Source: Planctomycetaceae bacterium
Lineage (GTDB): Bacteria > Planctomycetota > Phycisphaerae > SM23-33
Assembly (NCBI GenBank): GCA_039680605.1
Contig: JBDKTA010000069.1
Location: forward strand, 1 to 61,589
Length of the DNA: 61,589 bases
Reading direction: 5' to 3'
Part shown: in pieces, positions 1 to 61,589 of the stretch
Layout: every line of letters starts with the position of its first letter
Position numbering within the stretch: position 1 is the first letter of the stretch
Notes under the pieces: generated by a model
What the model saw: only the letters and a program-made list of their open reading frames with translations
Told to the model about the DNA's origin: nothing
The model's database searches: none
Made by a program: the position numbers and the translations under genes

Positions 1-178
1 GTGAGCGACATTCTTTTCTGGCACACCGCAGCTTATATATCTGCAACCTGTTACGACTGCCAGAGAGTAGAAAGTTGAGAGTAGACCGCGGGAGAAGTCC
101 GGGCGATAGGCCGCGATGGCAGGTCTGATAAGGCGTTGGCCGCTTTTTCTCCTCTCTACTCACTACTTTCTCCCGCTC

Positions 179-221
179 TGTGAGCGACCGGATTTCCTGC
201 CAGGAAATCCGGTCGCTCACA
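179..221. repeat. Perfect 43-bp palindrome
   Basis: Two 21-bp arms (TGTGAGCGACCGGATTTCCTG and its exact complement) flank a single C. The window also begins with GTGAGCGAC, so the motif may be dispersed. It lies 35 bp before the Rrf2 promoter; it may be a mobile hairpin, an operator or a terminator of the gene upstream. There is no T-run. Confidence 0.85.
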
Positions 222-255
222 TCGCTTCCCCCCAAAAGAATATCCGTGAATTCTG

Positions 256-284
256 TTGACCTGCTGGCACATACACGCTATTCT
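256..284 (+). promoter_or_regulatory. Sigma70-type promoter of Rrf2 gene
   Basis: TTGACC at 256-261, a 17-bp spacer and TATTCT at 279-284. The predicted transcript start near 291 leaves about 18 nt before the ATG at 309. Only a weak AGCGAG precedes the ATG. Confidence 0.55.
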
Positions 285-308
285 CTATCGTTATTAGCGA
301 GTATCGAT

Positions 309-749
309 ATGACCGTATCACAAAAATGCAATCACGCGTTGCGGGCGATGTTTGAGCTGGCGATGAGGCAAGATCAGGGTGTGACGACCATTGCCGAGAT
401 CGCGGTATCGCAAAAGGCGCCCCTGCGGTTCCTCGAGGGCATCCTGGTCGAGCTGAAACGCGGCGGGATCGTCGACTCGCGCCGCGGTGTGCGTGGCGGG
501 TACGTCCTGGCGATGGACCCCCGCGACATCACCGTCGGGCAGATCATCCGCCTGATCGACGGGGAGATTGCCCCTGCCGTGGCCGCTGGCGCGGTCGAGG
601 CCGCCTCCCGCGGAGGCACCGCGTTGGGCAATCTTTGGCAACGGGCGGCCGAGTCGCTGGCGGGGGTCTATGACAGCACGACTCTGCACGACCTGGTCGA
701 GGAAGAGCGGTCGGCTTTGGCCAGCCAGATGCCGATGTACACCATCTAA
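309..749 (+). CDS. Rrf2 family transcriptional regulator
   Basis: The predicted protein has 146 residues, the usual Rrf2 length. The N-terminal winged helix spans about residues 5-65, with the family wording TTIAEIAVSQKAPLRFLE followed by a wing RRGVRGGYVLA; a regulatory helix follows. The three-cysteine Fe-S cluster of IscR/NsrR is absent (only Cys7 is seen), so it probably senses something other than an Fe-S state, as CymR does. The start at 309 was chosen because the sequence before it is promoter and palindrome. It lies 121 bp upstream of a TauE-type permease in the same direction. CymR-like Rrf2 proteins often govern sulfur genes, so control of that permease is plausible but inferred. 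Confidence 0.85.
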   Translation: MTVSQKCNHALRAMFELAMRQDQGVTTIAEIAVSQKAPLRFLEGILVELKRGGIVDSRRGVRGGYVLAMDPRDITVGQIIRLIDGEIAPAVAAGAVEAASRGGTALGNLWQRAAESLAGVYDSTTLHDLVEEERSALASQMPMYTI

Positions 750-870
750 ATGCAGTCCTTGCCGGGTGAGAAGCCCGCCTTTGCCGGAGGCAGAACTATC
801 CGCAGCTTGCGATACATCCTGGGAGGCAGAGCACGAACGCTCGACACTTGCCGGGGCACGGAGGATCTCC

Positions 871-1719
871 ATGCTCGGGCTTGCTGACCCTCTGACGCTG
901 CTGCTGGTGCTGTCCGGGACGGCCTTCATCGCCAAGTTTCTCGATACCTCGATCGGCATGGGTTACGGGACGGCGTTGACGCCGGTGCTGTTGCTGGCGG
1001 GCTTTGAGCCGCTGGCGATCGTGCCGGCCGTGCTGGCCAGCGAACTGGGACCGGGCCTTCTGGCAGCCCTGGCGCACCATCGAGCCGGCAATGCGCGGCT
1101 GATTCCGCACAGCCTGGCCATGGCGACCGCCGCGGCCCCGGCGGGCGCAGGTGCAATGCGGATCTTGCGCCATGCGCTGCCGATGGACTTGAAGATCGCT
1201 CTGTTCATTGCCTTTACGAGCATCGCCGGCACGGGCCTGGCGGTGCTGCTGGCTGTCAAGATCAACAAGATGGCGTTGGAGATCTATATCGGTTCGCTGG
1301 TGGCGGCTACGGGCGTCTACCTCCTGGCCTCGCGTCACACGCAGCGGGCGCTGTCCATCGGTCGCCTGGCGGGGCTGAGCCTGGTGGCCTCGTTCAACAA
1401 GGGGCTCAGCGGCGGCGGGTACGGGGCGATCATCACCGGCGGGCAGATTATTACCGGCGTCGAGGGGCGCAACGCCGTCGCCATCACTTCGTTATGCAAG
1501 AGCCTCACCTCCATCGTCGGGTTCGGCTTGTACCTGCTCACCCACAGCGTGAGCCAGTGGCCGCTGGTGCTGTGCCTGTGCATCGGAGCGGTACTGTCGG
1601 TGCCGCTGGGCGCCGCGGCAGTCAAACGGGCGCATCCGCAAGGGCTCAAGGTCGCCATCAGCATCGCGTGCATCCTGCTCGGCGCCCTGACCCTGATCAA
1701 GACGTTCGTGGCATATTAG
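871..1719 (+). CDS. TauE/SafE family sulfite/anion permease
   Basis: A 282-residue integral membrane protein with about eight hydrophobic segments, matching the TauE/SafE (DUF81) family of anion exporters for sulfite, sulfonates or related compounds. The family pattern of two internally similar halves is visible: a glycine-rich first segment (GMGYGTALTPVLLLAG) and a second one (NKGLSGGGYGAIITGGQ). The ATG at 871 is preceded by GGAGGATCTCC. It follows the Rrf2 regulator and probably shares its regulation. The TAG stop (1717-1719) lies inside a dispersed TTAGCGG repeat. Substrate is unknown. Confidence 0.85.
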   Translation: MLGLADPLTLLLVLSGTAFIAKFLDTSIGMGYGTALTPVLLLAGFEPLAIVPAVLASELGPGLLAALAHHRAGNARLIPHSLAMATAAAPAGAGAMRILRHALPMDLKIALFIAFTSIAGTGLAVLLAVKINKMALEIYIGSLVAATGVYLLASRHTQRALSIGRLAGLSLVASFNKGLSGGGYGAIITGGQIITGVEGRNAVAITSLCKSLTSIVGFGLYLLTHSVSQWPLVLCLCIGAVLSVPLGAAAVKRAHPQGLKVAISIACILLGALTLIKTFVAY

Positions 1720-1747
1720 CGGCGCAACTTGCTCCGCGCGGTTGTTT
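1716..1747. repeat. TTAGCGG dispersed repeat (family A), half copy
   Basis: TTAGCGGCGCAACTTGCTCC continuing to GCGCGGTTGTTT. The same sequence with small changes occurs at 10603-10674, 18293-18393 and 48767-48798. This copy supplies the stop codon of the TauE-type gene. Confidence 0.8.
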
Positions 1748-1780
1748 GGCGGGTCGCCATGTTCGCGAATCCGTCAGGGA

Positions 1781-1849
1781 CATGGCGGGTGAGAAACGCC
1801 CGCCATGGCACCCATCCATCCATCCATCCATCCATCCATCCATCCATCC
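1781..1849. repeat. Hairpin followed by CATC microsatellite
   Basis: CATGGCGGG (1781-1789) pairs with CCCGCCATG (1799-1807). Straight after it, about ten CATC units run from 1811 to 1849. The tetranucleotide tract sits 13 bp downstream of the HYExAFE stop, between convergent genes, so it is not in a coding sequence. Confidence 0.9.
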
Positions 1850-1861
1850 GCCTCATCCCCT

Positions 1862-2383
1862 TCAAAGGAACGTCGCCATGTCGCGGGCGGCCTTGGCCAG
1901 GTCTGCCGAGGGCATGGAGAGGGTCTGCCACTTGGCGCTGCGCGGGTGCGCGAGGGCGGCGTAATCGCGCAGCGGGACGGCCACGAACGCGTACTGCCGC
2001 TGGCGGAACAGGTGAACGTCTTGAAACGGGCTCCTCTGCGGCGGGCCTTGCAGCCAGTACGCAAACACGATCACAGCCTGGAAGTCCTGGCCGAAGACCT
2101 TCTCCCACTCCGTCAGCCCCTCGACGTCGTCTCGCGTGATCCAGTTCTCCCACGCCCGCGTGTTGCCCCTCTTGCGGCCGGGGACCGCGTCGGGAAACTT
2201 CCGCCCCTTCACGTCCACCAGCAGGTTAGGCCCGGACTGGCTGTAAACCAGGAAGTCGAAACTCTTGACCGCCGCCTCGGTGAAGATGGCCTTCTTGGCC
2301 TGATCGACGGCAACGTACGGCCACCCCTTGGAACGAAGGTAGTCTTCAAACGCAGTCTCGTAATGATCGGCCCGGCGCGTCAT
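1862..2383 (-). CDS. HYExAFE family protein
   Basis: A 173-residue protein starting MTRRADHYETAFEDYL, which contains the HYExAFE signature (HYETAFE, residues 7-13) of a family found mainly in Planctomycetota. Residues 40-60 (SFDFLVY then NLLVDVKGR) look like the D-(x)n-(D/E)xK core of PD-(D/E)XK nucleases: strand, Asp, strand, VDVKG. A nuclease-like fold is therefore likely, but activity is not known. It lies downstream of hisS on the same strand but is separated from it by a 205-bp block of hairpins, so co-transcription is uncertain. Confidence 0.8.
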   Translation of the reverse strand: MTRRADHYETAFEDYLRSKGWPYVAVDQAKKAIFTEAAVKSFDFLVYSQSGPNLLVDVKGRKFPDAVPGRKRGNTRAWENWITRDDVEGLTEWEKVFGQDFQAVIVFAYWLQGPPQRSPFQDVHLFRQRQYAFVAVPLRDYAALAHPRSAKWQTLSMPSADLAKAARDMATFL

Positions 2384-2404
2384 GTGCGCAGGAGACTATA
2401 CCGC

Positions 2405-2440
2405 GGGGAGTTCGAAGATCGAAGTACGAAGTTCGAAGTA
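2405..2440. repeat. TTCGAAGATCGAAGT repeat (family J), half copy
   Basis: GTTCGAAGATCGAAGTACGAAGTTCGAAGT. Related sequence occurs at 54525-54557 and, as a long palindrome, at 55473-55646. Confidence 0.6.
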
Positions 2441-2646
2441 GCATGGGCGTCTCGCCCATGCAGGTTGTTCGTGTCGCGGACGTCCCGTCCGCGCGTACCG
2501 CGGGCGTCCCGCCCGCGGCGTGGAGGTGAAGCACGGGGACGAGGGCAAGATGCCCTCGGTACGCGCGGGCGAGACGCCCGCGACACGAAGTATGCCACGC
2601 CACGGCCGGGACGGTCGTGGGACTCACGGGCGAGACGCCCGTGCTA
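2441..2646. repeat. Cluster of seven GGGCGTCTCGCCC-type hairpins (family B)
   Basis: Seven short palindromes follow one another: about 2441-2461, 2475-2494, 2498-2518, 2535-2560, 2566-2582, 2594-2617 and 2625-2645. Each has a variable 7-9 bp stem around a conserved centre such as GCGTCTCGC or GCGAGACGC. Their stem sequences differ, so they are not simple tandem copies. The last one, with its flanking TAGCA, supplies the hisS stop codon. Confidence 0.9.
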
Positions 2647-3927
2647 CTGCTTCGCCCGTGCCACGGGCTCAGCCAGAAACTCATCCAACCCGCGCTTGGT
2701 CTGCGTCCCGGCGGTCAGGTCCTTCACCGTCACGCCGCCGTCGGGCTCGATGATCGCCGCGAACTTGGCGCCGCGCTGGCTGGCTTGCTTGAACTGTTTG
2801 CCGATGGCTTGGCGCTTGTAGCTGAAGTCGGCAGAGAGGCCTTTGCCTCGCAGCGCCCCCACCACCGCCAGGGCTTTTTCGAACGTCCCCTCGGCGTCGA
2901 TGACGAAGAAGTCCAACTGCCCGCCCAGGGCCGGCAGCTTGCCCTTCTCGGCCAGCAGGATGCCCAGCACCACGTCGCCCATGCCGAATCCGGTGGCGCC
3001 CAGGGCCGGCCCGCCGAGCACCTGCAGCAGATTGTCGTATCGCCCGCCGCCGGCGATGGCCCGCAGCGACTGCCCGGCGTCGAACACCTCGTACACCACG
3101 CCGGTGTAGTACGCCAGGCCGCGAACCACGCCCAGGTCCAGCTTGCAGTACTCCGCCGCCCCCATCACCGACAGGCGCGAGAGCAGCTCCTGCAGGTTCG
3201 CCACGGCCGCGGCGACGCCCTCGACCCCTTCGAGCAGATTGCCCACGTCGGCGCAGGCCGGGCAGTCCTGGAACCGCCGCGCGGAGTCGATCTGCGAGTC
3301 GCTCAGACCGGCGGCCTTGGCCAGACGCACGAACTCGGCGTCTTCGATCTTGGCGCGCTTGTCCAGCACGGCCAGCGCGGGGTCGATCTTGTCGTCAGTC
3401 ACGCCCGAGGCTTTCAGCGCCGCCACCGTCAGCGGGCGGCTGCCGATTCGCACCTGCACGTCGGTTGGCGCCAAGCCCACTTCGCGCAAGAAGTCGACGG
3501 CCGTGAATATGCACTCGGCGTCGGCGAGGGTGTCATCGGAGCCGATGACATCGATGTTCCACTGGAAGAACTCTCGCAGGCGGCCCTTCTGGGGATTCTC
3601 GGCGCGGCAGAGTCGCGGGGCGGAGAACCACTTGATCGGCCGCGGCAGAGCGTTGACGCGGGCGTTGACCATGCGGGCCAGCGCGGGCGTGATCTCCGGG
3701 CGAATCGCCAGGCTGCGCCCGCCGCGGTCGGTGAAGGAGAAGAGCTGTCCGGCGATCTCCTGCCCGCTCTTGGCGGTGAACAGGTCGAGGTACTCGAAGA
3801 TCGGCGAGTCGTATTCCTCGAACCCGTTGCGCAGCGAGACGCGGCGCCACGCGTCGACGATCCAGTTGCGGAGGCGCATTTCATCGGGATAGAAGTCCCG
3901 CGTTCCCTTGACGGCCTGAAAGTCCAT
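2644..3927 (-). CDS. hisS: Histidyl-tRNA synthetase
   Basis: Class II aminoacyl-tRNA synthetase of 427 residues that charges tRNA-His. Motif 2 is RLCRAENPQKGRLREFFQ (about 105-122), and the His-specific loops are present: RGLAYYTG at 269-276 (HisA box) and GGGRYDNL at 293-300. An anticodon-binding domain fills the C-terminal ~95 residues. The start MDFQAVKGTRDFYP is the canonical N-terminus. The gene lies 6 nt after the YkgJ-type gene and probably forms an operon with it. The TAG stop belongs to the adjoining palindromic repeat (TAGCACGGGCGTCTCGCC), so an element sits exactly at the gene end. Confidence 0.97.
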   Translation of the reverse strand: MDFQAVKGTRDFYPDEMRLRNWIVDAWRRVSLRNGFEEYDSPIFEYLDLFTAKSGQEIAGQLFSFTDRGGRSLAIRPEITPALARMVNARVNALPRPIKWFSAPRLCRAENPQKGRLREFFQWNIDVIGSDDTLADAECIFTAVDFLREVGLAPTDVQVRIGSRPLTVAALKASGVTDDKIDPALAVLDKRAKIEDAEFVRLAKAAGLSDSQIDSARRFQDCPACADVGNLLEGVEGVAAAVANLQELLSRLSVMGAAEYCKLDLGVVRGLAYYTGVVYEVFDAGQSLRAIAGGGRYDNLLQVLGGPALGATGFGMGDVVLGILLAEKGKLPALGGQLDFFVIDAEGTFEKALAVVGALRGKGLSADFSYKRQAIGKQFKQASQRGAKFAAIIEPDGGVTVKDLTAGTQTKRGLDEFLAEPVARAKQ

Positions 3928-3933
3928 GATCGC

Positions 3934-4383
3934 TCACTTGCCCTTGGCGGGCTTTTTGGCGGTGGCGGCAACGACCGGGTCGCAGTGGTGCGCCTTGTCG
4001 AGCTTGGCCCGCTGGCGCTGCTGCTGGCGGAGGTAGACCTCCTCGCCCAGCGTCTGGCGCGCGTACGCGTCGAGCTGCTCGGGCGTGAGGAACTCCTGCT
4101 CGTAGCCGTACTCGTTATCGGTGAAGTCGCACTCTTTGGGGTCGTATCTCCGGCAGATCAGCGGCCGCCCGGCGTAGTCGCCGCAGCGGTTATCGTCGCC
4201 GAGCAGCTTGCAGCGATTGGCGATGGAGATGAACCAGTCGCCCTCGTCGATATGCACGCTGACGCCCTCGTGCAGGAGGTACCAGCGGACATCCTCGAAC
4301 TCTTCGAAACTGTCGGGCTCGTCAATCTGAAAGCAAAAGTAGCGGCAGCACTTCCCGCCGCATTTCTGACACATCTTGCTCAT
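3934..4383 (-). CDS. YkgJ family cysteine cluster protein
   Basis: A 149-residue protein with the YkgJ/Fe-S oxidoreductase-like cysteine pattern: CQKCGGKCC near the N-terminus, then CKLL, CGDY and RPLICRRYDPKEC. The family is thought to bind zinc or an iron-sulfur cluster; its reaction is unknown. The start MSKMCQKC (ATG at 4383) was preferred to an upstream GTG because GGAG lies 9 nt before it. Sequence further upstream is a fragment of the ACCACAGAGGCACAGAG repeat family. The C-terminus is lysine-rich (KKPAKGK). It is followed after 6 nt by hisS. Confidence 0.85.
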   Translation of the reverse strand: MSKMCQKCGGKCCRYFCFQIDEPDSFEEFEDVRWYLLHEGVSVHIDEGDWFISIANRCKLLGDDNRCGDYAGRPLICRRYDPKECDFTDNEYGYEQEFLTPEQLDAYARQTLGEEVYLRQQQRQRAKLDKAHHCDPVVAATAKKPAKGK

Positions 4384-4594
4384 ATCCAAAAACTCCACCA
4401 CAAAGGCACAGAGAAGAAGGAGGTAAAGATCAAGGACGGATTATAGGAAACTCCTGCGGCGGGGACAAGGCATGCTCCGGCAGTGCCGCTTTTGCGCGGA
4501 TTCATTATTTCCCGCCGGTGCGGGCGAAGGTACACTGTTACCGGCCTGCAACGCCGGGCAAACATGGGATTCTGTTGCTGCAAGGGGAACTGCA

Positions 4595-5254
4595 ATGACG
4601 GCAAGACGTGTCGTGTGGGTCACAACCGCATTTGTCCTCCTATTGATTCTTCAAGGTACCGGCGACTGGACTCAATCTGCCGCTGCGCCCCCTTCCCCCG
4701 CCACCGCCCCAACTTCGGCATCGAGTCGAACCGAAAATCCATGGTGGAGCGAGCTTGACTGGCGGCACTTACGCTCCCTTAGGACAACCTATCCGGCGGC
4801 AGATCCCGTGGAAAGAGACAGAGCGATCAAGGCGCGCCTGAAGGAGAAGATTAGGGAATTGGACATCGAGAAAAACGAGTTCAAGGATGTCGTTCAATTC
4901 ATTAGGGATTTGTCCGGTGTGAGCATCGATGCGCGGTGGGATGCATTGGCCAAAGCTGGAGTTACTCCTGGCAGTCTTATCACGATCAAGCTTAAAGACA
5001 TTTCTATGGAAGATGCCCTGCCCCAGATTCTGGCAGCAGCCCGCCCCTCAGCGACTCTTGGGTTTCATCTTGATGACGGCATTCTCATCATCTCAACCCA
5101 GAGCGACCTCAAGAACAATCGCAACCGGCAGTCTCCGCGTCGCAACCGGCTTCGGCTTCCGGACGAGGCAGAAGCTAGAGCCCCTGCCGCTGTCGGCGTG
5201 GCATCTTCAGCCTTCCTGTCACACTGGTGCGTGCGTGGAGGGTTTCAGTTATAG
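4595..5254 (+). CDS. Secreted STN-like domain protein
   Basis: A 219-residue protein with a signal peptide (MTARRVVWVTTAFVLLLILQ, cleavage near residue 31) and a proline/alanine/serine linker. Residues about 85-165 resemble the short secretin/TonB N-terminal (STN) domain: a helix-strand unit (NEFKDVVQFIRDLSGVSI), a second (ISMEDALPQILAAA) and a closing strand (LGFHLDDGILIIST). Planctomycetes often carry this domain in large secreted proteins. Here it ends soon after in a basic, low-complexity tail, so this may be a shortened member or a gene with an old frameshift. Start chosen for AAGGGGAAC before the ATG. Function unknown. Confidence 0.6.
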   Translation: MTARRVVWVTTAFVLLLILQGTGDWTQSAAAPPSPATAPTSASSRTENPWWSELDWRHLRSLRTTYPAADPVERDRAIKARLKEKIRELDIEKNEFKDVVQFIRDLSGVSIDARWDALAKAGVTPGSLITIKLKDISMEDALPQILAAARPSATLGFHLDDGILIISTQSDLKNNRNRQSPRRNRLRLPDEAEARAPAAVGVASSAFLSHWCVRGGFQL

Positions 5255-5297
5255 TACCTCCCTTCACGCGGACTTGATCAATGCGAAGGAGTCATTC

Positions 5298-6617
5298 ATG
5301 GCGGATGTAAGTGCGATGTCGTTGGCGATTGAGGGCGGGTGGCCGGCGGTTGAGGATGTGCGGTTCGAGCACATGTGGGACGCCAAGGAGGTCTGCCACC
5401 AGGATATCCGGCTGGACATTCTCACCGAGCCGGCGTTTCAGACGATGGCCGGGCTCGGCGGGGCGTTCAGCGAGATCGGGTACCAGGCCCTCGCTGCGCT
5501 GCCGCAGGGGCGGCAGGACGAGATTATGCAGCAGCTCTTCGGGCGCGATGGCGCTCGGTTCACGTTCTGTCGAGTGCCCGTCGGCGCCAACGACTTCGCC
5601 ACCGACGCGTACAGCCTCAACGACACCGTCGGCGATTACGAGATGAAGCACTTTAATCTCGATCGCGACAGGAAGAGCCTCGTCCCGTTCATCCAGGCGG
5701 CGCTCAGGATCAACCCGGAGCTGAAACTGCACGCCTCGCCGTGGAGCCCGCCGGGATGGCTCAAGGTCAACGGCCAGATGACCGGCGGCGGAAAGCTGAT
5801 CGAAGAGCCTCGCGTCTACGCCGCCTACGCGAAATATCTGCGCATGTTCGTGCAGGCGTATGCGGCCGAGGGCATCGCCATCACGCGCCTGGTGCTGCAG
5901 AACGAGCCCGAGTGCGGCAAGGGCTATCCTACCTGCACCATGCCGCCGGAGCAGATGAACAAGCTGGCCGTCGAGTACCTCGCCCCCGAGCTCAAGGCCG
6001 CGGGGCTGACGACGGAGATCTGGGCCGGCACGCACACGCGCCTGGGCGGGCTGTACCCCTTCCACGCCCTGCGCGACGACGCCTTTGCGGCCGTCATCAG
6101 CGGCCTGGGCTTCCAGTACGAGCTGCCCGAGAAGATGGTCGACCTCGTGCGCGTGCGGCCTGGCCTGCGGATGATGCACACCGAATCGCACTGCCACATG
6201 GGGCTCAACCGCCCCGTCGAGGCCGCGGCGCTGTACGAGGACGTGTGGGACTTCATCACCGCCGGCTGCGATAATTTCACGTACTGGAACATGATCCTCA
6301 ACGAGACCGGCCAGAGCGGCTGGGGCTGGCGGCAGAACTCGCTGGTGGTCGTCGACCGCGCGGCAGGCAATTTCCAATACGGCCCGGACCTGGACGTGAT
6401 GAAGCTGCTCTCGCGGGCCATTCCCGCCGGCAGCCGCCGCCTGCCGACACACTGCCTGCACCTGCGCCGCGTGACGGCGTTCCAGGCGCCTGACGGTAAG
6501 ATCACGGCCGTACTCTACAACACCGCCAACGCCAAGAAGGCCACCTTCTGCATCGACAACCGCCCGCCGGTCGAGGTGCAGATCCCGGGACAATCCCTGG
6601 TGGCCGTCGAGCTATGA
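5298..6617 (+). CDS. Glycoside hydrolase family 30 protein
   Basis: A 439-residue retaining glycosidase of the GH30 (glucosylceramidase-like) family. The acid/base is Glu203 in LQNEPE and the nucleophile Glu296 in MMHTES; both sit where GH30 enzymes have them. The entry motif GLGGAFSE and the substrate loop SPWSPPGWLK are also present. A C-terminal beta domain (VTAFQAPDGKITAVLYN onward) closes the protein. No signal peptide is visible, so it appears cytoplasmic and may act on imported oligosaccharides or glycosides. ATG at 5298 follows AAGGAG by 7 nt. An aldo/keto reductase gene follows 37 bp downstream in the same direction. Confidence 0.9.
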   Translation: MADVSAMSLAIEGGWPAVEDVRFEHMWDAKEVCHQDIRLDILTEPAFQTMAGLGGAFSEIGYQALAALPQGRQDEIMQQLFGRDGARFTFCRVPVGANDFATDAYSLNDTVGDYEMKHFNLDRDRKSLVPFIQAALRINPELKLHASPWSPPGWLKVNGQMTGGGKLIEEPRVYAAYAKYLRMFVQAYAAEGIAITRLVLQNEPECGKGYPTCTMPPEQMNKLAVEYLAPELKAAGLTTEIWAGTHTRLGGLYPFHALRDDAFAAVISGLGFQYELPEKMVDLVRVRPGLRMMHTESHCHMGLNRPVEAAALYEDVWDFITAGCDNFTYWNMILNETGQSGWGWRQNSLVVVDRAAGNFQYGPDLDVMKLLSRAIPAGSRRLPTHCLHLRRVTAFQAPDGKITAVLYNTANAKKATFCIDNRPPVEVQIPGQSLVAVEL

Positions 6618-6654
6618 TTCGACAGATTACTATTGCAGCAAGGAGCGACTGATC

Positions 6655-7644
6655 ATGCGACATCGTGAAATCGGCAAGTCGGGTATTCAGGCATCGGTGA
6701 TCGCCCTGGGCGCATGGCCCATCGGCGGCGGGCCCTGGTGGGGCAAGACGGATGACGAGGAATCGATCCGCGCCGTGCATGCGGCGCTGGACCTGGGCGT
6801 CACGCTCATCGACACCGCGCCGGTGTATGGTTTTGGGCGCAGCGAAGAAGTCGTCGGCCGGGCCATCAAGGGGCGGCGCGACGCGGTCGTGCTGGCCACC
6901 AAGTGCGGGCTGTGGTGGAAAGACGAGCGCGGGTTCGAGTTCTTCCAGAGCGAAGGGCGCACCGTGCGGCGGTGCCTCAAGCCCGAGACGATCCGCATCG
7001 AGGTCGAGGAGAGCCTGCAGCGCCTGGGCACCGACGTGATCGATCTGCTCCAGACGCACTGGCAGGAGGAAGGCCCCGGCGCTACCCCCATCGCCGAGAC
7101 GATGGGCTGCCTGATGGACCTGCATAAGGCCGGCAAGATCAAGGCCATCGGCGTGTCGAACTGCTCGCCGGCCCAGATGGACGAGTACCTCAAGGTCGGA
7201 CGCATCGACTCGAATCAGCCGCGCTACAGCATGCTCGACCGATACATCGAGGGCGACGTGCTGCCCTACTGCCGCAAGAACGGCATCGCCACCCTGGCGT
7301 ATTCGCCGCTGGAGCAGGGCCTGCTGGCCGGGGCGATCACGATGGACAGCAAGTTCAGCGAGGGCGAGTATCGCAACAACCTGCCCTGGCTGGCGCCGGT
7401 TAATCGCAAGAAGGTCCTGGACATGCTTGCCGGCTGGAAGGACCTGCTCAAGAAATACAACTGCACGCTGGCACAGCTCGTGATCGCCTGGACGCTGCAG
7501 CAGGACGGTCTGACGTTCGTCCTCTGCGGCGCGCGAAAGGCCAAACACATCGCCGACAACGCCGGCGCCGGCGACCTGGTGCTCGACGCGGCGACGCTCA
7601 AGCGGATGCGAGCCGACGTGGAGGCGCTGGGTACGCCGCAGTAA
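6655..7644 (+). CDS. Aldo/keto reductase
   Basis: NAD(P)H-dependent oxidoreductase of 329 residues with the full AKR tetrad: Asp53 and Tyr58 (LIDTAPVYGFGRSEEVVG), Lys83 (ATKCG) and His135 (LLQTHW). The C-terminal cofactor segment FVLCGARKAKHIADNAGA is typical of the family. ATG at 6655 is preceded by AAGGAG. It probably reduces a sugar-derived aldehyde or ketone, since it follows the GH30 gene, but the substrate cannot be read from the sequence. Confidence 0.92.
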   Translation: MRHREIGKSGIQASVIALGAWPIGGGPWWGKTDDEESIRAVHAALDLGVTLIDTAPVYGFGRSEEVVGRAIKGRRDAVVLATKCGLWWKDERGFEFFQSEGRTVRRCLKPETIRIEVEESLQRLGTDVIDLLQTHWQEEGPGATPIAETMGCLMDLHKAGKIKAIGVSNCSPAQMDEYLKVGRIDSNQPRYSMLDRYIEGDVLPYCRKNGIATLAYSPLEQGLLAGAITMDSKFSEGEYRNNLPWLAPVNRKKVLDMLAGWKDLLKKYNCTLAQLVIAWTLQQDGLTFVLCGARKAKHIADNAGAGDLVLDAATLKRMRADVEALGTPQ

Positions 7645-7655
7645 GGTTCGGGGAG

Positions 7656-7862
7656 GCTACGTCCACGAATGTCACGAATTGCACGAATGGGAAAACGACG
7701 GGAGGAAGATTGGAATGATGGAATGATGGGATGATGGAAAGCACCCGCTTGGGCATCTCTCCAATATTCCATTCTTCCAGCATTCCTCTTGCTTTTCCCC
7801 ATTCGTGTCATCCGCCTTCGCCAAGGCTACGGCGGACGGGTTCGTGACATTCGTGGACGTAG
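7656..7862. repeat. Long imperfect palindrome ACGTCCACGAATG (family E) with inner hairpin
   Basis: The left arm TACGTCCACGAATGTCACG pairs with the right arm, which ends CATTCGTGGACGTAGC. The interior pairs GGAATGATGGAATGATGG with CCATTCTTCCAGCATTCC. A 24-bp hairpin CCGCCTTCGCCAAGGCTACGGCGG (7812-7835) is embedded in the right arm. Related copies are at 16338-16495 (without the hairpin) and about 10715-10781 (right arm only, with the hairpin). Confidence 0.85.
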
Positions 7863-7868
7863 CTCTTG

Positions 7869-9257
7869 CTACATGTCGGGCGCCAGGACGTACCGGGCGA
7901 CCATCAGTGCGGCGAAAACGTAGACCAGCGCCGGGCACTGCCGCCATCGGCCGGTGGCGAGTTTGCCCAGCGCGTACGATACCAGCCCAACAGCGATTCC
8001 GGTGGCAATGCTGAACGACATCGGCATGGCGACCATCGTCAGGAACGCCGGGATGAACTCGGTGGCGTCGTCCCAGTCGATCTCGCGCAGCGTGCGGAGC
8101 ATCATCGAGCCCACGACGATCAGCGCCGGGGCGATCATCGGGTTCTTGAAGACCGTCGCGCCGCCGACATCGACAGGGATGCCCTGCCCGATCATCCGCG
8201 CCAGCGGGATGAAGAAGATCGCCGCGGCCATCAGAACCCCACTGACGATGGCGGCCAGGCCGGTGCGGGCCCCGGCGGTGATGCCGGTGATCGACTCGAT
8301 GTAACTCGTGACGGTGCTGGTGCCCAGGCCCGCGCCGATGATCGTGCCGGCCGCGTCGGCGACCAGGGCGTGTTCGGCCCGGGGCAGGCGACCGTCGGGC
8401 GTCATCAACCCCGCCCGCTTGGCCACGCCCACCAGCGTGCCGATGGTGTCGAAGAGGTCCATGAACAGCAGCACGAAGACGAACGTGATGACCTCGACCA
8501 GGTGGCTGCGGCATGCCTGCCACAGATCGGTCATTCCGCCAAGCACCGCCCCGGCCGTTGCGCCCAGGCCTTCGGGGTGGGCAACGGGATTTCCGCACCA
8601 CTCGAACGCGACCCAGCCCAGACGCCCCATCAGCAAGGCCGCCCCCGCCGTGATCAGAATGCTCAGCAGGATCGCCCCGCGCAGACGCAGCGCCATCAGG
8701 ATCAGTACAATGGCCAGGCCTATCAGCGTCAGCCAGGCGACCGGATTGCCGCTGAGCTTGGGCAGGCGGACCAGCGCCCCGCCGGTCTCGACGAGGTTGC
8801 CCATGTTGAAGCCGATCACCGCGATGAACAGCCCGATGCCCGCGGCGATGCCGCTCTTGAGCGAATCCGGGATCGCGTTGAGCACCTTCGAGCGGAACCC
8901 GAAAAACGCCAGGCCCAGGAACAGCACGCCGCTCACTGCCGTCATCGCCAGCGCCATCGGCCAACTCGCGCCCAGGCCCCACGTGGCGGCCGCCGGCACG
9001 ATGGTGAAGGCAAAGAAGAAGTTCTCGCCCATGCCCGGCGCCAGGGCGATGGGGTAGTTGGCCAGCAGCCCCATCAGCACGCACGCCGCCGCGGCGGACA
9101 GGCACGTGGCCATGATCACGCCGCCGACATCCATTTTGGCCCCAAACCCCAGCACGGCCGCCTGAACGAAAATGATGTAGCTCATGGCCGCGAAGGTCGT
9201 GACGCCGCCGATAACCTCGCGGCCGACAGTGCTGCCCCGCTGTCGAATGTCAAACAT
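7869..9257 (-). CDS. NCS2 family purine permease (AzgA/PbuG-like)
   Basis: A 462-residue transporter with about 12-14 hydrophobic segments, of the AzgA-like branch of NCS2 nucleobase permeases (adenine, guanine, hypoxanthine). Diagnostic stretches are GVTTFAAMSYIIFVQ near the N-terminus, the loop LAPGMGENFFFAF, DLFDTIGTLVGVAKRAGL, and the substrate loop GAGLGTSTVTSYIESITGI. ATG at 9257 is preceded by GAGGAG. Upstream in-frame sequence derives from dispersed hairpins and is excluded. The gene lies downstream of the sorbitol-type dehydrogenase on the same strand, but a hairpin cluster separates them. Confidence 0.92.
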   Translation of the reverse strand: MFDIRQRGSTVGREVIGGVTTFAAMSYIIFVQAAVLGFGAKMDVGGVIMATCLSAAAACVLMGLLANYPIALAPGMGENFFFAFTIVPAAATWGLGASWPMALAMTAVSGVLFLGLAFFGFRSKVLNAIPDSLKSGIAAGIGLFIAVIGFNMGNLVETGGALVRLPKLSGNPVAWLTLIGLAIVLILMALRLRGAILLSILITAGAALLMGRLGWVAFEWCGNPVAHPEGLGATAGAVLGGMTDLWQACRSHLVEVITFVFVLLFMDLFDTIGTLVGVAKRAGLMTPDGRLPRAEHALVADAAGTIIGAGLGTSTVTSYIESITGITAGARTGLAAIVSGVLMAAAIFFIPLARMIGQGIPVDVGGATVFKNPMIAPALIVVGSMMLRTLREIDWDDATEFIPAFLTMVAMPMSFSIATGIAVGLVSYALGKLATGRWRQCPALVYVFAALMVARYVLAPDM

Positions 9258-9290
9258 GTCCGGCTCCTCAACCCGCGCCCTCTTGCCTTG

Positions 9291-9404
9291 TGGCATGGGC
9301 GTCCCGCCCATGCTCTTCGTGTCGCGGGCGTCTCGCCCGCGTCTTTCATTCCAATGCCCCGCGGCTTTGAGCATTCAGGGACACGCACAACGGAGTTGTG
9401 CGTG
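9291..9404. repeat. Two GGGCG hairpins (family B) and one GCACAAC hairpin (family D)
   Basis: GCATGGGCGTCCCGCCCATGC at 9293-9313, CGCGGGCGTCTCGCCCGCG at 9323-9341, and CACGCACAACGGAGTTGTGCGTGG from 9382. They fill the gap between the dehydrogenase stop and the permease start, both on the minus strand, so they would lie in a shared transcript and could cap or process it. Confidence 0.85.
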
Positions 9405-9421
9405 GCACCCATTCGCCCATG

Positions 9422-10516
9422 CTACTTCACATGCACCATGGCCTTGATCACGCCGTCGCGATAGTTCTGCACCAGGTCGAAAGCGTCCTTCACGCGCGAG
9501 AGCGGAAAATGATGCGTCGCCATCGGGCGCACGTCCACGCGGCCGGCGGCAACAAGGTCGATGGCGGCCTGCACGCATTCGTTCTGGCGGCGGACGTTCT
9601 GGATAGACAGTTCCTTGCGCCGCGCCAGGTCGATCACCAGGCTCACGCGGTCGACCTTGGGAATGCCGATCAGCACGAGCTGCCCGCCGGGCTTGAGCAT
9701 TCGCACGCCGGCGTCGATGGCGTCCTGCTCGCCCGAGCACTCGAACACCACATCCAGCCCCTGCGGCTGCAGGCGGACGATCTGCTCGACGACGTCGCCG
9801 GTGCGGGCATTGCCCGTCCAGTCCGCCCCGAATCGCCGAGCGAAGGCCAGGCGCTCGTCCAGCAGGTCGGTCATGTACACCTTCACCGGCGCGCCCGCGG
9901 CACGGATCGCCGCCAGCACCGACAGGCCGATAGGTCCGCAGCCGAGAATGGCCACGTGGCACAGGCTTTCCAGCCTGTGTCCCTGATGTTTCTCTGAGTT
10001 CACAGCCTGGAAAGGCTGTGCCACCAGCGTCGAGAGCCGGTGCGCATACAGGCCCACCGAGAGCGGTTCGCACAGCGCCGCCTGCACGAGGTCCACGTTG
10101 TCCGGCAGCGGAAAGCAGCAGTAATCGGGCATGACGAGGTATTCGGCCAGCGCGCCGGGCCCCTGCCCCGGGCAGGCCAGGAAGTGCTGGTTGCGGCAGG
10201 TGTGCCGCCGGCCGGAGCGGCACTGGTCGCACTTCCCGCAGACGATCAGCGGGTCGATCGCGACGCGGTCGCCGCTTTTGACGTTGGCCACCGCGCGCCC
10301 CGTCTCGACAACCACGCCGCTGCACTCGTGCCCGGTCATGCACGGGTACTCGACGACCATGCTGCCGATGCGCCCTTCGTTGTAATAGTGGACGTCGCTG
10401 CCGCAGACGCCGACGGTGTCGACGGCCAGCAGAACGTCATGCTCGCCGCCGATCGCCGGGACCGGCGCGTCGCGGACTTCCATCTCGCGTATGCCTGTCA
10501 GAAAAGCTGCTTTCAT
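9422..10516 (-). CDS. Zinc-dependent sorbitol/L-iditol-type dehydrogenase
   Basis: A medium-chain zinc dehydrogenase of 364 residues. The catalytic zinc ligands lie in GVCGSDVHYYNEGRIG (Cys) and TGHECSGVV (His-Glu); the structural zinc site is CGKCDQCRSGRRHTC. The cofactor-binding stretch VAILGCGPIGLSVL begins the Rossmann fold. Neighbouring sugar genes fit a polyol or sugar-acid substrate, but this is inference. Oddly, about 21 extra residues (AQPFQAVNSEKHQGHRLESL) sit just before that Rossmann strand. They are encoded by a palindromic element at 9957-10023 that keeps the frame. The TAG stop is part of a neighbouring repeat (TAGCATGGGCG). Start ATG at 10516 matches the family N-terminus MKAAFL. 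Confidence 0.9.
   Translation of the reverse strand: MKAAFLTGIREMEVRDAPVPAIGGEHDVLLAVDTVGVCGSDVHYYNEGRIGSMVVEYPCMTGHECSGVVVETGRAVANVKSGDRVAIDPLIVCGKCDQCRSGRRHTCRNQHFLACPGQGPGALAEYLVMPDYCCFPLPDNVDLVQAALCEPLSVGLYAHRLSTLVAQPFQAVNSEKHQGHRLESLCHVAILGCGPIGLSVLAAIRAAGAPVKVYMTDLLDERLAFARRFGADWTGNARTGDVVEQIVRLQPQGLDVVFECSGEQDAIDAGVRMLKPGGQLVLIGIPKVDRVSLVIDLARRKELSIQNVRRQNECVQAAIDLVAAGRVDVRPMATHHFPLSRVKDAFDLVQNYRDGVIKAMVHVK
9957..10023. repeat. Palindromic element inside the dehydrogenase gene (family F)
   Basis: Left arm TGGCACAGGCTTTCCAGCCT plus GTG (9957-9979) pairs with right arm CACAGCCTGGAAAGGCTGTG plus CCA (10001-10023). Two positions differ in a compensatory way, keeping the stem intact. It is read through in frame by the host gene. 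Confidence 0.92.
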
Positions 10517-10602
10517 GAGCGTATGGTCTTCCAACAACCGGAAAAAAACAAGAGGAGTTGCGCACGAATGAGAAAGCAAAGAGAAGATGCTCTATTATTT
10601 CG

Positions 10603-10674
10603 TTAGCGGCGGAGCTTGCCCCGCGCAGTTGTTACGGTGGGGAAAAAACCCGTCGAGCAAGCTCGACCGCTAAC
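10603..10674. repeat. TTAGCGG palindromic repeat (family A)
   Basis: TTAGCGGCGGAGCTTGCCCC is answered 40 bp later by CGAGCAAGCTCGACCGCTAAC. It lies between the divergent dehydrogenase and GlcD genes. The rest of this 290-bp gap holds a family E right arm. Confidence 0.85.
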
Positions 10675-10714
10675 AAAAACACGACCATCTCAATCCTGTC
10701 CCCGATCCCGTCCC

Positions 10715-10781
10715 CATTCGTGCCATCCGCCTTCGCCAAGGCTACGGCGGACAGGTTCGTGACATTCGTGGACGTAACCTC
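10715..10781. repeat. Right arm of family E with CCGCCTTCGCC hairpin
   Basis: CATTCGTGCCAT, then the hairpin CCGCCTTCGCCAAGGCTACGGCGG (10727-10750), then TTCGTGACATTCGTGGACGTAAC. The order matches 7801-7862. No left arm was seen nearby. Confidence 0.8.
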
Positions 10782-10792
10782 CCCGACCTTGC

Positions 10793-10798
10793 TATAAA
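10793..10798 (+). promoter_or_regulatory. Candidate -10 of glcD, near-leaderless
   Basis: TATAAA sits 8 nt before the GTG/ATG region, with the ATG at 10807 close to the expected transcript start. No good -35 was found at 16-18 bp; the upstream DNA there is repeat. No ribosome binding site precedes the ATG. Confidence 0.4.
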
Positions 10799-10806
10799 AT
10801 AACCCT

Positions 10807-12234
<1,428 letters not shown>

Positions 12235-12243
12235 TTGGTAAAT

Positions 12244-12575
12244 TAGCCGCTGAGGTCGCTGAGGACGCAGAGGAAAGAGTTGACGGGGATGAGGGGCAAA
12301 ACCGCGACAGGGTGCCACGCACAACTCCGTTGTGCGTGTCCGTCCCCTGAACCGGAAAGCCTTTCAGGCCGCGGATTATGAGATTGCAGATCATTTACTT
12401 GGGCTCTGTATGAGCCATCCATTGGGTCCGGGGACACGCACAACGGAGTTGTGCGTGGCACCCCCACTCCCTGTCGTCCCTGTCCTCCCTGTCTTCCCCG
12501 TCTCCCATCCTCCTCGCCTTTCCTTTCTTCCCCGTCAAATTCTTTCCTCAGCGTCCTCAGCGACCTCAGCGGCTA
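12244..12575. repeat. Nested 332-bp inverted repeat (families H-like and D)
   Basis: Outer arms: TAGCCGCTGAGGTCGCTGAG at 12244 running to 12288, against 12530-12575 ending CTCAGCGACCTCAGCGGCTA. Inner arms: about 12308-12342 (TGCCACGCACAACTCCGTTG) against 12431-12465 (CAACGGAGTTGTGCGTGGCA). Each inner arm is itself a GCACAAC hairpin, so three levels of symmetry are stacked. Confidence 0.88.
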
Positions 12576-12599
12576 ACTATCCCCCTCGGTAAATAAAGA

Positions 12600-12632
12600 G
12601 AACCCGGCCGCCCCCTCCAAGCGGCCGGGTTC
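12600..12632 (-). terminator. Rho-independent terminator of the B12-binding gene
   Basis: GAACCCGGCCGC (12600-12611) pairs perfectly with GCGGCCGGGTTC (12621-12632) across a 9-nt loop. Read leftward, the stem is followed by TCTTTATTTACC, a modest T-rich tail. It starts 20 nt after the stop at 12653. Confidence 0.8.
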
Positions 12633-12652
12633 TGGTAATGATCGTGTGGGCG

Positions 12653-13408
12653 TCAGACGGAGGCCAGTTCCTTCAGTGCGTCGAGCGTCTTGGGCGAGGC
12701 CAGGGGCTTGCGGTTCTTGCGTTTGTGGCGGCGGCCGGGCTCGAGGACGTCGGGCTTCTCGACGCGGTCGGGGTTCTCCTCGACGACAGTCAGGGCTTCG
12801 ACGACGTCTTCGGCGAAGAGGTCGGCTTTGACTTCTTCATGCAGGCCTTCGGCGCGGTTGAAGACGCCGCCGGCGACGAGCACCTGCATCTGCGGGCAGA
12901 CGCCGATCTCGCGGATGAGGCCGATGAGCTTGCGGATGTTGGGCACGCCGGCGGGGTTGGCGCCGTAGATGCACAGGATGTCGGGCTTGGTCTGCCCCAC
13001 CAGCGTCAGCAGCTCGTCGTCGGGCACGCCCGAGCCGACAAACCACACGCTCCAGCCCTTGGCCTCGAACAGGTCGGCCATCATCTGGGCGCCGAGCTCT
13101 TCGCTCTCGCCGTGGCCGCAGGTCATGATCATGCGCTTGCCGGTCTTGGGCTCGCGGGGCAGGACGCCCTGGAGCTGGTCGGCCATCGTGCGGTTGATCC
13201 GCGTGGCCATGTGCTCGACGACCAGCGAGATATGGTGGCCGCGATAGAGCTTGTCGATCTGGTCCATCGCCGGCCAGATCACGTGCTTGAGCAGCTTGGC
13301 GGCGTCGTTGCCGCGGTCGAGTGCGCCGAAGATGACCTCGCGAGCCTCAGCCCGACGGCCTTGGAATACGTTTTCCAGGTAGTGCTTGAAGATCGTCACG
13401 AAGTTCAT
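12653..13408 (-). CDS. Cobalamin-binding domain protein lacking the axial His
   Basis: A 251-residue protein with a helical cap (residues 1-85, B12-binding_2 type) followed by a Rossmann B12-binding domain (about 92-200). At the place of the E/DxHxxG motif it reads ESEELG (101-106), so the lower axial His is Glu103. The remaining contacts (GSGVPDDELL, then VLVAGG) look intact. The C-terminal ~50 residues are basic (PGRRHKRKNRKPL). No methyltransferase, mutase or MerR DNA-binding domain is attached. It may be a sensor, a shuttle or a protein no longer binding B12. ATG at 13408 is preceded by AAGGAAT. It has its own terminator and is divergent from ispF. Confidence 0.78.
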   Translation of the reverse strand: MNFVTIFKHYLENVFQGRRAEAREVIFGALDRGNDAAKLLKHVIWPAMDQIDKLYRGHHISLVVEHMATRINRTMADQLQGVLPREPKTGKRMIMTCGHGESEELGAQMMADLFEAKGWSVWFVGSGVPDDELLTLVGQTKPDILCIYGANPAGVPNIRKLIGLIREIGVCPQMQVLVAGGVFNRAEGLHEEVKADLFAEDVVEALTVVEENPDRVEKPDVLEPGRRHKRKNRKPLASPKTLDALKELASV

Positions 13409-13830
13409 CTCAGATTCCTTTCGTTCGCCGCGTGTTAGTTTGGGTAATTTGCGGCACACAGGTAGGATCGGTAAAGCTGGCTCTTTATCTTCAACGATTC
13501 TGGCAAGATAGGTAAGATAGTTAATATGGATAATTGGCGTGAGCGCTTTATAGTCTAACATATTGCAGAGTAGAGACTTGCTGCTTTAGTAAATGGCGTT
13601 TTCTTGACCCGGCAGGTGAAAATTATCGAAATATTTTCTTGGGATCACTCAAAATGCACCGCACTAACGAAGCTTCGTGCCGCTGCATGTCATCCACCGA
13701 TGCTGCGGGTTCAGCCCGTACAGTGACTTCGTCACGGCGCAGCGCTGGTCGCCACCTGTCATACACATGCACGATTAATTTTCAGCGGCTCGTTCTTGTC
13801 CCAACTTATTACCGACGCTACACTTTGGTC
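13409..13830. other. 422-bp divergent intergenic region
   Basis: No gene is supported. The part near 13440-13670 is clearly AT-richer than its surroundings and contains short direct repeats (GCAAGATAG, GGTAAGATAG). Around 13702-13743, GCTGCG pairs with CGCAGC and encloses two small hairpins (CGGGTTCAGCCCG and GTGACTTCGTCAC), a three-way-junction-like fold. The ispF promoter is at its right end. Confidence 0.5.
13796..13824 (+). promoter_or_regulatory. Promoter of ispF, predicted leaderless
   Basis: TTGTCC at 13796-13801, a 17-bp spacer and TACACT at 13819-13824. The ATG at 13831 lies where transcription should begin. The six bases between (TTGGTC) contain no ribosome binding site. Confidence 0.6.
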
Positions 13831-14313
13831 ATGAACCGCATCGGAATGGGTTACGACTCTCACCGCCTGGTATCCGGGCGCCCGCTGATTCTCGGCGGCT
13901 TGCAGATCGAGCACGACCTGGGCTTGGCCGGGCACAGCGACGCCGATGCGGTGCTTCACGCGATCACCGACGCGATTCTCGGCGCAATCGCGGCTGGCGA
14001 TATCGGCGAACTCTTCCCCGACACCGATCCGCAATGGGCCGGCGCCGACAGCCAGGTCTTCCTCCGCCGCGCCGTCTCCCTCGCTGCCCAGAGCGGCTGC
14101 CGCGTGGTCAACTGCGACGTGACGATCATCGCCCAGCAGCCCAAGCTCTCGCCCTACAAACCGCAGATGCAAGCGTCGATCGCCAAGGCACTCGGCGTCG
14201 ACACCGCGGCCGTCAGCGTCAAGGCCAAGACCAACGAAGGCATGGACGCCATCGGCCGAGGCGAAGGCATCGCCGTAATGGCAGCCGTGCTGCTGACGAC
14301 GGAAACACTATAA
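13831..14313 (+). CDS. ispF: 2-C-methyl-D-erythritol 2,4-cyclodiphosphate synthase
   Basis: A 160-residue enzyme of the non-mevalonate isoprenoid pathway, which cyclises CDP-methylerythritol 2-phosphate to MEcPP and releases CMP. Zinc ligands are Asp8 and His10 (GYDSHRL) and His42 in GHSDADAVLHA. Also seen are GDIGELFPDTDPQW and the C-terminal KAKTNEGMDAIGRGEGI. The ATG at 13831 gives the standard N-terminus. The stop TAA overlaps the cysS start (TAATG), so the two are translationally coupled, an arrangement related to IspDF-CysS clusters in other bacteria. Confidence 0.97.
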   Translation: MNRIGMGYDSHRLVSGRPLILGGLQIEHDLGLAGHSDADAVLHAITDAILGAIAAGDIGELFPDTDPQWAGADSQVFLRRAVSLAAQSGCRVVNCDVTIIAQQPKLSPYKPQMQASIAKALGVDTAAVSVKAKTNEGMDAIGRGEGIAVMAAVLLTTETL

Positions 14314-15707
14314 TGCCACACCCAATGGCCCTGAAACTCTACAACACCCTGACGCGAAGCAAGGATGAGTTCGTGCCCGTCGAGCCGCCGGTGGTGCGGC
14401 TTTACACGTGCGGGCCTACGGTCTACAACTTCGCGCATATCGGCAACCTGCGCACGTACGTGTTCGAGGACGTGCTGCGGCGGACGTTGGCAGTGGCCGG
14501 CTTCGACGTGCGGCACGTGATGAACGTCACCGACGTGGGACACCTCGTCAGCGACGCCGACGCCGGGGCCGACAAGATGGAACTCGGCGCCGCCCGCGAG
14601 GGCAAGAGCGTCTGGGAGATCGCCGACTTCTACTGGCAAGCGTTCCGGGCGGATCTGGGGCGGCTGAACATTATCGAGCCGGTCGTCTGGTGCAAAGCCA
14701 CCGATCACATCGCCGAGCAGATCGATACGGTCAAGACGCTCGAAGAAAAGGGCTACACCTACGTCGCCGGCGATGGGGTGTACTTCGACACGTCCAGGCT
14801 GCCCGACTACGGCAAGCTCGCGCCGGACAACATCGCCGGTCTCCAGGCCGGCGCCCGCGTCGAGCTGGTCGAAGGCAAACGCAACCCCACCGACTTCGCC
14901 CTGTGGAAGTTCTCGCCCAAAGACCAAAAACGCCTGATGGAATGGCCCAGCCCGTGGGGCCTGGGATTCCCCGGCTGGCACATCGAGTGCTCGGCGATGG
15001 CCGTGAAGTACCTTGGCGAACGCCTGGACATCCACTGCGGCGGGATCGACCACATCGCCGTACACCACACCAACGAGATCGCCCAGGCCGAGGCGGCCCT
15101 GGGTCACAAGTGGTGCAACTGGTGGATGCACGGCGAGTTCCTGACGTTCGGGGCCAAGATGTCAAAATCCTCCGGCGAGTTCCTGACGCTGCAGGCCCTG
15201 ATCGACAAAGGCTACGACCCGCTGGCGTACCGCTACTTCCTGCTCGGCGCCCACTACCGCCAGCAGTTGGCCTTCACGTGGGAAGGCCTCGACGCGGCCG
15301 CCAGCGCGATCAAGCGCCTCAAGCGGATCGTGCTGGACCTGCGAGCGCTGGAAGGCAAGCCCATCGCCGCGCATCTCGAGGCGTTCCGGGCGGCAGCATT
15401 CGACGACCTGAACATGCCTCAGGCCCTGGCGGCGATGTGGGCGGCCGCCAAAGACATCGCCGCCCCGCCGGCCGATGCGTACGCCACGCTGCTGGAGATG
15501 GACCGCGTGCTGGGCCTGGGTCTTGCCGACATGCAGGAAGATACCTCGGCGATTTGCGATGCAGACATTGAGCGCCTGCTCGCCGAGCGCACCGCCGCCC
15601 GCAAAGCCAAAGACTTCAAACGCGGCGACGAAATCCGCAAGCAACTCGCCGACCTTGGCGTCGAGATCATGGACAGCGCAGGGGGAACCACCTGGCGGCG
15701 AAAATGA
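14313..15707 (+). CDS. cysS: Cysteinyl-tRNA synthetase
   Basis: Class I synthetase of 464 residues. Zinc ligand Cys33 (YTCGPTVYN) and the HIGN signature (42-45) open the catalytic domain; the other zinc ligands are in WHIECSAM and HHTNEIAQAE, and KMSKSSGEF (about 282-290) is the KMSKS loop. The C-terminal anticodon-binding helices end with GDEIRKQLADLGVEIMDSAGGTTWRRK-type sequence as usual. The ATG overlaps the ispF stop by one base; a second in-frame ATG at 14325 is possible. A palindromic repeat begins one base after the TGA. Confidence 0.97.
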   Translation: MPHPMALKLYNTLTRSKDEFVPVEPPVVRLYTCGPTVYNFAHIGNLRTYVFEDVLRRTLAVAGFDVRHVMNVTDVGHLVSDADAGADKMELGAAREGKSVWEIADFYWQAFRADLGRLNIIEPVVWCKATDHIAEQIDTVKTLEEKGYTYVAGDGVYFDTSRLPDYGKLAPDNIAGLQAGARVELVEGKRNPTDFALWKFSPKDQKRLMEWPSPWGLGFPGWHIECSAMAVKYLGERLDIHCGGIDHIAVHHTNEIAQAEAALGHKWCNWWMHGEFLTFGAKMSKSSGEFLTLQALIDKGYDPLAYRYFLLGAHYRQQLAFTWEGLDAAASAIKRLKRIVLDLRALEGKPIAAHLEAFRAAAFDDLNMPQALAAMWAAAKDIAAPPADAYATLLEMDRVLGLGLADMQEDTSAICDADIERLLAERTAARKAKDFKRGDEIRKQLADLGVEIMDSAGGTTWRRK

Positions 15708-15797
15708 TGTGGAGTGCGGCAGCCTTAGCTGCCGCTTTGAGAGTTTCTCGCCACCGAACAACTACCAAAGCGGCAGCTAAGGCTGCCGCACTCCACA
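15708..15797. repeat. TGTGGAGTGCGGCAG palindromic repeat (family C)
   Basis: TGTGGAGTGCGGCAGCCTTA (15708 on) with GCTGCCGCTTTG pairs with CAAAGCGGCAGCTAAGGCTG and CCGCACTCCACA (ending 15797). A second copy is at 39324-39430. It starts directly after the cysS stop. Confidence 0.92.
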
Positions 15798-15815
15798 TTA
15801 CGCGACTGAAGACTC

Positions 15816-15844
15816 GTGACTGTCCAAGGCTTTTCCCGTAGCAT
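15816..15844 (+). promoter_or_regulatory. Promoter of ruvC, predicted near-leaderless
   Basis: GTGACT at 15816-15821, a 17-bp spacer and TAGCAT at 15839-15844. Only eight bases (TAGTTTCC) separate the -10 from the ATG at 15853, with no ribosome binding site. Confidence 0.5.
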
Positions 15845-15852
15845 TAGTTTCC

Positions 15853-16353
15853 ATGTCTGATGCCGCCTATCGCGTGCTGGGGATCGACCCGGGATTAAAC
15901 ATCACCGGGTACGGCGTCGTCGACTTCGCCGCCGGCGGGCCGCGGATCATCGAGGCCGGGGCCATCCGCACCGTCGCCAAGGCCGACATGCCCGCCCGCA
16001 TCGCCCAGATCTACGCGGACGTGAAAGAGATCATCGCCGAGTTCCATCCCGACTGCGTGGCCATCGAGAAGCTCTACTCGCACTATGGCCATCCGCTCAC
16101 CAGCGTGCTGATGGGTCACGCCCGGGGCGTGATTCTGCTGGCGGCAGCCCAGGCGGGCATTACCGTGCTGAACCTGCCCGCCACCAAAGTCAAAAAGAGC
16201 CTCACCGGCAACGGCCACGCATCGAAGCTGCAGATGCAGCGAAGCGTCCAGAGCGTGTGCAAGCTGCCGGAACTGCCGACACCGCCAGACGTCGCCGACG
16301 CGATCGCCATCGCCCTGTGCGCGGGGTCGGGGAGGAGTTACGTCCACGAATGA
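15853..16353 (+). CDS. ruvC: Holliday junction resolvase RuvC
   Basis: A 166-residue endonuclease that cuts Holliday junctions made during recombination, working with RuvAB. The four acidic residues are present: Asp12 (GIDPGL), Glu72 (AIEKLY), Asp146 and Asp149 (PDVADAIAIA). The last residues (SYVHE) and the TGA stop are encoded by the start of a dispersed ACGTCCACGAATGACACG repeat, so the native C-terminus has been replaced or trimmed. It heads a ruvC-ruvA-ruvB cluster. Confidence 0.96.
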   Translation: MSDAAYRVLGIDPGLNITGYGVVDFAAGGPRIIEAGAIRTVAKADMPARIAQIYADVKEIIAEFHPDCVAIEKLYSHYGHPLTSVLMGHARGVILLAAAQAGITVLNLPATKVKKSLTGNGHASKLQMQRSVQSVCKLPELPTPPDVADAIAIALCAGSGRSYVHE

Positions 16354-16495
16354 CACGAATGTCACGAATGGGGAAAACAACGGGAGGAAGAATGGAATGC
16401 TGGAATGTTGGGGTGTGCTGACTATCCCATCCTTCCATCCTTCCATCATTCCCTCTTTTCTCCATTCGTGTCATTCGTGACATTCGTGGACGTAA
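16338..16495. repeat. Long imperfect palindrome ACGTCCACGAATG (family E)
   Basis: GTTACGTCCACGAATGACAC on the left pairs with a right arm ending ATTCGTGGACGTAAC. The inner arms pair GGAATGCTGGAATGTTGG with CCATCCTTCCATCATTCC. A further partial unit (TTCCTCCCGTTCGTGATATTCGTG) follows at 16512-16536, next to the ruvA start. Confidence 0.88.
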
Positions 16496-16541
16496 CGCTT
16501 TTTGTTTTATTCTTCCTCCCGTTCGTGATATTCGTGTGGGC

Positions 16542-17162
16542 ATGATTGCACGCATCAGTGGACGTCTGGAGCAGGTGGCCGGCGGGTCGGCGCTGGTCGA
16601 TGTCGGCGGCGGGCTGTGGTACGAGGTGCTCGTGCCGGGCTTCGACGTCGAGCGCCTCAGCCGCCGCTGCGGGCAGGAGATCGTCCTCTACACCATCCAC
16701 TATCTCGACGGCGACCCGGCGTACGGCAGCCAGACGCCGCGGCTGGTCGGGTTCCTGGCCGAGGGCGACCGGGCGTTCTTTCGCATCTTCATCACGGTCA
16801 AGGGCATCGGCATTCGCAAGGCGCTGCGGGCGCTGATTCGCCGGCCGGCGGAGGTCGCCGCGGCGATCCAGGCCAAGGACGCCAAGCTGCTGTCGATGCT
16901 GCCGGAGATCGGCCCGCGAACGGCAGAGCGCATCATCGCCGACCTGCACGGGAAGCTGAAAGACTTCGCCGGCGCCGAGGCGGCGCCCGAAGCGGCGATC
17001 CCCCAGGCGGGCGAGGAAGCCATCGCCGTGCTGGTCCAGCTCGGCGAGCGGCGCGTCGACGCAATGGCGCTGGTGCAGCGCGTCCTGGCGGTCGCGCCGG
17101 ATCTGCAAAAAGCGGAAGACATTATTCAGCAGGCGTACAAGCTCAAGGCGACAGGATTGTGA
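16542..17162 (+). CDS. ruvA: Holliday junction helicase subunit RuvA
   Basis: A 206-residue protein that binds the four-way junction and loads RuvB. The N-terminal OB-fold begins MIARISGRLEQVAGG, followed by paired helix-hairpin-helix motifs (FITVKGIGIRKALRAL and MLPEIGPRTAERIIADL) and a short C-terminal RuvB-binding domain (AEDIIQQAYKLKATGL). The ATG at 16542 matches the family start; a GTG two codons earlier is less likely. The leader up to the ATG derives from a repeat unit, and no clear ribosome binding site is present. Confidence 0.96.
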   Translation: MIARISGRLEQVAGGSALVDVGGGLWYEVLVPGFDVERLSRRCGQEIVLYTIHYLDGDPAYGSQTPRLVGFLAEGDRAFFRIFITVKGIGIRKALRALIRRPAEVAAAIQAKDAKLLSMLPEIGPRTAERIIADLHGKLKDFAGAEAAPEAAIPQAGEEAIAVLVQLGERRVDAMALVQRVLAVAPDLQKAEDIIQQAYKLKATGL

Positions 17163-17172
17163 TAACCCGCAC

Positions 17173-17196
17173 GCCCAGGGATAGCAATCCCTGGGC
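17173..17196. repeat. Small hairpin between ruvA and ruvB
   Basis: GCCCAGGGAT and ATCCCTGGGC around AGCA. It has no T-run, so it is more likely a repeat unit or an mRNA processing/stability hairpin than a terminator. Confidence 0.8.
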
Positions 17197-17207
17197 TTGA
17201 AGAACAC

Positions 17208-18245
<1,038 letters not shown>

Positions 18246-18292
18246 TCCATGCTGCGTCACGCGAATACGTCGCGCGATGTTGATGCGCTGCG

Positions 18293-18393
18293 TTAGCGGT
18301 CGAGCTTGCTCGACGCGGTTGTTTCCCTGAATCCTGAAGCTCGCTCGAAGCGAGTCTCGCTGCAACACGCGCGGGGCAAGCCCCGCCGCTAAC
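18293..18393. repeat. TTAGCGG palindromic repeat (family A), long copy
   Basis: TTAGCGGTCGAGCTTGCTCG on the left is answered at the right by GCGGGGCAAGCCCCGCCGCT followed by AAC; an inner hairpin AGCTCGCTCGAAGCGAG lies in the middle. The right end overlaps the 3' end of the beta-helix gene and supplies its stop. Confidence 0.85.
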
Positions 18394-19882
18394 GCGGCGC
18401 GCCGCGCACACTCTCGACCGCCTCTTTGCCCAACCGCTCCTGGAGCTGCGTCAGATACAGGCTCCGCGGTTCGACGCGCTGGCCGGGGGATTCAATGTGG
18501 CCTCTGCCGCTTATCTTTGGGGCGATGCAGCCGATGGCGAAGTTCTGCGAGGTCGGGGGCTTCTGGCAGTCCAAACTCGTCGCCGTGCAGTTCCAGAAGA
18601 CCACCACCGCCCCGGCCCAGCCGTGACCGGTGCCGCTGCGGCGGCGGTTCTGCACGTTCAGCGGGCCGCACGTCACGTTGTCATACAGCGTGCCGGTCGA
18701 CCAGCGATGGTGCGGGCCGCTGTCGGCGTGGCAATTCTCGGCCTTGCAGTCGACGAACGCGTTGGGCCCGGGCACGCGCGAGTGCATGACGAAGTCGTGC
18801 CGCCCGTTGCGCGCGGTGCATCGCTGTACGAGCGTAAGTTGCCCGGCCAGCGCGAACGAGTACCGCCGCCCGCCGGTGATCTTTGAGACCGGGTCGAGGC
18901 AGCGGCAGTCCTGCACCGTGATGCGCCCTGCCGTGGCGGCAACGTTCACGCAGCTATAGGCGAAATGCACTGCCGTCACATCGCGCACCCACGCGTCCTG
19001 CACGCACGACAGATGCACCAGGTCCCAGGCGTGCTTCTCGTCGCTGTCGCCCTCAAACACCGACTCGGCCCGCAGGCCCTCCACGCCCACCTGCTCGATT
19101 CGCCCGGGCCAGCGGTACTTGTAGACCTCGCCGCCGCCCCATTGATCTTCGATCGCGCAGGTGATCGGCGCGTCGACGGTGACGGTGTCGCCTTCGATCT
19201 TCGTAATGACCCGGCGGTATTCCTGCGTCTGCGGCGGCCAGTTCTTCACGGCGTCGTCCGGGCCGCGATTGAGCTTGTCCATCCCCATGGCGGCGATCCA
19301 GGCCGCGTTGCCGTGGCGGGCGACGATCACTTCGTCGCCGACGGCTAAGCCTTTGGCCGACTCGACGGCAAACGTCCGCGAGCCGACGGGTACGTAGTTC
19401 CGGGAGATCTTGCGGCGGGTGCCGCCTACTTCCTGGGGCTTTCCACTGCCGGCGATGGCGATCAGTGCGTGCTTCTTGCGCCCGGTGGCCACGAGGATTG
19501 CGCCCTCCTCGCCGCGCAGCACCACGCCGCTGGTGCGGATGTGGATGGTATCCGAGACCTCATAGCGCCCCTTCTTGAGCAGCACGGCCCCGCGCAGGCC
19601 GCCGGCGGCGGGCAGGGCTGCAACCTTGTCGATGGCATCCTGAATGCGCTGCTTCTGGTCGCCGGCCTGGGGCACGAGCGTCTCGCGCACCGGCGCCTGG
19701 GGCAGTTTCACGCCACCGCCCATGTACCCGCAGTTGGAGAAGTCCGGGATGCAGTCGCCCTGATCCGTGTACGGCGCGTAGACAAGCTTGCCGTCAGCGC
19801 CGACGCTCACGAGCGGGCCTTCCGCACCGACGCACTGCGACAGCAACGCCAGCGCCAGCAGCGCTACTATTCCCGCTCGCAT
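18389..19882 (-). CDS. Secreted right-handed beta-helix protein
   Basis: A 497-residue protein with a clear signal peptide (MRAGIVALLALALLSQCVGA). It opens with a pectate-lyase-like cap: QRIQDAIDKVAALP, then GAVLLKKGRYEVSDTIHI and SGVVLRGEEGAIL. Beta-helix coils follow through residue ~440 (CVNVAATAGRITVQDCRCLD, FVDCKAENCHADSGPHHRW). It probably acts on polysaccharide outside the cytoplasm, although catalytic residues cannot be assigned. The start is preceded by AAGGAG. The TAG stop is inside the family A repeat. The gene follows the DUF6485 gene by 44 bp. Confidence 0.82.
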   Translation of the reverse strand: MRAGIVALLALALLSQCVGAEGPLVSVGADGKLVYAPYTDQGDCIPDFSNCGYMGGGVKLPQAPVRETLVPQAGDQKQRIQDAIDKVAALPAAGGLRGAVLLKKGRYEVSDTIHIRTSGVVLRGEEGAILVATGRKKHALIAIAGSGKPQEVGGTRRKISRNYVPVGSRTFAVESAKGLAVGDEVIVARHGNAAWIAAMGMDKLNRGPDDAVKNWPPQTQEYRRVITKIEGDTVTVDAPITCAIEDQWGGGEVYKYRWPGRIEQVGVEGLRAESVFEGDSDEKHAWDLVHLSCVQDAWVRDVTAVHFAYSCVNVAATAGRITVQDCRCLDPVSKITGGRRYSFALAGQLTLVQRCTARNGRHDFVMHSRVPGPNAFVDCKAENCHADSGPHHRWSTGTLYDNVTCGPLNVQNRRRSGTGHGWAGAVVVFWNCTATSLDCQKPPTSQNFAIGCIAPKISGRGHIESPGQRVEPRSLYLTQLQERLGKEAVESVRGAPR

Positions 19883-19926
19883 GTGATCTCCTTGGCCGCT
19901 TGCGGCTTGGCAGCTTTTGAAATGGT

Positions 19927-20124
19927 TTACAGATCCCACGCCTTGGCAAATGCCTTAAAGCTGCGATCGAAGGTCTTTTCGACTTCAGCCGGGAAGCAGC
20001 ACGCGGGCAGTTGCTTGTTCTTGAGGTGGTACGTCAGGCAATCGCAGCAGACGCCGCGGCGGTCGCATCCGTCGTAGCTGCACGTGCAGCGGTCTGTGCT
20101 GTTGCTTTGTTTCTTGCAGTCCAT
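19927..20124 (-). CDS. DUF6485 cysteine-rich small protein
   Basis: A 65-residue protein with eight cysteines in the DUF6485 pattern: CTCSYDGC, GVCCDCLTYH, and LPACCFPAEVEKTFDRS. The family is known from anaerobes and planctomycetes and probably binds metal; no function is assigned. It lies 13 bp downstream of the tandem thioredoxin-fold gene and 44 bp upstream of the beta-helix gene, all on the minus strand. Confidence 0.85.
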   Translation of the reverse strand: MDCKKQSNSTDRCTCSYDGCDRRGVCCDCLTYHLKNKQLPACCFPAEVEKTFDRSFKAFAKAWDL

Positions 20125-20137
20125 GGGGGCGGGTCCT

Positions 20138-22321
20138 TTATTCGAACAGCTCGGGTTTTCCGTCGAGTCTCTTTTCCAGCAGGTCTGCCGCCCGCAGCGT
20201 GAAGTTCGCTTCGGGGTTTTCGACTTTCATCTTTTCAAGCCGCTTCTTGATGTCGGCGGCGCGGCGCCCGAAACGCCGGTCCCAGTCTTCCGACTCGGCC
20301 CCGCCGGCCGGGCGCGAGGGCAGCGACTCGATGTCGCGGGCAATGACCAGGAACGCCGCCTCGGCTTTGCGCTCCCGCAGGAACTCCGGATGCGCGACGA
20401 GCTTCTTGAGAAGCTGCTGGGCGTCCTCGGCGATCTCCGTGCCCTCATACTGGCGCGCGATGCGGCTGATCAGGTTGGTCGTGGCCGTCGGGGAACTCAG
20501 CGGGTTCATGCGCGCCCGCTGCAGCAGCCATCCGCCGTAGGCCTCCAGGTACGTCATCAGCTTTCGAGCCTCGACGCCGGCAGGACCGCTCTGGTCGCGC
20601 GACTTGCGGGCGACATTCAGCGCGTCGCCCAGTCGGTCGCGTTTCATGCGCGAGACGATGGCCGCACTGTTGGGGTACGTCCCCCCGTCGAGCATGGGGA
20701 ACTCCGGGCGGTTCTTGATGCACTCGACGATCTTGGCGAGCATCTTGTCGTCGGGAGCGCCCTGCCAGGCGGCCCGGCCCAGATGGTTGTACACCACCGC
20801 GTGAGGATAGGCCTTGGTGCGGGCAGCCGCTTCGGCCTTGGCCTTGGCGACGTGAATGACGGTAGAGGGGAAGTCGACCCGCCGCGCCGCGTCGACGGCG
20901 GTGCCGCGAGGCCCGCCCATGGCCACCGCCACGCTGACCAGGCCGTTGCGGCGGTACGCCTTGGCGACTCGCGCCACGTCGTTGAGCCCGCGAATGGCCG
21001 CCGGGTCGTCGTGTTTATAGAAGACCAGCACGACGACCTGCCCGACCAGATCGTCGGCAGTGAGTTCCGGACCTGCCCAGACCTCGGTGAAGGACATCGC
21101 CGCCAGCGGCGACTGGGCCCATTGAAGCGGCGGATAGGTCCGCGCGGGCGCGCCGGCAAGACTGTCGCCGGTGTCGTCGCCGGGCATTTTGAGCTCATTG
21201 CCGGGCAGCTTGAGATCGTCCAGGGAAACGGCGGAAGACTTGCCCTCGATGAGTTCCTTGGCTTTGCGCGTCAAAGCGCTGCCGGGGTAATCGGCCTCCA
21301 TCTTGGCCGCTTCGGCTTTGAGCTGCTGCAGGAGGGTGGCGTATTTTTTGTCCCACGCTTCCCGCTCGGGTCCTCCGCTGGGGCGGGGGGGGCTGTTCTC
21401 GATCAGGCGCTGGATGGTGCGAAACCCCGGTTCGGCCTTGCGATTGATCTGGAAGACCGGATCGTCGGCCAGTTCCGTCAGGCGTTTGCGCGCGTGGTCG
21501 CCCAGGCTGCTTCCGGCGAACAGTTTGGACAGCCGCGTGTAGAGCTCGATCGCCTGCGCGGGCGAACTATCCGTCGCCTTGGACGCCTGCCCCTGCAAAT
21601 AGGAGGCATACGCCGTCAGCCGCGAGTGCAGGCGCGTCGCCTGGGCGGCGACCTTCTTGACGTTGTCGTTGCCGGCGGCGTCTTTCCACTTGGCGCAGTC
21701 GGCCATCGCCTCGCCGAGCTTGTCGCGGCGGATCTTGGCGACGATCGGCCCCAGCAGTTCATAATTCGTGTCCAGCACGGGGTGGCCGGGGTTCTCCCGC
21801 GCCAGCTTGGTCAGCAGCGGCACAACGCTTTTGTTGAGGGTCTGCGCGTCGGGGAAACCCTGCCAGACCAGCGTCCCGTTGTAGTCGTAGACGGCCATGT
21901 GCGGCGCGACGGCGATATTCAGATCGAACCGCTCGCCCGGCACGATCGTCAGGCGGCGGGCCTTGGCGCCCTCTTCCTGGGCCGTCTTGGCGCGATCGTC
22001 GGCCTGGCCGAGATATCCGCCCACGCCGACCAGCCCGGCGCGTTGATAGAGCCCCACCAGCGCGTCGGCGTCGGCAAGGGCTTTCTGTGCGGCACGATCG
22101 TTGGTCTTCCAGAACACCACCAGGACGGGCTTGCCCCACAGCGAGGTCTCGTCGAGAGGGTCGCCGGCATAGACGTTCTTGAGGTCGACCTTCCCCAGCG
22201 GCGACGTGGGCCACCACGGACCTTGCTGCGCCGCGACCGGCGCCGCCGTGGCGGCGGCTATCCCCCACACCATCAGAACCGCCATGACATTTTTCCAGCA
22301 TCTGGCGTGACACATGAGCAT
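20138..22321 (-). CDS. Secreted protein with duplicated redox-dead thioredoxin-like fold
   Basis: A 727-residue protein, probably exported (hydrophobic segment at residues 13-31, VAAQQ at the likely cleavage site). It has two similar halves. Residues about 36-180 and 400-540 each read as a thioredoxin/peroxiredoxin-like domain: KPVLVVFWKTNDRAAQKAL in the first, QVVVLVFYKHDDPAAIRGL in the second. Each is followed by a long helical region ending in parallel phrases (RDKLGEAMADCAKWKD and RDRLGDALNVARKSRD; IENSPPRPSGGPEREAWDKK and IESLPSRPAGGAESEDWDRR). The CxxC of active thioredoxins is missing in both. Role unknown; a scaffold or stress-associated envelope protein is possible. Alternative starts at 22315 and 22285 exist. 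Confidence 0.75.
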   Translation of the reverse strand: MLMCHARCWKNVMAVLMVWGIAAATAAPVAAQQGPWWPTSPLGKVDLKNVYAGDPLDETSLWGKPVLVVFWKTNDRAAQKALADADALVGLYQRAGLVGVGGYLGQADDRAKTAQEEGAKARRLTIVPGERFDLNIAVAPHMAVYDYNGTLVWQGFPDAQTLNKSVVPLLTKLARENPGHPVLDTNYELLGPIVAKIRRDKLGEAMADCAKWKDAAGNDNVKKVAAQATRLHSRLTAYASYLQGQASKATDSSPAQAIELYTRLSKLFAGSSLGDHARKRLTELADDPVFQINRKAEPGFRTIQRLIENSPPRPSGGPEREAWDKKYATLLQQLKAEAAKMEADYPGSALTRKAKELIEGKSSAVSLDDLKLPGNELKMPGDDTGDSLAGAPARTYPPLQWAQSPLAAMSFTEVWAGPELTADDLVGQVVVLVFYKHDDPAAIRGLNDVARVAKAYRRNGLVSVAVAMGGPRGTAVDAARRVDFPSTVIHVAKAKAEAAARTKAYPHAVVYNHLGRAAWQGAPDDKMLAKIVECIKNRPEFPMLDGGTYPNSAAIVSRMKRDRLGDALNVARKSRDQSGPAGVEARKLMTYLEAYGGWLLQRARMNPLSSPTATTNLISRIARQYEGTEIAEDAQQLLKKLVAHPEFLRERKAEAAFLVIARDIESLPSRPAGGAESEDWDRRFGRRAADIKKRLEKMKVENPEANFTLRAADLLEKRLDGKPELFE

Positions 22322-22436
22322 ATCTTACCATTGGCGCAGACCGCTGCCAAGCTCGCGATGATCCGCAAGTAATTCGCCGCGCGAACGACTGACGGTGACG
22401 GCGCGGCCGGCGCCAGCGCTAAAATGGGACAACGCT

Positions 22437-22835
22437 ATGGCCTTGTATGAAATCAGCGTCGATCACGCCTTCGCGGCCTCGCATGCGGTGTTGATGCCCA
22501 GCGGCGAGATGGAGGCGCCCCACCGCCATCACTGGCTGGTGAGCGTTTCGCTGCGCGGGCCTGTCGATGCGACCAGCGGGATGGTCGCGGATTTCCTGGT
22601 CGTCAAAGACGCCCTGGCGCGGGCGTGCGGGCTGATGGACGGGATGGATCTCAACGCCCTGAAGCTGCTGGGCGGGGATATCCCCACCGCCGAGCGCGTG
22701 GCGCGGTTCCTCGCCGAAGAGATTGCCCGCAACGCCGCCCTGGCGCCGCGGCTCTATCGCGTCGAGGTGACTGAAAGCGCCGGCTGCCGGGCGGCCTTTT
22801 TCCCGTCGCTTGACGGCCCGACTAGCCGATCATAG
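22437..22835 (+). CDS. 6-pyruvoyl tetrahydropterin synthase/QueD-like protein
   Basis: A 132-residue PTPS/QueD-fold protein. Zinc ligands His16 (AASHAV), His29 and His31 (PHRHHW) are present, as are PTAERVARFLAEEI and the final pterin-binding Glu in VEVTES. The catalytic Cys that should lie four residues before the first His of HxH is Met25, so ordinary QueD or PTPS chemistry is doubtful. It may be a variant pterin or deazapurine enzyme. A TAAAAT (22420-22425) lies 11 nt before the ATG. It precedes mcsA by 9 bp in the same direction. Confidence 0.8.
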   Translation: MALYEISVDHAFAASHAVLMPSGEMEAPHRHHWLVSVSLRGPVDATSGMVADFLVVKDALARACGLMDGMDLNALKLLGGDIPTAERVARFLAEEIARNAALAPRLYRVEVTESAGCRAAFFPSLDGPTSRS

Positions 22836-22844
22836 GATGACAGC

Positions 22845-23330
22845 ATGAAAGGCAAATGTGAAAAATGCGACCGCCCCGCCACGGTACACATGACCGAGAT
22901 TATCGGCGGGGAGAAGATCGAGAAGCACCTCTGCGAGCAGTGCGCGATGACGGCGGGCATTACCATCAAGGCCAACGTGCCGATCAGCCAGATGCTGGAA
23001 GATTTCGTGCTGGCCACGTCCAACGCCCCTGAAGAGGCGCCGCTGAGCTGCGACTATTGCGGGATCACCTTCAGCGAGTTCCGCTCCAAGGGGCTGCTGG
23101 GCTGCCCCAATGATTACGACGCCCTGGAGCGACAGCTCCTGCCCCTGCTGCGACGCGCCCAGGAAGGCGCCGACCACCACGTCGGCAAGGTCCCCAGCCG
23201 CGCCGGAGACGACCAGGCGAGGCAGACCAACATCCTGCGACTGCGGGCGCAGCTTCGCGACGCCGTGGCGGCCGAAAACTACGAGCTCGCCGCTCGCCTG
23301 CGCGATCACATTAAAGAGGTTGAACCGTGA
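22845..23330 (+). CDS. mcsA: McsA-like zinc-finger/UVR-motif protein
   Basis: A 161-residue activator of the arginine kinase McsB. Two zinc-binding pairs open the protein (CEKC and CEQC), a third pair follows (CDYC, with a Cys in LLGC), and the C-terminus is a UvrB/UvrC motif coiled coil (LRAQLRDAVAAENYELAARL). The stop overlaps the mcsB start (GTGA). In Firmicutes this pair labels proteins with phosphoarginine for ClpCP; ctsR and clpC are not in this window. Confidence 0.9.
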   Translation: MKGKCEKCDRPATVHMTEIIGGEKIEKHLCEQCAMTAGITIKANVPISQMLEDFVLATSNAPEEAPLSCDYCGITFSEFRSKGLLGCPNDYDALERQLLPLLRRAQEGADHHVGKVPSRAGDDQARQTNILRLRAQLRDAVAAENYELAARLRDHIKEVEP

Positions 23331-24379
23331 GCCTGACGGATCTGACACGACAGGCCGGCGAATGGCTCCGCGGGGCCGGGGCGATGCATGACGTGGTGAT
23401 CTCGTCGCGCACCCGCCTGGCGCGCAACCTGGCGGGCATGCCGTTCCTGTCCCGCTGCACCAGCGCCCAGCAGCACGAGGTCGAGCAGCGCCTCCGCCGC
23501 GAAGTGCTCGATGCCGCCCTGACGCGGGAGATGTTCTACGTGGACGTGGCGGCCGCGGGGCCGCTCGACCGTCAACTGCTCGTCGAGCGGCACCTGATCT
23601 CGCGCCAGCACGGCGCCGCCGAGCACCCGCGCGGCGTGGCGGTCAGTTCCAGCGAGACCGTCTCGATCATGATCAACGAGGAAGACCACCTGCGCCTGCA
23701 GGTGCTCCGCAGCGGGTTCGAACTTGACGAGGCCTTCGCCGAGATCAACCGCATCGACGACCGCCTCGAAGAGCGGCTGAGCTTCGCCTTCCACAGCCGC
23801 TACGGCTATCTCACCGCCTGCCCGACCAACGTCGGCACGGGCCTGCGCGTCAGCGTGATGCTGCACCTGCCCGCGCTGAAGCTCACCAACACTATCGAGA
23901 AGGTCGTCCATGCCGCGCAGGATATGCACATGGCCATCCGCGGGCTCTACGGCGAGGGCACCGAGGCCATGGGCGACTTCTTCCAGCTCTCCAACCAGAC
24001 CACCCTGGGCAAGAGCGAAGGGCAGATCCTCTCGGAGTTCCGCGACCAGATCGTTCCGGCCATTGTCGACTATGAACGCAAGGCCCGCGAGGGGCTCGTG
24101 CGCCAGCAGCTCCTGGCGGCCGACGACCGCATCTTCCGCAGCCTGGCCCTGCTGCGCAGCGCCATGCTCATCTCCAGCGAGGAGACGATGTACCTGCTCT
24201 CGCTGGTGCGGCTGGGGATCAATCTCGGACGCATCCGCGACGTCGAGCTCAAGACCGTCAACGAGCTGTTCCTGCTGACGCAACCGGCGCACCTGCAGAA
24301 GATCCACAATCGCGAAATGGACGCCGCCGAACGCGCCGCCTGCCGGGCGGCGTATATCCGCCAGCGCCTGGCCCCGTGA
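23327..24379 (+). CDS. mcsB: Protein arginine kinase McsB
   Basis: A 350-residue phosphagen-kinase-fold enzyme that phosphorylates arginine residues of proteins. Signatures include VISSRTRLARNLAGMPF near the N-terminus, the acidic loop MINEEDHLRLQV and the nucleotide-binding segment CPTNVGTGLRVSVMLHLP. The GTG start overlaps the mcsA stop, showing translational coupling. C-terminal regulatory residues (RxxR-type) extend to RLAP. McsB outside Firmicutes is less studied; its presence suggests phosphoarginine-based protein quality control here. Confidence 0.95.
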   Translation: MSLTDLTRQAGEWLRGAGAMHDVVISSRTRLARNLAGMPFLSRCTSAQQHEVEQRLRREVLDAALTREMFYVDVAAAGPLDRQLLVERHLISRQHGAAEHPRGVAVSSSETVSIMINEEDHLRLQVLRSGFELDEAFAEINRIDDRLEERLSFAFHSRYGYLTACPTNVGTGLRVSVMLHLPALKLTNTIEKVVHAAQDMHMAIRGLYGEGTEAMGDFFQLSNQTTLGKSEGQILSEFRDQIVPAIVDYERKAREGLVRQQLLAADDRIFRSLALLRSAMLISSEETMYLLSLVRLGINLGRIRDVELKTVNELFLLTQPAHLQKIHNREMDAAERAACRAAYIRQRLAP

Positions 24380-24396
24380 GGCCTAGCCCGGATATT

Positions 24397-24440
24397 TCAC
24401 CGCTGAGATCGCAGAGGCCGCAGAGGTATTTTGAGCGAAG
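24397..24440. repeat. CCGCTGAGATCGCAGAGG fragment (family H-like)
   Basis: CACCGCTGAGATCGCAGAGGCCGCAGAGG resembles one outer arm of the 12244-12575 repeat. No partner arm is nearby. The 92-bp gap between convergent mcsB and sulfatase contains nothing else clear. Confidence 0.5.
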
Positions 24441-24471
24441 AAACTTACCTGCGGTTCATGCATTTTTCGGG

Positions 24472-25902
24472 CTAGCCCCTGGCGTGAGGCAGCAGCCCCT
24501 CGTAAGGCCGCCCCGCAACCAGTTGCCCATCCTTGACGAACCCTTCCGGGCGCATCTTGAGCCTTTCGATCATCCGCTGACGCCAGACAACCACTTCCGA
24601 CCCATCGCGCCGCGAGAGGTCTGTCAGTTCCCCCGGATCATTCTGAAGGTCGAAGAGCTGCTCGCTGCCGTCGCCGGGGCGCCAGATGTACTTGTAGCGG
24701 CCGTCCGTGAGCATCTGGAACGCCTGGGGGCCGCTGTAGCACGGGGAGTGTTCGCCGTGCAGCACGTCGCGTACGCGGGCGTCGCTGCGGCCGCGCAGGA
24801 CGTCCACCAGGCTTCGCCCGTCGACGCCGGCGGGGCACTCGAGCCCGGCCAGTTCCAGCAGCGTGGGCATGAGGTCTTCCAGGCAGACGGGCTGGTCGCA
24901 GACCCCCCCGCGCGCCAGCGCGAGCTTGCTCGATCCGCAGATGAGCATGGGGATTGCGGCTGAGCCTTCGTAGGGCTCGCACTTGCGGAACATGTGGTGG
25001 TCGCCGAGCATCTCGCCGTGGTCGCTGGTGAAGACGATGACCCAGGGCCGCCCGCCGGCGTGGCTCTTCCACATGAAGTCCTGCATGAGCCAGTAAATCT
25101 GGTCGTCGATGTGGTTGATGAGGCCGAAGTACCCCGCCTGGGCGCTGCGCAGGGCCTCGCCGGTGAGATTCACGTAATGCGAGTCTATGCCCGCGCCCAG
25201 CCCGTCATTGGGCGGCATGGGCGCCCAATCGCCGACGGAAGCCGGCGGCAGCGGCATCCGCAGGTAGCGTTCCATGTAGAACGCCGGCGGCACCAGCGGC
25301 GGATGCGGAGCGTAGAACGAACTGGTCAGAAAGAGCGGACGCCGGGCGTCATACGACGCGAGATATTCCCGCGTCTTCCGGGCGACCCATGTGGTCGGGT
25401 GAAGGCGCTCATCGAGATGGAACGGCCGCGCTGTCCATCCGTTGTAGCTCATTCCCGCCGCCGCCAGACCGCCGGCGCCGGGGGCGCCTTGCTCGATGGC
25501 CGCGGCAAGATCGTCGTCATTGACGTACGACGAGCCGTGCGTGCGGGTCTGGTAGCCGTAGTCCTTTTCGGCCGGGTGCTGGTGCATGTTGCGCCCGATC
25601 AGGGCGGTCTGGTATCCGGCGTCTGACAGCAGTTGCGGCAGGACCCGGCCGGTCGTCTCGCAGCCGCCGATGAATCCGACCATGCCGTTGCTAGCCGGGA
25701 ACTTTCCCGTCAGCAGGCTCCGCCGCGCAGGGATGCACGAAGGGCACGTGGTATATGCACGGCGGAAGAACGTGCCCTGCCCGCCGATCCAGTCGATGTT
25801 GGGCGTCAGCACGGCCGGGTGGCGTGCCAGCGAGAGGCAGTCGCCGCGCATCTGGTCGGGCATGATCAGCAGAATGTTCGGGCGTGCGTCAGTCTGGGTC
25901 AT
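24472..25902 (-). CDS. Type I sulfatase (first)
   Basis: A 476-residue sulfatase/alkaline phosphatase-superfamily enzyme that hydrolyses sulfate esters. The formylglycine motif is CIPARRSLLTG with Cys56, so a Cys-type maturase is needed. Metal ligands are seen in MPDQMRGD and in FTSDHGEMLGDHHMF. No signal peptide is present: the protein begins directly with MTQTDARPNILLIMPD. It may therefore act inside the cell on imported sulfated sugars. It lies downstream of proA across a palindromic repeat. Confidence 0.93.
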   Translation of the reverse strand: MTQTDARPNILLIMPDQMRGDCLSLARHPAVLTPNIDWIGGQGTFFRRAYTTCPSCIPARRSLLTGKFPASNGMVGFIGGCETTGRVLPQLLSDAGYQTALIGRNMHQHPAEKDYGYQTRTHGSSYVNDDDLAAAIEQGAPGAGGLAAAGMSYNGWTARPFHLDERLHPTTWVARKTREYLASYDARRPLFLTSSFYAPHPPLVPPAFYMERYLRMPLPPASVGDWAPMPPNDGLGAGIDSHYVNLTGEALRSAQAGYFGLINHIDDQIYWLMQDFMWKSHAGGRPWVIVFTSDHGEMLGDHHMFRKCEPYEGSAAIPMLICGSSKLALARGGVCDQPVCLEDLMPTLLELAGLECPAGVDGRSLVDVLRGRSDARVRDVLHGEHSPCYSGPQAFQMLTDGRYKYIWRPGDGSEQLFDLQNDPGELTDLSRRDGSEVVVWRQRMIERLKMRPEGFVKDGQLVAGRPYEGLLPHARG

Positions 25903-25930
25903 GCTTGTACTCGATCACGGGGAACACAAC

Positions 25931-26045
25931 TTACCACAGAGACAGCGAGAAAAGCCGAGGAGGCAAGCAAGATCCCGCTTTCGGTATCTTGCTTCGCTTT
26001 CCGCGTCTTGTTTGACCCTCAGTGTTCTCTGTGTCTCTGTGGTAA
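25931..26045. repeat. TTACCACAGAGACA palindromic repeat (family H)
   Basis: TTACCACAGAGACAGCGAGA (25931 on) pairs with TCTCTGTGTCTCTGTGGTAA (ending 26045), with further imperfect pairing inside (AAGCAAGATCC against GGTATCTTGCTT). Relatives are at 47529-47630, 58779-58909 and a fragment at 4395-4428. Confidence 0.9.
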
Positions 26046-26057
26046 GTCTTTTAACCG

Positions 26058-27314
26058 CTACTGGCGGATGTGGCCTTGACCGGTCACGATCCACTTATAG
26101 GTCGTCAGGTCTTCGGCGCCCATGGGACCTCGGGCGTGGAGCTTGTCGGTGCTGATGCCCACCTCGGCGCCCAGACCGTACTCGCCGCCGTCGCTGAACC
26201 GCGTCGAGGCGTTGACCATCACGCTGGCAGAGTCGACCAGGGCGGTGAAGGTTTCAGCCGCGGCGATATCCTTCGTCACGATCGCGTCGGTGTGGGCGCT
26301 GCCGTAGGTGTTGATGTGGTCGATGGCCTCGGCCAGTCCGTCGACGATCTTCACCGCCAAAATCAGATCGAGGTATTCCGCCCGCCAATCGTCCTGCGTG
26401 GCGGCTTTCATATCCGGTACGATCCGGCGGCAGCGGTCGCAGCCGCGCAGCTCTACGCCGCGGGCGACCATGAGTTCCGCGAGCCGCGGCAGAAACTCCG
26501 CCGCGACGGCTGCGTCTATCAGCAGCGTCTCCATCGCGTTGCAGACGCCGGGGCGCTGGCATTTGGCGTTGATGACGATCGTCTCGGCAGTGGCGGCGTC
26601 GGCGGCCGAATGCACGTAGACGTGACAGTTTCCGGTGAAATGCTTGATCACGGGGATGGTGGCGGTCTCGACGACGGCGCGGATGAGCCCCTCGCCGCCG
26701 CGGGGGATGATCAGGTCGATCAGTCCCTGGGCGGTGGCCATGGCCGTCACGATATCGCGCGCGGGATTGTCAATCATGGCAATGGCATCGGCAGGCAGAC
26801 CGGCCTGGGCCAGACCCTCGCGCATGGCCGCGGCGACGGCCAGATTGGACTGCATGGCTTCTTTGCCGCCGCGCAGGATGCAGGCGTTGCCGCTCTTGAG
26901 GCACAGGGCGGCCGCGTCGGCGGTCACGTTGGGGCGCGACTCGAAGATGATCCCGATGACGCCGATGGGAACGCGCCGCTTCTCGACTCGCAGACCGTTG
27001 GGGCGGTTATACGCCTCAATGGTCTTGCCCACCGGGTCGTTCTGGCGGGCGATCTGTTCGATGGCGGCCGCCATCGCCTCCACGCGCGCCTCGGTCAGGC
27101 GCAGGCGGTCGATCATGGCGTCGGAGAGGCCCAGTTCATCCTTGCGGGCGAGGTCCCGTGCGTTGGCTTCGAGCACGGTCGCGCAGCGGCGGCGGAGGGC
27201 GGCGGCGCAGGCGAGCAGGGCCTGGTCGCGCTGGATGCCCTTGGCGCCGGCGAGGACGCCGGCGGCCTTTCGGGCCTCAGCGCCCAGGAACTGGATGTAC
27301 TGAGAGGCGGTCAT
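26058..27314 (-). CDS. proA: Gamma-glutamyl phosphate reductase
   Basis: A 418-residue NADPH-dependent enzyme of proline synthesis that reduces glutamyl-5-phosphate to the semialdehyde. The catalytic Cys lies in GVCNAMETLLID, and the family signatures VPIGVIGIIFESRPNVTADAAALCLKSGNA and the C-terminal STRFSDGGEYGLGAEVGIST region are seen. The expected partner proB is not adjacent. It is the last gene of the leftward recO-to-proA cluster, 13 bp after the YbbR gene. Confidence 0.96.
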   Translation of the reverse strand: MTASQYIQFLGAEARKAAGVLAGAKGIQRDQALLACAAALRRRCATVLEANARDLARKDELGLSDAMIDRLRLTEARVEAMAAAIEQIARQNDPVGKTIEAYNRPNGLRVEKRRVPIGVIGIIFESRPNVTADAAALCLKSGNACILRGGKEAMQSNLAVAAAMREGLAQAGLPADAIAMIDNPARDIVTAMATAQGLIDLIIPRGGEGLIRAVVETATIPVIKHFTGNCHVYVHSAADAATAETIVINAKCQRPGVCNAMETLLIDAAVAAEFLPRLAELMVARGVELRGCDRCRRIVPDMKAATQDDWRAEYLDLILAVKIVDGLAEAIDHINTYGSAHTDAIVTKDIAAAETFTALVDSASVMVNASTRFSDGGEYGLGAEVGISTDKLHARGPMGAEDLTTYKWIVTGQGHIRQ

Positions 27315-27327
27315 GCGCGTCCGGGGG

Positions 27328-28398
27328 TCAGGGTTCAGCAGGTTCTTCGGATTTCTGCTGCATCTTGAACTGCACTTTAGGAGCCGGGCCGACCACGTTC
27401 AACTGAAGATCGCCCAGGAACCGAATCCGCACCTCTTCGGTTTCCCAGCTCTTGATGTCTTTCTTGTGGCGGTCTTCGAGCACGACGTACGCCTCGATCA
27501 TGGAGTCGGAAACCTTGGCAATGTCGGTCTTGGGACCGGTGACCTTGATCTTGGGCCTCCACTCCATATCGTCCTTGCGCACGAGGGAGAATTTCGCCCA
27601 TGTGCCATCTTCGGCCCAGGTGACCGGGCAAAGCAGGGCAACGCTGATGGAAAGTTCCTTGGCGTCGGTGTACTGCCCGATGGTGGCCGAGACGTTGACG
27701 GTGGCCCCGCTTTCGACCAAAGCCACCGGCTCGTCGGCGATCTGCGATTCCAGTTTGACTTCGCCCAGCGTGAGGGTCTGGCCGGGCGTGTACGCCCGCA
27801 GGTCCTGGGGCAGAGTCTTGAGGGTGGGTTTGGAGTTGGTCTTGCTGAGGATTCGCTGCCAGGCCGACTCGGTGCATCGCACGGCGATGCGGTCGGGGGT
27901 GACCTGCGCCTTGCCGTCGAGCTCTCGCCCGACGGGCACGAACTCGACCGGCACCTCGTGGCTGGCCAGCATCTCTATGGTCACCGCAATGGTATCCGGC
28001 GAAACTCCCTGCACCGAAAGCCCCAGCTCGTTAAACTGCGGCACCTGCTGGACGATCGGCAGGGCCGGGATGCTGCTGGCTCCGGCAGGGAGCTTCGCCA
28101 CGTCGAAGCGGGTCAGGTCATCGGCGTTGAACCGCTCGCGATAGATCTCGACGTTGCGGCGGCTGCCCACGATCTTGAAGGCCACCTTCTGCCGCGCCGG
28201 CGAGGTGATAATGCGGTCGGGGTCGGTCGAGTGCAGTACGATGCTCGAGGTGAACTCGTGGCTGTCCGTGTGCTGCAAGTCGGCGTAGATCCAGACCAGC
28301 ACCGAAACCAGCAGCACCCAGAGGGCGTTGCGTCCGCGTTCGAACCACCAGCTCCGCGACAAGGCCCCCCGCTCCTTGACGCCCAATCGCTTGCTCAT
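27328..28398 (-). CDS. YbbR-domain protein, putative CdaA regulator
   Basis: A 356-residue protein with one N-terminal membrane segment (about residues 22-40, NALWVLLVSVLVWIYADL) and a long periplasmic part composed of YbbR-like beta repeats. YbbR proteins (CdaR) bind and modulate the diadenylate cyclase CdaA. Its ATG overlaps the cdaA stop (ATGA), fixing both the start and the functional link. The usual third partner, GlmM, is replaced by proA here. Confidence 0.88.
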   Translation of the reverse strand: MSKRLGVKERGALSRSWWFERGRNALWVLLVSVLVWIYADLQHTDSHEFTSSIVLHSTDPDRIITSPARQKVAFKIVGSRRNVEIYRERFNADDLTRFDVAKLPAGASSIPALPIVQQVPQFNELGLSVQGVSPDTIAVTIEMLASHEVPVEFVPVGRELDGKAQVTPDRIAVRCTESAWQRILSKTNSKPTLKTLPQDLRAYTPGQTLTLGEVKLESQIADEPVALVESGATVNVSATIGQYTDAKELSISVALLCPVTWAEDGTWAKFSLVRKDDMEWRPKIKVTGPKTDIAKVSDSMIEAYVVLEDRHKKDIKSWETEEVRIRFLGDLQLNVVGPAPKVQFKMQQKSEEPAEP

Positions 28399-29234
28399 GA
28401 CGAGCCTCCCTTGGCCGCGCGGCGGCGTAGCATCACCGGGGGGTTCAGGAAGCTCGTCAGCATCGCCCGCAGGTTCTCGATCTCCAGCCCGATGTACAAC
28501 TGCCCCTCGCACGCCAGCGAGATGCGACCGGTCTCTTCGCTGATGACCAGCACCACGGCGTCGGATTCCTTCGCCAGGCCCAGCGCCGCGCGGTGGCGGC
28601 TGCCCAGAGACGGGTCGACCTCTTCACTTTCGGCCAGAGGAAACTGCACCCCGGCGGCCGCGATGCGCCCCTGGCGCACAATCACGCCCATGTCATGCAG
28701 GGGGCTTCCGGGGTAGAAGATGGTGTTGATCAACTGCGGCGAGATTTCCGCGTCGACCACCGTGCCGCTGCGGATCATGGTCGTCAGGCCGACCGATCGC
28801 TCGATGGCCACGACGGCGCCGATCTTGTTTCGCGAGAGAAAGGCGGCTGCTTCGAGGAGGCTCTCGATGACGACTTCGGCCTGTCCGGCCGGTCCGCGGA
28901 AGAACTGGGCCTGCCCGATCTGGATCAGGGCCCGGCGCAGTTCAGGCTGAAAGGCCACCAGCACCGCGCCGAAGACGAACAGGAGGAACCCGCCGTAAAG
29001 ATAGCGGATGCGTTCCCATTCGAGGCTTTCGGGAAGGGCGAGAATGACGACGTATCCGGTCACCAGCAGAATGGCGACGCCCTTGATCAATCGCGCGCCG
29101 CGGGTTCCTCGCAGGAAGCGCATGACCCACCAGACCACCGCCCCGATCAGCAGCAGTTCGATCAGCACCACGCCGCTCTTGTAGCTGGCCACGCGGTGCA
29201 GGTAGGTCATGATGGCGCGAATCAAATCTTCCAC
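28395..29234 (-). CDS. cdaA: Diadenylate cyclase CdaA
   Basis: A 279-residue membrane enzyme that makes c-di-AMP from two ATP. Three membrane segments lie in residues 20-95, followed by the DAC domain. The RHR motif is intact (SRHRAALG, 213-215). The motif usually reading DGA is DMG (181-183, PLHDMGVIV), retaining the metal-binding Asp but changing the next two residues. c-di-AMP controls osmolyte and cell-wall balance. The gene is coupled to ybbR by overlapping start and stop codons, and lies 127 bp downstream of folP. Confidence 0.93.
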   Translation of the reverse strand: MEDLIRAIMTYLHRVASYKSGVVLIELLLIGAVVWWVMRFLRGTRGARLIKGVAILLVTGYVVILALPESLEWERIRYLYGGFLLFVFGAVLVAFQPELRRALIQIGQAQFFRGPAGQAEVVIESLLEAAAFLSRNKIGAVVAIERSVGLTTMIRSGTVVDAEISPQLINTIFYPGSPLHDMGVIVRQGRIAAAGVQFPLAESEEVDPSLGSRHRAALGLAKESDAVVLVISEETGRISLACEGQLYIGLEIENLRAMLTSFLNPPVMLRRRAAKGGSS

Positions 29235-29361
29235 GGCGACGCTTTTCGTTGGCTATGCGCACGAGACCACCGCCCTGCAGGGCAGGTTGGCATTACTCTA
29301 TCGACAAAACCGCGAACGTTCCTGAAGCTTTCCCAGCCCTAGAACTCTACTGATGTTACGC

Positions 29362-30207
29362 TCAGAATCCAGCGGGGTTCTCAAGACTCCGCCATACCGC
29401 CAGAGCCTGGCACGTCGCCGACACGTCGTGAACGCGCAGAATGGTCGCCCCGCCGGCGTAAGCGTACAACGCCGCCGCCACGCTGCCCAGCGTCCTGGCC
29501 GATGCCGCCGGGGTGTTCGTCAACTCGCCGATGAATCGTTTTCGCGACGCCCCCACCAGCACCGGGCGCCCCAGGTCGCACAGCGCCGCCAGGCCCCGCA
29601 GCAGCGCCAGGTTGTGTTCCAGACGTTTGCCAAACCCGATGCCCGGGTCGACGATGATCTGGGCGGCCTTGACCCCCGCCGCCATCGCCGCGGCGATGCG
29701 CTGAGCCAGAAAGCTCCGCACCTCGGCGACGACGTCGCGGTAGTCCGGGTCGCGCTGCATGGTCGCCGGTTCGCCCCGCATGTGCATCAGCACCAGCCCA
29801 CAGCCGCGCTCGGCGGCCAGGGCGAACATCTCCGGATCGTCGCGACCGGCGGAGATATCGTTGATGATGCTCGCGCCCTGCTCCAGGGCGCAGGCGGCCA
29901 CGACGGAACTGGACGTGTCGATGCTGACCAGCGATCCGGTGCCCGCCGCCGCCGCGACGCTCGAGCCCAGCCGCGCGATCTGCTCGCCTGGACTGACGCG
30001 CGCCGATCCCGGACGCGTGGATTCGGCGCCGATGTCGATGATGTCGGCGCCTTCGCGCGCCATGGCTGCCGCATGCTCAGCGGCCGTGCCGGCATCGAAG
30101 AACTCCCCGCCATCGGAGAAGCTGTCAGGGGTGATATTGAGAACTCCCATCACCGCGGGGCGTCCGGTGTGATGGGAGTTCAGGATGTCCTGCAGCGATG
30201 CGGCCAT
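29362..30207 (-). CDS. folP: Dihydropteroate synthase
   Basis: A 281-residue TIM-barrel enzyme that joins p-aminobenzoate to dihydropterin pyrophosphate in folate synthesis. Both signatures are present: VMGVLNITPDSFSDGG (about 19-34) and GADIIDIGAESTRPGS (53-68); later motifs are INDISAG, VDPGIGFGK and LVGASRKRFIG. The folP-cdaA-ybbR order recurs in many bacteria next to ftsH, as it does here. Confidence 0.96.
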   Translation of the reverse strand: MAASLQDILNSHHTGRPAVMGVLNITPDSFSDGGEFFDAGTAAEHAAAMAREGADIIDIGAESTRPGSARVSPGEQIARLGSSVAAAAGTGSLVSIDTSSSVVAACALEQGASIINDISAGRDDPEMFALAAERGCGLVLMHMRGEPATMQRDPDYRDVVAEVRSFLAQRIAAAMAAGVKAAQIIVDPGIGFGKRLEHNLALLRGLAALCDLGRPVLVGASRKRFIGELTNTPAASARTLGSVAAALYAYAGGATILRVHDVSATCQALAVWRSLENPAGF

Positions 30208-30270
30208 GCGGGCATGATAGCCGGATTCGCGGCGATGACTAACGGATAATTTGTCGAACCGCCGAGTCGT

Positions 30271-30582
30271 TCACACGCCGGTTGTTTCGTCCTGACGCGT
30301 GGGGGCTCGCGTTTCAGCCAGCCGCACGGGCAACTGCCCGCCGAACGCCGCCGCCAGCCCCACCAGGAACGACGCCACCAGCAGAACGACCATGAGGATC
30401 GAGAAGACGATCCGCACGGCCCGGCTGTCGATGATGAGGAATATCCCCAGGATCATCGCCGAAGCCAGGGCCAAAGCGCCGATCCAGAACAGGACGGGGC
30501 GTTTGACGCGGTCGCTGCGCACGGCAAGATACAGATAGAAGATCGTCAGGATAATCGCGATGACAGGCCCCAGATTGTCCAT
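30271..30582 (-). CDS. Small three-helix membrane protein
   Basis: A 103-residue protein with three hydrophobic segments (about 5-22, 30-50, 57-80) and a polar C-terminus. No family is recognised. It sits between ftsH (60 bp upstream) and folP (63 bp downstream) on the same strand, so it is probably co-transcribed with them. Confidence 0.65.
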   Translation of the reverse strand: MDNLGPVIAIILTIFYLYLAVRSDRVKRPVLFWIGALALASAMILGIFLIIDSRAVRIVFSILMVVLLVASFLVGLAAAFGGQLPVRLAETRAPTRQDETTGV

Positions 30583-30642
30583 ATCTGCTCTCCTTTGTTA
30601 TAGTGGCGTTATGGCAAGGGCACGCGCCCGTTCTGATCAAGT

Positions 30643-32643
<2,001 letters not shown>

Positions 32644-32659
32644 GTCAGTATTGTATCTC

Positions 32660-33178
32660 TCACCACGGCTCTGCCATCTGTTCTACGACCATGCGGGCGG
32701 CCTTGTTGAGAACTGTCTCGCTGCCCTGGAAGAATTCCTCGGTGTAGGGCGACAGCGGGATATACGTTCCGGCGACGGTCATGGCGGGAATTTTGGCTAG
32801 TTCCTTGCCACTTCGCAGGTCGGTCCAGACGAACGACAGGGTGACGACCACTTCAATCTCGCGGGCGTTGCCGCTGGCGGCATCATAGCTGAGCACGAGT
32901 TGGCTGATGTCGTCGATGCGCCCGGTCAGCAGCGTGTCGGCGCCGGTCTTGTCTGCCACTTTGTACTTCGTCTGCAGTTCGATCTGCTTGATGACCGCCT
33001 CGGTCATGCGCAGCTCGATGTCGCGGCGGTAGACGTCTTTGCCTCGCGACCAGACGGGCACCGCCACGGTCTTGATGCCCGTGCGGTACTGGTCCTGCAT
33101 CGTATAACCGGTGTTGGTGCATCCTGCCGCGATCAGTGCGGCCACGGTTGTCGCCAGGAGGAGATAAGCGGTCTTCAT
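32660..33178 (-). CDS. lptE: LptE-like LPS-assembly lipoprotein
   Basis: A 172-residue lipoprotein with lipobox LIAAGC (Cys20). The body matches the LptE family found in planctomycetes and relatives: KTVAVPVWSRGKDVYRRDIELRMTEAVIKQIE, then a mixed beta region and VLNKAARMVVEQM. LptE plugs the LptD barrel that places LPS in the outer membrane, which supports a Gram-negative envelope. Its ATG overlaps the stop of the TPR gene (ATGA). Confidence 0.82.
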   Translation of the reverse strand: MKTAYLLLATTVAALIAAGCTNTGYTMQDQYRTGIKTVAVPVWSRGKDVYRRDIELRMTEAVIKQIELQTKYKVADKTGADTLLTGRIDDISQLVLSYDAASGNAREIEVVVTLSFVWTDLRSGKELAKIPAMTVAGTYIPLSPYTEEFFQGSETVLNKAARMVVEQMAEPW

Positions 33179-34359
33179 TGGGGTTTTCCGGTCGGAATTT
33201 CGCCAGACGTTTTGGGCAGCATCCCCTCTTCCGACGGTGGAGGGGGCGGCACAAACCGCTTATGATAGCGTCCCTCGGGCGGACTTGCCACTACTGTTGA
33301 CTGAGAAGGTTCGCCCGGCGACCGCGGCGTGACGCCGCCCAGCAGCCCCAGCGCCTGACGCGCGTTCGCCGCCCAGGTCGTCTCGGGAAACCGGGTTGCC
33401 ACCTGTCCGTAGTAATACGCCGCCGCGTCCAGGCGGCTGGTGCGCCTGTAAAATTCGGCGCTGCTGAAAAGTTTCTGCGCCCGCAGCTCGGTGATCTGCC
33501 GCAGCGTGTCGGGCACGCCCTCGCGCTTGGCGGCCTTGGGGTAGCGCTCCGTGAAGGTCTTGTACCGCTGCTGGGCCTCGAGCAGGGGCGTGTCGTCGAA
33601 CTCGATGCCGCCAAACTGCGACTGCGTCGCGCGAGCCCCCTGGAGCATGGCGTACTCGACGTCCGGGTCGTTCTTGAACAGTTCGATATAGCTGTCGTAG
33701 GCGTCGACGGCTTCGGTCCACTCGCCGGCGCGGTAGTGGTAGTCGCCGATGCGCATGACGGACTTGCGGGCCAAGGCGCTTCCGGGGGAGTGCTTGACGA
33801 TCTTGGAGAGGATCTCAAGCCCGTCCTCTTTGGCGGGCAACCAGAACATCCCCATCGACAGGCGTTTCTTTCCGGTCAGGAACGCCTCAGCCACGGCGTA
33901 CTCGCGGTCGAGGGCGCGCTGGAAGAATTTTCCGCCGGGGAACTTGGCGATCTGCTTCTCGTACCACTCGAAACCCTGGAAGTAGTGCTCGCGTCCGACC
34001 TCGGCCTCGCCGGCAAGGAACATCGCTTCTTCGCAGTCGTCGTCGAAGGGATTGCTCTTGACGAACTTCTGGGCCTTGGAAAGGGCGTCGCCCCACTTCT
34101 TCTTGGCCAGCAGGTCGCGGATCTCGGTGATCCCCGCCGAGAGCGAACCGACCGGGGCGGCCGCCTTGCGCACCCACTTGCCGCCCTTCCACTCGAACTC
34201 GCCGGTTCCGGCGGCGTCGGAGACCGCGACGCCGCCCGTGGCCGGCCTCGAGGCCGGCGCCTTGCCCGCTTCGTCAGCCCGCGCCGCCGCCGGCGCGCAC
34301 AACGCGGCGAGCATGGCGAGGGTCAGGATGTTGTTTGATGCCGCCATCGGTTTGGCCAT
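33175..34359 (-). CDS. Exported TPR-like (BamD/YbgF-type) protein
   Basis: A 394-residue protein with a signal peptide (to about residue 28, PAAARA). Several tetratricopeptide-like helix pairs follow: WGDALSKAQKFVKSNPFDDD, HYFQGFEWYEKQIAKFPGG, WTEAVDAYDSYIELFKNDPD and LDAAAYYYGQVATRFPETTW, the spacing seen in BamD and YbgF. No lipobox Cys is present. The C-terminus is proline-rich (FVPPPPPSEE). The overlap with lptE suggests a joint role in outer-membrane assembly. ATG at 34359 or 34347 is possible. Confidence 0.8.
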   Translation of the reverse strand: MAKPMAASNNILTLAMLAALCAPAAARADEAGKAPASRPATGGVAVSDAAGTGEFEWKGGKWVRKAAAPVGSLSAGITEIRDLLAKKKWGDALSKAQKFVKSNPFDDDCEEAMFLAGEAEVGREHYFQGFEWYEKQIAKFPGGKFFQRALDREYAVAEAFLTGKKRLSMGMFWLPAKEDGLEILSKIVKHSPGSALARKSVMRIGDYHYRAGEWTEAVDAYDSYIELFKNDPDVEYAMLQGARATQSQFGGIEFDDTPLLEAQQRYKTFTERYPKAAKREGVPDTLRQITELRAQKLFSSAEFYRRTSRLDAAAYYYGQVATRFPETTWAANARQALGLLGGVTPRSPGEPSQSTVVASPPEGRYHKRFVPPPPPSEEGMLPKTSGEIPTGKPQ

Positions 34360-34427
34360 AAAGCCCCCCGCAGACAGGGGAACAATTATACACCCCAAGC
34401 CGCCATTAGCAAGAAGGCGAGAGGGTC

Positions 34428-34536
34428 CGGTGCCGTGGCGCGCAGGGCCCAAGGCCCGGAGAGCCACGATCCCCGCACACGCGCCTCGTTGCCCCCATCG
34501 TGGCTGTCGGGCTAAAGCCCTCCCGCCACGGCACCC
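34428..34536. repeat. GGTGCCGTGGCGCGCAGGG palindromic repeat (family G)
   Basis: GGTGCCGTGGCGCGCAGGGC with the inner hairpin GGGCCCAAGGCCC and GAGAGCCACGATCCC is answered by CGTGGCTGTCGGGCTAAAGC and CCTCCCGCCACGGCACC. A second copy is at 37008-37153. The recO stop codon (CTA at 34512-34514 read backwards) lies inside it. Confidence 0.88.
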
Positions 34537-35303
34537 GAATTCGCAGGACCGCCCAGGACGTGCTTGGCCATCTTCGGCCAATGGTTGATCTGCTGGGCGA
34601 TGTGGTAGCACAGCAGGCGGTTGACCTTGCGGGCCTGGGGTTCTTCCAGCACGGGGCGCGTTGCCGTGCGGCTGGCCGTCAGCGCCGCGATGCCCTGCAG
34701 CGCCGCGGCGTCGACGGCGAGGGCTTCCTTGGCCGTCATGCGGCAGCGGCTGCAGATCAGCCCGCCGGCGGTGGAACTGAAGAAGACCTGCTCCTTGGCG
34801 GCCGCCGCCTTGCCGATCAGGGGCGTCTGACAGCCCTGGCAGGTTCGCAGGTCAGCCAGAAGACCCAAATGACCGAGCAAGCGCCACTGGAAGTACGCCA
34901 GCACGGCCTGAACCGGCGCGTCACTCTGCCCCAGGCGCGTCAGGGCGTTGTGCAGCAGGTCGAAGACCTCCACGTGTACGTCGCCCTCGCTGACGGTGGC
35001 CGCCACGACTTCCAGCATGTACAGCGCCGCGTTAAGCCGCCGCAGGTCTTTTCGCAGCGCGGCGTGCGAGTCCGTCTCCGCGTACTCGATCAGGGTCGCC
35101 AGGCTCTCGCCCCGGCCGGTAGAGTAGATCAACTCCCCTTCGCTGAACATGTCGACCAGCCCGCCGGACTTGCTCTTGGGCCGCTTGGTGCCCTTGCCCA
35201 GCGCGCGGACAGCCCCGCCCTCGCGCGTCAGGAAGTGCAAGACCTGCGAGGTCTCGCTGTAGTCGTAAGCGCGAAGACAGATTGCCTGCTCCCGGTGGCG
35301 CAT
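34512..35303 (-). CDS. recO: DNA repair protein RecO
   Basis: A 263-residue recombination mediator that helps RecR load RecA onto SSB-coated DNA. An N-terminal OB-fold (AICLRAYDYSETSQVLHFLT, then GKGTKRPKSK) precedes a helical domain with a four-cysteine zinc site (CQGC and CSRC). The start MRHREQAI (35303) was chosen because the eight codons before it belong to a GGTAATAGTAACC repeat. At the other end, the last residues (AVAGGL) and the TAG are encoded by the family G repeat. The gene is thus bounded by repeats on both sides. Confidence 0.93.
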   Translation of the reverse strand: MRHREQAICLRAYDYSETSQVLHFLTREGGAVRALGKGTKRPKSKSGGLVDMFSEGELIYSTGRGESLATLIEYAETDSHAALRKDLRRLNAALYMLEVVAATVSEGDVHVEVFDLLHNALTRLGQSDAPVQAVLAYFQWRLLGHLGLLADLRTCQGCQTPLIGKAAAAKEQVFFSSTAGGLICSRCRMTAKEALAVDAAALQGIAALTASRTATRPVLEEPQARKVNRLLCYHIAQQINHWPKMAKHVLGGPANSGAVAGGL

Positions 35304-35305
35304 GG

Positions 35306-35390
35306 GGTAATAGTAACCAGTAATCAATAATCAGTGACCAGTAATCCGCAGCGTGGTTACTGATTACCGGTTACCGATTACTGATTACCA
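35306..35390. repeat. GGTAATnnGTAACC palindromic repeat (family I)
   Basis: GGTAATAGTAACCAGTAATC and further TAATC/AGTGACC units on the left are answered by GGTTACTGATTACC, GGTTACCGATTACTGATTACC on the right. AT-rich relative to its surroundings. It fills the gap between sodA and recO. Confidence 0.85.
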
Positions 35391-35394
35391 AGTT

Positions 35395-36030
35395 CTATTT
35401 GCTCTTGCGTTCGATGCGTGATGCGCTGCGGGCGTAGAGTTCGGCCACGCGGTTCCAGTTCACCACCGACCACCATGCCGCGATATAGTCGGCGCGGCGG
35501 CTCTGATATTTGAGGTAGTACGCGTGCTCCCAGACGTCCAGGCCGAGGATCGGTTGGCAGCCGTACATCAGGGGCGAGTCCTGGTTGGGCGTGCTGAAGA
35601 CGGTCAACTGCCCGGTGGGTTCGACGGCCAACCAGGCCCATCCGCTGCCGAACCGCGCCATGGCAGCCTGGGTGAACTTGTCGGTCATCCTTCGAAAGCT
35701 GCCGAACTGCTCGATCAGCGTCTGGCCCAGCGTACCCTGCGGCGGCTGCGACCCGCCCGGGGTCATGATCCGCCAGAACAGGCTGTGATTGAGGTGCCCA
35801 CCGCCGTGGTTGCGCACGTCCTGCCGGATGGCTTCCGGCACGCGACCGATGTCGTAGAGAATTTCCTCCAGCGGCAGCGACTGCAGTTCCCGCCGTCCAT
35901 CGAGCAATTTGTTGAGGTTGTGTACATACCCGGCGTGATGCCTGGTGTGATGGATCTCCATCGTTTCGGCATCGATGTGGGGCTCAAGGGCGTCATACGG
36001 GTAAGGCAGAGCGGGCACTTCATAAACCAT
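35395..36030 (-). CDS. sodA: Superoxide dismutase, Mn-type
   Basis: A 211-residue Fe/Mn superoxide dismutase. Metal ligands are His27, His82, Asp165 and His169 (DVWEHAYYLKY). The second-sphere Gln150 in TPNQDSPLM and glycine-rich GGGHLNH indicate the manganese or cambialistic subtype. No signal peptide, so cytoplasmic. The ATG is preceded by GGAAGTGAGGA. A TACAAT about 75 bp upstream may be its -10. Confidence 0.95.
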   Translation of the reverse strand: MVYEVPALPYPYDALEPHIDAETMEIHHTRHHAGYVHNLNKLLDGRRELQSLPLEEILYDIGRVPEAIRQDVRNHGGGHLNHSLFWRIMTPGGSQPPQGTLGQTLIEQFGSFRRMTDKFTQAAMARFGSGWAWLAVEPTGQLTVFSTPNQDSPLMYGCQPILGLDVWEHAYYLKYQSRRADYIAAWWSVVNWNRVAELYARSASRIERKSK

Positions 36031-36199
36031 TGCTGATCCTCACTTCCTGTGGAAGCCACCCCAGCCGATTCAACGCGCAGGCCGTGGCGGCGCCTCTTCC
36101 ACAGCACATTGTAGGGCAGCGTTTTGCGAAACAAACAAGCCGCCCGAAGTCGCCCGGCACTATCATTACATACGTACCGCTAAGACAAGGAGACGTACC

Positions 36200-36991
36200 A
36201 TGATCAGGAAATTTCCTATCGCCCTGGCAACGGCGATTCTGGCCCTGGCATCCCCCGCTGCCCACGCCGCCCTGGCGACCCAGACTGTCGCCTACGCCCA
36301 CCAGCAGACACAGATGCAGGGGCTGCTCGTCCTTGACGATGCCGCCCCAACTCCCCAGCCGCTGGTGCTGGTCGTGCATGAATGGTGGGGCCTCAATGAC
36401 TATGCCAGGAACCGCGCCCGGCAGCTCGCGCAGATGGGCTATGCCGCCTTCGCCGTCGACATGTACGGCAAGGGCGTGGTGGCCAAGACACGAGACGAGG
36501 CCGCCAAGCTCGCCGGCCCCCTCCGTAGCGACCGCAAGCTCATGCGGGCGCGGATCAAGGCCGCCCTCGATGCCGTGAGCAAGAACCCGCGCGTCGACGC
36601 CAAACGCATCGCCGTGATCGGATACTGCTTCGGCGGAACGGTGGCGCTGGAATTGGCTCGCAGTGGAGCGGACATCGCCGGGGTGGTCAGCTTTCACGGC
36701 GGGCTCGACACCCCCACGCCCCAGGACGCCAGGAGCATCAAGGCCAAGATCCTCGTCTGCACCGGGGCCGACGACCGCTCCGTGCCGATGACGCAGGTGC
36801 AGGGCTTCATCGAGGAAATGCGCCCGGCCAAAGTGAACTACCAGATCAACATCTACAGCGGGGCCGTCCACGCCTTCACCAACCCCGCCTCAGGCGACGA
36901 CCCATCCACCAATGTCGCCTACAACGAAACGGCGGACAAACGATCCTGGGAGGCAATGAAGAACTTCTTCGACGAAATCTTCAAGCGCTAG
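36200..36991 (+). CDS. Exported dienelactone hydrolase family protein
   Basis: A 263-residue alpha/beta hydrolase with a signal peptide (cleavage near AHA, residue 23). The dienelactone-hydrolase triad is visible: Cys143 in GYCFGG, an Asp in CTGADDRSVP (191/192) and His224 in GAVHAFTNP. HEWWGLNDYARNRARQLA is the family-typical oxyanion region. It probably hydrolyses small esters or lactones in the periplasm. AAGGAG precedes the ATG. A family G repeat begins 17 bp after the stop. Confidence 0.93.
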   Translation: MIRKFPIALATAILALASPAAHAALATQTVAYAHQQTQMQGLLVLDDAAPTPQPLVLVVHEWWGLNDYARNRARQLAQMGYAAFAVDMYGKGVVAKTRDEAAKLAGPLRSDRKLMRARIKAALDAVSKNPRVDAKRIAVIGYCFGGTVALELARSGADIAGVVSFHGGLDTPTPQDARSIKAKILVCTGADDRSVPMTQVQGFIEEMRPAKVNYQINIYSGAVHAFTNPASGDDPSTNVAYNETADKRSWEAMKNFFDEIFKR

Positions 36992-37007
36992 TCCGAAGTT
37001 CCCGCCC

Positions 37008-37153
37008 GGGTGCCGTGGCGCGCAGGGCCGAAGGCCCGGAGACTGGGTGCCGTGGCGCGCAGGGCAGAAGGCCCGGAGAGCCACGATCCCTGAACTGGCG
37101 GCGCTGCTGCGCTGGCGTGGCTGTCGGGCTAAAGCCCTCCCGCCACGGCACCC
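37008..37153. repeat. Family G palindromic repeat with duplicated left arm
   Basis: The left arm GGTGCCGTGGCGCGCAGGGC occurs twice (37009 and 37044 onward), and the right arm CGTGGCTGTCGGGCTAAAGC ending CGCCACGGCACCC once (to 37153). The extra left arm suggests recombination between copies or repeated insertion. Confidence 0.88.
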
Positions 37154-37163
37154 GCGCCTTCGG

Positions 37164-39269
37164 CTATCGCTTCGCACCGGCCGGACCGATGCGATCCACG
37201 GGAATCACCTCGAATCCAAGTTTCCACGCGGGAGAGCTGCTCTTGATCCGCAGGTCGCCGCCGGCGATGTTCACAAACTGCGGATCGGCGGCAAGGCTGT
37301 GCTTTTCCACCCCGGCCTTGCGGGCCTTGGCCAGGTGGCGCTTGCCCCAGTTCTTGTCGGCGGTGTTCCAGTAGAGGTTGTAATCGAGGTCGCACGTTCC
37401 CAGCGTCGGGATCGGCCGCCCGTCGGGCGCGGTGTCGCCCAGGTAGGCATTGTGATCGCTCGCGGAGGCGTAAAGGATGTTGCTCCGCACCAGGGCAGCC
37501 GTGGCGTGCGGGTCCATCAGCGTCAGGTACGCCCAGTGCTCCTGCTTGTCGTAGTGCATCTGGGCGATGATATTGCCCACGACGTGCTGGGGGCCCTTGG
37601 GCACGATCCCGATGCCCGCCCCGCCGCAGCGCCAGATGATATTGCCGATGTAGCGCGAGGTGTCTTGCGGCTGGTCCGAGCGTATGCCCGCCTGCATGTG
37701 GTGGCTGGGGCAGTCGTGGATGAAGTTCCAGCGGCACAGCGTGTCGCCGGCGACCGTCGAGATGTAGATCCCGTTGCCGTCGAAAATCTGCCGCATCACG
37801 TGGTGAATCTCGTTGAGCTCGACGACGTTGTCCTTGGTGTAGAACCACCGGCTGTCCATGAACAGCCCGCCGTCGAGCACGTCCTTGGCGGCCTTGATCT
37901 CGTGCCAGCGCACGGTCTTGAAACCTTCGCCGGTCGTGCGGCTGCGCATGTCCAGTCGCGTGCTGACGACGATCCCCGCGTAGGGCATGTGGTGGATCAG
38001 ATTGTGGGCGACGCGGTTTCGCCCGCTCTGCCAGACGATGATCCCAGGCGAGTGCCAGTATTCCTGGCCGGCGTGGTGAATCACGTTGGCGACGACCTGG
38101 TTGTCGTGGCTGACGTTCTTGGCGCCCGGGCCGTACCCGCCCACGCTGACGCCCACGCCGCCGATGTGGTGCATGCGGTTGCCCGTCACGCGATTGCCCA
38201 CCGCGTGCAGGTCCAGCCGCACTCCGGCGGCCCCGGCGTACACGAAGCGACAGTTCTCCACCGCGCAGTTCTCCGCCCCGCGGAAGCGCACCATCGCGGT
38301 GGGCCGATCGTGCAGCTCCCAGTCGTGCTGCATGCCCCAGCCGACGTGATCGGCGTCCCAGAGATAGCGGTCCGCCCGCGTGAACGTCAGGCCGCGGAAA
38401 ATCAGCCCGCGCACGGGCATATCGCTCGGGCCGGCGTAATCGATCTTGCCCTCGACGCGGATCAACTCGGTCAGGCATGGGGCGACGATGTCGCGCGGCT
38501 GACCCGGCGTGCGCGGCCAGAGATAGATGCGCCGGGCCTTGGTGTCGCTCACCCACCGCCCGGGGCCGCTGAGGCCCTCGAAGGTGTTCTCGATGCATGT
38601 GCTGCCGCGTGGGCCATGACGCTCGAAGTCTGCCCCCTCAATGCCGTACGTCGGCGGCACAGCCACCGTCGCGGTTCCGGCCTCCGCGTCGACGGACTTG
38701 ATCGGCAGGACGTTGGCCGACCACGGCGCGCCCATGCACAGTCGCACTTCCACGTCCCGCAGGTTCGTCCAGTTGCGGATGACTCCGGCGGGCATGCGGA
38801 AGGTGTCGCCGCTGAGCGTACGCCCGCCGGCGGCCCCGAGGCGCTTCATCGGCCCGACCTTCGCCCGCGGCAGCGGCCCTTTCGCATCATAGAGCGTGAA
38901 GAACCGCTTGAGGTTCTTCGGCATGGGCGCGACGTATATCTTCCCGCGGGCTTTGGCCGGCAGACCGGGCAGAGGGCCCGAGAGCTTCTTCCAGCCGCCG
39001 ATCGCCACGTCCGGCGCCAGCACCGGCTTCTGCCCCGGCGCGGCGGCATAGGTAATCGTGTGGCCGTCGGCGGCAGAGTCGGCCAAGCCGAAAACCAGCG
39101 TCTTGCTCAGGCGGTACGTCCCCCCCGCAAGCAGCACGGTGAAGTCCTGGTCCGAATTTTTGTTTTTGAGCCGCCGCACCATGTCGCGTGCTGCCGCCAG
39201 CGTGGCCAGAGGCTTTTCCTTCGTGCCGGGATTGCCGTCGCGGCCGCCGGGGGAAACATAGATCGTCAT
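37164..39269 (-). CDS. Large right-handed beta-helix protein, GH141/lyase-like
   Basis: A 701-residue protein. The opening MTIYVSPGGRDGNPGTKEKP and LATLAAARDMVRRLK, then FTVLLAGGTYRLSKTLVF, is typical of large beta-helix carbohydrate enzymes including GH141-like proteins. Coils rich in N/H/G (NRVTGNRMHHIGGVGVSVGG, NVIHHAGQEYWHSPGIIVWQ, NVVELNEIHHVMRQIFDGNG) fill residues 300-600. No signal peptide is visible. It probably acts on a complex plant or algal glycan, but family placement and catalytic residues need a profile search. Confidence 0.8.
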   Translation of the reverse strand: MTIYVSPGGRDGNPGTKEKPLATLAAARDMVRRLKNKNSDQDFTVLLAGGTYRLSKTLVFGLADSAADGHTITYAAAPGQKPVLAPDVAIGGWKKLSGPLPGLPAKARGKIYVAPMPKNLKRFFTLYDAKGPLPRAKVGPMKRLGAAGGRTLSGDTFRMPAGVIRNWTNLRDVEVRLCMGAPWSANVLPIKSVDAEAGTATVAVPPTYGIEGADFERHGPRGSTCIENTFEGLSGPGRWVSDTKARRIYLWPRTPGQPRDIVAPCLTELIRVEGKIDYAGPSDMPVRGLIFRGLTFTRADRYLWDADHVGWGMQHDWELHDRPTAMVRFRGAENCAVENCRFVYAGAAGVRLDLHAVGNRVTGNRMHHIGGVGVSVGGYGPGAKNVSHDNQVVANVIHHAGQEYWHSPGIIVWQSGRNRVAHNLIHHMPYAGIVVSTRLDMRSRTTGEGFKTVRWHEIKAAKDVLDGGLFMDSRWFYTKDNVVELNEIHHVMRQIFDGNGIYISTVAGDTLCRWNFIHDCPSHHMQAGIRSDQPQDTSRYIGNIIWRCGGAGIGIVPKGPQHVVGNIIAQMHYDKQEHWAYLTLMDPHATAALVRSNILYASASDHNAYLGDTAPDGRPIPTLGTCDLDYNLYWNTADKNWGKRHLAKARKAGVEKHSLAADPQFVNIAGGDLRIKSSSPAWKLGFEVIPVDRIGPAGAKR

Positions 39270-39323
39270 GATGACTCCTGTCAGTTAGGGCCGAGAGTAT
39301 ACCGCGCGACGCCGCCCAACGCA

Positions 39324-39430
39324 TGTGGAGTGCGGCAGCAGCAGCTGCCGCTTTTGGAGTTGTTCAGGCGCAGAGAGACTTTGCGGTTGGAAAAACTTCC
39401 AAAGCGGCAGCTAAGGCTGCCGCACTCCAT
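39324..39430. repeat. TGTGGAGTGCGGCAG palindromic repeat (family C)
   Basis: TGTGGAGTGCGGCAGCAGCA on the left and AAAGCGGCAGCTAAGGCTGC then CGCACTCCAT on the right. The middle includes CAGAGAGACTTTGCGGTTGG. It ends 3 bp before the TspO stop. Confidence 0.88.
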
Positions 39431-39433
39431 AGG

Positions 39434-39922
39434 TCACGCGGCGCGATTCAGCCACCACACCGCGGCGTTGAGAGTTGAGGCGTATGTTACCCATGCGGCG
39501 TACGGCAGCAGCAGTTGCCCCGAAAGCGGACGCACCTGCCAGAACAGTATGATCGTGGCGATGATGGCCGCCAGCAGCAGGACGATGTCGACCATCGCCC
39601 ACAGCGGGCTGTGCAGACCGAAGAACAACACCGACCAGGCCAGGTTCAGAGCGAGCTGCACGCCGAAGAGCACCATCGCCGCGGTGATCGCCGTGCTGTC
39701 GCGGCGCAGCCAGACCAGCCACGCCGAGACGGCCATCGTGCCGAACAGGAACGTCCACACCGGACCGAAGACCCACGCCGGCGGATTCCAGGGCGGCTTT
39801 CGCAAGGTCCCGTACCACTCTCGCACGGCTGGAGCGGTCACCCATCCGCCCACTCCCATCACTCCGAAACACAGCAACAGAAATGCCGCCAGAATCAGAA
39901 TGTTGTACACCAACGGTTTCAC
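39434..39922 (-). CDS. TspO/MBR family protein
   Basis: A 162-residue, five-helix membrane protein of the TspO (translocator/peripheral benzodiazepine receptor) family. The signatures are LRKPPWNPPAWVFGPVWTFL and the later LNLAWSVLFFG. TspO proteins bind porphyrins and are tied to stress responses. The ATG is preceded by AGGAG. Divergent from the esterase gene. Confidence 0.93.
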   Translation of the reverse strand: MKPLVYNILILAAFLLLCFGVMGVGGWVTAPAVREWYGTLRKPPWNPPAWVFGPVWTFLFGTMAVSAWLVWLRRDSTAITAAMVLFGVQLALNLAWSVLFFGLHSPLWAMVDIVLLLAAIIATIILFWQVRPLSGQLLLPYAAWVTYASTLNAAVWWLNRAA

Positions 39923-40003
39923 GGGTACTCTCCTGTTAAGAGTATTCTATTTCAATTGTCGACTATTAACGCCCGATAGATTGAGCCGCGGAGGTCGCTG
40001 AGG

Positions 40004-40939
40004 ATGTCGAAAGACAGTGCCAGAACGAACTTCACCAAGATGACCCGCACGAGGATCGTTATTTTGGCGGCGGCGGTGCTGGCTGCCCACGCTTCCGGCG
40101 CGCCAGCCACGCGACCGGCCTCGGACAGGAGCGAAAGCATGCCCAGTTCCCATCGACGGTTCATTTACAAGAAGACGCCACAAGCCGAGTTGGCCATGTT
40201 CGTGCATTTGCCCAAGGACTGGAAGCCCTCCGACAAGCGCCCGGCCATCGTATTTTTCTTCGGCGGCGGATGGACCGGCGGCACGACCGAGCAGTTTCGC
40301 AAACAGGCGGAGTATTTCGCCTCGCGCGGGATGGTCGCCGCCCGGGCCGACTACCGCGTCAAGAGCCTCCACGGCGTCACGCCCGATAAGTGCGTTTCTG
40401 ACGCCAAGAGCGCCGTGCGGTATCTGCGGGCCAACGCCGTGAAACTGGGCATCGATCCTGACCGCATCGTCGCCTCGGGCGGATCTGCCGGCGGGCACAT
40501 CGCCGCCTGTGCGGGACTCAGCGAAGGGCTTGAGGATGAAGACACAGCGGTCTCTTCAAAACCCAACGCGATGGTGCTGTTCAACCCCGTAGCCAAGCTC
40601 TACGGCCAGGCGCCGCTGACAGCCGCGATGGCGCACGATCCCAAACTCGCCAAGATCATCAGCCCATGCGCAAATGTCAAAGCCGACTCGCCGCCGGCCG
40701 TCGTCTTCTACGGCGACAAGGACAAGTTCTACAAAATCGACGGCCGCGAATTCGAAAAAGCCGCCGCCAAGGCCGGCGCGAAGATGACGTTCGTGATCTA
40801 TCCCGGACAGGATCACGGGTTCTTCAATCACTCGCCGTACAGGGAGCGCACGCTCATCGAAGCCGACAAGTTCCTGGCTGCTCTGGGATACCTCAAAGGC
40901 CCGCCGACAATTTCCGCCCCGGCCGATAGTATTCACTGA
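40004..40939 (+). CDS. Exported alpha/beta hydrolase (acetyl-esterase-like)
   Basis: A 311-residue alpha/beta hydrolase with a signal peptide beginning MTRTRIVILAAAVLAAHASG. The oxyanion motif is FFFGGGWTGG (HGGG-like, with Phe for His), the nucleophile lies in GGSAGGH, and later GDKDKFY and GQDHGF supply Asp and His. BD-FAE/acetyl-xylan-esterase-like proteins share this layout, so deacetylation of glycans is plausible. ATG 40004 follows GGAGG in a repeat-derived leader; ATG 40040 would start just at the signal peptide and may be the true start. The stop overlaps the photolyase start (TGATG). Confidence 0.85.
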   Translation: MSKDSARTNFTKMTRTRIVILAAAVLAAHASGAPATRPASDRSESMPSSHRRFIYKKTPQAELAMFVHLPKDWKPSDKRPAIVFFFGGGWTGGTTEQFRKQAEYFASRGMVAARADYRVKSLHGVTPDKCVSDAKSAVRYLRANAVKLGIDPDRIVASGGSAGGHIAACAGLSEGLEDEDTAVSSKPNAMVLFNPVAKLYGQAPLTAAMAHDPKLAKIISPCANVKADSPPAVVFYGDKDKFYKIDGREFEKAAAKAGAKMTFVIYPGQDHGFFNHSPYRERTLIEADKFLAALGYLKGPPTISAPADSIH

Positions 40940-42306
40940 TGGCCCGAACAAAGCCCAGAGTCGATATCAACCCTCTGCGACTTGCGTGGCTGAACCGCAA
41001 GGAAACCCGCCGCGGCCGCTATGTGCTGTATTGGATGCAGGCGTCGCAGCGCGAGCGGTTCAACCATGCCTTGGAATACGCCGCCGCGCGGGCCAATGAG
41101 CTTTCCCTGCCGCTTGTGGCCGCCTTCGCGCTGACGGCTGACTTTCCTGACGCCAATCTGCGCCACTACAGCTTTATGCTTCAGGGCCTGGCCGATACGT
41201 CCGCAGCGCTCGCCCGGCGCGGCGTGCAGCTTGTCGTCCGGGCCGGTTCACCGGCGGAGGTGATACCTGAGTTGGCCGCCGAGGCCGCCGAGCTTGTCAC
41301 GGATGTCGGTTATCTGCGCGTCCAGCGCGCGTGGCGGCGGAAAGTGACCTCGCGGACGTCCTGCCGGTGCGTGCAGGTCGAAAGCGACGTGGTGGTGCCG
41401 GTGCGCGTCGCCTACCCGAAGGAAGCGGTGGGCGCACGGGTGATTCGCGGGCCCATCCAGCGGCTGTTGGGCGAGTATCTCGCGCCGCTGCGCCGCGTGG
41501 CGGTGGCGAAGGACTCGCTGGCCCTGCGACTGGGCGGGCTGGACGCGGCTCGCTGGCAGGACGTATTGGCCGGTATGAAGATCGACCGCAGCGTGGCGCG
41601 GGTGGAGCGCGAAGGCGGCACGACGGCCGCCCTGCGGCAGTGGCGGTCGTTCCTTCGAGGCGGTCTGGCGCAATACCACGAGGCCCGAAATGATCCCAGC
41701 CTCGACGGCGGCTCGCACATGAGCGCCTACCTGCACTTCGGGCAGCTCTCGCCGCTGGAACTGGCTTTGGACGTTCTCGCCGCCGACGCCCCTGCCAAGG
41801 CCAAAGACGCTTACCTGGAGCAACTGATCGTCCGGCGCGAGCTGAGCATGAACTTCACGCACTACAACCGCCGCTACGATGCCTTCGCTGCCCTGCCCGC
41901 CTGGACCCGCGCGACTCTGGCTGCCCATCGCCACGACAAACGCCCGTACCTTTATACCGCGGCGCAGCTCGAAGCCGCCGACACGCACGACCGGTACTGG
42001 AATGCCGCCCAGAGGCAGATGGTCCGGACGGGCTACATGCATAACACCATGCGGATGTACTGGGGGAAGAAGATCCTGGAATGGACGCCCCAGCCGGAAA
42101 AGGCCTTTCGGACGATCCTGCACCTCAATAACAAGTATTTCCTCGATGGGCGCGACCCAAACGGCTTTGCCGGCGTCGCCTGGTGTTTCGGCAAACATGA
42201 CCGCCCCTGGGCCCAGCGGCCGGTTTTCGGCCTCGTGCGGTACATGAACGAACGCGGACTGGAACGAAAGTACCAAATGGAACCCTACGCTGACAAGTTC
42301 TCGTGA
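40939..42306 (+). CDS. phrB: Class II CPD photolyase
   Basis: A 455-residue flavoprotein that repairs cyclobutane pyrimidine dimers using light. Class II signatures are RYVLYWMQASQR near residue 27, YLHFGQLSPLELAL, RRELSMNFTHYNRRYD, YMHNTMRMYWGKKILEW, and LDGRDPNGFAGVAWCFGKHD. The N-terminal antenna domain is complete. Translation is coupled to the esterase upstream by a one-base overlap. Light repair suggests that the host lives at least partly in lit surface water. Confidence 0.94.
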   Translation: MARTKPRVDINPLRLAWLNRKETRRGRYVLYWMQASQRERFNHALEYAAARANELSLPLVAAFALTADFPDANLRHYSFMLQGLADTSAALARRGVQLVVRAGSPAEVIPELAAEAAELVTDVGYLRVQRAWRRKVTSRTSCRCVQVESDVVVPVRVAYPKEAVGARVIRGPIQRLLGEYLAPLRRVAVAKDSLALRLGGLDAARWQDVLAGMKIDRSVARVEREGGTTAALRQWRSFLRGGLAQYHEARNDPSLDGGSHMSAYLHFGQLSPLELALDVLAADAPAKAKDAYLEQLIVRRELSMNFTHYNRRYDAFAALPAWTRATLAAHRHDKRPYLYTAAQLEAADTHDRYWNAAQRQMVRTGYMHNTMRMYWGKKILEWTPQPEKAFRTILHLNNKYFLDGRDPNGFAGVAWCFGKHDRPWAQRPVFGLVRYMNERGLERKYQMEPYADKFS

Positions 42307-42384
42307 CCCCCCATCGGATTCCGCCGACAGACCAATTGCCCTTCACTTGCTGGAAAGAAATGCTAACACAGTGGAAGATTGGCC

Positions 42385-42413
42385 TTGTCAAAATGGACAT
42401 TTTTTGGTAGCAT
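42385..42413 (+). promoter_or_regulatory. Promoter of the PEP-CTERM protein gene
   Basis: TTGTCA at 42385-42390, a 17-bp spacer containing TTTTTT, and TAGCAT at 42408-42413. The predicted leader is about 85 nt and ends with AAGGAG before the ATG at 42505. Confidence 0.55.
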
Positions 42414-42504
42414 ACTTCCCGTCGGGCAGAGGAAGCAGTTCCCGGCAAAGGAAGAAAGCCCTTTCTGTATTGAACGAAGGTTTGCGGTGAAGGAGATGTA
42501 CGTC

Positions 42505-45500
42505 ATGAAGAACGTCGCTCTATTGTTTGCGCTGGTTGCCATTTCTACCTCTGCTGCCCTGGGAAACGACTTTGTGTGGGACGCTGGCGGGGCTAACAGC
42601 AGTTGGGTGACCAACGCCAATTGGGATCCGGAATCGCCCGCTCCCAATTACGCCACCACCAGCACGGACACGTTTCTGATCGGCGAAGGTTTTGCCGCCG
42701 CCACGACGGATACGACGTTCGGTGCGGCGCTGACTGTGCAGGGCACTCTCAACGTGGCCACGCAGGGTGCCACGGCCAGCAAGCTCTCGCTCAATGGCGG
42801 AACGCTGGCGGCCTCCAATGCCGGCGGGTATAGCCTGATCAACGGCACGCTGACGGTTGATCCGGGAGCGGCGGGCGCTCTGGTGGGGGTTCTGAACAAC
42901 AGCACGGCCAGCGATTTCTACCTGCGGATGAAGTTGAACAAAGACCTGATCAACGGGACGGGCGACCTGGTCAAGACCGGAAGCGGGCGGCTGCGCCTGG
43001 GCGGGGTGGCCGGCGGGACGTGGGACGGCACGCTGACCATCGAGTCCGGTTCGGTTTACATGGAAAACGTCAATGGCCTGGCGCAGGGGACGATCCAGCT
43101 CAATGCCGGCGGGGGGACGTTCGAGATCGGCTCGGGATTTGCCAGTGGATCGGTCTACATCAACAACGGCGCGACGATGGCGTGGAACAGCCAGAACGTC
43201 CAGGCCTACGCCCTGCACCTCAACGGCGGGACACTCTCGGGCACCGGCGCTACGCCGTACTGCACGACCAACTCGAATTTCTACATCGACGCCGACTCGA
43301 TCATCGAGCAAAACGGCACCGACCGTTTCTATATTCAGGCCAAGCTGATCGGCTCGGCGAATATCGAGATCGGCGGCACGGGCGTGACGACGTTCGCCTA
43401 CAACGGCAACGTTAACACGTACAGCGGTACGATCAACGTCGGCGACGGCAAGATCGTTTCGATGGAAAACACTTGGGGCCTCTGCGGCGGCACGGCGGAC
43501 GTCGCCAGCGGCGGCACGTTCCGCATCGGGGCGGGCTTCAGCAACGGCCAGGTGAATATCGGCGAGGGCGCGATTGCCGACAACGCCAACTACGGCGGCG
43601 GCAACACCAACGACACCGTCGTTTCAAACCTGCACCTCCAGGGCGGTACGCTCCAGGGCGCCGGCAACCAGAACATGGGCCACGGCGGGTCCAACAGCAA
43701 GGTCTGGGTCGACAGCGATTCAGTCCTCAAGGGCAAGACCGCCGGGCAGTCCATGATCGTCTCCGCCCAGCTCAATGGCGAAGGGGACCTTGAGATCCAA
43801 GGCCCCGGAAGCGTCTACCTTAACAGTGACCAGGCGGCCAGCACCTACAGCGGAACGATCACGGTAGCCTCGGACGCGACGCTGCGGATGAACAACCGCT
43901 ATGGCCTGGGAGGCGGAACGGTTCAGCTCGGCGCTTCCAGCGGCAGTTTCCTGCTGGGCGCCGGTCTGAGCAACGGTACGGTCAACGTCGGCGCCGGCGC
44001 CATCGCCCAGGTTGATGGGGGCGGCGCGTTTGTAACCGGCGAGTTGCACTTGCGGGGCGGCACGCTGGCATTCACCGGAAGCGGCTATATCGAGAACACC
44101 AGCGGCAGCAGGATTTACGTGGATGAGGGCTTCACGTCCTATGTCAGTGATGCGGCAGGCGGTCAGGCGGGCCTGGTACGGGCGAGCCTGGTCGGCGCAG
44201 GAGACTTGTTGATCACGGGCGCCGGCGACGTGGCGCTGGGCAGCAACACCCTGACGACCGGCTACACCGGGACGATCCGTATTGCCTCGGGCACCACGCT
44301 GCGGATGGAAAACGCCAACGGGCTTTCAGGCGGCACGATCGAGCTCGATGGCGCCAGCGGCACGTTCAAGTTGAGCGAGGGCTTTGCCAACGGTTCGGTA
44401 AACGTCAAGACCGGCGGCTCGGTCTATGCGGACATGAACGGCGCCTGGAAGATCGCCAGCCAACTGCGCCTCCAGGGCGGAACAGTGAGCTCGCTCAGCA
44501 CGACCAACAACAACTACTATGTCGGCGACAATACCGACAACAGCCGCCTGTATCTGGATTCGGAATCCGCGATCCAGGCCAGTTATGCAACCAAGTATCT
44601 CCATATGGGCGCGAAGCTGTATGGCACTGCAACCGCCAACAAGACCGGGACAGGCATCCTGCGGATGTATCGCAATAGCACCTCGTCTTACACGGGCAAC
44701 TGGAACATCCAGGAAGGCATATTGGAACTGGCCAACATCTCAAGCTGGAATGCCCAGGAGGCACTGGGCTCCGGTGCGGCAGTCAACATCGCCGGCGGGG
44801 CGTACCTGCGATTCACCGACAATAACTCTAACAACATCTGGTCCATCACCAAGACCCTGACGGGAACCGGCACGGTGCAGTCCAGCGGCACCAGCGACAA
44901 GTTCGTCATCTCCCGCGATGCCACCGATTCCTTCGGCGGGATATCGCCCGGAACCAATGGCATCGGGACCTTGACCTTCAACTGGACGGCCGTCAACACC
45001 AGCACCCAACTGGACTTCGCCAAGAGCGCCACGAACGCTCGGGCGGCCTGGAATATTGAAGTCCTCGACAGCAGCACCTACGACAAGATTGTCAGCAACG
45101 GCTACCTGTCCACGACGGCTTTGACCAATTCCGTGCTGGTCGTCGATACTCAGGCCCCGGTCTCCGGGACGCTGACGATCTACCAGGGCATCGCCAGCCA
45201 GAACCTCAGCGCGATGTCGTTCGGCGAAGTCCAGTGGCTCAACAACTACCTGGGCACGGTGGTCTACGGCACTGACGGGAGTATCAAGCTCACCAATATC
45301 ATCACCCCGGTGCTCTGGGAAACTGCCAGCGGCGACTGGACGGGCGCTGCCAACTGGAGCCCCGACGGCAAACCGACGGGCACGACGCTGACGTCGGTCC
45401 TCAACGGCGGCGTTTGCGAGATTAGCACAGCCGAGAGCACCGCAACCTTGTACATCAAGAACGCCGACAGCACGGTCAACATCGCCGCGACCGGCGGCCT

Positions 45501-47490
45501 GGCGGTTGGCACCAGCGTGGACGTTCTGGCCGGCAGTGCCTTGTCGGTCAGCGGCGCTCTGGCGACCCCGATCCTGCGGACGGCTGGAACCACCAGCTTC
45601 AACAGCGGCGCCACCGGCACGGTCGCCGACCTGAGAGTCTCCGGAGGAACCACCGCCGTCAATGCCGGCTGGGCCGGGGCGATCACGAACCTGACGGTCT
45701 CCGGCGGCGGGGCCTTCAGCGTCGCCGATGGGCAAGACTTCACCACCACCAGCACTACCCTCAGCAGCGGCACGCTGGACCTGGGCATCGGCACCAGCTC
45801 CAGCCTGGGCACGCTGTCGATCTACGGCGGAATGTTCACGGCGGACCGGGCGATGGCTGCCGGCGCCGTCACGATGTCCGGCGGCGCCTGGACCGCCAAC
45901 GGCGCGGTCGGCGTCACCAGCATCACCGCCACTGGCGGGACTATGGACTTCAATCAGGGCCTCACCGCCAGCGGCGCCGTTAGCGCCACCAATGCCTCTA
46001 TCGCGATCGATAACGGCGCGGCGCTCCAGAACGTCACCGCCGCCAAGACCACCGCTGACGCAGCGGTTGCCCTGACGATGGAGAATGGAACCTACACGGC
46101 CGGAACCGTTCAGGCCGCCGGGACGGTTGTCATCGACAACGCCACCGTCGCGGTGACGGCGCTGAACGTCGGCGTGAACAATTCGTACCAGACCATCGCC
46201 ACGATCACCGATTCGACGGTGACGGCCGGTTCCACGAACATCCGCTACAGCAACAGTTCGGGCAACCCCACGACGCTGACGGTCGGCGATGGCGGCACGC
46301 TGATTCTGGCCGCCACGGCCAACTATGGTTTTGACAGCGGCAACTACAACCAGGGACGTTACGTCCTTGCCGAAGGCGGCGTGATCCGCTTCACCAGCTC
46401 GATCGATCTGACCACCTTCCAGGCCCGCACGCAGTGGAACAGCGGCGTGCTTGAGGTCGTCGGCACGCTGGGCAGCTACAACAATGCGGCCCTGACGGCG
46501 GGGCAGATCATCGACTTCGGCGCCACCGGCGGCCTGGCTGCCGGCACCGACAAGATGTACCTGCGTGGCGGCGAGATGCGCTTCAGCAACGGCTTCGCCC
46601 GCGACGCGCGGCTGCAGATGACCGAAGATCTGGGTACGATCATCGTCTCCGGCGGCGCCTTGTCGGGCATGGGCGGCATGGTTTCGGCCAACCTCGTCCT
46701 CAGTGGCGCCGCGGCCACCTGGTCCACCGGGACCGCCACGATGAGTTCGGGCTCAGTGCTGATGCTCGCTGACGGGGCCAAGGCCACCGTGGGGGCGGGT
46801 AAGTTCTTCACAGCCGACCAGATCGCCTTTGCCGGCACGGGCGGCACGGTGGAGCTGGCCGACGGATTCCTGATCCATGGCGCCCAGAAACTGGTTCTTA
46901 GCGCCGCAGCGGCGATTACCGGCAGCGGCCAGATCCTCGTCGGCTCCAGCGGGATCGACCTGGGCGCCACCGGTGACGAAGGCAGCCTCATCGGCGCCGG
47001 CGCCGGTCTGGTGGTCTACGGCGACATCAGCGGCAACGGCTCGCTGGTCAACACCACCGTCTACGGAAACATCAGCGTCGGCCACAGCCCCGGCGAGATG
47101 ACCCTCGACGGAGCGACCCTCAGCGGCAGCAGCGTTCTGACGATGGAAATCGGCGGCGCCGAGTCCGGTCTGTACGACCAGGTGATTCTGCCGGGCAGCC
47201 TGAATCTCCAGAGCGGCGCGACGCTGGAGATCGCCTGGTACAACGGCTTTGAGGCCGTCGCCGGCCAGAGCTTCCAACTGTTCGACATCAACGGCGGCGC
47301 GATCAACGGCACCTTCGCCCTGGTTACGCCTGGCTTCAGCAATCCGGACCTGACGTGGGATCTGTCGCACCTGTACACCAGCGGCACGATCACAGTGACG
47401 GGCATCCCCGAACCGGCGACGATGGCGCTGCTGGCCGTCGGCGGGCTGCTGATCCTGGCGCGTCGGCGCGGGCGGAGAGAACACGAATGA
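42505..47490 (+). CDS. Giant autotransporter-like PEP-CTERM surface protein
   Basis: A 1661-residue secreted protein. A signal peptide (MKNVALLFALVAISTSAALG) leads into FVWDAGGANSSWVTNANWDP, the opening of autotransporter-type passenger proteins. Four blocks of about 140 residues, centred on phrases such as SMENTWGLCGGT and RMNNRYGLGGGTVQL, start near residues 184, 318, 461 and 600. A second opening-like unit (LWETASGDWTGAANWSPDGK) is near residue 937, followed by glycine/threonine-rich beta strands. The C-terminus (IPEPATMALLAVGGLLILARRRGRR) is a complete PEP-CTERM signal, so it is expected to be processed by exosortase at the cell surface; no beta-barrel is present. Probably an adhesin or matrix protein. 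Confidence 0.9.
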   Translation: MKNVALLFALVAISTSAALGNDFVWDAGGANSSWVTNANWDPESPAPNYATTSTDTFLIGEGFAAATTDTTFGAALTVQGTLNVATQGATASKLSLNGGTLAASNAGGYSLINGTLTVDPGAAGALVGVLNNSTASDFYLRMKLNKDLINGTGDLVKTGSGRLRLGGVAGGTWDGTLTIESGSVYMENVNGLAQGTIQLNAGGGTFEIGSGFASGSVYINNGATMAWNSQNVQAYALHLNGGTLSGTGATPYCTTNSNFYIDADSIIEQNGTDRFYIQAKLIGSANIEIGGTGVTTFAYNGNVNTYSGTINVGDGKIVSMENTWGLCGGTADVASGGTFRIGAGFSNGQVNIGEGAIADNANYGGGNTNDTVVSNLHLQGGTLQGAGNQNMGHGGSNSKVWVDSDSVLKGKTAGQSMIVSAQLNGEGDLEIQGPGSVYLNSDQAASTYSGTITVASDATLRMNNRYGLGGGTVQLGASSGSFLLGAGLSNGTVNVGAGAIAQVDGGGAFVTGELHLRGGTLAFTGSGYIENTSGSRIYVDEGFTSYVSDAAGGQAGLVRASLVGAGDLLITGAGDVALGSNTLTTGYTGTIRIASGTTLRMENANGLSGGTIELDGASGTFKLSEGFANGSVNVKTGGSVYADMNGAWKIASQLRLQGGTVSSLSTTNNNYYVGDNTDNSRLYLDSESAIQASYATKYLHMGAKLYGTATANKTGTGILRMYRNSTSSYTGNWNIQEGILELANISSWNAQEALGSGAAVNIAGGAYLRFTDNNSNNIWSITKTLTGTGTVQSSGTSDKFVISRDATDSFGGISPGTNGIGTLTFNWTAVNTSTQLDFAKSATNARAAWNIEVLDSSTYDKIVSNGYLSTTALTNSVLVVDTQAPVSGTLTIYQGIASQNLSAMSFGEVQWLNNYLGTVVYGTDGSIKLTNIITPVLWETASGDWTGAANWSPDGKPTGTTLTSVLNGGVCEISTAESTATLYIKNADSTVNIAATGGLAVGTSVDVLAGSALSVSGALATPILRTAGTTSFNSGATGTVADLRVSGGTTAVNAGWAGAITNLTVSGGGAFSVADGQDFTTTSTTLSSGTLDLGIGTSSSLGTLSIYGGMFTADRAMAAGAVTMSGGAWTANGAVGVTSITATGGTMDFNQGLTASGAVSATNASIAIDNGAALQNVTAAKTTADAAVALTMENGTYTAGTVQAAGTVVIDNATVAVTALNVGVNNSYQTIATITDSTVTAGSTNIRYSNSSGNPTTLTVGDGGTLILAATANYGFDSGNYNQGRYVLAEGGVIRFTSSIDLTTFQARTQWNSGVLEVVGTLGSYNNAALTAGQIIDFGATGGLAAGTDKMYLRGGEMRFSNGFARDARLQMTEDLGTIIVSGGALSGMGGMVSANLVLSGAAATWSTGTATMSSGSVLMLADGAKATVGAGKFFTADQIAFAGTGGTVELADGFLIHGAQKLVLSAAAAITGSGQILVGSSGIDLGATGDEGSLIGAGAGLVVYGDISGNGSLVNTTVYGNISVGHSPGEMTLDGATLSGSSVLTMEIGGAESGLYDQVILPGSLNLQSGATLEIAWYNGFEAVAGQSFQLFDINGGAINGTFALVTPGFSNPDLTWDLSHLYTSGTITVTGIPEPATMALLAVGGLLILARRRGRREHE

Positions 47491-47528
47491 CGCGGATGGG
47501 GATGAATGAAGTGCAGGGATAGAAAGGA

Positions 47529-47630
47529 TCACCACAGAGGCACAGAGGTCATTGAGGTAACGACAAGAACAGAAGCAAGAACCAAGCTCTATTCTTTCTA
47601 CCTCGTTTCTCTCTGAGCCTCTGTGGTGAG
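47529..47630. repeat. TCACCACAGAGGCACAGAG palindromic repeat (family H)
   Basis: TCACCACAGAGGCACAGAGG on the left pairs with CTCTGAGCCTCTGTGGTGA on the right; the middle pairs GAGGTAACGACAAG loosely with CTACCTCGTTTC. Between the convergent PEP-CTERM and accA genes. CACTCACAACTCACAACTGA follows and provides the accA stop. Confidence 0.9.
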
Positions 47631-47660
47631 TTGTATTGCTCGCCGCTCACCACTCACAAC

Positions 47661-48665
47661 TCACAACTGACTAGAAGACTGCGGCGTCAGGTGCAGGACC
47701 TTGCCCATGCGTCGCCATCGGGCGTAGCGCTGGGCCAGCAGCTTATCGCCGGCAAGGGCCTTGAGCTCGCGCAGGCTCTTGACGAGGTAGCGTTCCAGGT
47801 TTCCTGCCGCCTCGATCGGGTCGCGATGGGCGGCGCCCAGCGGTTCTGGGATGATGTCGTCGATCACGTCGAGCTCTTTGAGCTGAGGGGCGGTGAGCTT
47901 GAGGGCCTCGGCGGCCTCGGGGGCCTTTTCGCCCGTGCGCCACAAGATGCTCGCGCAGCCTTCTGGCGAGATGACCGAGTAGTACGCATAGCGGAGCATG
48001 GCGATGCGGTCGCCGACGGCCACGCCCAGCGCCCCGCCGCTGCCGCCCTCGCCGATGACTACGCAGACGATGGGCGTGGCCAGGCGGCTCATTTCCAGCA
48101 GGTTTCGGGCGATGGCCTCGGCCACGCCGCGCTCTTCCGAGCCCACGCCGGGGTAGGCCCCCTGCGTGTCGACCAGTGTCACCACCGGCAGGTGGAACTT
48201 GCCGGCCAATTGCATCACGCGCAGGGCCTTGCGGAAGCCCTCGGGGTGCGCACAGCCGAAGTTGCAGGCGACCTTTTCCTTGGTGTCGCGCCCCTTCTGC
48301 TGGGCGATGATGACGGCCTTCTCCGTACCGATCGACCCTATGCCGGTGATGATGGCCTTGTCGTCGGCGAAGCGGCGGTCGCCGTGGAGCTCGACGAAGT
48401 TCTTGACGATCTGGGCGATGTAGTCCTTGGCCAGCGGGCGGGCGGGGTGGCGGGCCACCTGCACCGTTTCCCACGCCGTCAGGGCGTCGTACGTCTTGCG
48501 GAGCAGCCCCGTGCGCTGGGCGCGGATCTGGTGGATCTCCGAAACGTAGTCGCGGCCGGACTTGGCCTGGGCGGCTTCGAGCTCCTCGATCTGCTTGTGC
48601 AGACGGAGAATGGGCCTCTCGAAAGGCAACTGGTAGCCGCCGGCGATGCCATCATTGTCAGCCAT
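47661..48665 (-). CDS. accA: Acetyl-CoA carboxylase carboxyltransferase subunit alpha
   Basis: A 334-residue subunit that with AccD moves the carboxyl group from biotin to acetyl-CoA, the first step of fatty-acid synthesis. Typical stretches are FERPILRLHKQIEEL, TLVDTQGAYPGVGSEERGVAEAIA, VVIGEGGSGGALGVAVGDRI and SVISPEGCASILWR. AccD is not in the window. The gene is read toward the PEP-CTERM gene and separated from it by a repeat. Confidence 0.96.
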   Translation of the reverse strand: MADNDGIAGGYQLPFERPILRLHKQIEELEAAQAKSGRDYVSEIHQIRAQRTGLLRKTYDALTAWETVQVARHPARPLAKDYIAQIVKNFVELHGDRRFADDKAIITGIGSIGTEKAVIIAQQKGRDTKEKVACNFGCAHPEGFRKALRVMQLAGKFHLPVVTLVDTQGAYPGVGSEERGVAEAIARNLLEMSRLATPIVCVVIGEGGSGGALGVAVGDRIAMLRYAYYSVISPEGCASILWRTGEKAPEAAEALKLTAPQLKELDVIDDIIPEPLGAAHRDPIEAAGNLERYLVKSLRELKALAGDKLLAQRYARWRRMGKVLHLTPQSSSQL

Positions 48666-48766
48666 GCGAAAACCCGCTACTAAAAAGGACGCCCTGAGCG
48701 TCCTGGTCCTTTTTCCTGCTCACCAACGTATCGCAGGCAAGGCGGGCAATCAAGCAAAATCACCAG

Positions 48767-48798
48767 TTAGCGGTCGAGCTTGCTCGACGCGGTTGTTT
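48767..48798. repeat. TTAGCGG repeat (family A), half copy
   Basis: TTAGCGGTCGAGCTTGCTCG followed by ACGCGGTTGTTT. It is nearly identical to 18293-18324. It lies between accA and the prephenate dehydrogenase gene, followed by TATTGGATATTGCATATCGC (48848 on), an AT-rich near-repeat. Confidence 0.85.
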
Positions 48799-48884
48799 CC
48801 CCGACCCCCAGACGAAGAACGACGGTCCCGATGGGGCCGCCTTTTCTATTGGATATTGCATATCGCATATTGGATATTGAAGCC

Positions 48885-49769
48885 ATGGCTCGCAAGGGCA
48901 TCAAGCACGTGACGATCGTCGGCGTCGGTCTGCTGGGCGGATCGGCCGCCATGGCGCTCAAGGCGCACGATCCCTCCATCACGGTTGCCGGCGTCGGACG
49001 CCGCCAGGCGAGCCTGGACGACGCGCTGCGCGTCGGGGCGATCGACACCGCCCATCTGGACCTGGCCGAGCCGGCCCGCCGGACCGACCTGGTCATCCTC
49101 GCCACGCCCGTCGGGGCGTTTGACGGGCATCTTCGCACGCTGAAGGGCTCGCTGCGAAAAGGCGCCCTGGTGACCGACGTCGGCTCGACCAAGGCCGCCG
49201 TCGTCCGAATCGCCCAGCGGGTCCTCGGCAAGGGCGGACCTTTCGTCGGCAGCCACCCGATGGCCGGCAGCGAAGCCAAGGGCGTCGCCTTCGCACGCGG
49301 CGACCTGTTCCACAACGCCACGTGCATTATCACGCCCACGCCCGACACGCCGCCGGCGGCCGCCGGGACCATCGAGCAACTCTGGCGCGACCTGGGGATG
49401 CGGACGGTGCGGATGACCCCAGCCGCCCACGACCGCGCCGCCGCCCGCGTCTCGCACCTGCCCCACCTGCTGGCGGGCCTGCTGATGATGCTGCCCGGCG
49501 ACACCGATCTGAACATCGCCGCTACCGGATTCCGCGACGCGACGCGGTTGGCCGGCGGCGACGTCGAGATGTGGCGCGACATCCTGCTGACCAACCGCTC
49601 GGCGATCCTAGCCGCGATGGAGACCTTCGAGCATGACCTGATGCGCCTGCGCGACCTGATCGACCTGGCCGACGCACCGGGCATCGAGCAGTTCCTCGCC
49701 CAAGCCAAGACCCGCCGCGACCAGACCATCGCCAAAGCCCTCGCCGACCGCCGCGTCGCGATGGAGTAA
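48885..49769 (+). CDS. Prephenate dehydrogenase
   Basis: A 294-residue NAD-dependent enzyme of tyrosine synthesis. The Rossmann motif VTIVGVGLLGGSAAM opens the protein, DVGSTKAAVV follows, and the catalytic-site segment GSHPMAGSEAKGV is present. The helical dimerisation domain has HLPHLLAGLLM and TGFRDATRLAGGDVEMWRDI. The ATG at 48885 begins the normal N-terminus; upstream in-frame sequence is repeat-like. No chorismate mutase domain is fused. Confidence 0.93.
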   Translation: MARKGIKHVTIVGVGLLGGSAAMALKAHDPSITVAGVGRRQASLDDALRVGAIDTAHLDLAEPARRTDLVILATPVGAFDGHLRTLKGSLRKGALVTDVGSTKAAVVRIAQRVLGKGGPFVGSHPMAGSEAKGVAFARGDLFHNATCIITPTPDTPPAAAGTIEQLWRDLGMRTVRMTPAAHDRAAARVSHLPHLLAGLLMMLPGDTDLNIAATGFRDATRLAGGDVEMWRDILLTNRSAILAAMETFEHDLMRLRDLIDLADAPGIEQFLAQAKTRRDQTIAKALADRRVAME

Positions 49770-49835
49770 CCCGGCATCATCCGGGGTACGATGAAATCTC
49801 CCATGGCGGGCAATCCAACTCCGCCGCGGCCGCGT

Positions 49836-50708
49836 TCACTTGACGGTTGCCGCGTGAGAGACCCCTTGCCAGGTGGCGCGGTTGAATCGCTCTTCGTTCT
49901 CGAGCGACATCTCGTGCGCGGAGAAGTAGTACATCAGGTGGTCCATCGGCAGAGCGAAGGCGCGGTCGACCACGGACAGGTAGTTGGCCAGATCCTCGTC
50001 GCGGTGGCGCTGGGCCTCCAGGAGGAACAGGGTCTTCTTGCCCGCGGCCGTCAAGACCGGGTGAAAGACCGCGTGAGTCTGGAAGATCGTGTTCTTCATG
50101 CGGTGCATCTGGTGCGTCTGGTCTCGCAAGTGGCCGTCGGCGCCGAGGTAGTCGATGTGCCGCGTGCGGGCGAAAACCTCCGCCAGGTGCAGGGCGCCCG
50201 CTTCGGCGAACATGCTGACCGCCAGGGCCGGGCACAGGCTCTTGGCCAAGGCGCTCATCTCATCGAGAAACTCGATCACCGACTGCGTCGGCGGGCGCGG
50301 CTCGTCCCAGATCAAGCCGTCGAACTCAAACGTCGTGAGCATCAGCCGCAGCGTCTCTTCATAGTGCCGTCGCAGCTCAGGCCGGGCCGGGTCGCAGCAG
50401 CCCTGCTGCTCCTGACCGGCCATGAGCAGGTCGCGATGATGCAGCGTCCAGCTTGAAAAGCCGTCGAGCCAGCCGGCCGTCAGACCGCCCCACCGGTTGG
50501 GCACGGCATGCACCTGCAGGCCGCAGCCATGGGCCTGGCGAATGAAGTTCTCCAGCCGCCTGTGGTGCCAGTTGGTCAGTTGCTCTTCCTGCACGCAGAC
50601 CGAGACGGCGTGCGTGCCGATGGATTTCATCTGTTCCAGGTCGGCCTCGATATGCCGCTGGAGCAGGCAGTGATTGTGCGGGGCATAGTAATAGCAGTTG
50701 ATCAGCAT
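49836..50708 (-). CDS. Putative TIM-barrel glycosidase-like protein
   Basis: A 290-residue protein, MLINCYYYAPHNHCLLQ, whose alternation of strands and acidic turn motifs (HAVSVCVQEEQL, LQVHAVPNRWGGLTAG, FDGLIWDEPRPP, LAVSMFAEAGALHL, IDYLGADGH) suggests a (beta/alpha)8 barrel of the glycoside-hydrolase type. LIWDEP could carry the acid/base Glu. I do not recognise a named family. It starts 7 bp after the second sulfatase gene stop and is probably co-transcribed, suggesting joint breakdown of a sulfated glycan. Confidence 0.7.
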   Translation of the reverse strand: MLINCYYYAPHNHCLLQRHIEADLEQMKSIGTHAVSVCVQEEQLTNWHHRRLENFIRQAHGCGLQVHAVPNRWGGLTAGWLDGFSSWTLHHRDLLMAGQEQQGCCDPARPELRRHYEETLRLMLTTFEFDGLIWDEPRPPTQSVIEFLDEMSALAKSLCPALAVSMFAEAGALHLAEVFARTRHIDYLGADGHLRDQTHQMHRMKNTIFQTHAVFHPVLTAAGKKTLFLLEAQRHRDEDLANYLSVVDRAFALPMDHLMYYFSAHEMSLENEERFNRATWQGVSHAATVK

Positions 50709-50715
50709 GACAGCC

Positions 50716-52275
50716 TCAGGGGGGAACCGCCCCGTCCACCCGCGGGGGCGTGGGCCTGGCCGGGGCATTGGCGTCGCCGCGATAGTCGCTGTTGGCGCGC
50801 GTGTCGATCTGCAGAGTGCCTTCGGCCTCGGCGCGGGCCTTCTTGGCCTCGAACGTCGCGGCCGACTCGCCGGGGTTGAGGTACCACCGGCTGTTAACGT
50901 GCTGGCTGCGGAAGACCTCCAGGGCCTTATTCACCAAGTCCGGATGCGCCGCCGCCACGTCGCGCTGCGAGGCGACGTCGTCGATCGTGTCCCAAAGCAG
51001 TACGGGGTTGTCCGGGTGCTCGCGCCAGGCAAACCAGCGGCCCATGCGGACCGCCTGGGCGTGCGGGGCGTGCGTGCCGCTTTCCCAGTACAAAAACTCG
51101 TGCGCCGTCTGCCGGTCGGGTCGCCCTTGCAGCAGCGGCACGATGCTGATGCCGTCGGTGGCGGGCGGTTCTTCTGCGCCGGCCAGTTCCGCCAGCGTTG
51201 CCGGCAGATCGTACAGGGCGGTGAGGTTCTCCGTCGTGCCGGGGGCGACGCGCCCCGGCCAGGCGATAAACATCGGCACGCGCACGCCGCCTTCCCAGGA
51301 GATGAACTTGCCGCCCTTCCACGGGCCTTTGTTGCGAAAGAGCGGGTCGTCGTCGTAGCGCGGTCGGCCCATGTAGCCCCAGTGCGAATAGCCGTTGTCG
51401 CTGGCAAAGATCACCAGCGTGTTGTCCAGCCGCCCCTGCGCGGCGAGCGTGTCCAGCAGCCCGCCGACGTGGCGGTCGAGGTGGTCGATCATCGCAGCCC
51501 ATTCACGGTTCTTCTGCGGCCAGGGCTTGTCGCGGTAGCGCCCCAGGTCCGGCGTGATCAGCGGACCGTGCGGAATCTGAGTGGCGTAGTAGAGGAAGAA
51601 GGGCGCCTGGCCTCGGGCCGTGGCGTCCAGAAACGCTATCGCCCGCTGATAGCAGAGGTCCTCGGAATTCTGCGCCGCGGCCGCGTCGGCGACGCCGCGC
51701 GGGATCAGCTTGCCCGCGGCATCGTATGCGTTGAGTATCTTGTCTTCCGCGTCGCCGTTGTGGCGATAGGCCCAGTCCATGTCGAAGCCGTAGTTGCCGC
51801 GGATCGGCGCCGGCCGGCCGTTCTCGTAGAGGTAATGCGGGTAGTACGTGTGGGCGCTGGCCTGGTCGTAGAACCCATACGCGACGTCGAACCCTTTCTT
51901 CTCCGGCGCCCCGTCCGTGCCCGGCAGGCCGATGCCCCACTTGCCGACCATGCACGTGGCATATCCGGCGGCCTTGAGTGTCTGGGCGATCGTCACATCG
52001 GCGGTCTCAAGGTGGTCCTGCCCGCGGGCGGACGCGTTGGTGCGGATGCGGCAGTGGCCCATGTGCATGCCGGTCATGAGGCTGGCCCGGGCCGGGGCGC
52101 ACTCGGGCGAGCCGCTGTAGGCCTGCGTGAACTTCAGCCCGCGCCTGCAAAGCCCGTCGAGGACCGGCGTGTCGAACTGCCGCTGACCGAAGCACCCCAG
52201 GTCGCGATAGGACAGGTCGTCGGCCAATATCAGCAGGATGTTCGGTCGGCTCTGGGCCAGCGACGGTTCTGTCAT
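50716..52275 (-). CDS. Type I sulfatase (second)
   Basis: A 519-residue arylsulfatase-type enzyme. The formylglycine motif is CAPARASLMTG with Cys59; metal ligands lie in LADDLSYRDLG and IFASDNGYSHWG; KWGIGLPG is the conserved Lys region. Like the first sulfatase it lacks a signal peptide, beginning MTEPSLAQSRPNILLILADD. It is quite different from the first in sequence, so it probably has a different substrate. It is followed closely by the barrel-like gene and preceded by a secreted protein gene. Confidence 0.94.
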   Translation of the reverse strand: MTEPSLAQSRPNILLILADDLSYRDLGCFGQRQFDTPVLDGLCRRGLKFTQAYSGSPECAPARASLMTGMHMGHCRIRTNASARGQDHLETADVTIAQTLKAAGYATCMVGKWGIGLPGTDGAPEKKGFDVAYGFYDQASAHTYYPHYLYENGRPAPIRGNYGFDMDWAYRHNGDAEDKILNAYDAAGKLIPRGVADAAAAQNSEDLCYQRAIAFLDATARGQAPFFLYYATQIPHGPLITPDLGRYRDKPWPQKNREWAAMIDHLDRHVGGLLDTLAAQGRLDNTLVIFASDNGYSHWGYMGRPRYDDDPLFRNKGPWKGGKFISWEGGVRVPMFIAWPGRVAPGTTENLTALYDLPATLAELAGAEEPPATDGISIVPLLQGRPDRQTAHEFLYWESGTHAPHAQAVRMGRWFAWREHPDNPVLLWDTIDDVASQRDVAAAHPDLVNKALEVFRSQHVNSRWYLNPGESAATFEAKKARAEAEGTLQIDTRANSDYRGDANAPARPTPPRVDGAVPP

Positions 52276-52312
52276 GGCTGCGCGCTCCGCGGCAGTGGCA
52301 GGCAGGCCGATC

Positions 52313-53392
52313 TCAGGATCGGGAAGCTTCTTTGATTTCCCGGATCAGCCATTTCGTGAATCCCAGGACGGAGTGGGGATCGGACTCGGGGCCGACCGGA
52401 CGCCCGCGACCGTGCTCGTTGGGGAACGTGTTGAGGTAGTAGTGCATCCGCGGATGGTGCTTGGGCAGACCGGCCTTCCAGTAGGCCTTGAGCCAGTCCC
52501 GCTCGATGAAGGGGTGATACTGCTTCGACTTCCAGATAATCGGGCCGAAGTAGAAAATATACTCCTTGCCCTGTTCAAGGGTCCACGTCGCGCCGCGGAC
52601 GACCTTGGCCGGCTTGGACCAGCCGGTTTCGAGCGGCCAGTGACGGTTGAACTGGTGCGCTTCGTAAGCGATGCCTTCCATCTTCGCGATGATCGGATGC
52701 ACCCGCTTGTCGTCGGCGAAGAAGGTGGGGTGCTGGACCATCTGCATCAACTTGTAGGTGTCGTGCTTGAGCAGGCCCTTGGCGTGGGCCGCCTGGAACA
52801 GCCCGCGGATGTTCTCGACATCTTTGGTGAAGAGGATGCGTGTGTCTTCTTTGAAGGGGCCCGGCTTGGCGTCAGGGTATCCGCGGTGGATCGCCAGATC
52901 GTATTCCCGGCAGATCAGGATGTGCTCGATCTGGCCGCCCTTAGCTTCCCAGTCGCGGATATGCTTGACCAGGGGGCTCTTCTCGGGCACGAGGCTGTCG
53001 CCCTTCTCGCTCAGGCCCCAGTAATATTCGAAGAAACCCACCTTGGTTTTGAAGTCGCCGTCCATCCAGTCCATGACAACGTCCAGATGCCCGGCGACGA
53101 AGGGGTAGTTGCCCTTCTGCTCTTCGAACGTCGGCAGGCCGGTCCAGGGCCCGCCGTGATTGTGCTTTCGGTCGGCGTCGTTGCGGGGCAGAGGACGAAG
53201 CCCGACCAGGCCGTGGCTCGTTTTGGCGACTGTCTTCATGTCAGCCCTCGCAGTGGTTGCGGTCTTGGCGGCAGGCTCGCGATCATCGGCCATCACGCCA
53301 AGGCCGCCGATCACGATGATCGACATCCCCAGCAAGACCGCTGCAAGATGATCTCCCCTATTGGGCGCAGGTTTGACATGAGGGTTGGCCAT
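52313..53392 (-). CDS. Uncharacterised exported/membrane-anchored protein
   Basis: A 359-residue protein with an N-terminal hydrophobic segment (about residues 18-35, LAAVLLGMSIIVIGGLG) after a basic start, so it is exported or anchored. The rest is soluble and rich in aromatic and His residues (GHLDVVMDWMDGDFKTKVGF, VQHPTFFADDKRVHPI, YYLNTFPNEHGRGRP). No family is recognised; it could be a carbohydrate-active protein given its place 37 bp upstream of a sulfatase gene. ATG at 53392 is preceded by AAGGAG. Confidence 0.7.
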   Translation of the reverse strand: MANPHVKPAPNRGDHLAAVLLGMSIIVIGGLGVMADDREPAAKTATTARADMKTVAKTSHGLVGLRPLPRNDADRKHNHGGPWTGLPTFEEQKGNYPFVAGHLDVVMDWMDGDFKTKVGFFEYYWGLSEKGDSLVPEKSPLVKHIRDWEAKGGQIEHILICREYDLAIHRGYPDAKPGPFKEDTRILFTKDVENIRGLFQAAHAKGLLKHDTYKLMQMVQHPTFFADDKRVHPIIAKMEGIAYEAHQFNRHWPLETGWSKPAKVVRGATWTLEQGKEYIFYFGPIIWKSKQYHPFIERDWLKAYWKAGLPKHHPRMHYYLNTFPNEHGRGRPVGPESDPHSVLGFTKWLIREIKEASRS

Positions 53393-53483
53393 CGCGGGCT
53401 CCTTATCTGCCGCAATCATAGGCGATCGTACGGGGTGCGTCAATTTTTCAGGCTGCGGACTTTTCGATGTGGAGACGCTCAAT

Positions 53484-53789
53484 TCAACCGTCCCCCAATG
53501 CCTCGCGCACTGCCTCGGCGCCCATGCCGGCGATCAGGAATTCTTTGCGCGGATTCGTCGGGCCGCTCACCAGCGTCACCGCCCGGCGGTCCAGGCCCAG
53601 GGCCTTGGCGAGGATGGCCGCCACGGCGGCGTTGGCCTTGCCTTTTTCCGGCGCGGCGGAAGTCGCGATCTTCATCGCATCGCCCAGGACGCCGACGATC
53701 TTGTCCCGTGACGAACCGGGCACGGCCTTCACGGCGATCACGCACCCGCCGGGCATGTCACGAATATTGAGCCGTTCTGTCCCCTTCAT
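53484..53789 (-). CDS. DUF167 (YggU) family protein
   Basis: A 101-residue protein of the YggU/DUF167 family. The family pattern is clear: AVKAVPGSSRDKIVG, then KIATSAAPEKGKANAAVAAILAKALG and VSGPTNPRKEFLI. Function is unknown. ATG at 53789 is preferred to an upstream TTG. It lies between leuD and the exported protein on the same strand. Confidence 0.9.
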   Translation of the reverse strand: MKGTERLNIRDMPGGCVIAVKAVPGSSRDKIVGVLGDAMKIATSAAPEKGKANAAVAAILAKALGLDRRAVTLVSGPTNPRKEFLIAGMGAEAVREALGDG

Positions 53790-53905
53790 GGAACGCTCCA
53801 ACGTCGATTACTGCACAACGCCACGCGGAGAAAGCGGCCAGATAGAAGGTGTGCCGGCTCTTCTGCTCTGTTTTCTCTGCGTCTCTGCGTCGCGAACAGA
53901 ACGGT

Positions 53906-54463
53906 CTACAGCCGCCCGGACTGCTTGGCGTACTGGAAGATGCCGCCGGCTTCGATGATTTCGGCCACGTCGCCCAGGCTGGCCAGTTCGTGGTTGCGTC
54001 CGGTGGTGAGGTTTCGCAGCAGATTGGCGGCGACGTCGATCTCGACTTCGTCGCCGGTGGCGATCTCATCGACGAGGCGTCGCGGCGTTTCGAGGGGCAC
54101 CACGTAGGCGCCGTTGACGCTGTTGCGATAGAAGATGCGGGCGTAGCTTTCGGCGACGACGGCGCGCCCGCCCGCTTCAGCGATCGCCAGCGGAGCGTGT
54201 TCGCGGCTGGACCCGCAGCCGAAGTTGCGCCCGGCGACGATCACGGCGAACTCGCTGGTGAACTGGTCTTTCTTCACGAAGGGGATATTGCCCTTGGGCA
54301 GCCCCGACTGCACCGGCGGCACGCCGCTCATGGCGTACATGCCGAAGTACTTCCGCTCGGCAGGGTCTGAGGGATTGTAGCTGAGGTACTCAGCGGGAAT
54401 AATCTGGTCGGTGTCGACATTGTCGCCGACGACGAATGCTTTGCCGCGGATGGTTCTGTCCAT
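53906..54463 (-). CDS. leuD: 3-isopropylmalate dehydratase small subunit
   Basis: A 185-residue swivel-domain subunit that with LeuC isomerises isopropylmalate in leucine synthesis. GDNVDTDQIIPAEYL, the active-site loop AGRNFGCGSSREHAP, and the later YARIFYRNSVNGAYVVPLE are characteristic of the archaeal/bacterial short LeuD type. LeuC is not adjacent. Divergent from pyrF, with a family J fragment in between. Confidence 0.94.
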   Translation of the reverse strand: MDRTIRGKAFVVGDNVDTDQIIPAEYLSYNPSDPAERKYFGMYAMSGVPPVQSGLPKGNIPFVKKDQFTSEFAVIVAGRNFGCGSSREHAPLAIAEAGGRAVVAESYARIFYRNSVNGAYVVPLETPRRLVDEIATGDEVEIDVAANLLRNLTTGRNHELASLGDVAEIIEAGGIFQYAKQSGRL

Positions 54464-54599
54464 GGTGGTGTTTCCTGTTGCTCGTGGGTGCTCATTAAAG
54501 CAGATTTCGCCGCGGGGTGAAAGAGTTCGCAGTTCGAGGATCGAAGTTCGAAGTGGAAAACCTTTCGCCCGGCGATACACTAGCAGCCGGAGAATGCGT

Positions 54600-55475
54600 A
54601 TGCCTGAAAACTTCGCTGACCGATTGCTCGAGGCCATCGAGCGCAAGGGCTCGCCGGTGTGCGTGGGCCTGGACCCCGTCTTCGACCGCCTGCCGGCGCC
54701 GCTTAAGACGCTGGGGCCTGTCGAGGCGGTCGAAACCTTCTGCGGCCGCGTGCTGCAGATCGTGGCGCCGCTGGTGCCGGCGGTGAAGATCCAGTCGGCG
54801 TATTTCGAGGCCCTCGGGCCCGCCAGCGTGGGGATTTACTTCCGGATGATCGCCCAGGCGCGCAAGCTCGGGTTGATCGCCATCGGCGACGTGAAGCGCA
54901 ACGACATCGGCCCCACCGCCGAGGCGTACGCCCGCGGGCACCTGTCCGGTCCGGAGGCCGCCGACGCCATCACCGTCAATGGATACCTCGGCAGCGACGG
55001 GATCGATCCGTTCATCCAGGCCGCCGCGGCGGCCGGGGCGGGGATCTTCGTCCTGGTCCGCACGAGCAATCCATCCGCCCCGCAGGTGCAGGACATTCGC
55101 GACGATCACAAGACGCCGGTGTACGAGCACGTCGCCAGGCTGGTGGCGCGGCTGGGGGCGGCGGACGGATGCGTCGGCAAGCGTGGCTACAGTTGCGTCG
55201 GAGCGGTGGTGGGAGCCACGTACCCCGATGAAGCTCGCGCTCTTCGCACGATCATGCCCCAGCAGATCGTACTGATTCCCGGTTACGGAGCGCAGGGCGC
55301 CTCGGCCGCCGACTGCGCCGCGTCGTTCAAAGCCGACGGCGCCGGCGGGATCGTCAACGCCAGCCGGTCCGTCATCTTCGCGTACCAGAAGAACACGGCC
55401 GGCACGTGGGAAGACGCCGTCGCTACGGCTGCGGGAGAGTTCGCCCGGGAAATCGCCGCGGCCCTGAAAACATAA
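54600..55475 (+). CDS. pyrF: Orotidine 5'-phosphate decarboxylase (long type)
   Basis: A 291-residue enzyme of the long bacterial PyrF branch, the last step of UMP synthesis. Asp97, Lys99 and Asp102 lie in GDVKRNDIG; other features are VCVGLDPVFDRLP, NGYLGSDGIDPF, GAVVGATYP, PGYGAQG and GIVNASRSVIFAY. GGAG lies 8 nt before ATG 54600; ATG 54594 is also possible. Confidence 0.95.
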   Translation: MPENFADRLLEAIERKGSPVCVGLDPVFDRLPAPLKTLGPVEAVETFCGRVLQIVAPLVPAVKIQSAYFEALGPASVGIYFRMIAQARKLGLIAIGDVKRNDIGPTAEAYARGHLSGPEAADAITVNGYLGSDGIDPFIQAAAAAGAGIFVLVRTSNPSAPQVQDIRDDHKTPVYEHVARLVARLGAADGCVGKRGYSCVGAVVGATYPDEARALRTIMPQQIVLIPGYGAQGASAADCAASFKADGAGGIVNASRSVIFAYQKNTAGTWEDAVATAAGEFAREIAAALKT

Positions 55476-55646
55476 ATTCGAAATTCGAATATCGAAATCC
55501 GAAGCAAGAAACAAAGAACCAAACGGCAAAAATACAAGATGGAACAACAACATATGGAAAATGCGGCGGCTCTTCTTTGTTGTTTTGTTTCCCTTGTTGT
55601 TTGTTTCGAATTTCGGATTTGTTGATTCGGATTTTCGTTTTCCCCC
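55473..55646. repeat. AATTCGAAATTCGAATATCG palindromic repeat (family J)
   Basis: AAATTCGAAATTCGAATATCG and AAATCCGAAGCAAGAAACAAAG on the left pair imperfectly with TTTGTTTCCCTTGTTGTTTG and TTCGAATTTCGGATTTGTTG on the right, about 170 bp overall. AT-rich compared with neighbours. It begins at the pyrF stop (TAA) and ends 2 bp before the kinase ATG. Confidence 0.8.
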
Positions 55647-55647
55647 G

Positions 55648-56472
55648 ATGCCAAAACGCAATACACAACTGTTTGCCCTGAAGGACCCGCCGGCGGCGGA
55701 ACTCGATGTTGCCGGCGTTCGGTATCGCCTCGTGCGGGTGTTCAAGCACGACTTCTATGCCATGACGAGTCTGTACGAAACCGACTCGCCCCAGGCTCGC
55801 TATCCCAAGATCGTCGTCAAGTGCGGCCGCATGCAGCCGTTCTGCGGTCTGCCGCTTCAGGCGCTGGGGCAGTGGCAGCGTGGGCACGAGCAGGCGATCT
55901 ACAAGGCCCTGGCGGGCGTGGCCGGCATTCCGGCGTGGGTGGGGCTGGTGGGCGACTGGGGTTACGCCATCGAGTTCGTGCCGGGCCTGCCGCTGGACCA
56001 CGTCGAGGCCCCGCCGCGGGGCTACTTCGATCGCATGCGGCAGCTGCTCGACGACGTTCACGCCCGGGGCGTAGCGTACGGCGACGGCAACAAACGATCC
56101 AACATGCTCGTGGGGCCTCACGGCGAACCGTACCTGATCGACTACCAGATTTCCTTCCGCCGCCGCGGCGACCTGCCCTGGCCGCTGCGGACGATGATCG
56201 ACCGCGCGGCCGACTATTTCATGCGGAAGGACATCTATCATTTATATAAGCACAAGCGGCGGATGTGTCCGCAGGAGCTGACGGCCGAGGAGGAGGAGCT
56301 TTCCCGCTGGCGCAGCGGGCTTCACGCGCTGCACCGGCGGTTTACCAAGCCGTACCGCGCGATCCGGCGGCGGTTCCTTAAGACGCAGCATCAGTCCGGC
56401 CGGCTGGTCAGCCCCAGCGCCGCGATGGAAGACCACCACCAGCCCGAAAAGGCAACCTGGCGGCAGGATTGA
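55648..56472 (+). CDS. WaaP/Kdo-kinase-like protein kinase-fold protein
   Basis: A 274-residue kinase-fold protein of the lipopolysaccharide kinase type. VVKCGRM holds the ATP-binding Lys, GYAIEFVPGLPLD is the hinge region, GVAYGDGNKRSNMLV the catalytic loop (Asp and Asn), and YLIDYQISF the metal-binding Asp. The C-terminus is strongly basic (HRRFTKPYRAIRRRFLK), as in membrane-bound LPS-core kinases. It probably phosphorylates an envelope glycolipid or sugar. Its leader is entirely repeat sequence. Confidence 0.8.
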   Translation: MPKRNTQLFALKDPPAAELDVAGVRYRLVRVFKHDFYAMTSLYETDSPQARYPKIVVKCGRMQPFCGLPLQALGQWQRGHEQAIYKALAGVAGIPAWVGLVGDWGYAIEFVPGLPLDHVEAPPRGYFDRMRQLLDDVHARGVAYGDGNKRSNMLVGPHGEPYLIDYQISFRRRGDLPWPLRTMIDRAADYFMRKDIYHLYKHKRRMCPQELTAEEEELSRWRSGLHALHRRFTKPYRAIRRRFLKTQHQSGRLVSPSAAMEDHHQPEKATWRQD

Positions 56473-56483
56473 CCGGTTGTGTG

Positions 56484-56644
56484 GCACGGGCGTCTCGCCC
56501 GTGCTCTTGGGTGGCATGGCCGTCTCGGCCATGCTCTTGGGTGGCATGGCCGTCTCGGCCATGCTCTTGGATTTCCAGGGCCGGGGATGCATGGGCGAGA
56601 CGCCCCTGCCACAAAGACGGGGAGCATGGGCGGGACGCCCATGC
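56484..56644. repeat. Five GGGCGTCTCGCCC-type hairpins, two in an exact 30-bp tandem duplication (family B)
   Basis: Hairpins at 56484-56504, 56514-56534, 56544-56564, 56589-56609 and 56624-56644. The 30-bp unit starting GTGGCATGGCCGTCTCGGCC occurs exactly twice (56511-56540 and 56541-56570). The block fills the gap between the kinase and alcohol dehydrogenase genes. Confidence 0.93.
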
Positions 56645-56651
56645 CACAAAA

Positions 56652-57653
56652 ATGAAGGCAATGGTCCTCAACGCGATCGCGCCAATCGACAGCAGCCCGC
56701 TGACGCTGACGGACGTGTCCGATCCCCAACCCGGGCGCGGGCAGGTTCGCCTGCGGGTGAGTTGCTGTGCGATCTGCCGCACCGATCTGCACGTCATAGA
56801 AGGCGAGTTGCCACAGCAAAAGCTGCCCATTATTCCCGGCCACCAGATCGTCGGGCGCGTCGATGCAATGGGCGAGGGCTGCACGCAGTTGACGCTCGGG
56901 CAGCGTGTGGGCGTGGCATGGCTGCGGCACACGTGCGGGCAGTGCGAGTTTTGCACCTCCCATCGCGAAAACCTCTGCGGCGACCAGCGATTCACCGGCT
57001 ATCACGAAGATGGCGGCTATGCCGAACTTGCAGTGATTGACGAAGATTTCGCCTACGAGATCCCCGACGGGTTCGCCGACACCCAGGCCGCCCCACTGCT
57101 GTGCGCGGGCATCGTCGGCTACCGGGCGCTCAAGCGGGCGAACCTGCCGTCCGGGGGCACGCTTGCGATCTACGGATTCGGCAGCAGCGCGCACGTGATC
57201 TTCCAGATCGCGAGGCACCGCGGTTGTCGCGTGTTCGTGGTGACGCGAGGAGCTTCGCACGCGCAGCTCGCGCGTGACATGGGCGCCGCATGGGCGGGCG
57301 CATCTGCGGCCGACATGCCCGAAAATGTCGACAGCGCGATCGTCTTCGCCCCGGCCGGCGAGCTGGTGCCCGCGGCGCTGTCGCGGCTCAAGAAAGGCGG
57401 AACGCTTTCGCTGGCGGATATCTACATGACGCCGATCCCGCAGATGGACTACCAGCAGTGCCTCTTCTTCGAGCGCGACGTGCGGTCGGTGACGGCCAAC
57501 ACGCGCCAGGACGGGCGCGAACTGCTCGCCGAGGCGGCGGCGATCCCCATCCGCCCGCACGTGACGACGTATCCCCTTGCCCAGGCCAACCGCGCCCTGC
57601 AGGACCTCAAGTCTGACCGCATCAACGGCACAGGCGTTCTGATCGTGGACTGA
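56652..57653 (+). CDS. Zinc-dependent alcohol dehydrogenase
   Basis: A 333-residue medium-chain dehydrogenase. Catalytic zinc ligands are in CCAICRTDLHV and PIIPGHQIVGRV; the structural site is CGQCEFCTSHRENLC. The Rossmann motif is LAIYGFGSSAHVI. It resembles the zinc-binding ADH subfamily with a GFGSSAH cofactor loop, acting on primary alcohols or aldehydes. Its leader is the hairpin cluster, and no ribosome binding site is visible; an internal ATG at 56661 is an alternative. Confidence 0.9.
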   Translation: MKAMVLNAIAPIDSSPLTLTDVSDPQPGRGQVRLRVSCCAICRTDLHVIEGELPQQKLPIIPGHQIVGRVDAMGEGCTQLTLGQRVGVAWLRHTCGQCEFCTSHRENLCGDQRFTGYHEDGGYAELAVIDEDFAYEIPDGFADTQAAPLLCAGIVGYRALKRANLPSGGTLAIYGFGSSAHVIFQIARHRGCRVFVVTRGASHAQLARDMGAAWAGASAADMPENVDSAIVFAPAGELVPAALSRLKKGGTLSLADIYMTPIPQMDYQQCLFFERDVRSVTANTRQDGRELLAEAAAIPIRPHVTTYPLAQANRALQDLKSDRINGTGVLIVD

Positions 57654-57729
57654 AACGATCAAGTTTTAATATCGCCGCGGTCGATGTAACCCATGGCGCT
57701 GCTGACGACACCTCGTAGTGGAGTCGGAG

Positions 57730-57828
57730 ATGAACAAGGTGCTGGACATTCTGGCGGCGATGACCGAAGTGGCGATCTTCCTGGGCGCGGCGGCGGCGTT
57801 GATCGTCGTGGCGGGCATGGCGAGCTAA
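57730..57828 (+). CDS. Candidate 32-residue membrane miniprotein
   Basis: The protein MNKVLDILAAMTEVAIFLGA continues to a single hydrophobic helix (AAALIVVAGMAS) and a stop at 57828. GTGGAGTCGG precedes the ATG at a workable 6 nt. It is not part of a known family and could be chance, but length, hydrophobicity and the ribosome binding site favour expression. It sits between the convergent alcohol dehydrogenase and HAD genes. Confidence 0.45.
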   Translation: MNKVLDILAAMTEVAIFLGAAAALIVVAGMAS

Positions 57829-57903
57829 GGCATCGCCCCCATCAGGCGATCCGCACAAAACAACAGCGCGTGTCGCCACCACCCGGTAAGATTCAACCGG
57901 CGA

Positions 57904-58638
57904 TCATAGATATTTCGCCACCAGGGCGGGCAATTCCTGCAGCGAGCGGATGCGATACCGCGGGCGGATCCAGCGGCTGGTTCGTCCGGCGGGGCACTTA
58001 AGGATCGAGATCATCCCCAGGCGGTTGGCGCCCCAGACATCCGCCACCAGCGAGTCCCCCACGAACATGGCCTGGCCGGGCGACACGTTCAGGGCCGACA
58101 GAGCCTTGCGGAAAATCCGCGCGTCGGGTTTGCGGTAGGACACGTCGCAGGAGTAGATCCGCAACGGCAGCAGGTCCAGCAGATGTTCGCGATCCAGATG
58201 GCGGTCGAGCGTCGGGCCCGGCACGAACGTGTTGGACACCACCGCCAGGCTCAGCCCGCGATCGCGAAACTCTTCGAGCATTTCGCGCGTGCCCGGTTCG
58301 ACGGTCGCGCAGTCGCACAGCGGCTGATACCACCGCCAGGCCAACTGATCGATCTGCTCGGCGGTGAGGCTCTGCCCCAGGTGCCCGCTGAGGCGCCGCA
58401 GCAGAACCCGCGCGTCGAAGTCCCGGTGCAGCAGGCGATTGATCAACAGCCGCCAGCGAAGCTGCCCGAGCATCAGGCGGTGGAATCGTCCGAACTCCGG
58501 AAGGGGCTGGCCCAGCTCCCGCAGGAATGCGTAGGCCCCGCAGGCGCCTTGGCGAAAGAGACCGGGCAGATCGACCTTGCCGAAGTTCAGCAATGTCTCG
58601 CCCAGATCGAACAGGATACTTTTGAGGCGCATCTGCAT
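57904..58638 (-). CDS. HAD superfamily hydrolase
   Basis: A 244-residue HAD-fold protein. Motif I is ILFDLGETLLNFG: the nucleophilic Asp is present, but the second Asp of DxDxT is Gly, as in several HAD subgroups with reduced or altered phosphatase activity. Motif II is LAVVSNTF, motif III RKPDARIFRKAL and motif IV MFVGDSLVADVWGANRLGM. An alpha-helical cap lies between I and II. Start ATG 58638 or 58632. Substrate unknown. Confidence 0.88.
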   Translation of the reverse strand: MQMRLKSILFDLGETLLNFGKVDLPGLFRQGACGAYAFLRELGQPLPEFGRFHRLMLGQLRWRLLINRLLHRDFDARVLLRRLSGHLGQSLTAEQIDQLAWRWYQPLCDCATVEPGTREMLEEFRDRGLSLAVVSNTFVPGPTLDRHLDREHLLDLLPLRIYSCDVSYRKPDARIFRKALSALNVSPGQAMFVGDSLVADVWGANRLGMISILKCPAGRTSRWIRPRYRIRSLQELPALVAKYL

Positions 58639-58778
58639 GAGTTCGCTGGTTGGACTACGGGGGCCTCCGCGCGTGACGAAGTATATGCCGCCGCCCAACT
58701 TGCTGTCAACGCCCGGAAGAAGCGCACGGCGGGATGGGGCGTGATCGAATTATCTGGCAGTACATAAACAGCAACGAC

Positions 58779-58909
58779 TTTGCCATAGAGAGCACAGAGA
58801 CCAAAGAGCGAACAGGCCACGGCTGGCATTTGTTTGGCCTCGCGACAGTTCGTCGGCGGGGCATTTCCTTGGGCTTTTCTCCGTGAACTCTGTGGGCTCT
58901 GCGGCAAGG
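58779..58909. repeat. TTTGCCATAGAGAGCACAGAG palindromic repeat (family H)
   Basis: TTTGCCATAGAGAGCACAGA on the left is answered by TCTGTGGGCTCTGCGGCAAG on the right (ending about 58909). The arms are more diverged than in the copies at 25931 and 47529. Confidence 0.7.
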
Positions 58910-59003
58910 TTGTTTGCGCCGCCTGACGCAACCCGTGCCGGAACGTGCGATCTGCCGGAAAGATTCGTCGCACCCTCCCTATGACCTGTTCTGACCTTTC
59001 TCC

Positions 59004-59032
59004 TTGCGTTTGTTCCACCGCGCCGCTAAAGT
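59004..59032 (+). promoter_or_regulatory. Candidate promoter of transketolase gene
   Basis: TTGCGT at 59004-59009, a 17-bp spacer and TAAAGT at 59027-59032. The leader would be about 37 nt and includes TGGAG before the ATG at 59076. Confidence 0.4.
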
Positions 59033-59075
59033 ACGCAACTTCGCAAACCCCGAGCTCAAAAGCTGGAGTGTACTG

Positions 59076-61025
59076 ATGGCTGAATACAAGGATCTGGATC
59101 GTAAGGTAATTAAGTTGAGCAAGCAGGTGGTGCGCATGTGTACCGAGGCCGGCAGCGGACACCCGTCCAGCGGCTTGGCGCTGGTACACCTGACGACCGC
59201 TCTGATGTATCGCGTGATGCGATACGATCCCAAGAACCCCTGGAACACCGGCGCCGATCGCCTGTCCCTTTCCGAAGGGCACGCCGTGCCGGCGGTTTAC
59301 GCGGCATACTGCGAGCTCGGCGGCGTGGTCGGCACGCAGGACCGTCCCAGTGAACTGCGATTCGACGACGCCCTGACCCTGCGCGACGCCGACAGCGTCC
59401 TCGACGGGCACCCCAACCCCGCCCGCGGCATGCCCTTCTTCGACGCCGCCACCGGCTCGCTCGGACAGGGCCTCTCCGTCGCCGCCGGTCTGGCCTGCGG
59501 CGCCCGCCTCAACGGCTCGGACAAGACCATCTTCTGCATCATCGGCGACGGCGAAAGCCGCGAAGGGCAGATCTGGGAAGCCCTTGACTTCATCGTCGAC
59601 CACAAGCTCACCGCCGTCAAAACCATCTTCAACTGCAACGGACAGGCCCAGAGCGACTACGTCTCGAACCAGCAGTCGGCCGACACCCTGGCGGCCAAGC
59701 TCAAGGCCTTCAACTTCGACGTGCGCGTCATCGACGGGCACAACTTCGACGAGATCATCACCGCCCTGACAGCGGTTCCGGCCGGCAAGCCCATCGCCAT
59801 CGTGGCCAAGACCATCAAGGGCTGGGGCGTCAAGGAACTGCAGAAGCACACGTACCACGGCAAGCCCCTGGAAGCCTCGCAGCTCGATCAGGCGTATGCC
59901 GATCTCGACGCGATGGCCAAGCAGCTTGGCGTCGCCGAAATGCCCGACCTGCCGGCCGTTGCGTTGACCACTCCCCAGACCGTGGAAATCCCCGGCGGCA
60001 ACGAACCGGTGTCGGCCGGCGACTGGAACGCCGCCCTCGAAGCCGCCGGTCTCGCTGCGGTCATCGAGAAGAAGAAGATTTCCACCCGGCGAGCGTACGG
60101 CGTGGCGCTGCGGGCTCTGGGCGCCGACGTACGCGTGACCGCCCTCGACGGCGACGTCAAGAACTCCACCCACGTGGACCTGTTCGCCAAGGCGTACCCT
60201 GATCGCTTCTTCGAAGGACGCATCGCCGAGCAGAACATCATGTCGGCCGGCGTCGGACTCGGCGCCAGCGGCAAGATTCCCTTCGTCTCCAGCTTCGCCA
60301 AGTTCCTCACCCGCGGCTACGACCAGCTCGAGATGGCCGCCATCACCAACGCCAACGTCAAGTACTGCGGCTCGCACGCGGGCATTTCGCTGGCGGCCGA
60401 CGGACCCAGCCAGATGGCCCTGCCGGACCTGGCGTTCATGCGGGCCTTCGCCCACAGCCGCCGCGCCGACGGTCAACCGGCCGTCCGCGTCTTCTGCCCC
60501 AGCGACGGCGTCAGCGCCTTCAAGCTGACCGAGCTGATGGCCAACACCGACGGCATCTGCTACATGCGGACGCACCGCCCGGACGTGGACGTGTTGTACA
60601 GCCCGGACGAGACGTTTGAGGTCGGCGGGTTCAAGCACCTCGTCGACGGGCAGGACCTCCTGATCGTCGCCAGCGGGTACATGGTGCACATCGCCCGCCG
60701 CGCCGTGCAGATTCTCGAAGAGGACAGCGGCCTCTCCGCCGGCCTCATCGACGCCTACTCGATGCCGCTCAAGACCGACGAGATCCTCCGCATCGGCGAC
60801 GATTGCCGCGGACAGATCCTCGTGGTCGAAGACAATTACCTCGGCGGTTTCGCCGACGAGATCACCGCCGCCGCGGCCGCCAGCGACCTGGGCATCACCG
60901 TCAGCACGCTCTACGTGCAGGAAGTCCCCAAGAGCGCCAAGACGCCCGAGGACATCCTGGTGATGGCCAACCTGACCCCCCGCGAAATCGCCACCGCCTG
61001 CCAAAAGATGTTCGATCAGTCGTAA
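59076..61025 (+). CDS. tkt: Transketolase
   Basis: A 649-residue thiamine-diphosphate enzyme of the pentose phosphate pathway that transfers two-carbon units between sugar phosphates. The N-terminal half has GSGHPSSGLALVHLTTALMY, LSEGHAVPAVYAAYCELGG, GSLGQGLSVAAGLA and the TPP-binding stretch IIGDGESREGQIWEALDF. The pyrimidine domain has RFFEGRIAEQNIMSAGVGL. The His/Asp pattern and the length fit the bacterial/eukaryotic-like single-chain type. ATG at 59076 is chosen for TGGAG upstream. Confidence 0.96.
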   Translation: MAEYKDLDRKVIKLSKQVVRMCTEAGSGHPSSGLALVHLTTALMYRVMRYDPKNPWNTGADRLSLSEGHAVPAVYAAYCELGGVVGTQDRPSELRFDDALTLRDADSVLDGHPNPARGMPFFDAATGSLGQGLSVAAGLACGARLNGSDKTIFCIIGDGESREGQIWEALDFIVDHKLTAVKTIFNCNGQAQSDYVSNQQSADTLAAKLKAFNFDVRVIDGHNFDEIITALTAVPAGKPIAIVAKTIKGWGVKELQKHTYHGKPLEASQLDQAYADLDAMAKQLGVAEMPDLPAVALTTPQTVEIPGGNEPVSAGDWNAALEAAGLAAVIEKKKISTRRAYGVALRALGADVRVTALDGDVKNSTHVDLFAKAYPDRFFEGRIAEQNIMSAGVGLGASGKIPFVSSFAKFLTRGYDQLEMAAITNANVKYCGSHAGISLAADGPSQMALPDLAFMRAFAHSRRADGQPAVRVFCPSDGVSAFKLTELMANTDGICYMRTHRPDVDVLYSPDETFEVGGFKHLVDGQDLLIVASGYMVHIARRAVQILEEDSGLSAGLIDAYSMPLKTDEILRIGDDCRGQILVVEDNYLGGFADEITAAAAASDLGITVSTLYVQEVPKSAKTPEDILVMANLTPREIATACQKMFDQS

Positions 61026-61049
61026 GGCGGAGCAACCCAGCAAGACCCC

Positions 61050-61079
61050 AACGGGCTCGGCGCCAACGCCGGGCCCGTT
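61050..61079 (+). terminator. Terminator-like hairpin after transketolase
   Basis: AACGGGCTCGGCG (61050-61062) pairs with CGCCGGGCCCGTT (61067-61079) through one G-T pair and a CCAA loop. It is followed by CTACATATACC rather than a clean T-run, so termination may be partial. It starts 24 nt after the stop. Confidence 0.6.
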
Positions 61080-61201
61080 CTACATATACCCGTGTCGGCT
61101 GCCCGCGCACACACCTCGAGCACCAAAGCAGGGAACAATCCCAGCAGCCTCAACTGCCTTGGGATGACTGACCAACCAGCAGATTCACCCGTGTTCGACG
61201 A

Positions 61202-61229
61202 TTGACATCGCCGACGATGGTGATATACT
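61202..61229 (+). promoter_or_regulatory. Strong promoter cut off by the IS end
   Basis: TTGACA at 61202-61207, a 16-bp spacer and TATACT at 61224-61229, the best consensus match in the window. It points rightward, but about 25 bp on the IS begins on the opposite strand. Its native gene is presumably displaced beyond the window. Confidence 0.6.
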
Positions 61230-61272
61230 GCGCCCGTCGCCACCGGGGTGACTCATTTATGGGATTTTGGGC

Positions 61273-61589
61273 TCATCCGACTAAAGCGTACTTTGCTTCG
61301 TGTAGGGCGTAGATCCGCAACGTGAAGTACTGCTGGTCTCTGTAGCCGTAGGCACGGCGTTGGAGGTCTTGATCTTGTTGTTGGTTCCCTCCAACGCGGC
61401 GGTAGAGATCGGGTGGTCGTACCAGGCCAGAAGCCCGAATCGGTACGCCCGCAGGAGCCGAAAGAACTTCTGGAGCACCAGTATCTTGGAGGCCTCCGCT
61501 CGGGCAATCCAATCGCACAGGAAGTTGCGGGCCGTAGCCTTATCCGGCTGCTCCCAGAACTGTCGCAGGTCCTCTTTGAGATAGTACGC
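61273..61589 (-). pseudogene. ISL3 family transposase, frameshifted C-terminal fragment
   Basis: The reading frame enters from the right edge as AYYLKEDLRQFWEQPDKATA and continues through RAEASKILVLQKFFRLLRAY to DHPISTAALEGTNNKIKT. In ISL3 transposases this should run on to LQRRAYGYRDQQYFTLRIYA, which is found here in the next frame and ends with ALHEAKYALVG and TGA at 61273. One base is missing in the codon after KIK (near 61365). The LEGxNNKIK and RRAYGYRD phrases are the family hallmark. The element end is near 61255-61262; the rest lies outside the window. Confidence 0.82.

Follow-up and report, generated by a model that had tools for sequence, protein, structure and literature searches.

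The window analysed here, a stretch of 61,589 nucleotides from a Planctomycetaceae bacterium, contains copies of a palindromic repeat, family E, whose positions are collected in Table 1. According to the open reading frames and Pfam, the first copy lies between an aldo/keto reductase gene (end 7644) and a convergent permease gene (end 7869), and the second is a single arm upstream of a FAD-linked oxidase gene that starts at 10807. At the third copy, ruvC ends within the repeat, whose first bases provide its final codons and its stop (TGA, 16351–16353).

Table 1. Family E copies, inserted units and empty target site in the window (a slash marks a junction).
Feature	Position	Strand	Basis
Family E palindrome with an unbroken left arm and the hairpin inserted in its right arm	7656..7862	+	sequence, ORFs, Pfam
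30-bp insert composed of T + CCGCCTTCGCCAAGGCTACGGCGG + A + CGGG and followed by target T	7811..7840	+	comparison with the empty arm of 16338..16495
Single E arm, filled	10715..10781	+	sequence, ORFs, Pfam
Inserted 30-bp unit, tag CAGG, then target T	10726..10755	+	sequence
Family E palindrome, two empty arms	16338..16495	+	sequence, ORFs, Pfam
Empty target site GTGTCA/TTCGTGAC	16468..16481, junction 16473/16474	+	sequence

The preliminary description had claimed that the right arm of the third copy is uninterrupted, that the same arm is split by about 30 bp in the first copy, and that the half copy is split likewise. All of this is borne out by the junctions: the arm of the third copy runs unbroken through its target site, and it reads GTGTCA[TCCGCCTTCGCCAAGGCTACGGCGGACGGG]TTCGTGAC in the first copy and GTGCCA[TCCGCCTTCGCCAAGGCTACGGCGGACAGG]TTCGTGAC in the single arm (outer brackets enclose the insert). 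The insert has exactly 30 bp and occupies the same point at both sites, with a placement that is ambiguous by one T. Since the left arm of the first copy is empty, a filled and an empty arm coexist within one E copy. The consensus of the unit is T-CCGCC-TTC-GCCAAGGC-TAC-GGCGG-A-C(A/G)GG, and the two inserts differ in the tag, which is CGGG at 7837–7840 and CAGG at 10752–10755. With up to three mismatches the hairpin is matched twice in the window against 0.00 expected, and with up to two mismatches it occupies 28 places in the genome against none for the reversed control; therefore, a chance origin of these matches is not an option.

The probable active strand can be written 5'-C(C/T)TG-N'-CCnnC-GNA-GCC-TT-GGC-GAA-GnnGG-N-3', in which the stem letters are variable but complementary; an unpaired four-base foot is joined to a stem of 6 bp, which a 3x3 internal loop separates from a small hairpin at the tip. 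The predicted DNA fold of this CYTG strand has −7.8 kcal/mol, versus −5.9 kcal/mol for the other strand. The core TTCGCCAAGGCTNC occurs at 182 distinct sites of the fetched loci, chosen with no regard to stem pairing; 121 of them carry CARG or CGGG six bases further on (the foot read on the other strand as CAGG, CAAG or CGGG), and 91 of these tagged sites have all six outer pairs. In the 59 distinct tagged variants, five of the six outer pairs change on both sides, with 63 cells so changed versus 20.3 in shuffles, and the covariation score of the outer stem is 0.310 versus 0.079 when shuffled, a value reached by none of 500 shuffles; the slid controls gave at most 0.079. The count of further pair types in these variants was not above that of the shuffles, and the inner GCC/GGC helix is invariant because the search fixed the core, so it is uninformative. 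No Rfam family was found at gathering score in the window.

This anatomy resembles that of REP sequences, and the best explanation, which we regard as probable, is that the unit represents a mobile element of 30 nt, REP-like and devoid of genes, that is inserted precisely by a putative Y1/HUH enzyme acting in trans. The hairpin would be moved as a folded single strand, most likely by an enzyme of the TnpAREP/IS200 type. Fifteen matches to Y1 genes were found in the source genome, and Y1 loci were read there (13 of 15), in genomes G006 (10 of 11), G007 (8 of 10) and G036 (2 of 8), and in L111–L118. Action in trans is proposed because the Y1 genes that were read adjoin other palindromes and never have this hairpin on both sides; in none of the Y1 loci scanned was the tagged hairpin found on both sides of the gene. 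In G006 and G007 other palindromes, many with a GTAG tag, stand on the flanks of the Y1 genes, and a single hairpin copy lies 293 bp from the Y1 gene of L257. At L242:264-1590, eight CACGCACA...TGTGCGTG palindromes form two blocks around a Y1-like gene. A weak test for replication-strand bias against local GC skew revealed none (10 of 26 positive, p=0.33). The lack of a dedicated Y1 partner beside the hairpin in the scanned loci would also suit another route, in which IS110-like, integron-like or relaxase enzymes act on the folded strand; given the REP-like anatomy, with its four-base foot and interrupted stem, and the many Y1 genes of the genome, we consider this rather unlikely, although it is the strongest of the alternatives.

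Family E was then read across the source genome (G000). Fifty rows of arm ends were obtained from the fetched loci, and three were dropped by eye as chance TTCGTGGAC matches (L032 minus 2314, L082 minus 384 and L061 plus 1019), leaving 47. Fifteen of the 47 arms are filled (the script flagged 14, and L088 was re-assigned from empty because a divergent hairpin is present) and 32 are empty and clean, a proportion that is not a genome rate, as the loci were fetched by arm or hairpin matches. Two insertion points were distinguished in the arm: an inner one before TTCGTGACA, used in six arms, and an outer one before TTCGTGGAC, used in ten; the arm of L029 is filled at both, and its outer junction is CG, not CA. 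Short CA-TTCG-TG hairpins are also present within the E arm.

The copies of the repeat are related and not orthologous, and some filled ones may descend from one insertion that was carried along with E. An extreme form of this explanation is that the hairpin moved only once here, into E, and that filled E then spread. The six inner-site arms, which have a near-identical hairpin and one junction, fit it to the extent that some may share one event. Nevertheless, we judge it improbable, since the outer site contains clearly different hairpins (loops CCAAGG, CCGAGG, CTGAAG, CTGCG and CCGGGGGC; closing pair T-A or C-G), and since the unit is also found in unrelated repeats and genes. A second target repeat of the source genome, GTGAAAAGTACAACAAAGTGCAAGG, has 54 empty places versus three filled copies, all three reading AAAAGTA[unit]CAACAAAG. 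A third target is the palindrome CATGCCCTTCCGCA/CAAGACGCGTAAGGGCATG of the relative G007, with 40 empty places and six filled copies seen among the fetched loci, where the unit lies in the loop region. Tandem CATCC repeats are struck as well. In G000, near-identical copies of the repeat GTGAAAAGTACAACAAAGTGCAAGGAAGTGGA stand at 54 places (L004, L007, L314–L323 and others), sometimes two of them within about 100–230 bp. On the minus strand of L130, at about 3473–3530, a hairpin with the same core and the stem TTCTG/CAGAA lies inside a GATTGCT...CGCAATGAC repeat that also contains a standard unit.

Genes are targets too. The gene encoding ...VDRTYVGRMLRLTSLAPDII... is empty in the homologues L362, L356, L347 and L346; in L345 it is filled at GGA/TGC, and in L344 it is filled 9 nt further on, by 30 bp and in frame in both cases. 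In L344 the stem of the unit is imperfect, and one substitution beside the junction is needed for the standard placement. L344 and L345 represent two genomes of one order, with parallel hits on one gene. A short palindrome, CCTGCCTGCCGGCAGGCAGG, occurs within about 15 bases after the hairpin in L071, and a similar sequence may be in frame in L345. The MiaB gene of metagenome-assembled genomes (MAGs) labelled Verrucomicrobia carries the unit as VVF[PPSPRLRRTG]EG, and the solved MiaB aligns as far as VVF. In L129, L134 and L140 the unit occupies the same place in the C-terminal region of MiaB, the case of L129 being one of DNA only; in L134 a further inserted stretch adjoins it.

The element also enters its own kind. 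In L298, from a genome of the same phylum (G224), a second unit splits the loop of a unit that is complete, its stem and CAGG tag included; the nested layout of L300 is similar, with an imperfect outer stem, and in both the host unit is split at CCA/AGG. Thus, the hairpin has been inserted precisely into two positions of E, into other repeats, into its own loop and into genes, and empty versions exist. The use of palindrome loops (E, the G007 palindrome and its own loop) suggests single-stranded targets, although tandem CATCC repeats and genes are used as well. As regards a target duplication, which the preliminary description had proposed to look for at the junctions, the window E sites and the gene target junctions allow for one ambiguous base at most and for nothing longer.

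An identical 30-mer ending GGACAGGT was found in 23 contigs from genomes labelled with many phyla and other groups, including Verrucomicrobia, Acidobacteria, Omnitrophota, Alphaproteobacteria, Planctomycetota, Sumerlaeia, Zipacnadia and Rifleibacterium, among others, an apparent spread that misbinning of MAGs could have inflated. In a sample of the phylum, 88 of 392 genomes contain the 15-base core, some in 20 to 39 copies, where single matches may be due to chance. Two viral contigs contain it, and in one of them (L312) it appears, by eye, to lie inside a reading frame. This distribution bears on whether the hairpins were made in place by template switching during replication and did not move at all. 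Quasi-palindrome correction is a mechanism able to yield perfect, covarying stems, and could thus account for those described above; but template switching duplicates sequence from nearby and would not introduce this core, and the same core and tag occur at unrelated sites, with the 30-mer identical in 23 contigs labelled with many phyla, which makes this origin highly improbable.

The E arm pattern occurs at 32 places in the source genome, at four in one relative, and nowhere in the other 38 of the 40 genomes searched, whereas the hairpin core is present in 24 of the same 40; the hairpin is therefore more widely distributed than E, which is a local target and simply one among several. A single pair of copies gives no direction by itself, but the idea that the hairpin is ancestral in E and that the empty copy is a ragged deletion derivative is contradicted by the 32 clean empty arms, the two hairpin positions and their joint use in one arm, the 54 empty versus three filled places of an unrelated repeat, and the presence of E in only 2 of 40 genomes, and it is practically untenable. 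Sorting the E copies of the fetched loci into filled and empty and reading their junctions hence favours insertion, and the earlier claim that the hairpin moves is supported by the two arm sites, the doubly filled arm and the differing hairpins at one site, as well as by other repeats in which empty places far outnumber filled ones and by gene homologues of which some have the unit and others lack it.

Another aspect of the insertions is the relation between the end of the element and its target. With N as the base before CC and N' as its partner, 70 distinct contexts were examined for agreement between N and the base directly behind the tag. A row was admitted when four or all five of the inner stem pairs were present, with no condition on N, and 27 of 126 rows, from the cross-phyla contigs, were left out because they had been fetched with a pattern ending GGACAGGT. 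N pairs with N' in 67 of the 70 contexts. In 50 of the 70, N, which is the first base of the element, is identical to the base that follows the tag, whereas 20,000 shuffles gave 23.7 such cases on average and never more than 39. In G000 outside E, five T-type units stand before T and nine C-type units before C, with none crossed (p=0.0005; 16 rows, two with other bases). At one site of G007 the next base is A or C, and the A-target copy has an A/T-closed unit and the C-target copies C/G-closed ones. The rule is broken in 20 of 70 contexts, which include three nested G224 units; those of L293, L298 and L300, nested at CCA/AGG, all have a T-A unit before A.

The match at the end base could reflect a one-base duplication or a choice of target through pairing with N', and the G007 copies are compatible with both. 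A pair borne by the element is somewhat favoured over a one-base duplication because the exceptions keep N paired with N' despite a different next base. The comparison of the sequences therefore suggests that the target may be chosen by base pairing with the element's end; in the proposed mechanism, the insertion point would be set in part by pairing of N' with the target base. For TnpAREP, guide-like pairing of the foot tetranucleotide with the cleavage site, and the need for a stem bulge, are described in the cited sections of PMC8266576. More tentatively, and as a possibility that we hold below even, these units may form a superfamily of mobile single-stranded hairpins of 30 nt, with a CYTG foot and a GNA/GAA internal loop, in many bacterial phyla; they would move in trans without a dedicated transposase, use the outermost pair as a one-base guide and favour palindrome loops, their own included. 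If so, each insertion records its own targeting rule.

The insertion of REPs into palindromes is a known phenomenon: the sections of PMC3733652 cited here report, for GTAG-23 of T. roseum, REPs inserted in palindromes, the genome containing hundreds of such targets. In the open-licence papers searched, no description of the CARG tag, of the cross-phylum family or of the end-base rule was found, nor any match to the hairpin sequence or to the peptide FAKATADK. The spread of REP-like hairpins is still an open question, and the 2021 TnpAREP paper refers, in the part cited, to the dissemination pathway as work in progress (PMC8266576). A fixed 30-bp unit in many copies of known targets bears on it, because exact junctions, reuse of sites, nesting and the link between end base and target can be read directly and converted into an in vitro test.

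MITEs carry the terminal inverted repeats of larger transposons and generate a multi-base target duplication; the unit described here is a single hairpin of 30 bp with a duplication of at most one base, so this class was rejected. The GTAG superfamily REPs, as portrayed in the cited sections of PMC3733652, are palindromes of 20–40 bp with an unpaired four-base tag and complementary stem changes that also occur inside genes; most GTAG-3 members have non-complementary di- or trinucleotides between stem and loop, and some have GGC/GCC upper stems. The hairpin resembles them in being a short, imperfect, tagged palindrome with a complementary, covarying stem and copies within genes. It differs in its foot, which is CYTG, or CARG when the opposite strand is read, in place of GTAG/GTGG, with GTAG only inside the stem loop and variable at its second base, in that no Y1/RAYT gene flanked by it was found in the Y1 loci scanned, and in the identical 30-mer under many phylum labels and the one-base target match. 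The CGTC repeats are tagged palindromes reported in the same sections without an associated transposase gene, with stems of 8–9 bp, A-T at the first two positions, loops of 4–5 bases and mostly a CCA tail (PMC3733652); in contrast with these (CGTC, TGTC, CCTC), the hairpin has a CYTG foot, a 6-bp stem and CC/GG next to the outer pair. Rickettsia palindromic elements, of which RPE-4 and RPE-6 are there assigned to CGTC families (PMC3733652), are likewise short palindromes with in-frame gene insertions, but the tag differs. With the REPs of the TnpAREP/RAYT systems, as far as the cited sections describe them (PMC8266576, PMC6006769), the unit shares a foot tetranucleotide and a stem bulge and, on the mechanism proposed here, the single-strand hairpin and a cleavage site chosen in part through foot pairing; the feet given there are GT(A/G)G, and CnGA in class 3, whereas here the foot is CYTG, and cutting of CYTG hairpins by such enzymes is a prediction of the present analysis.
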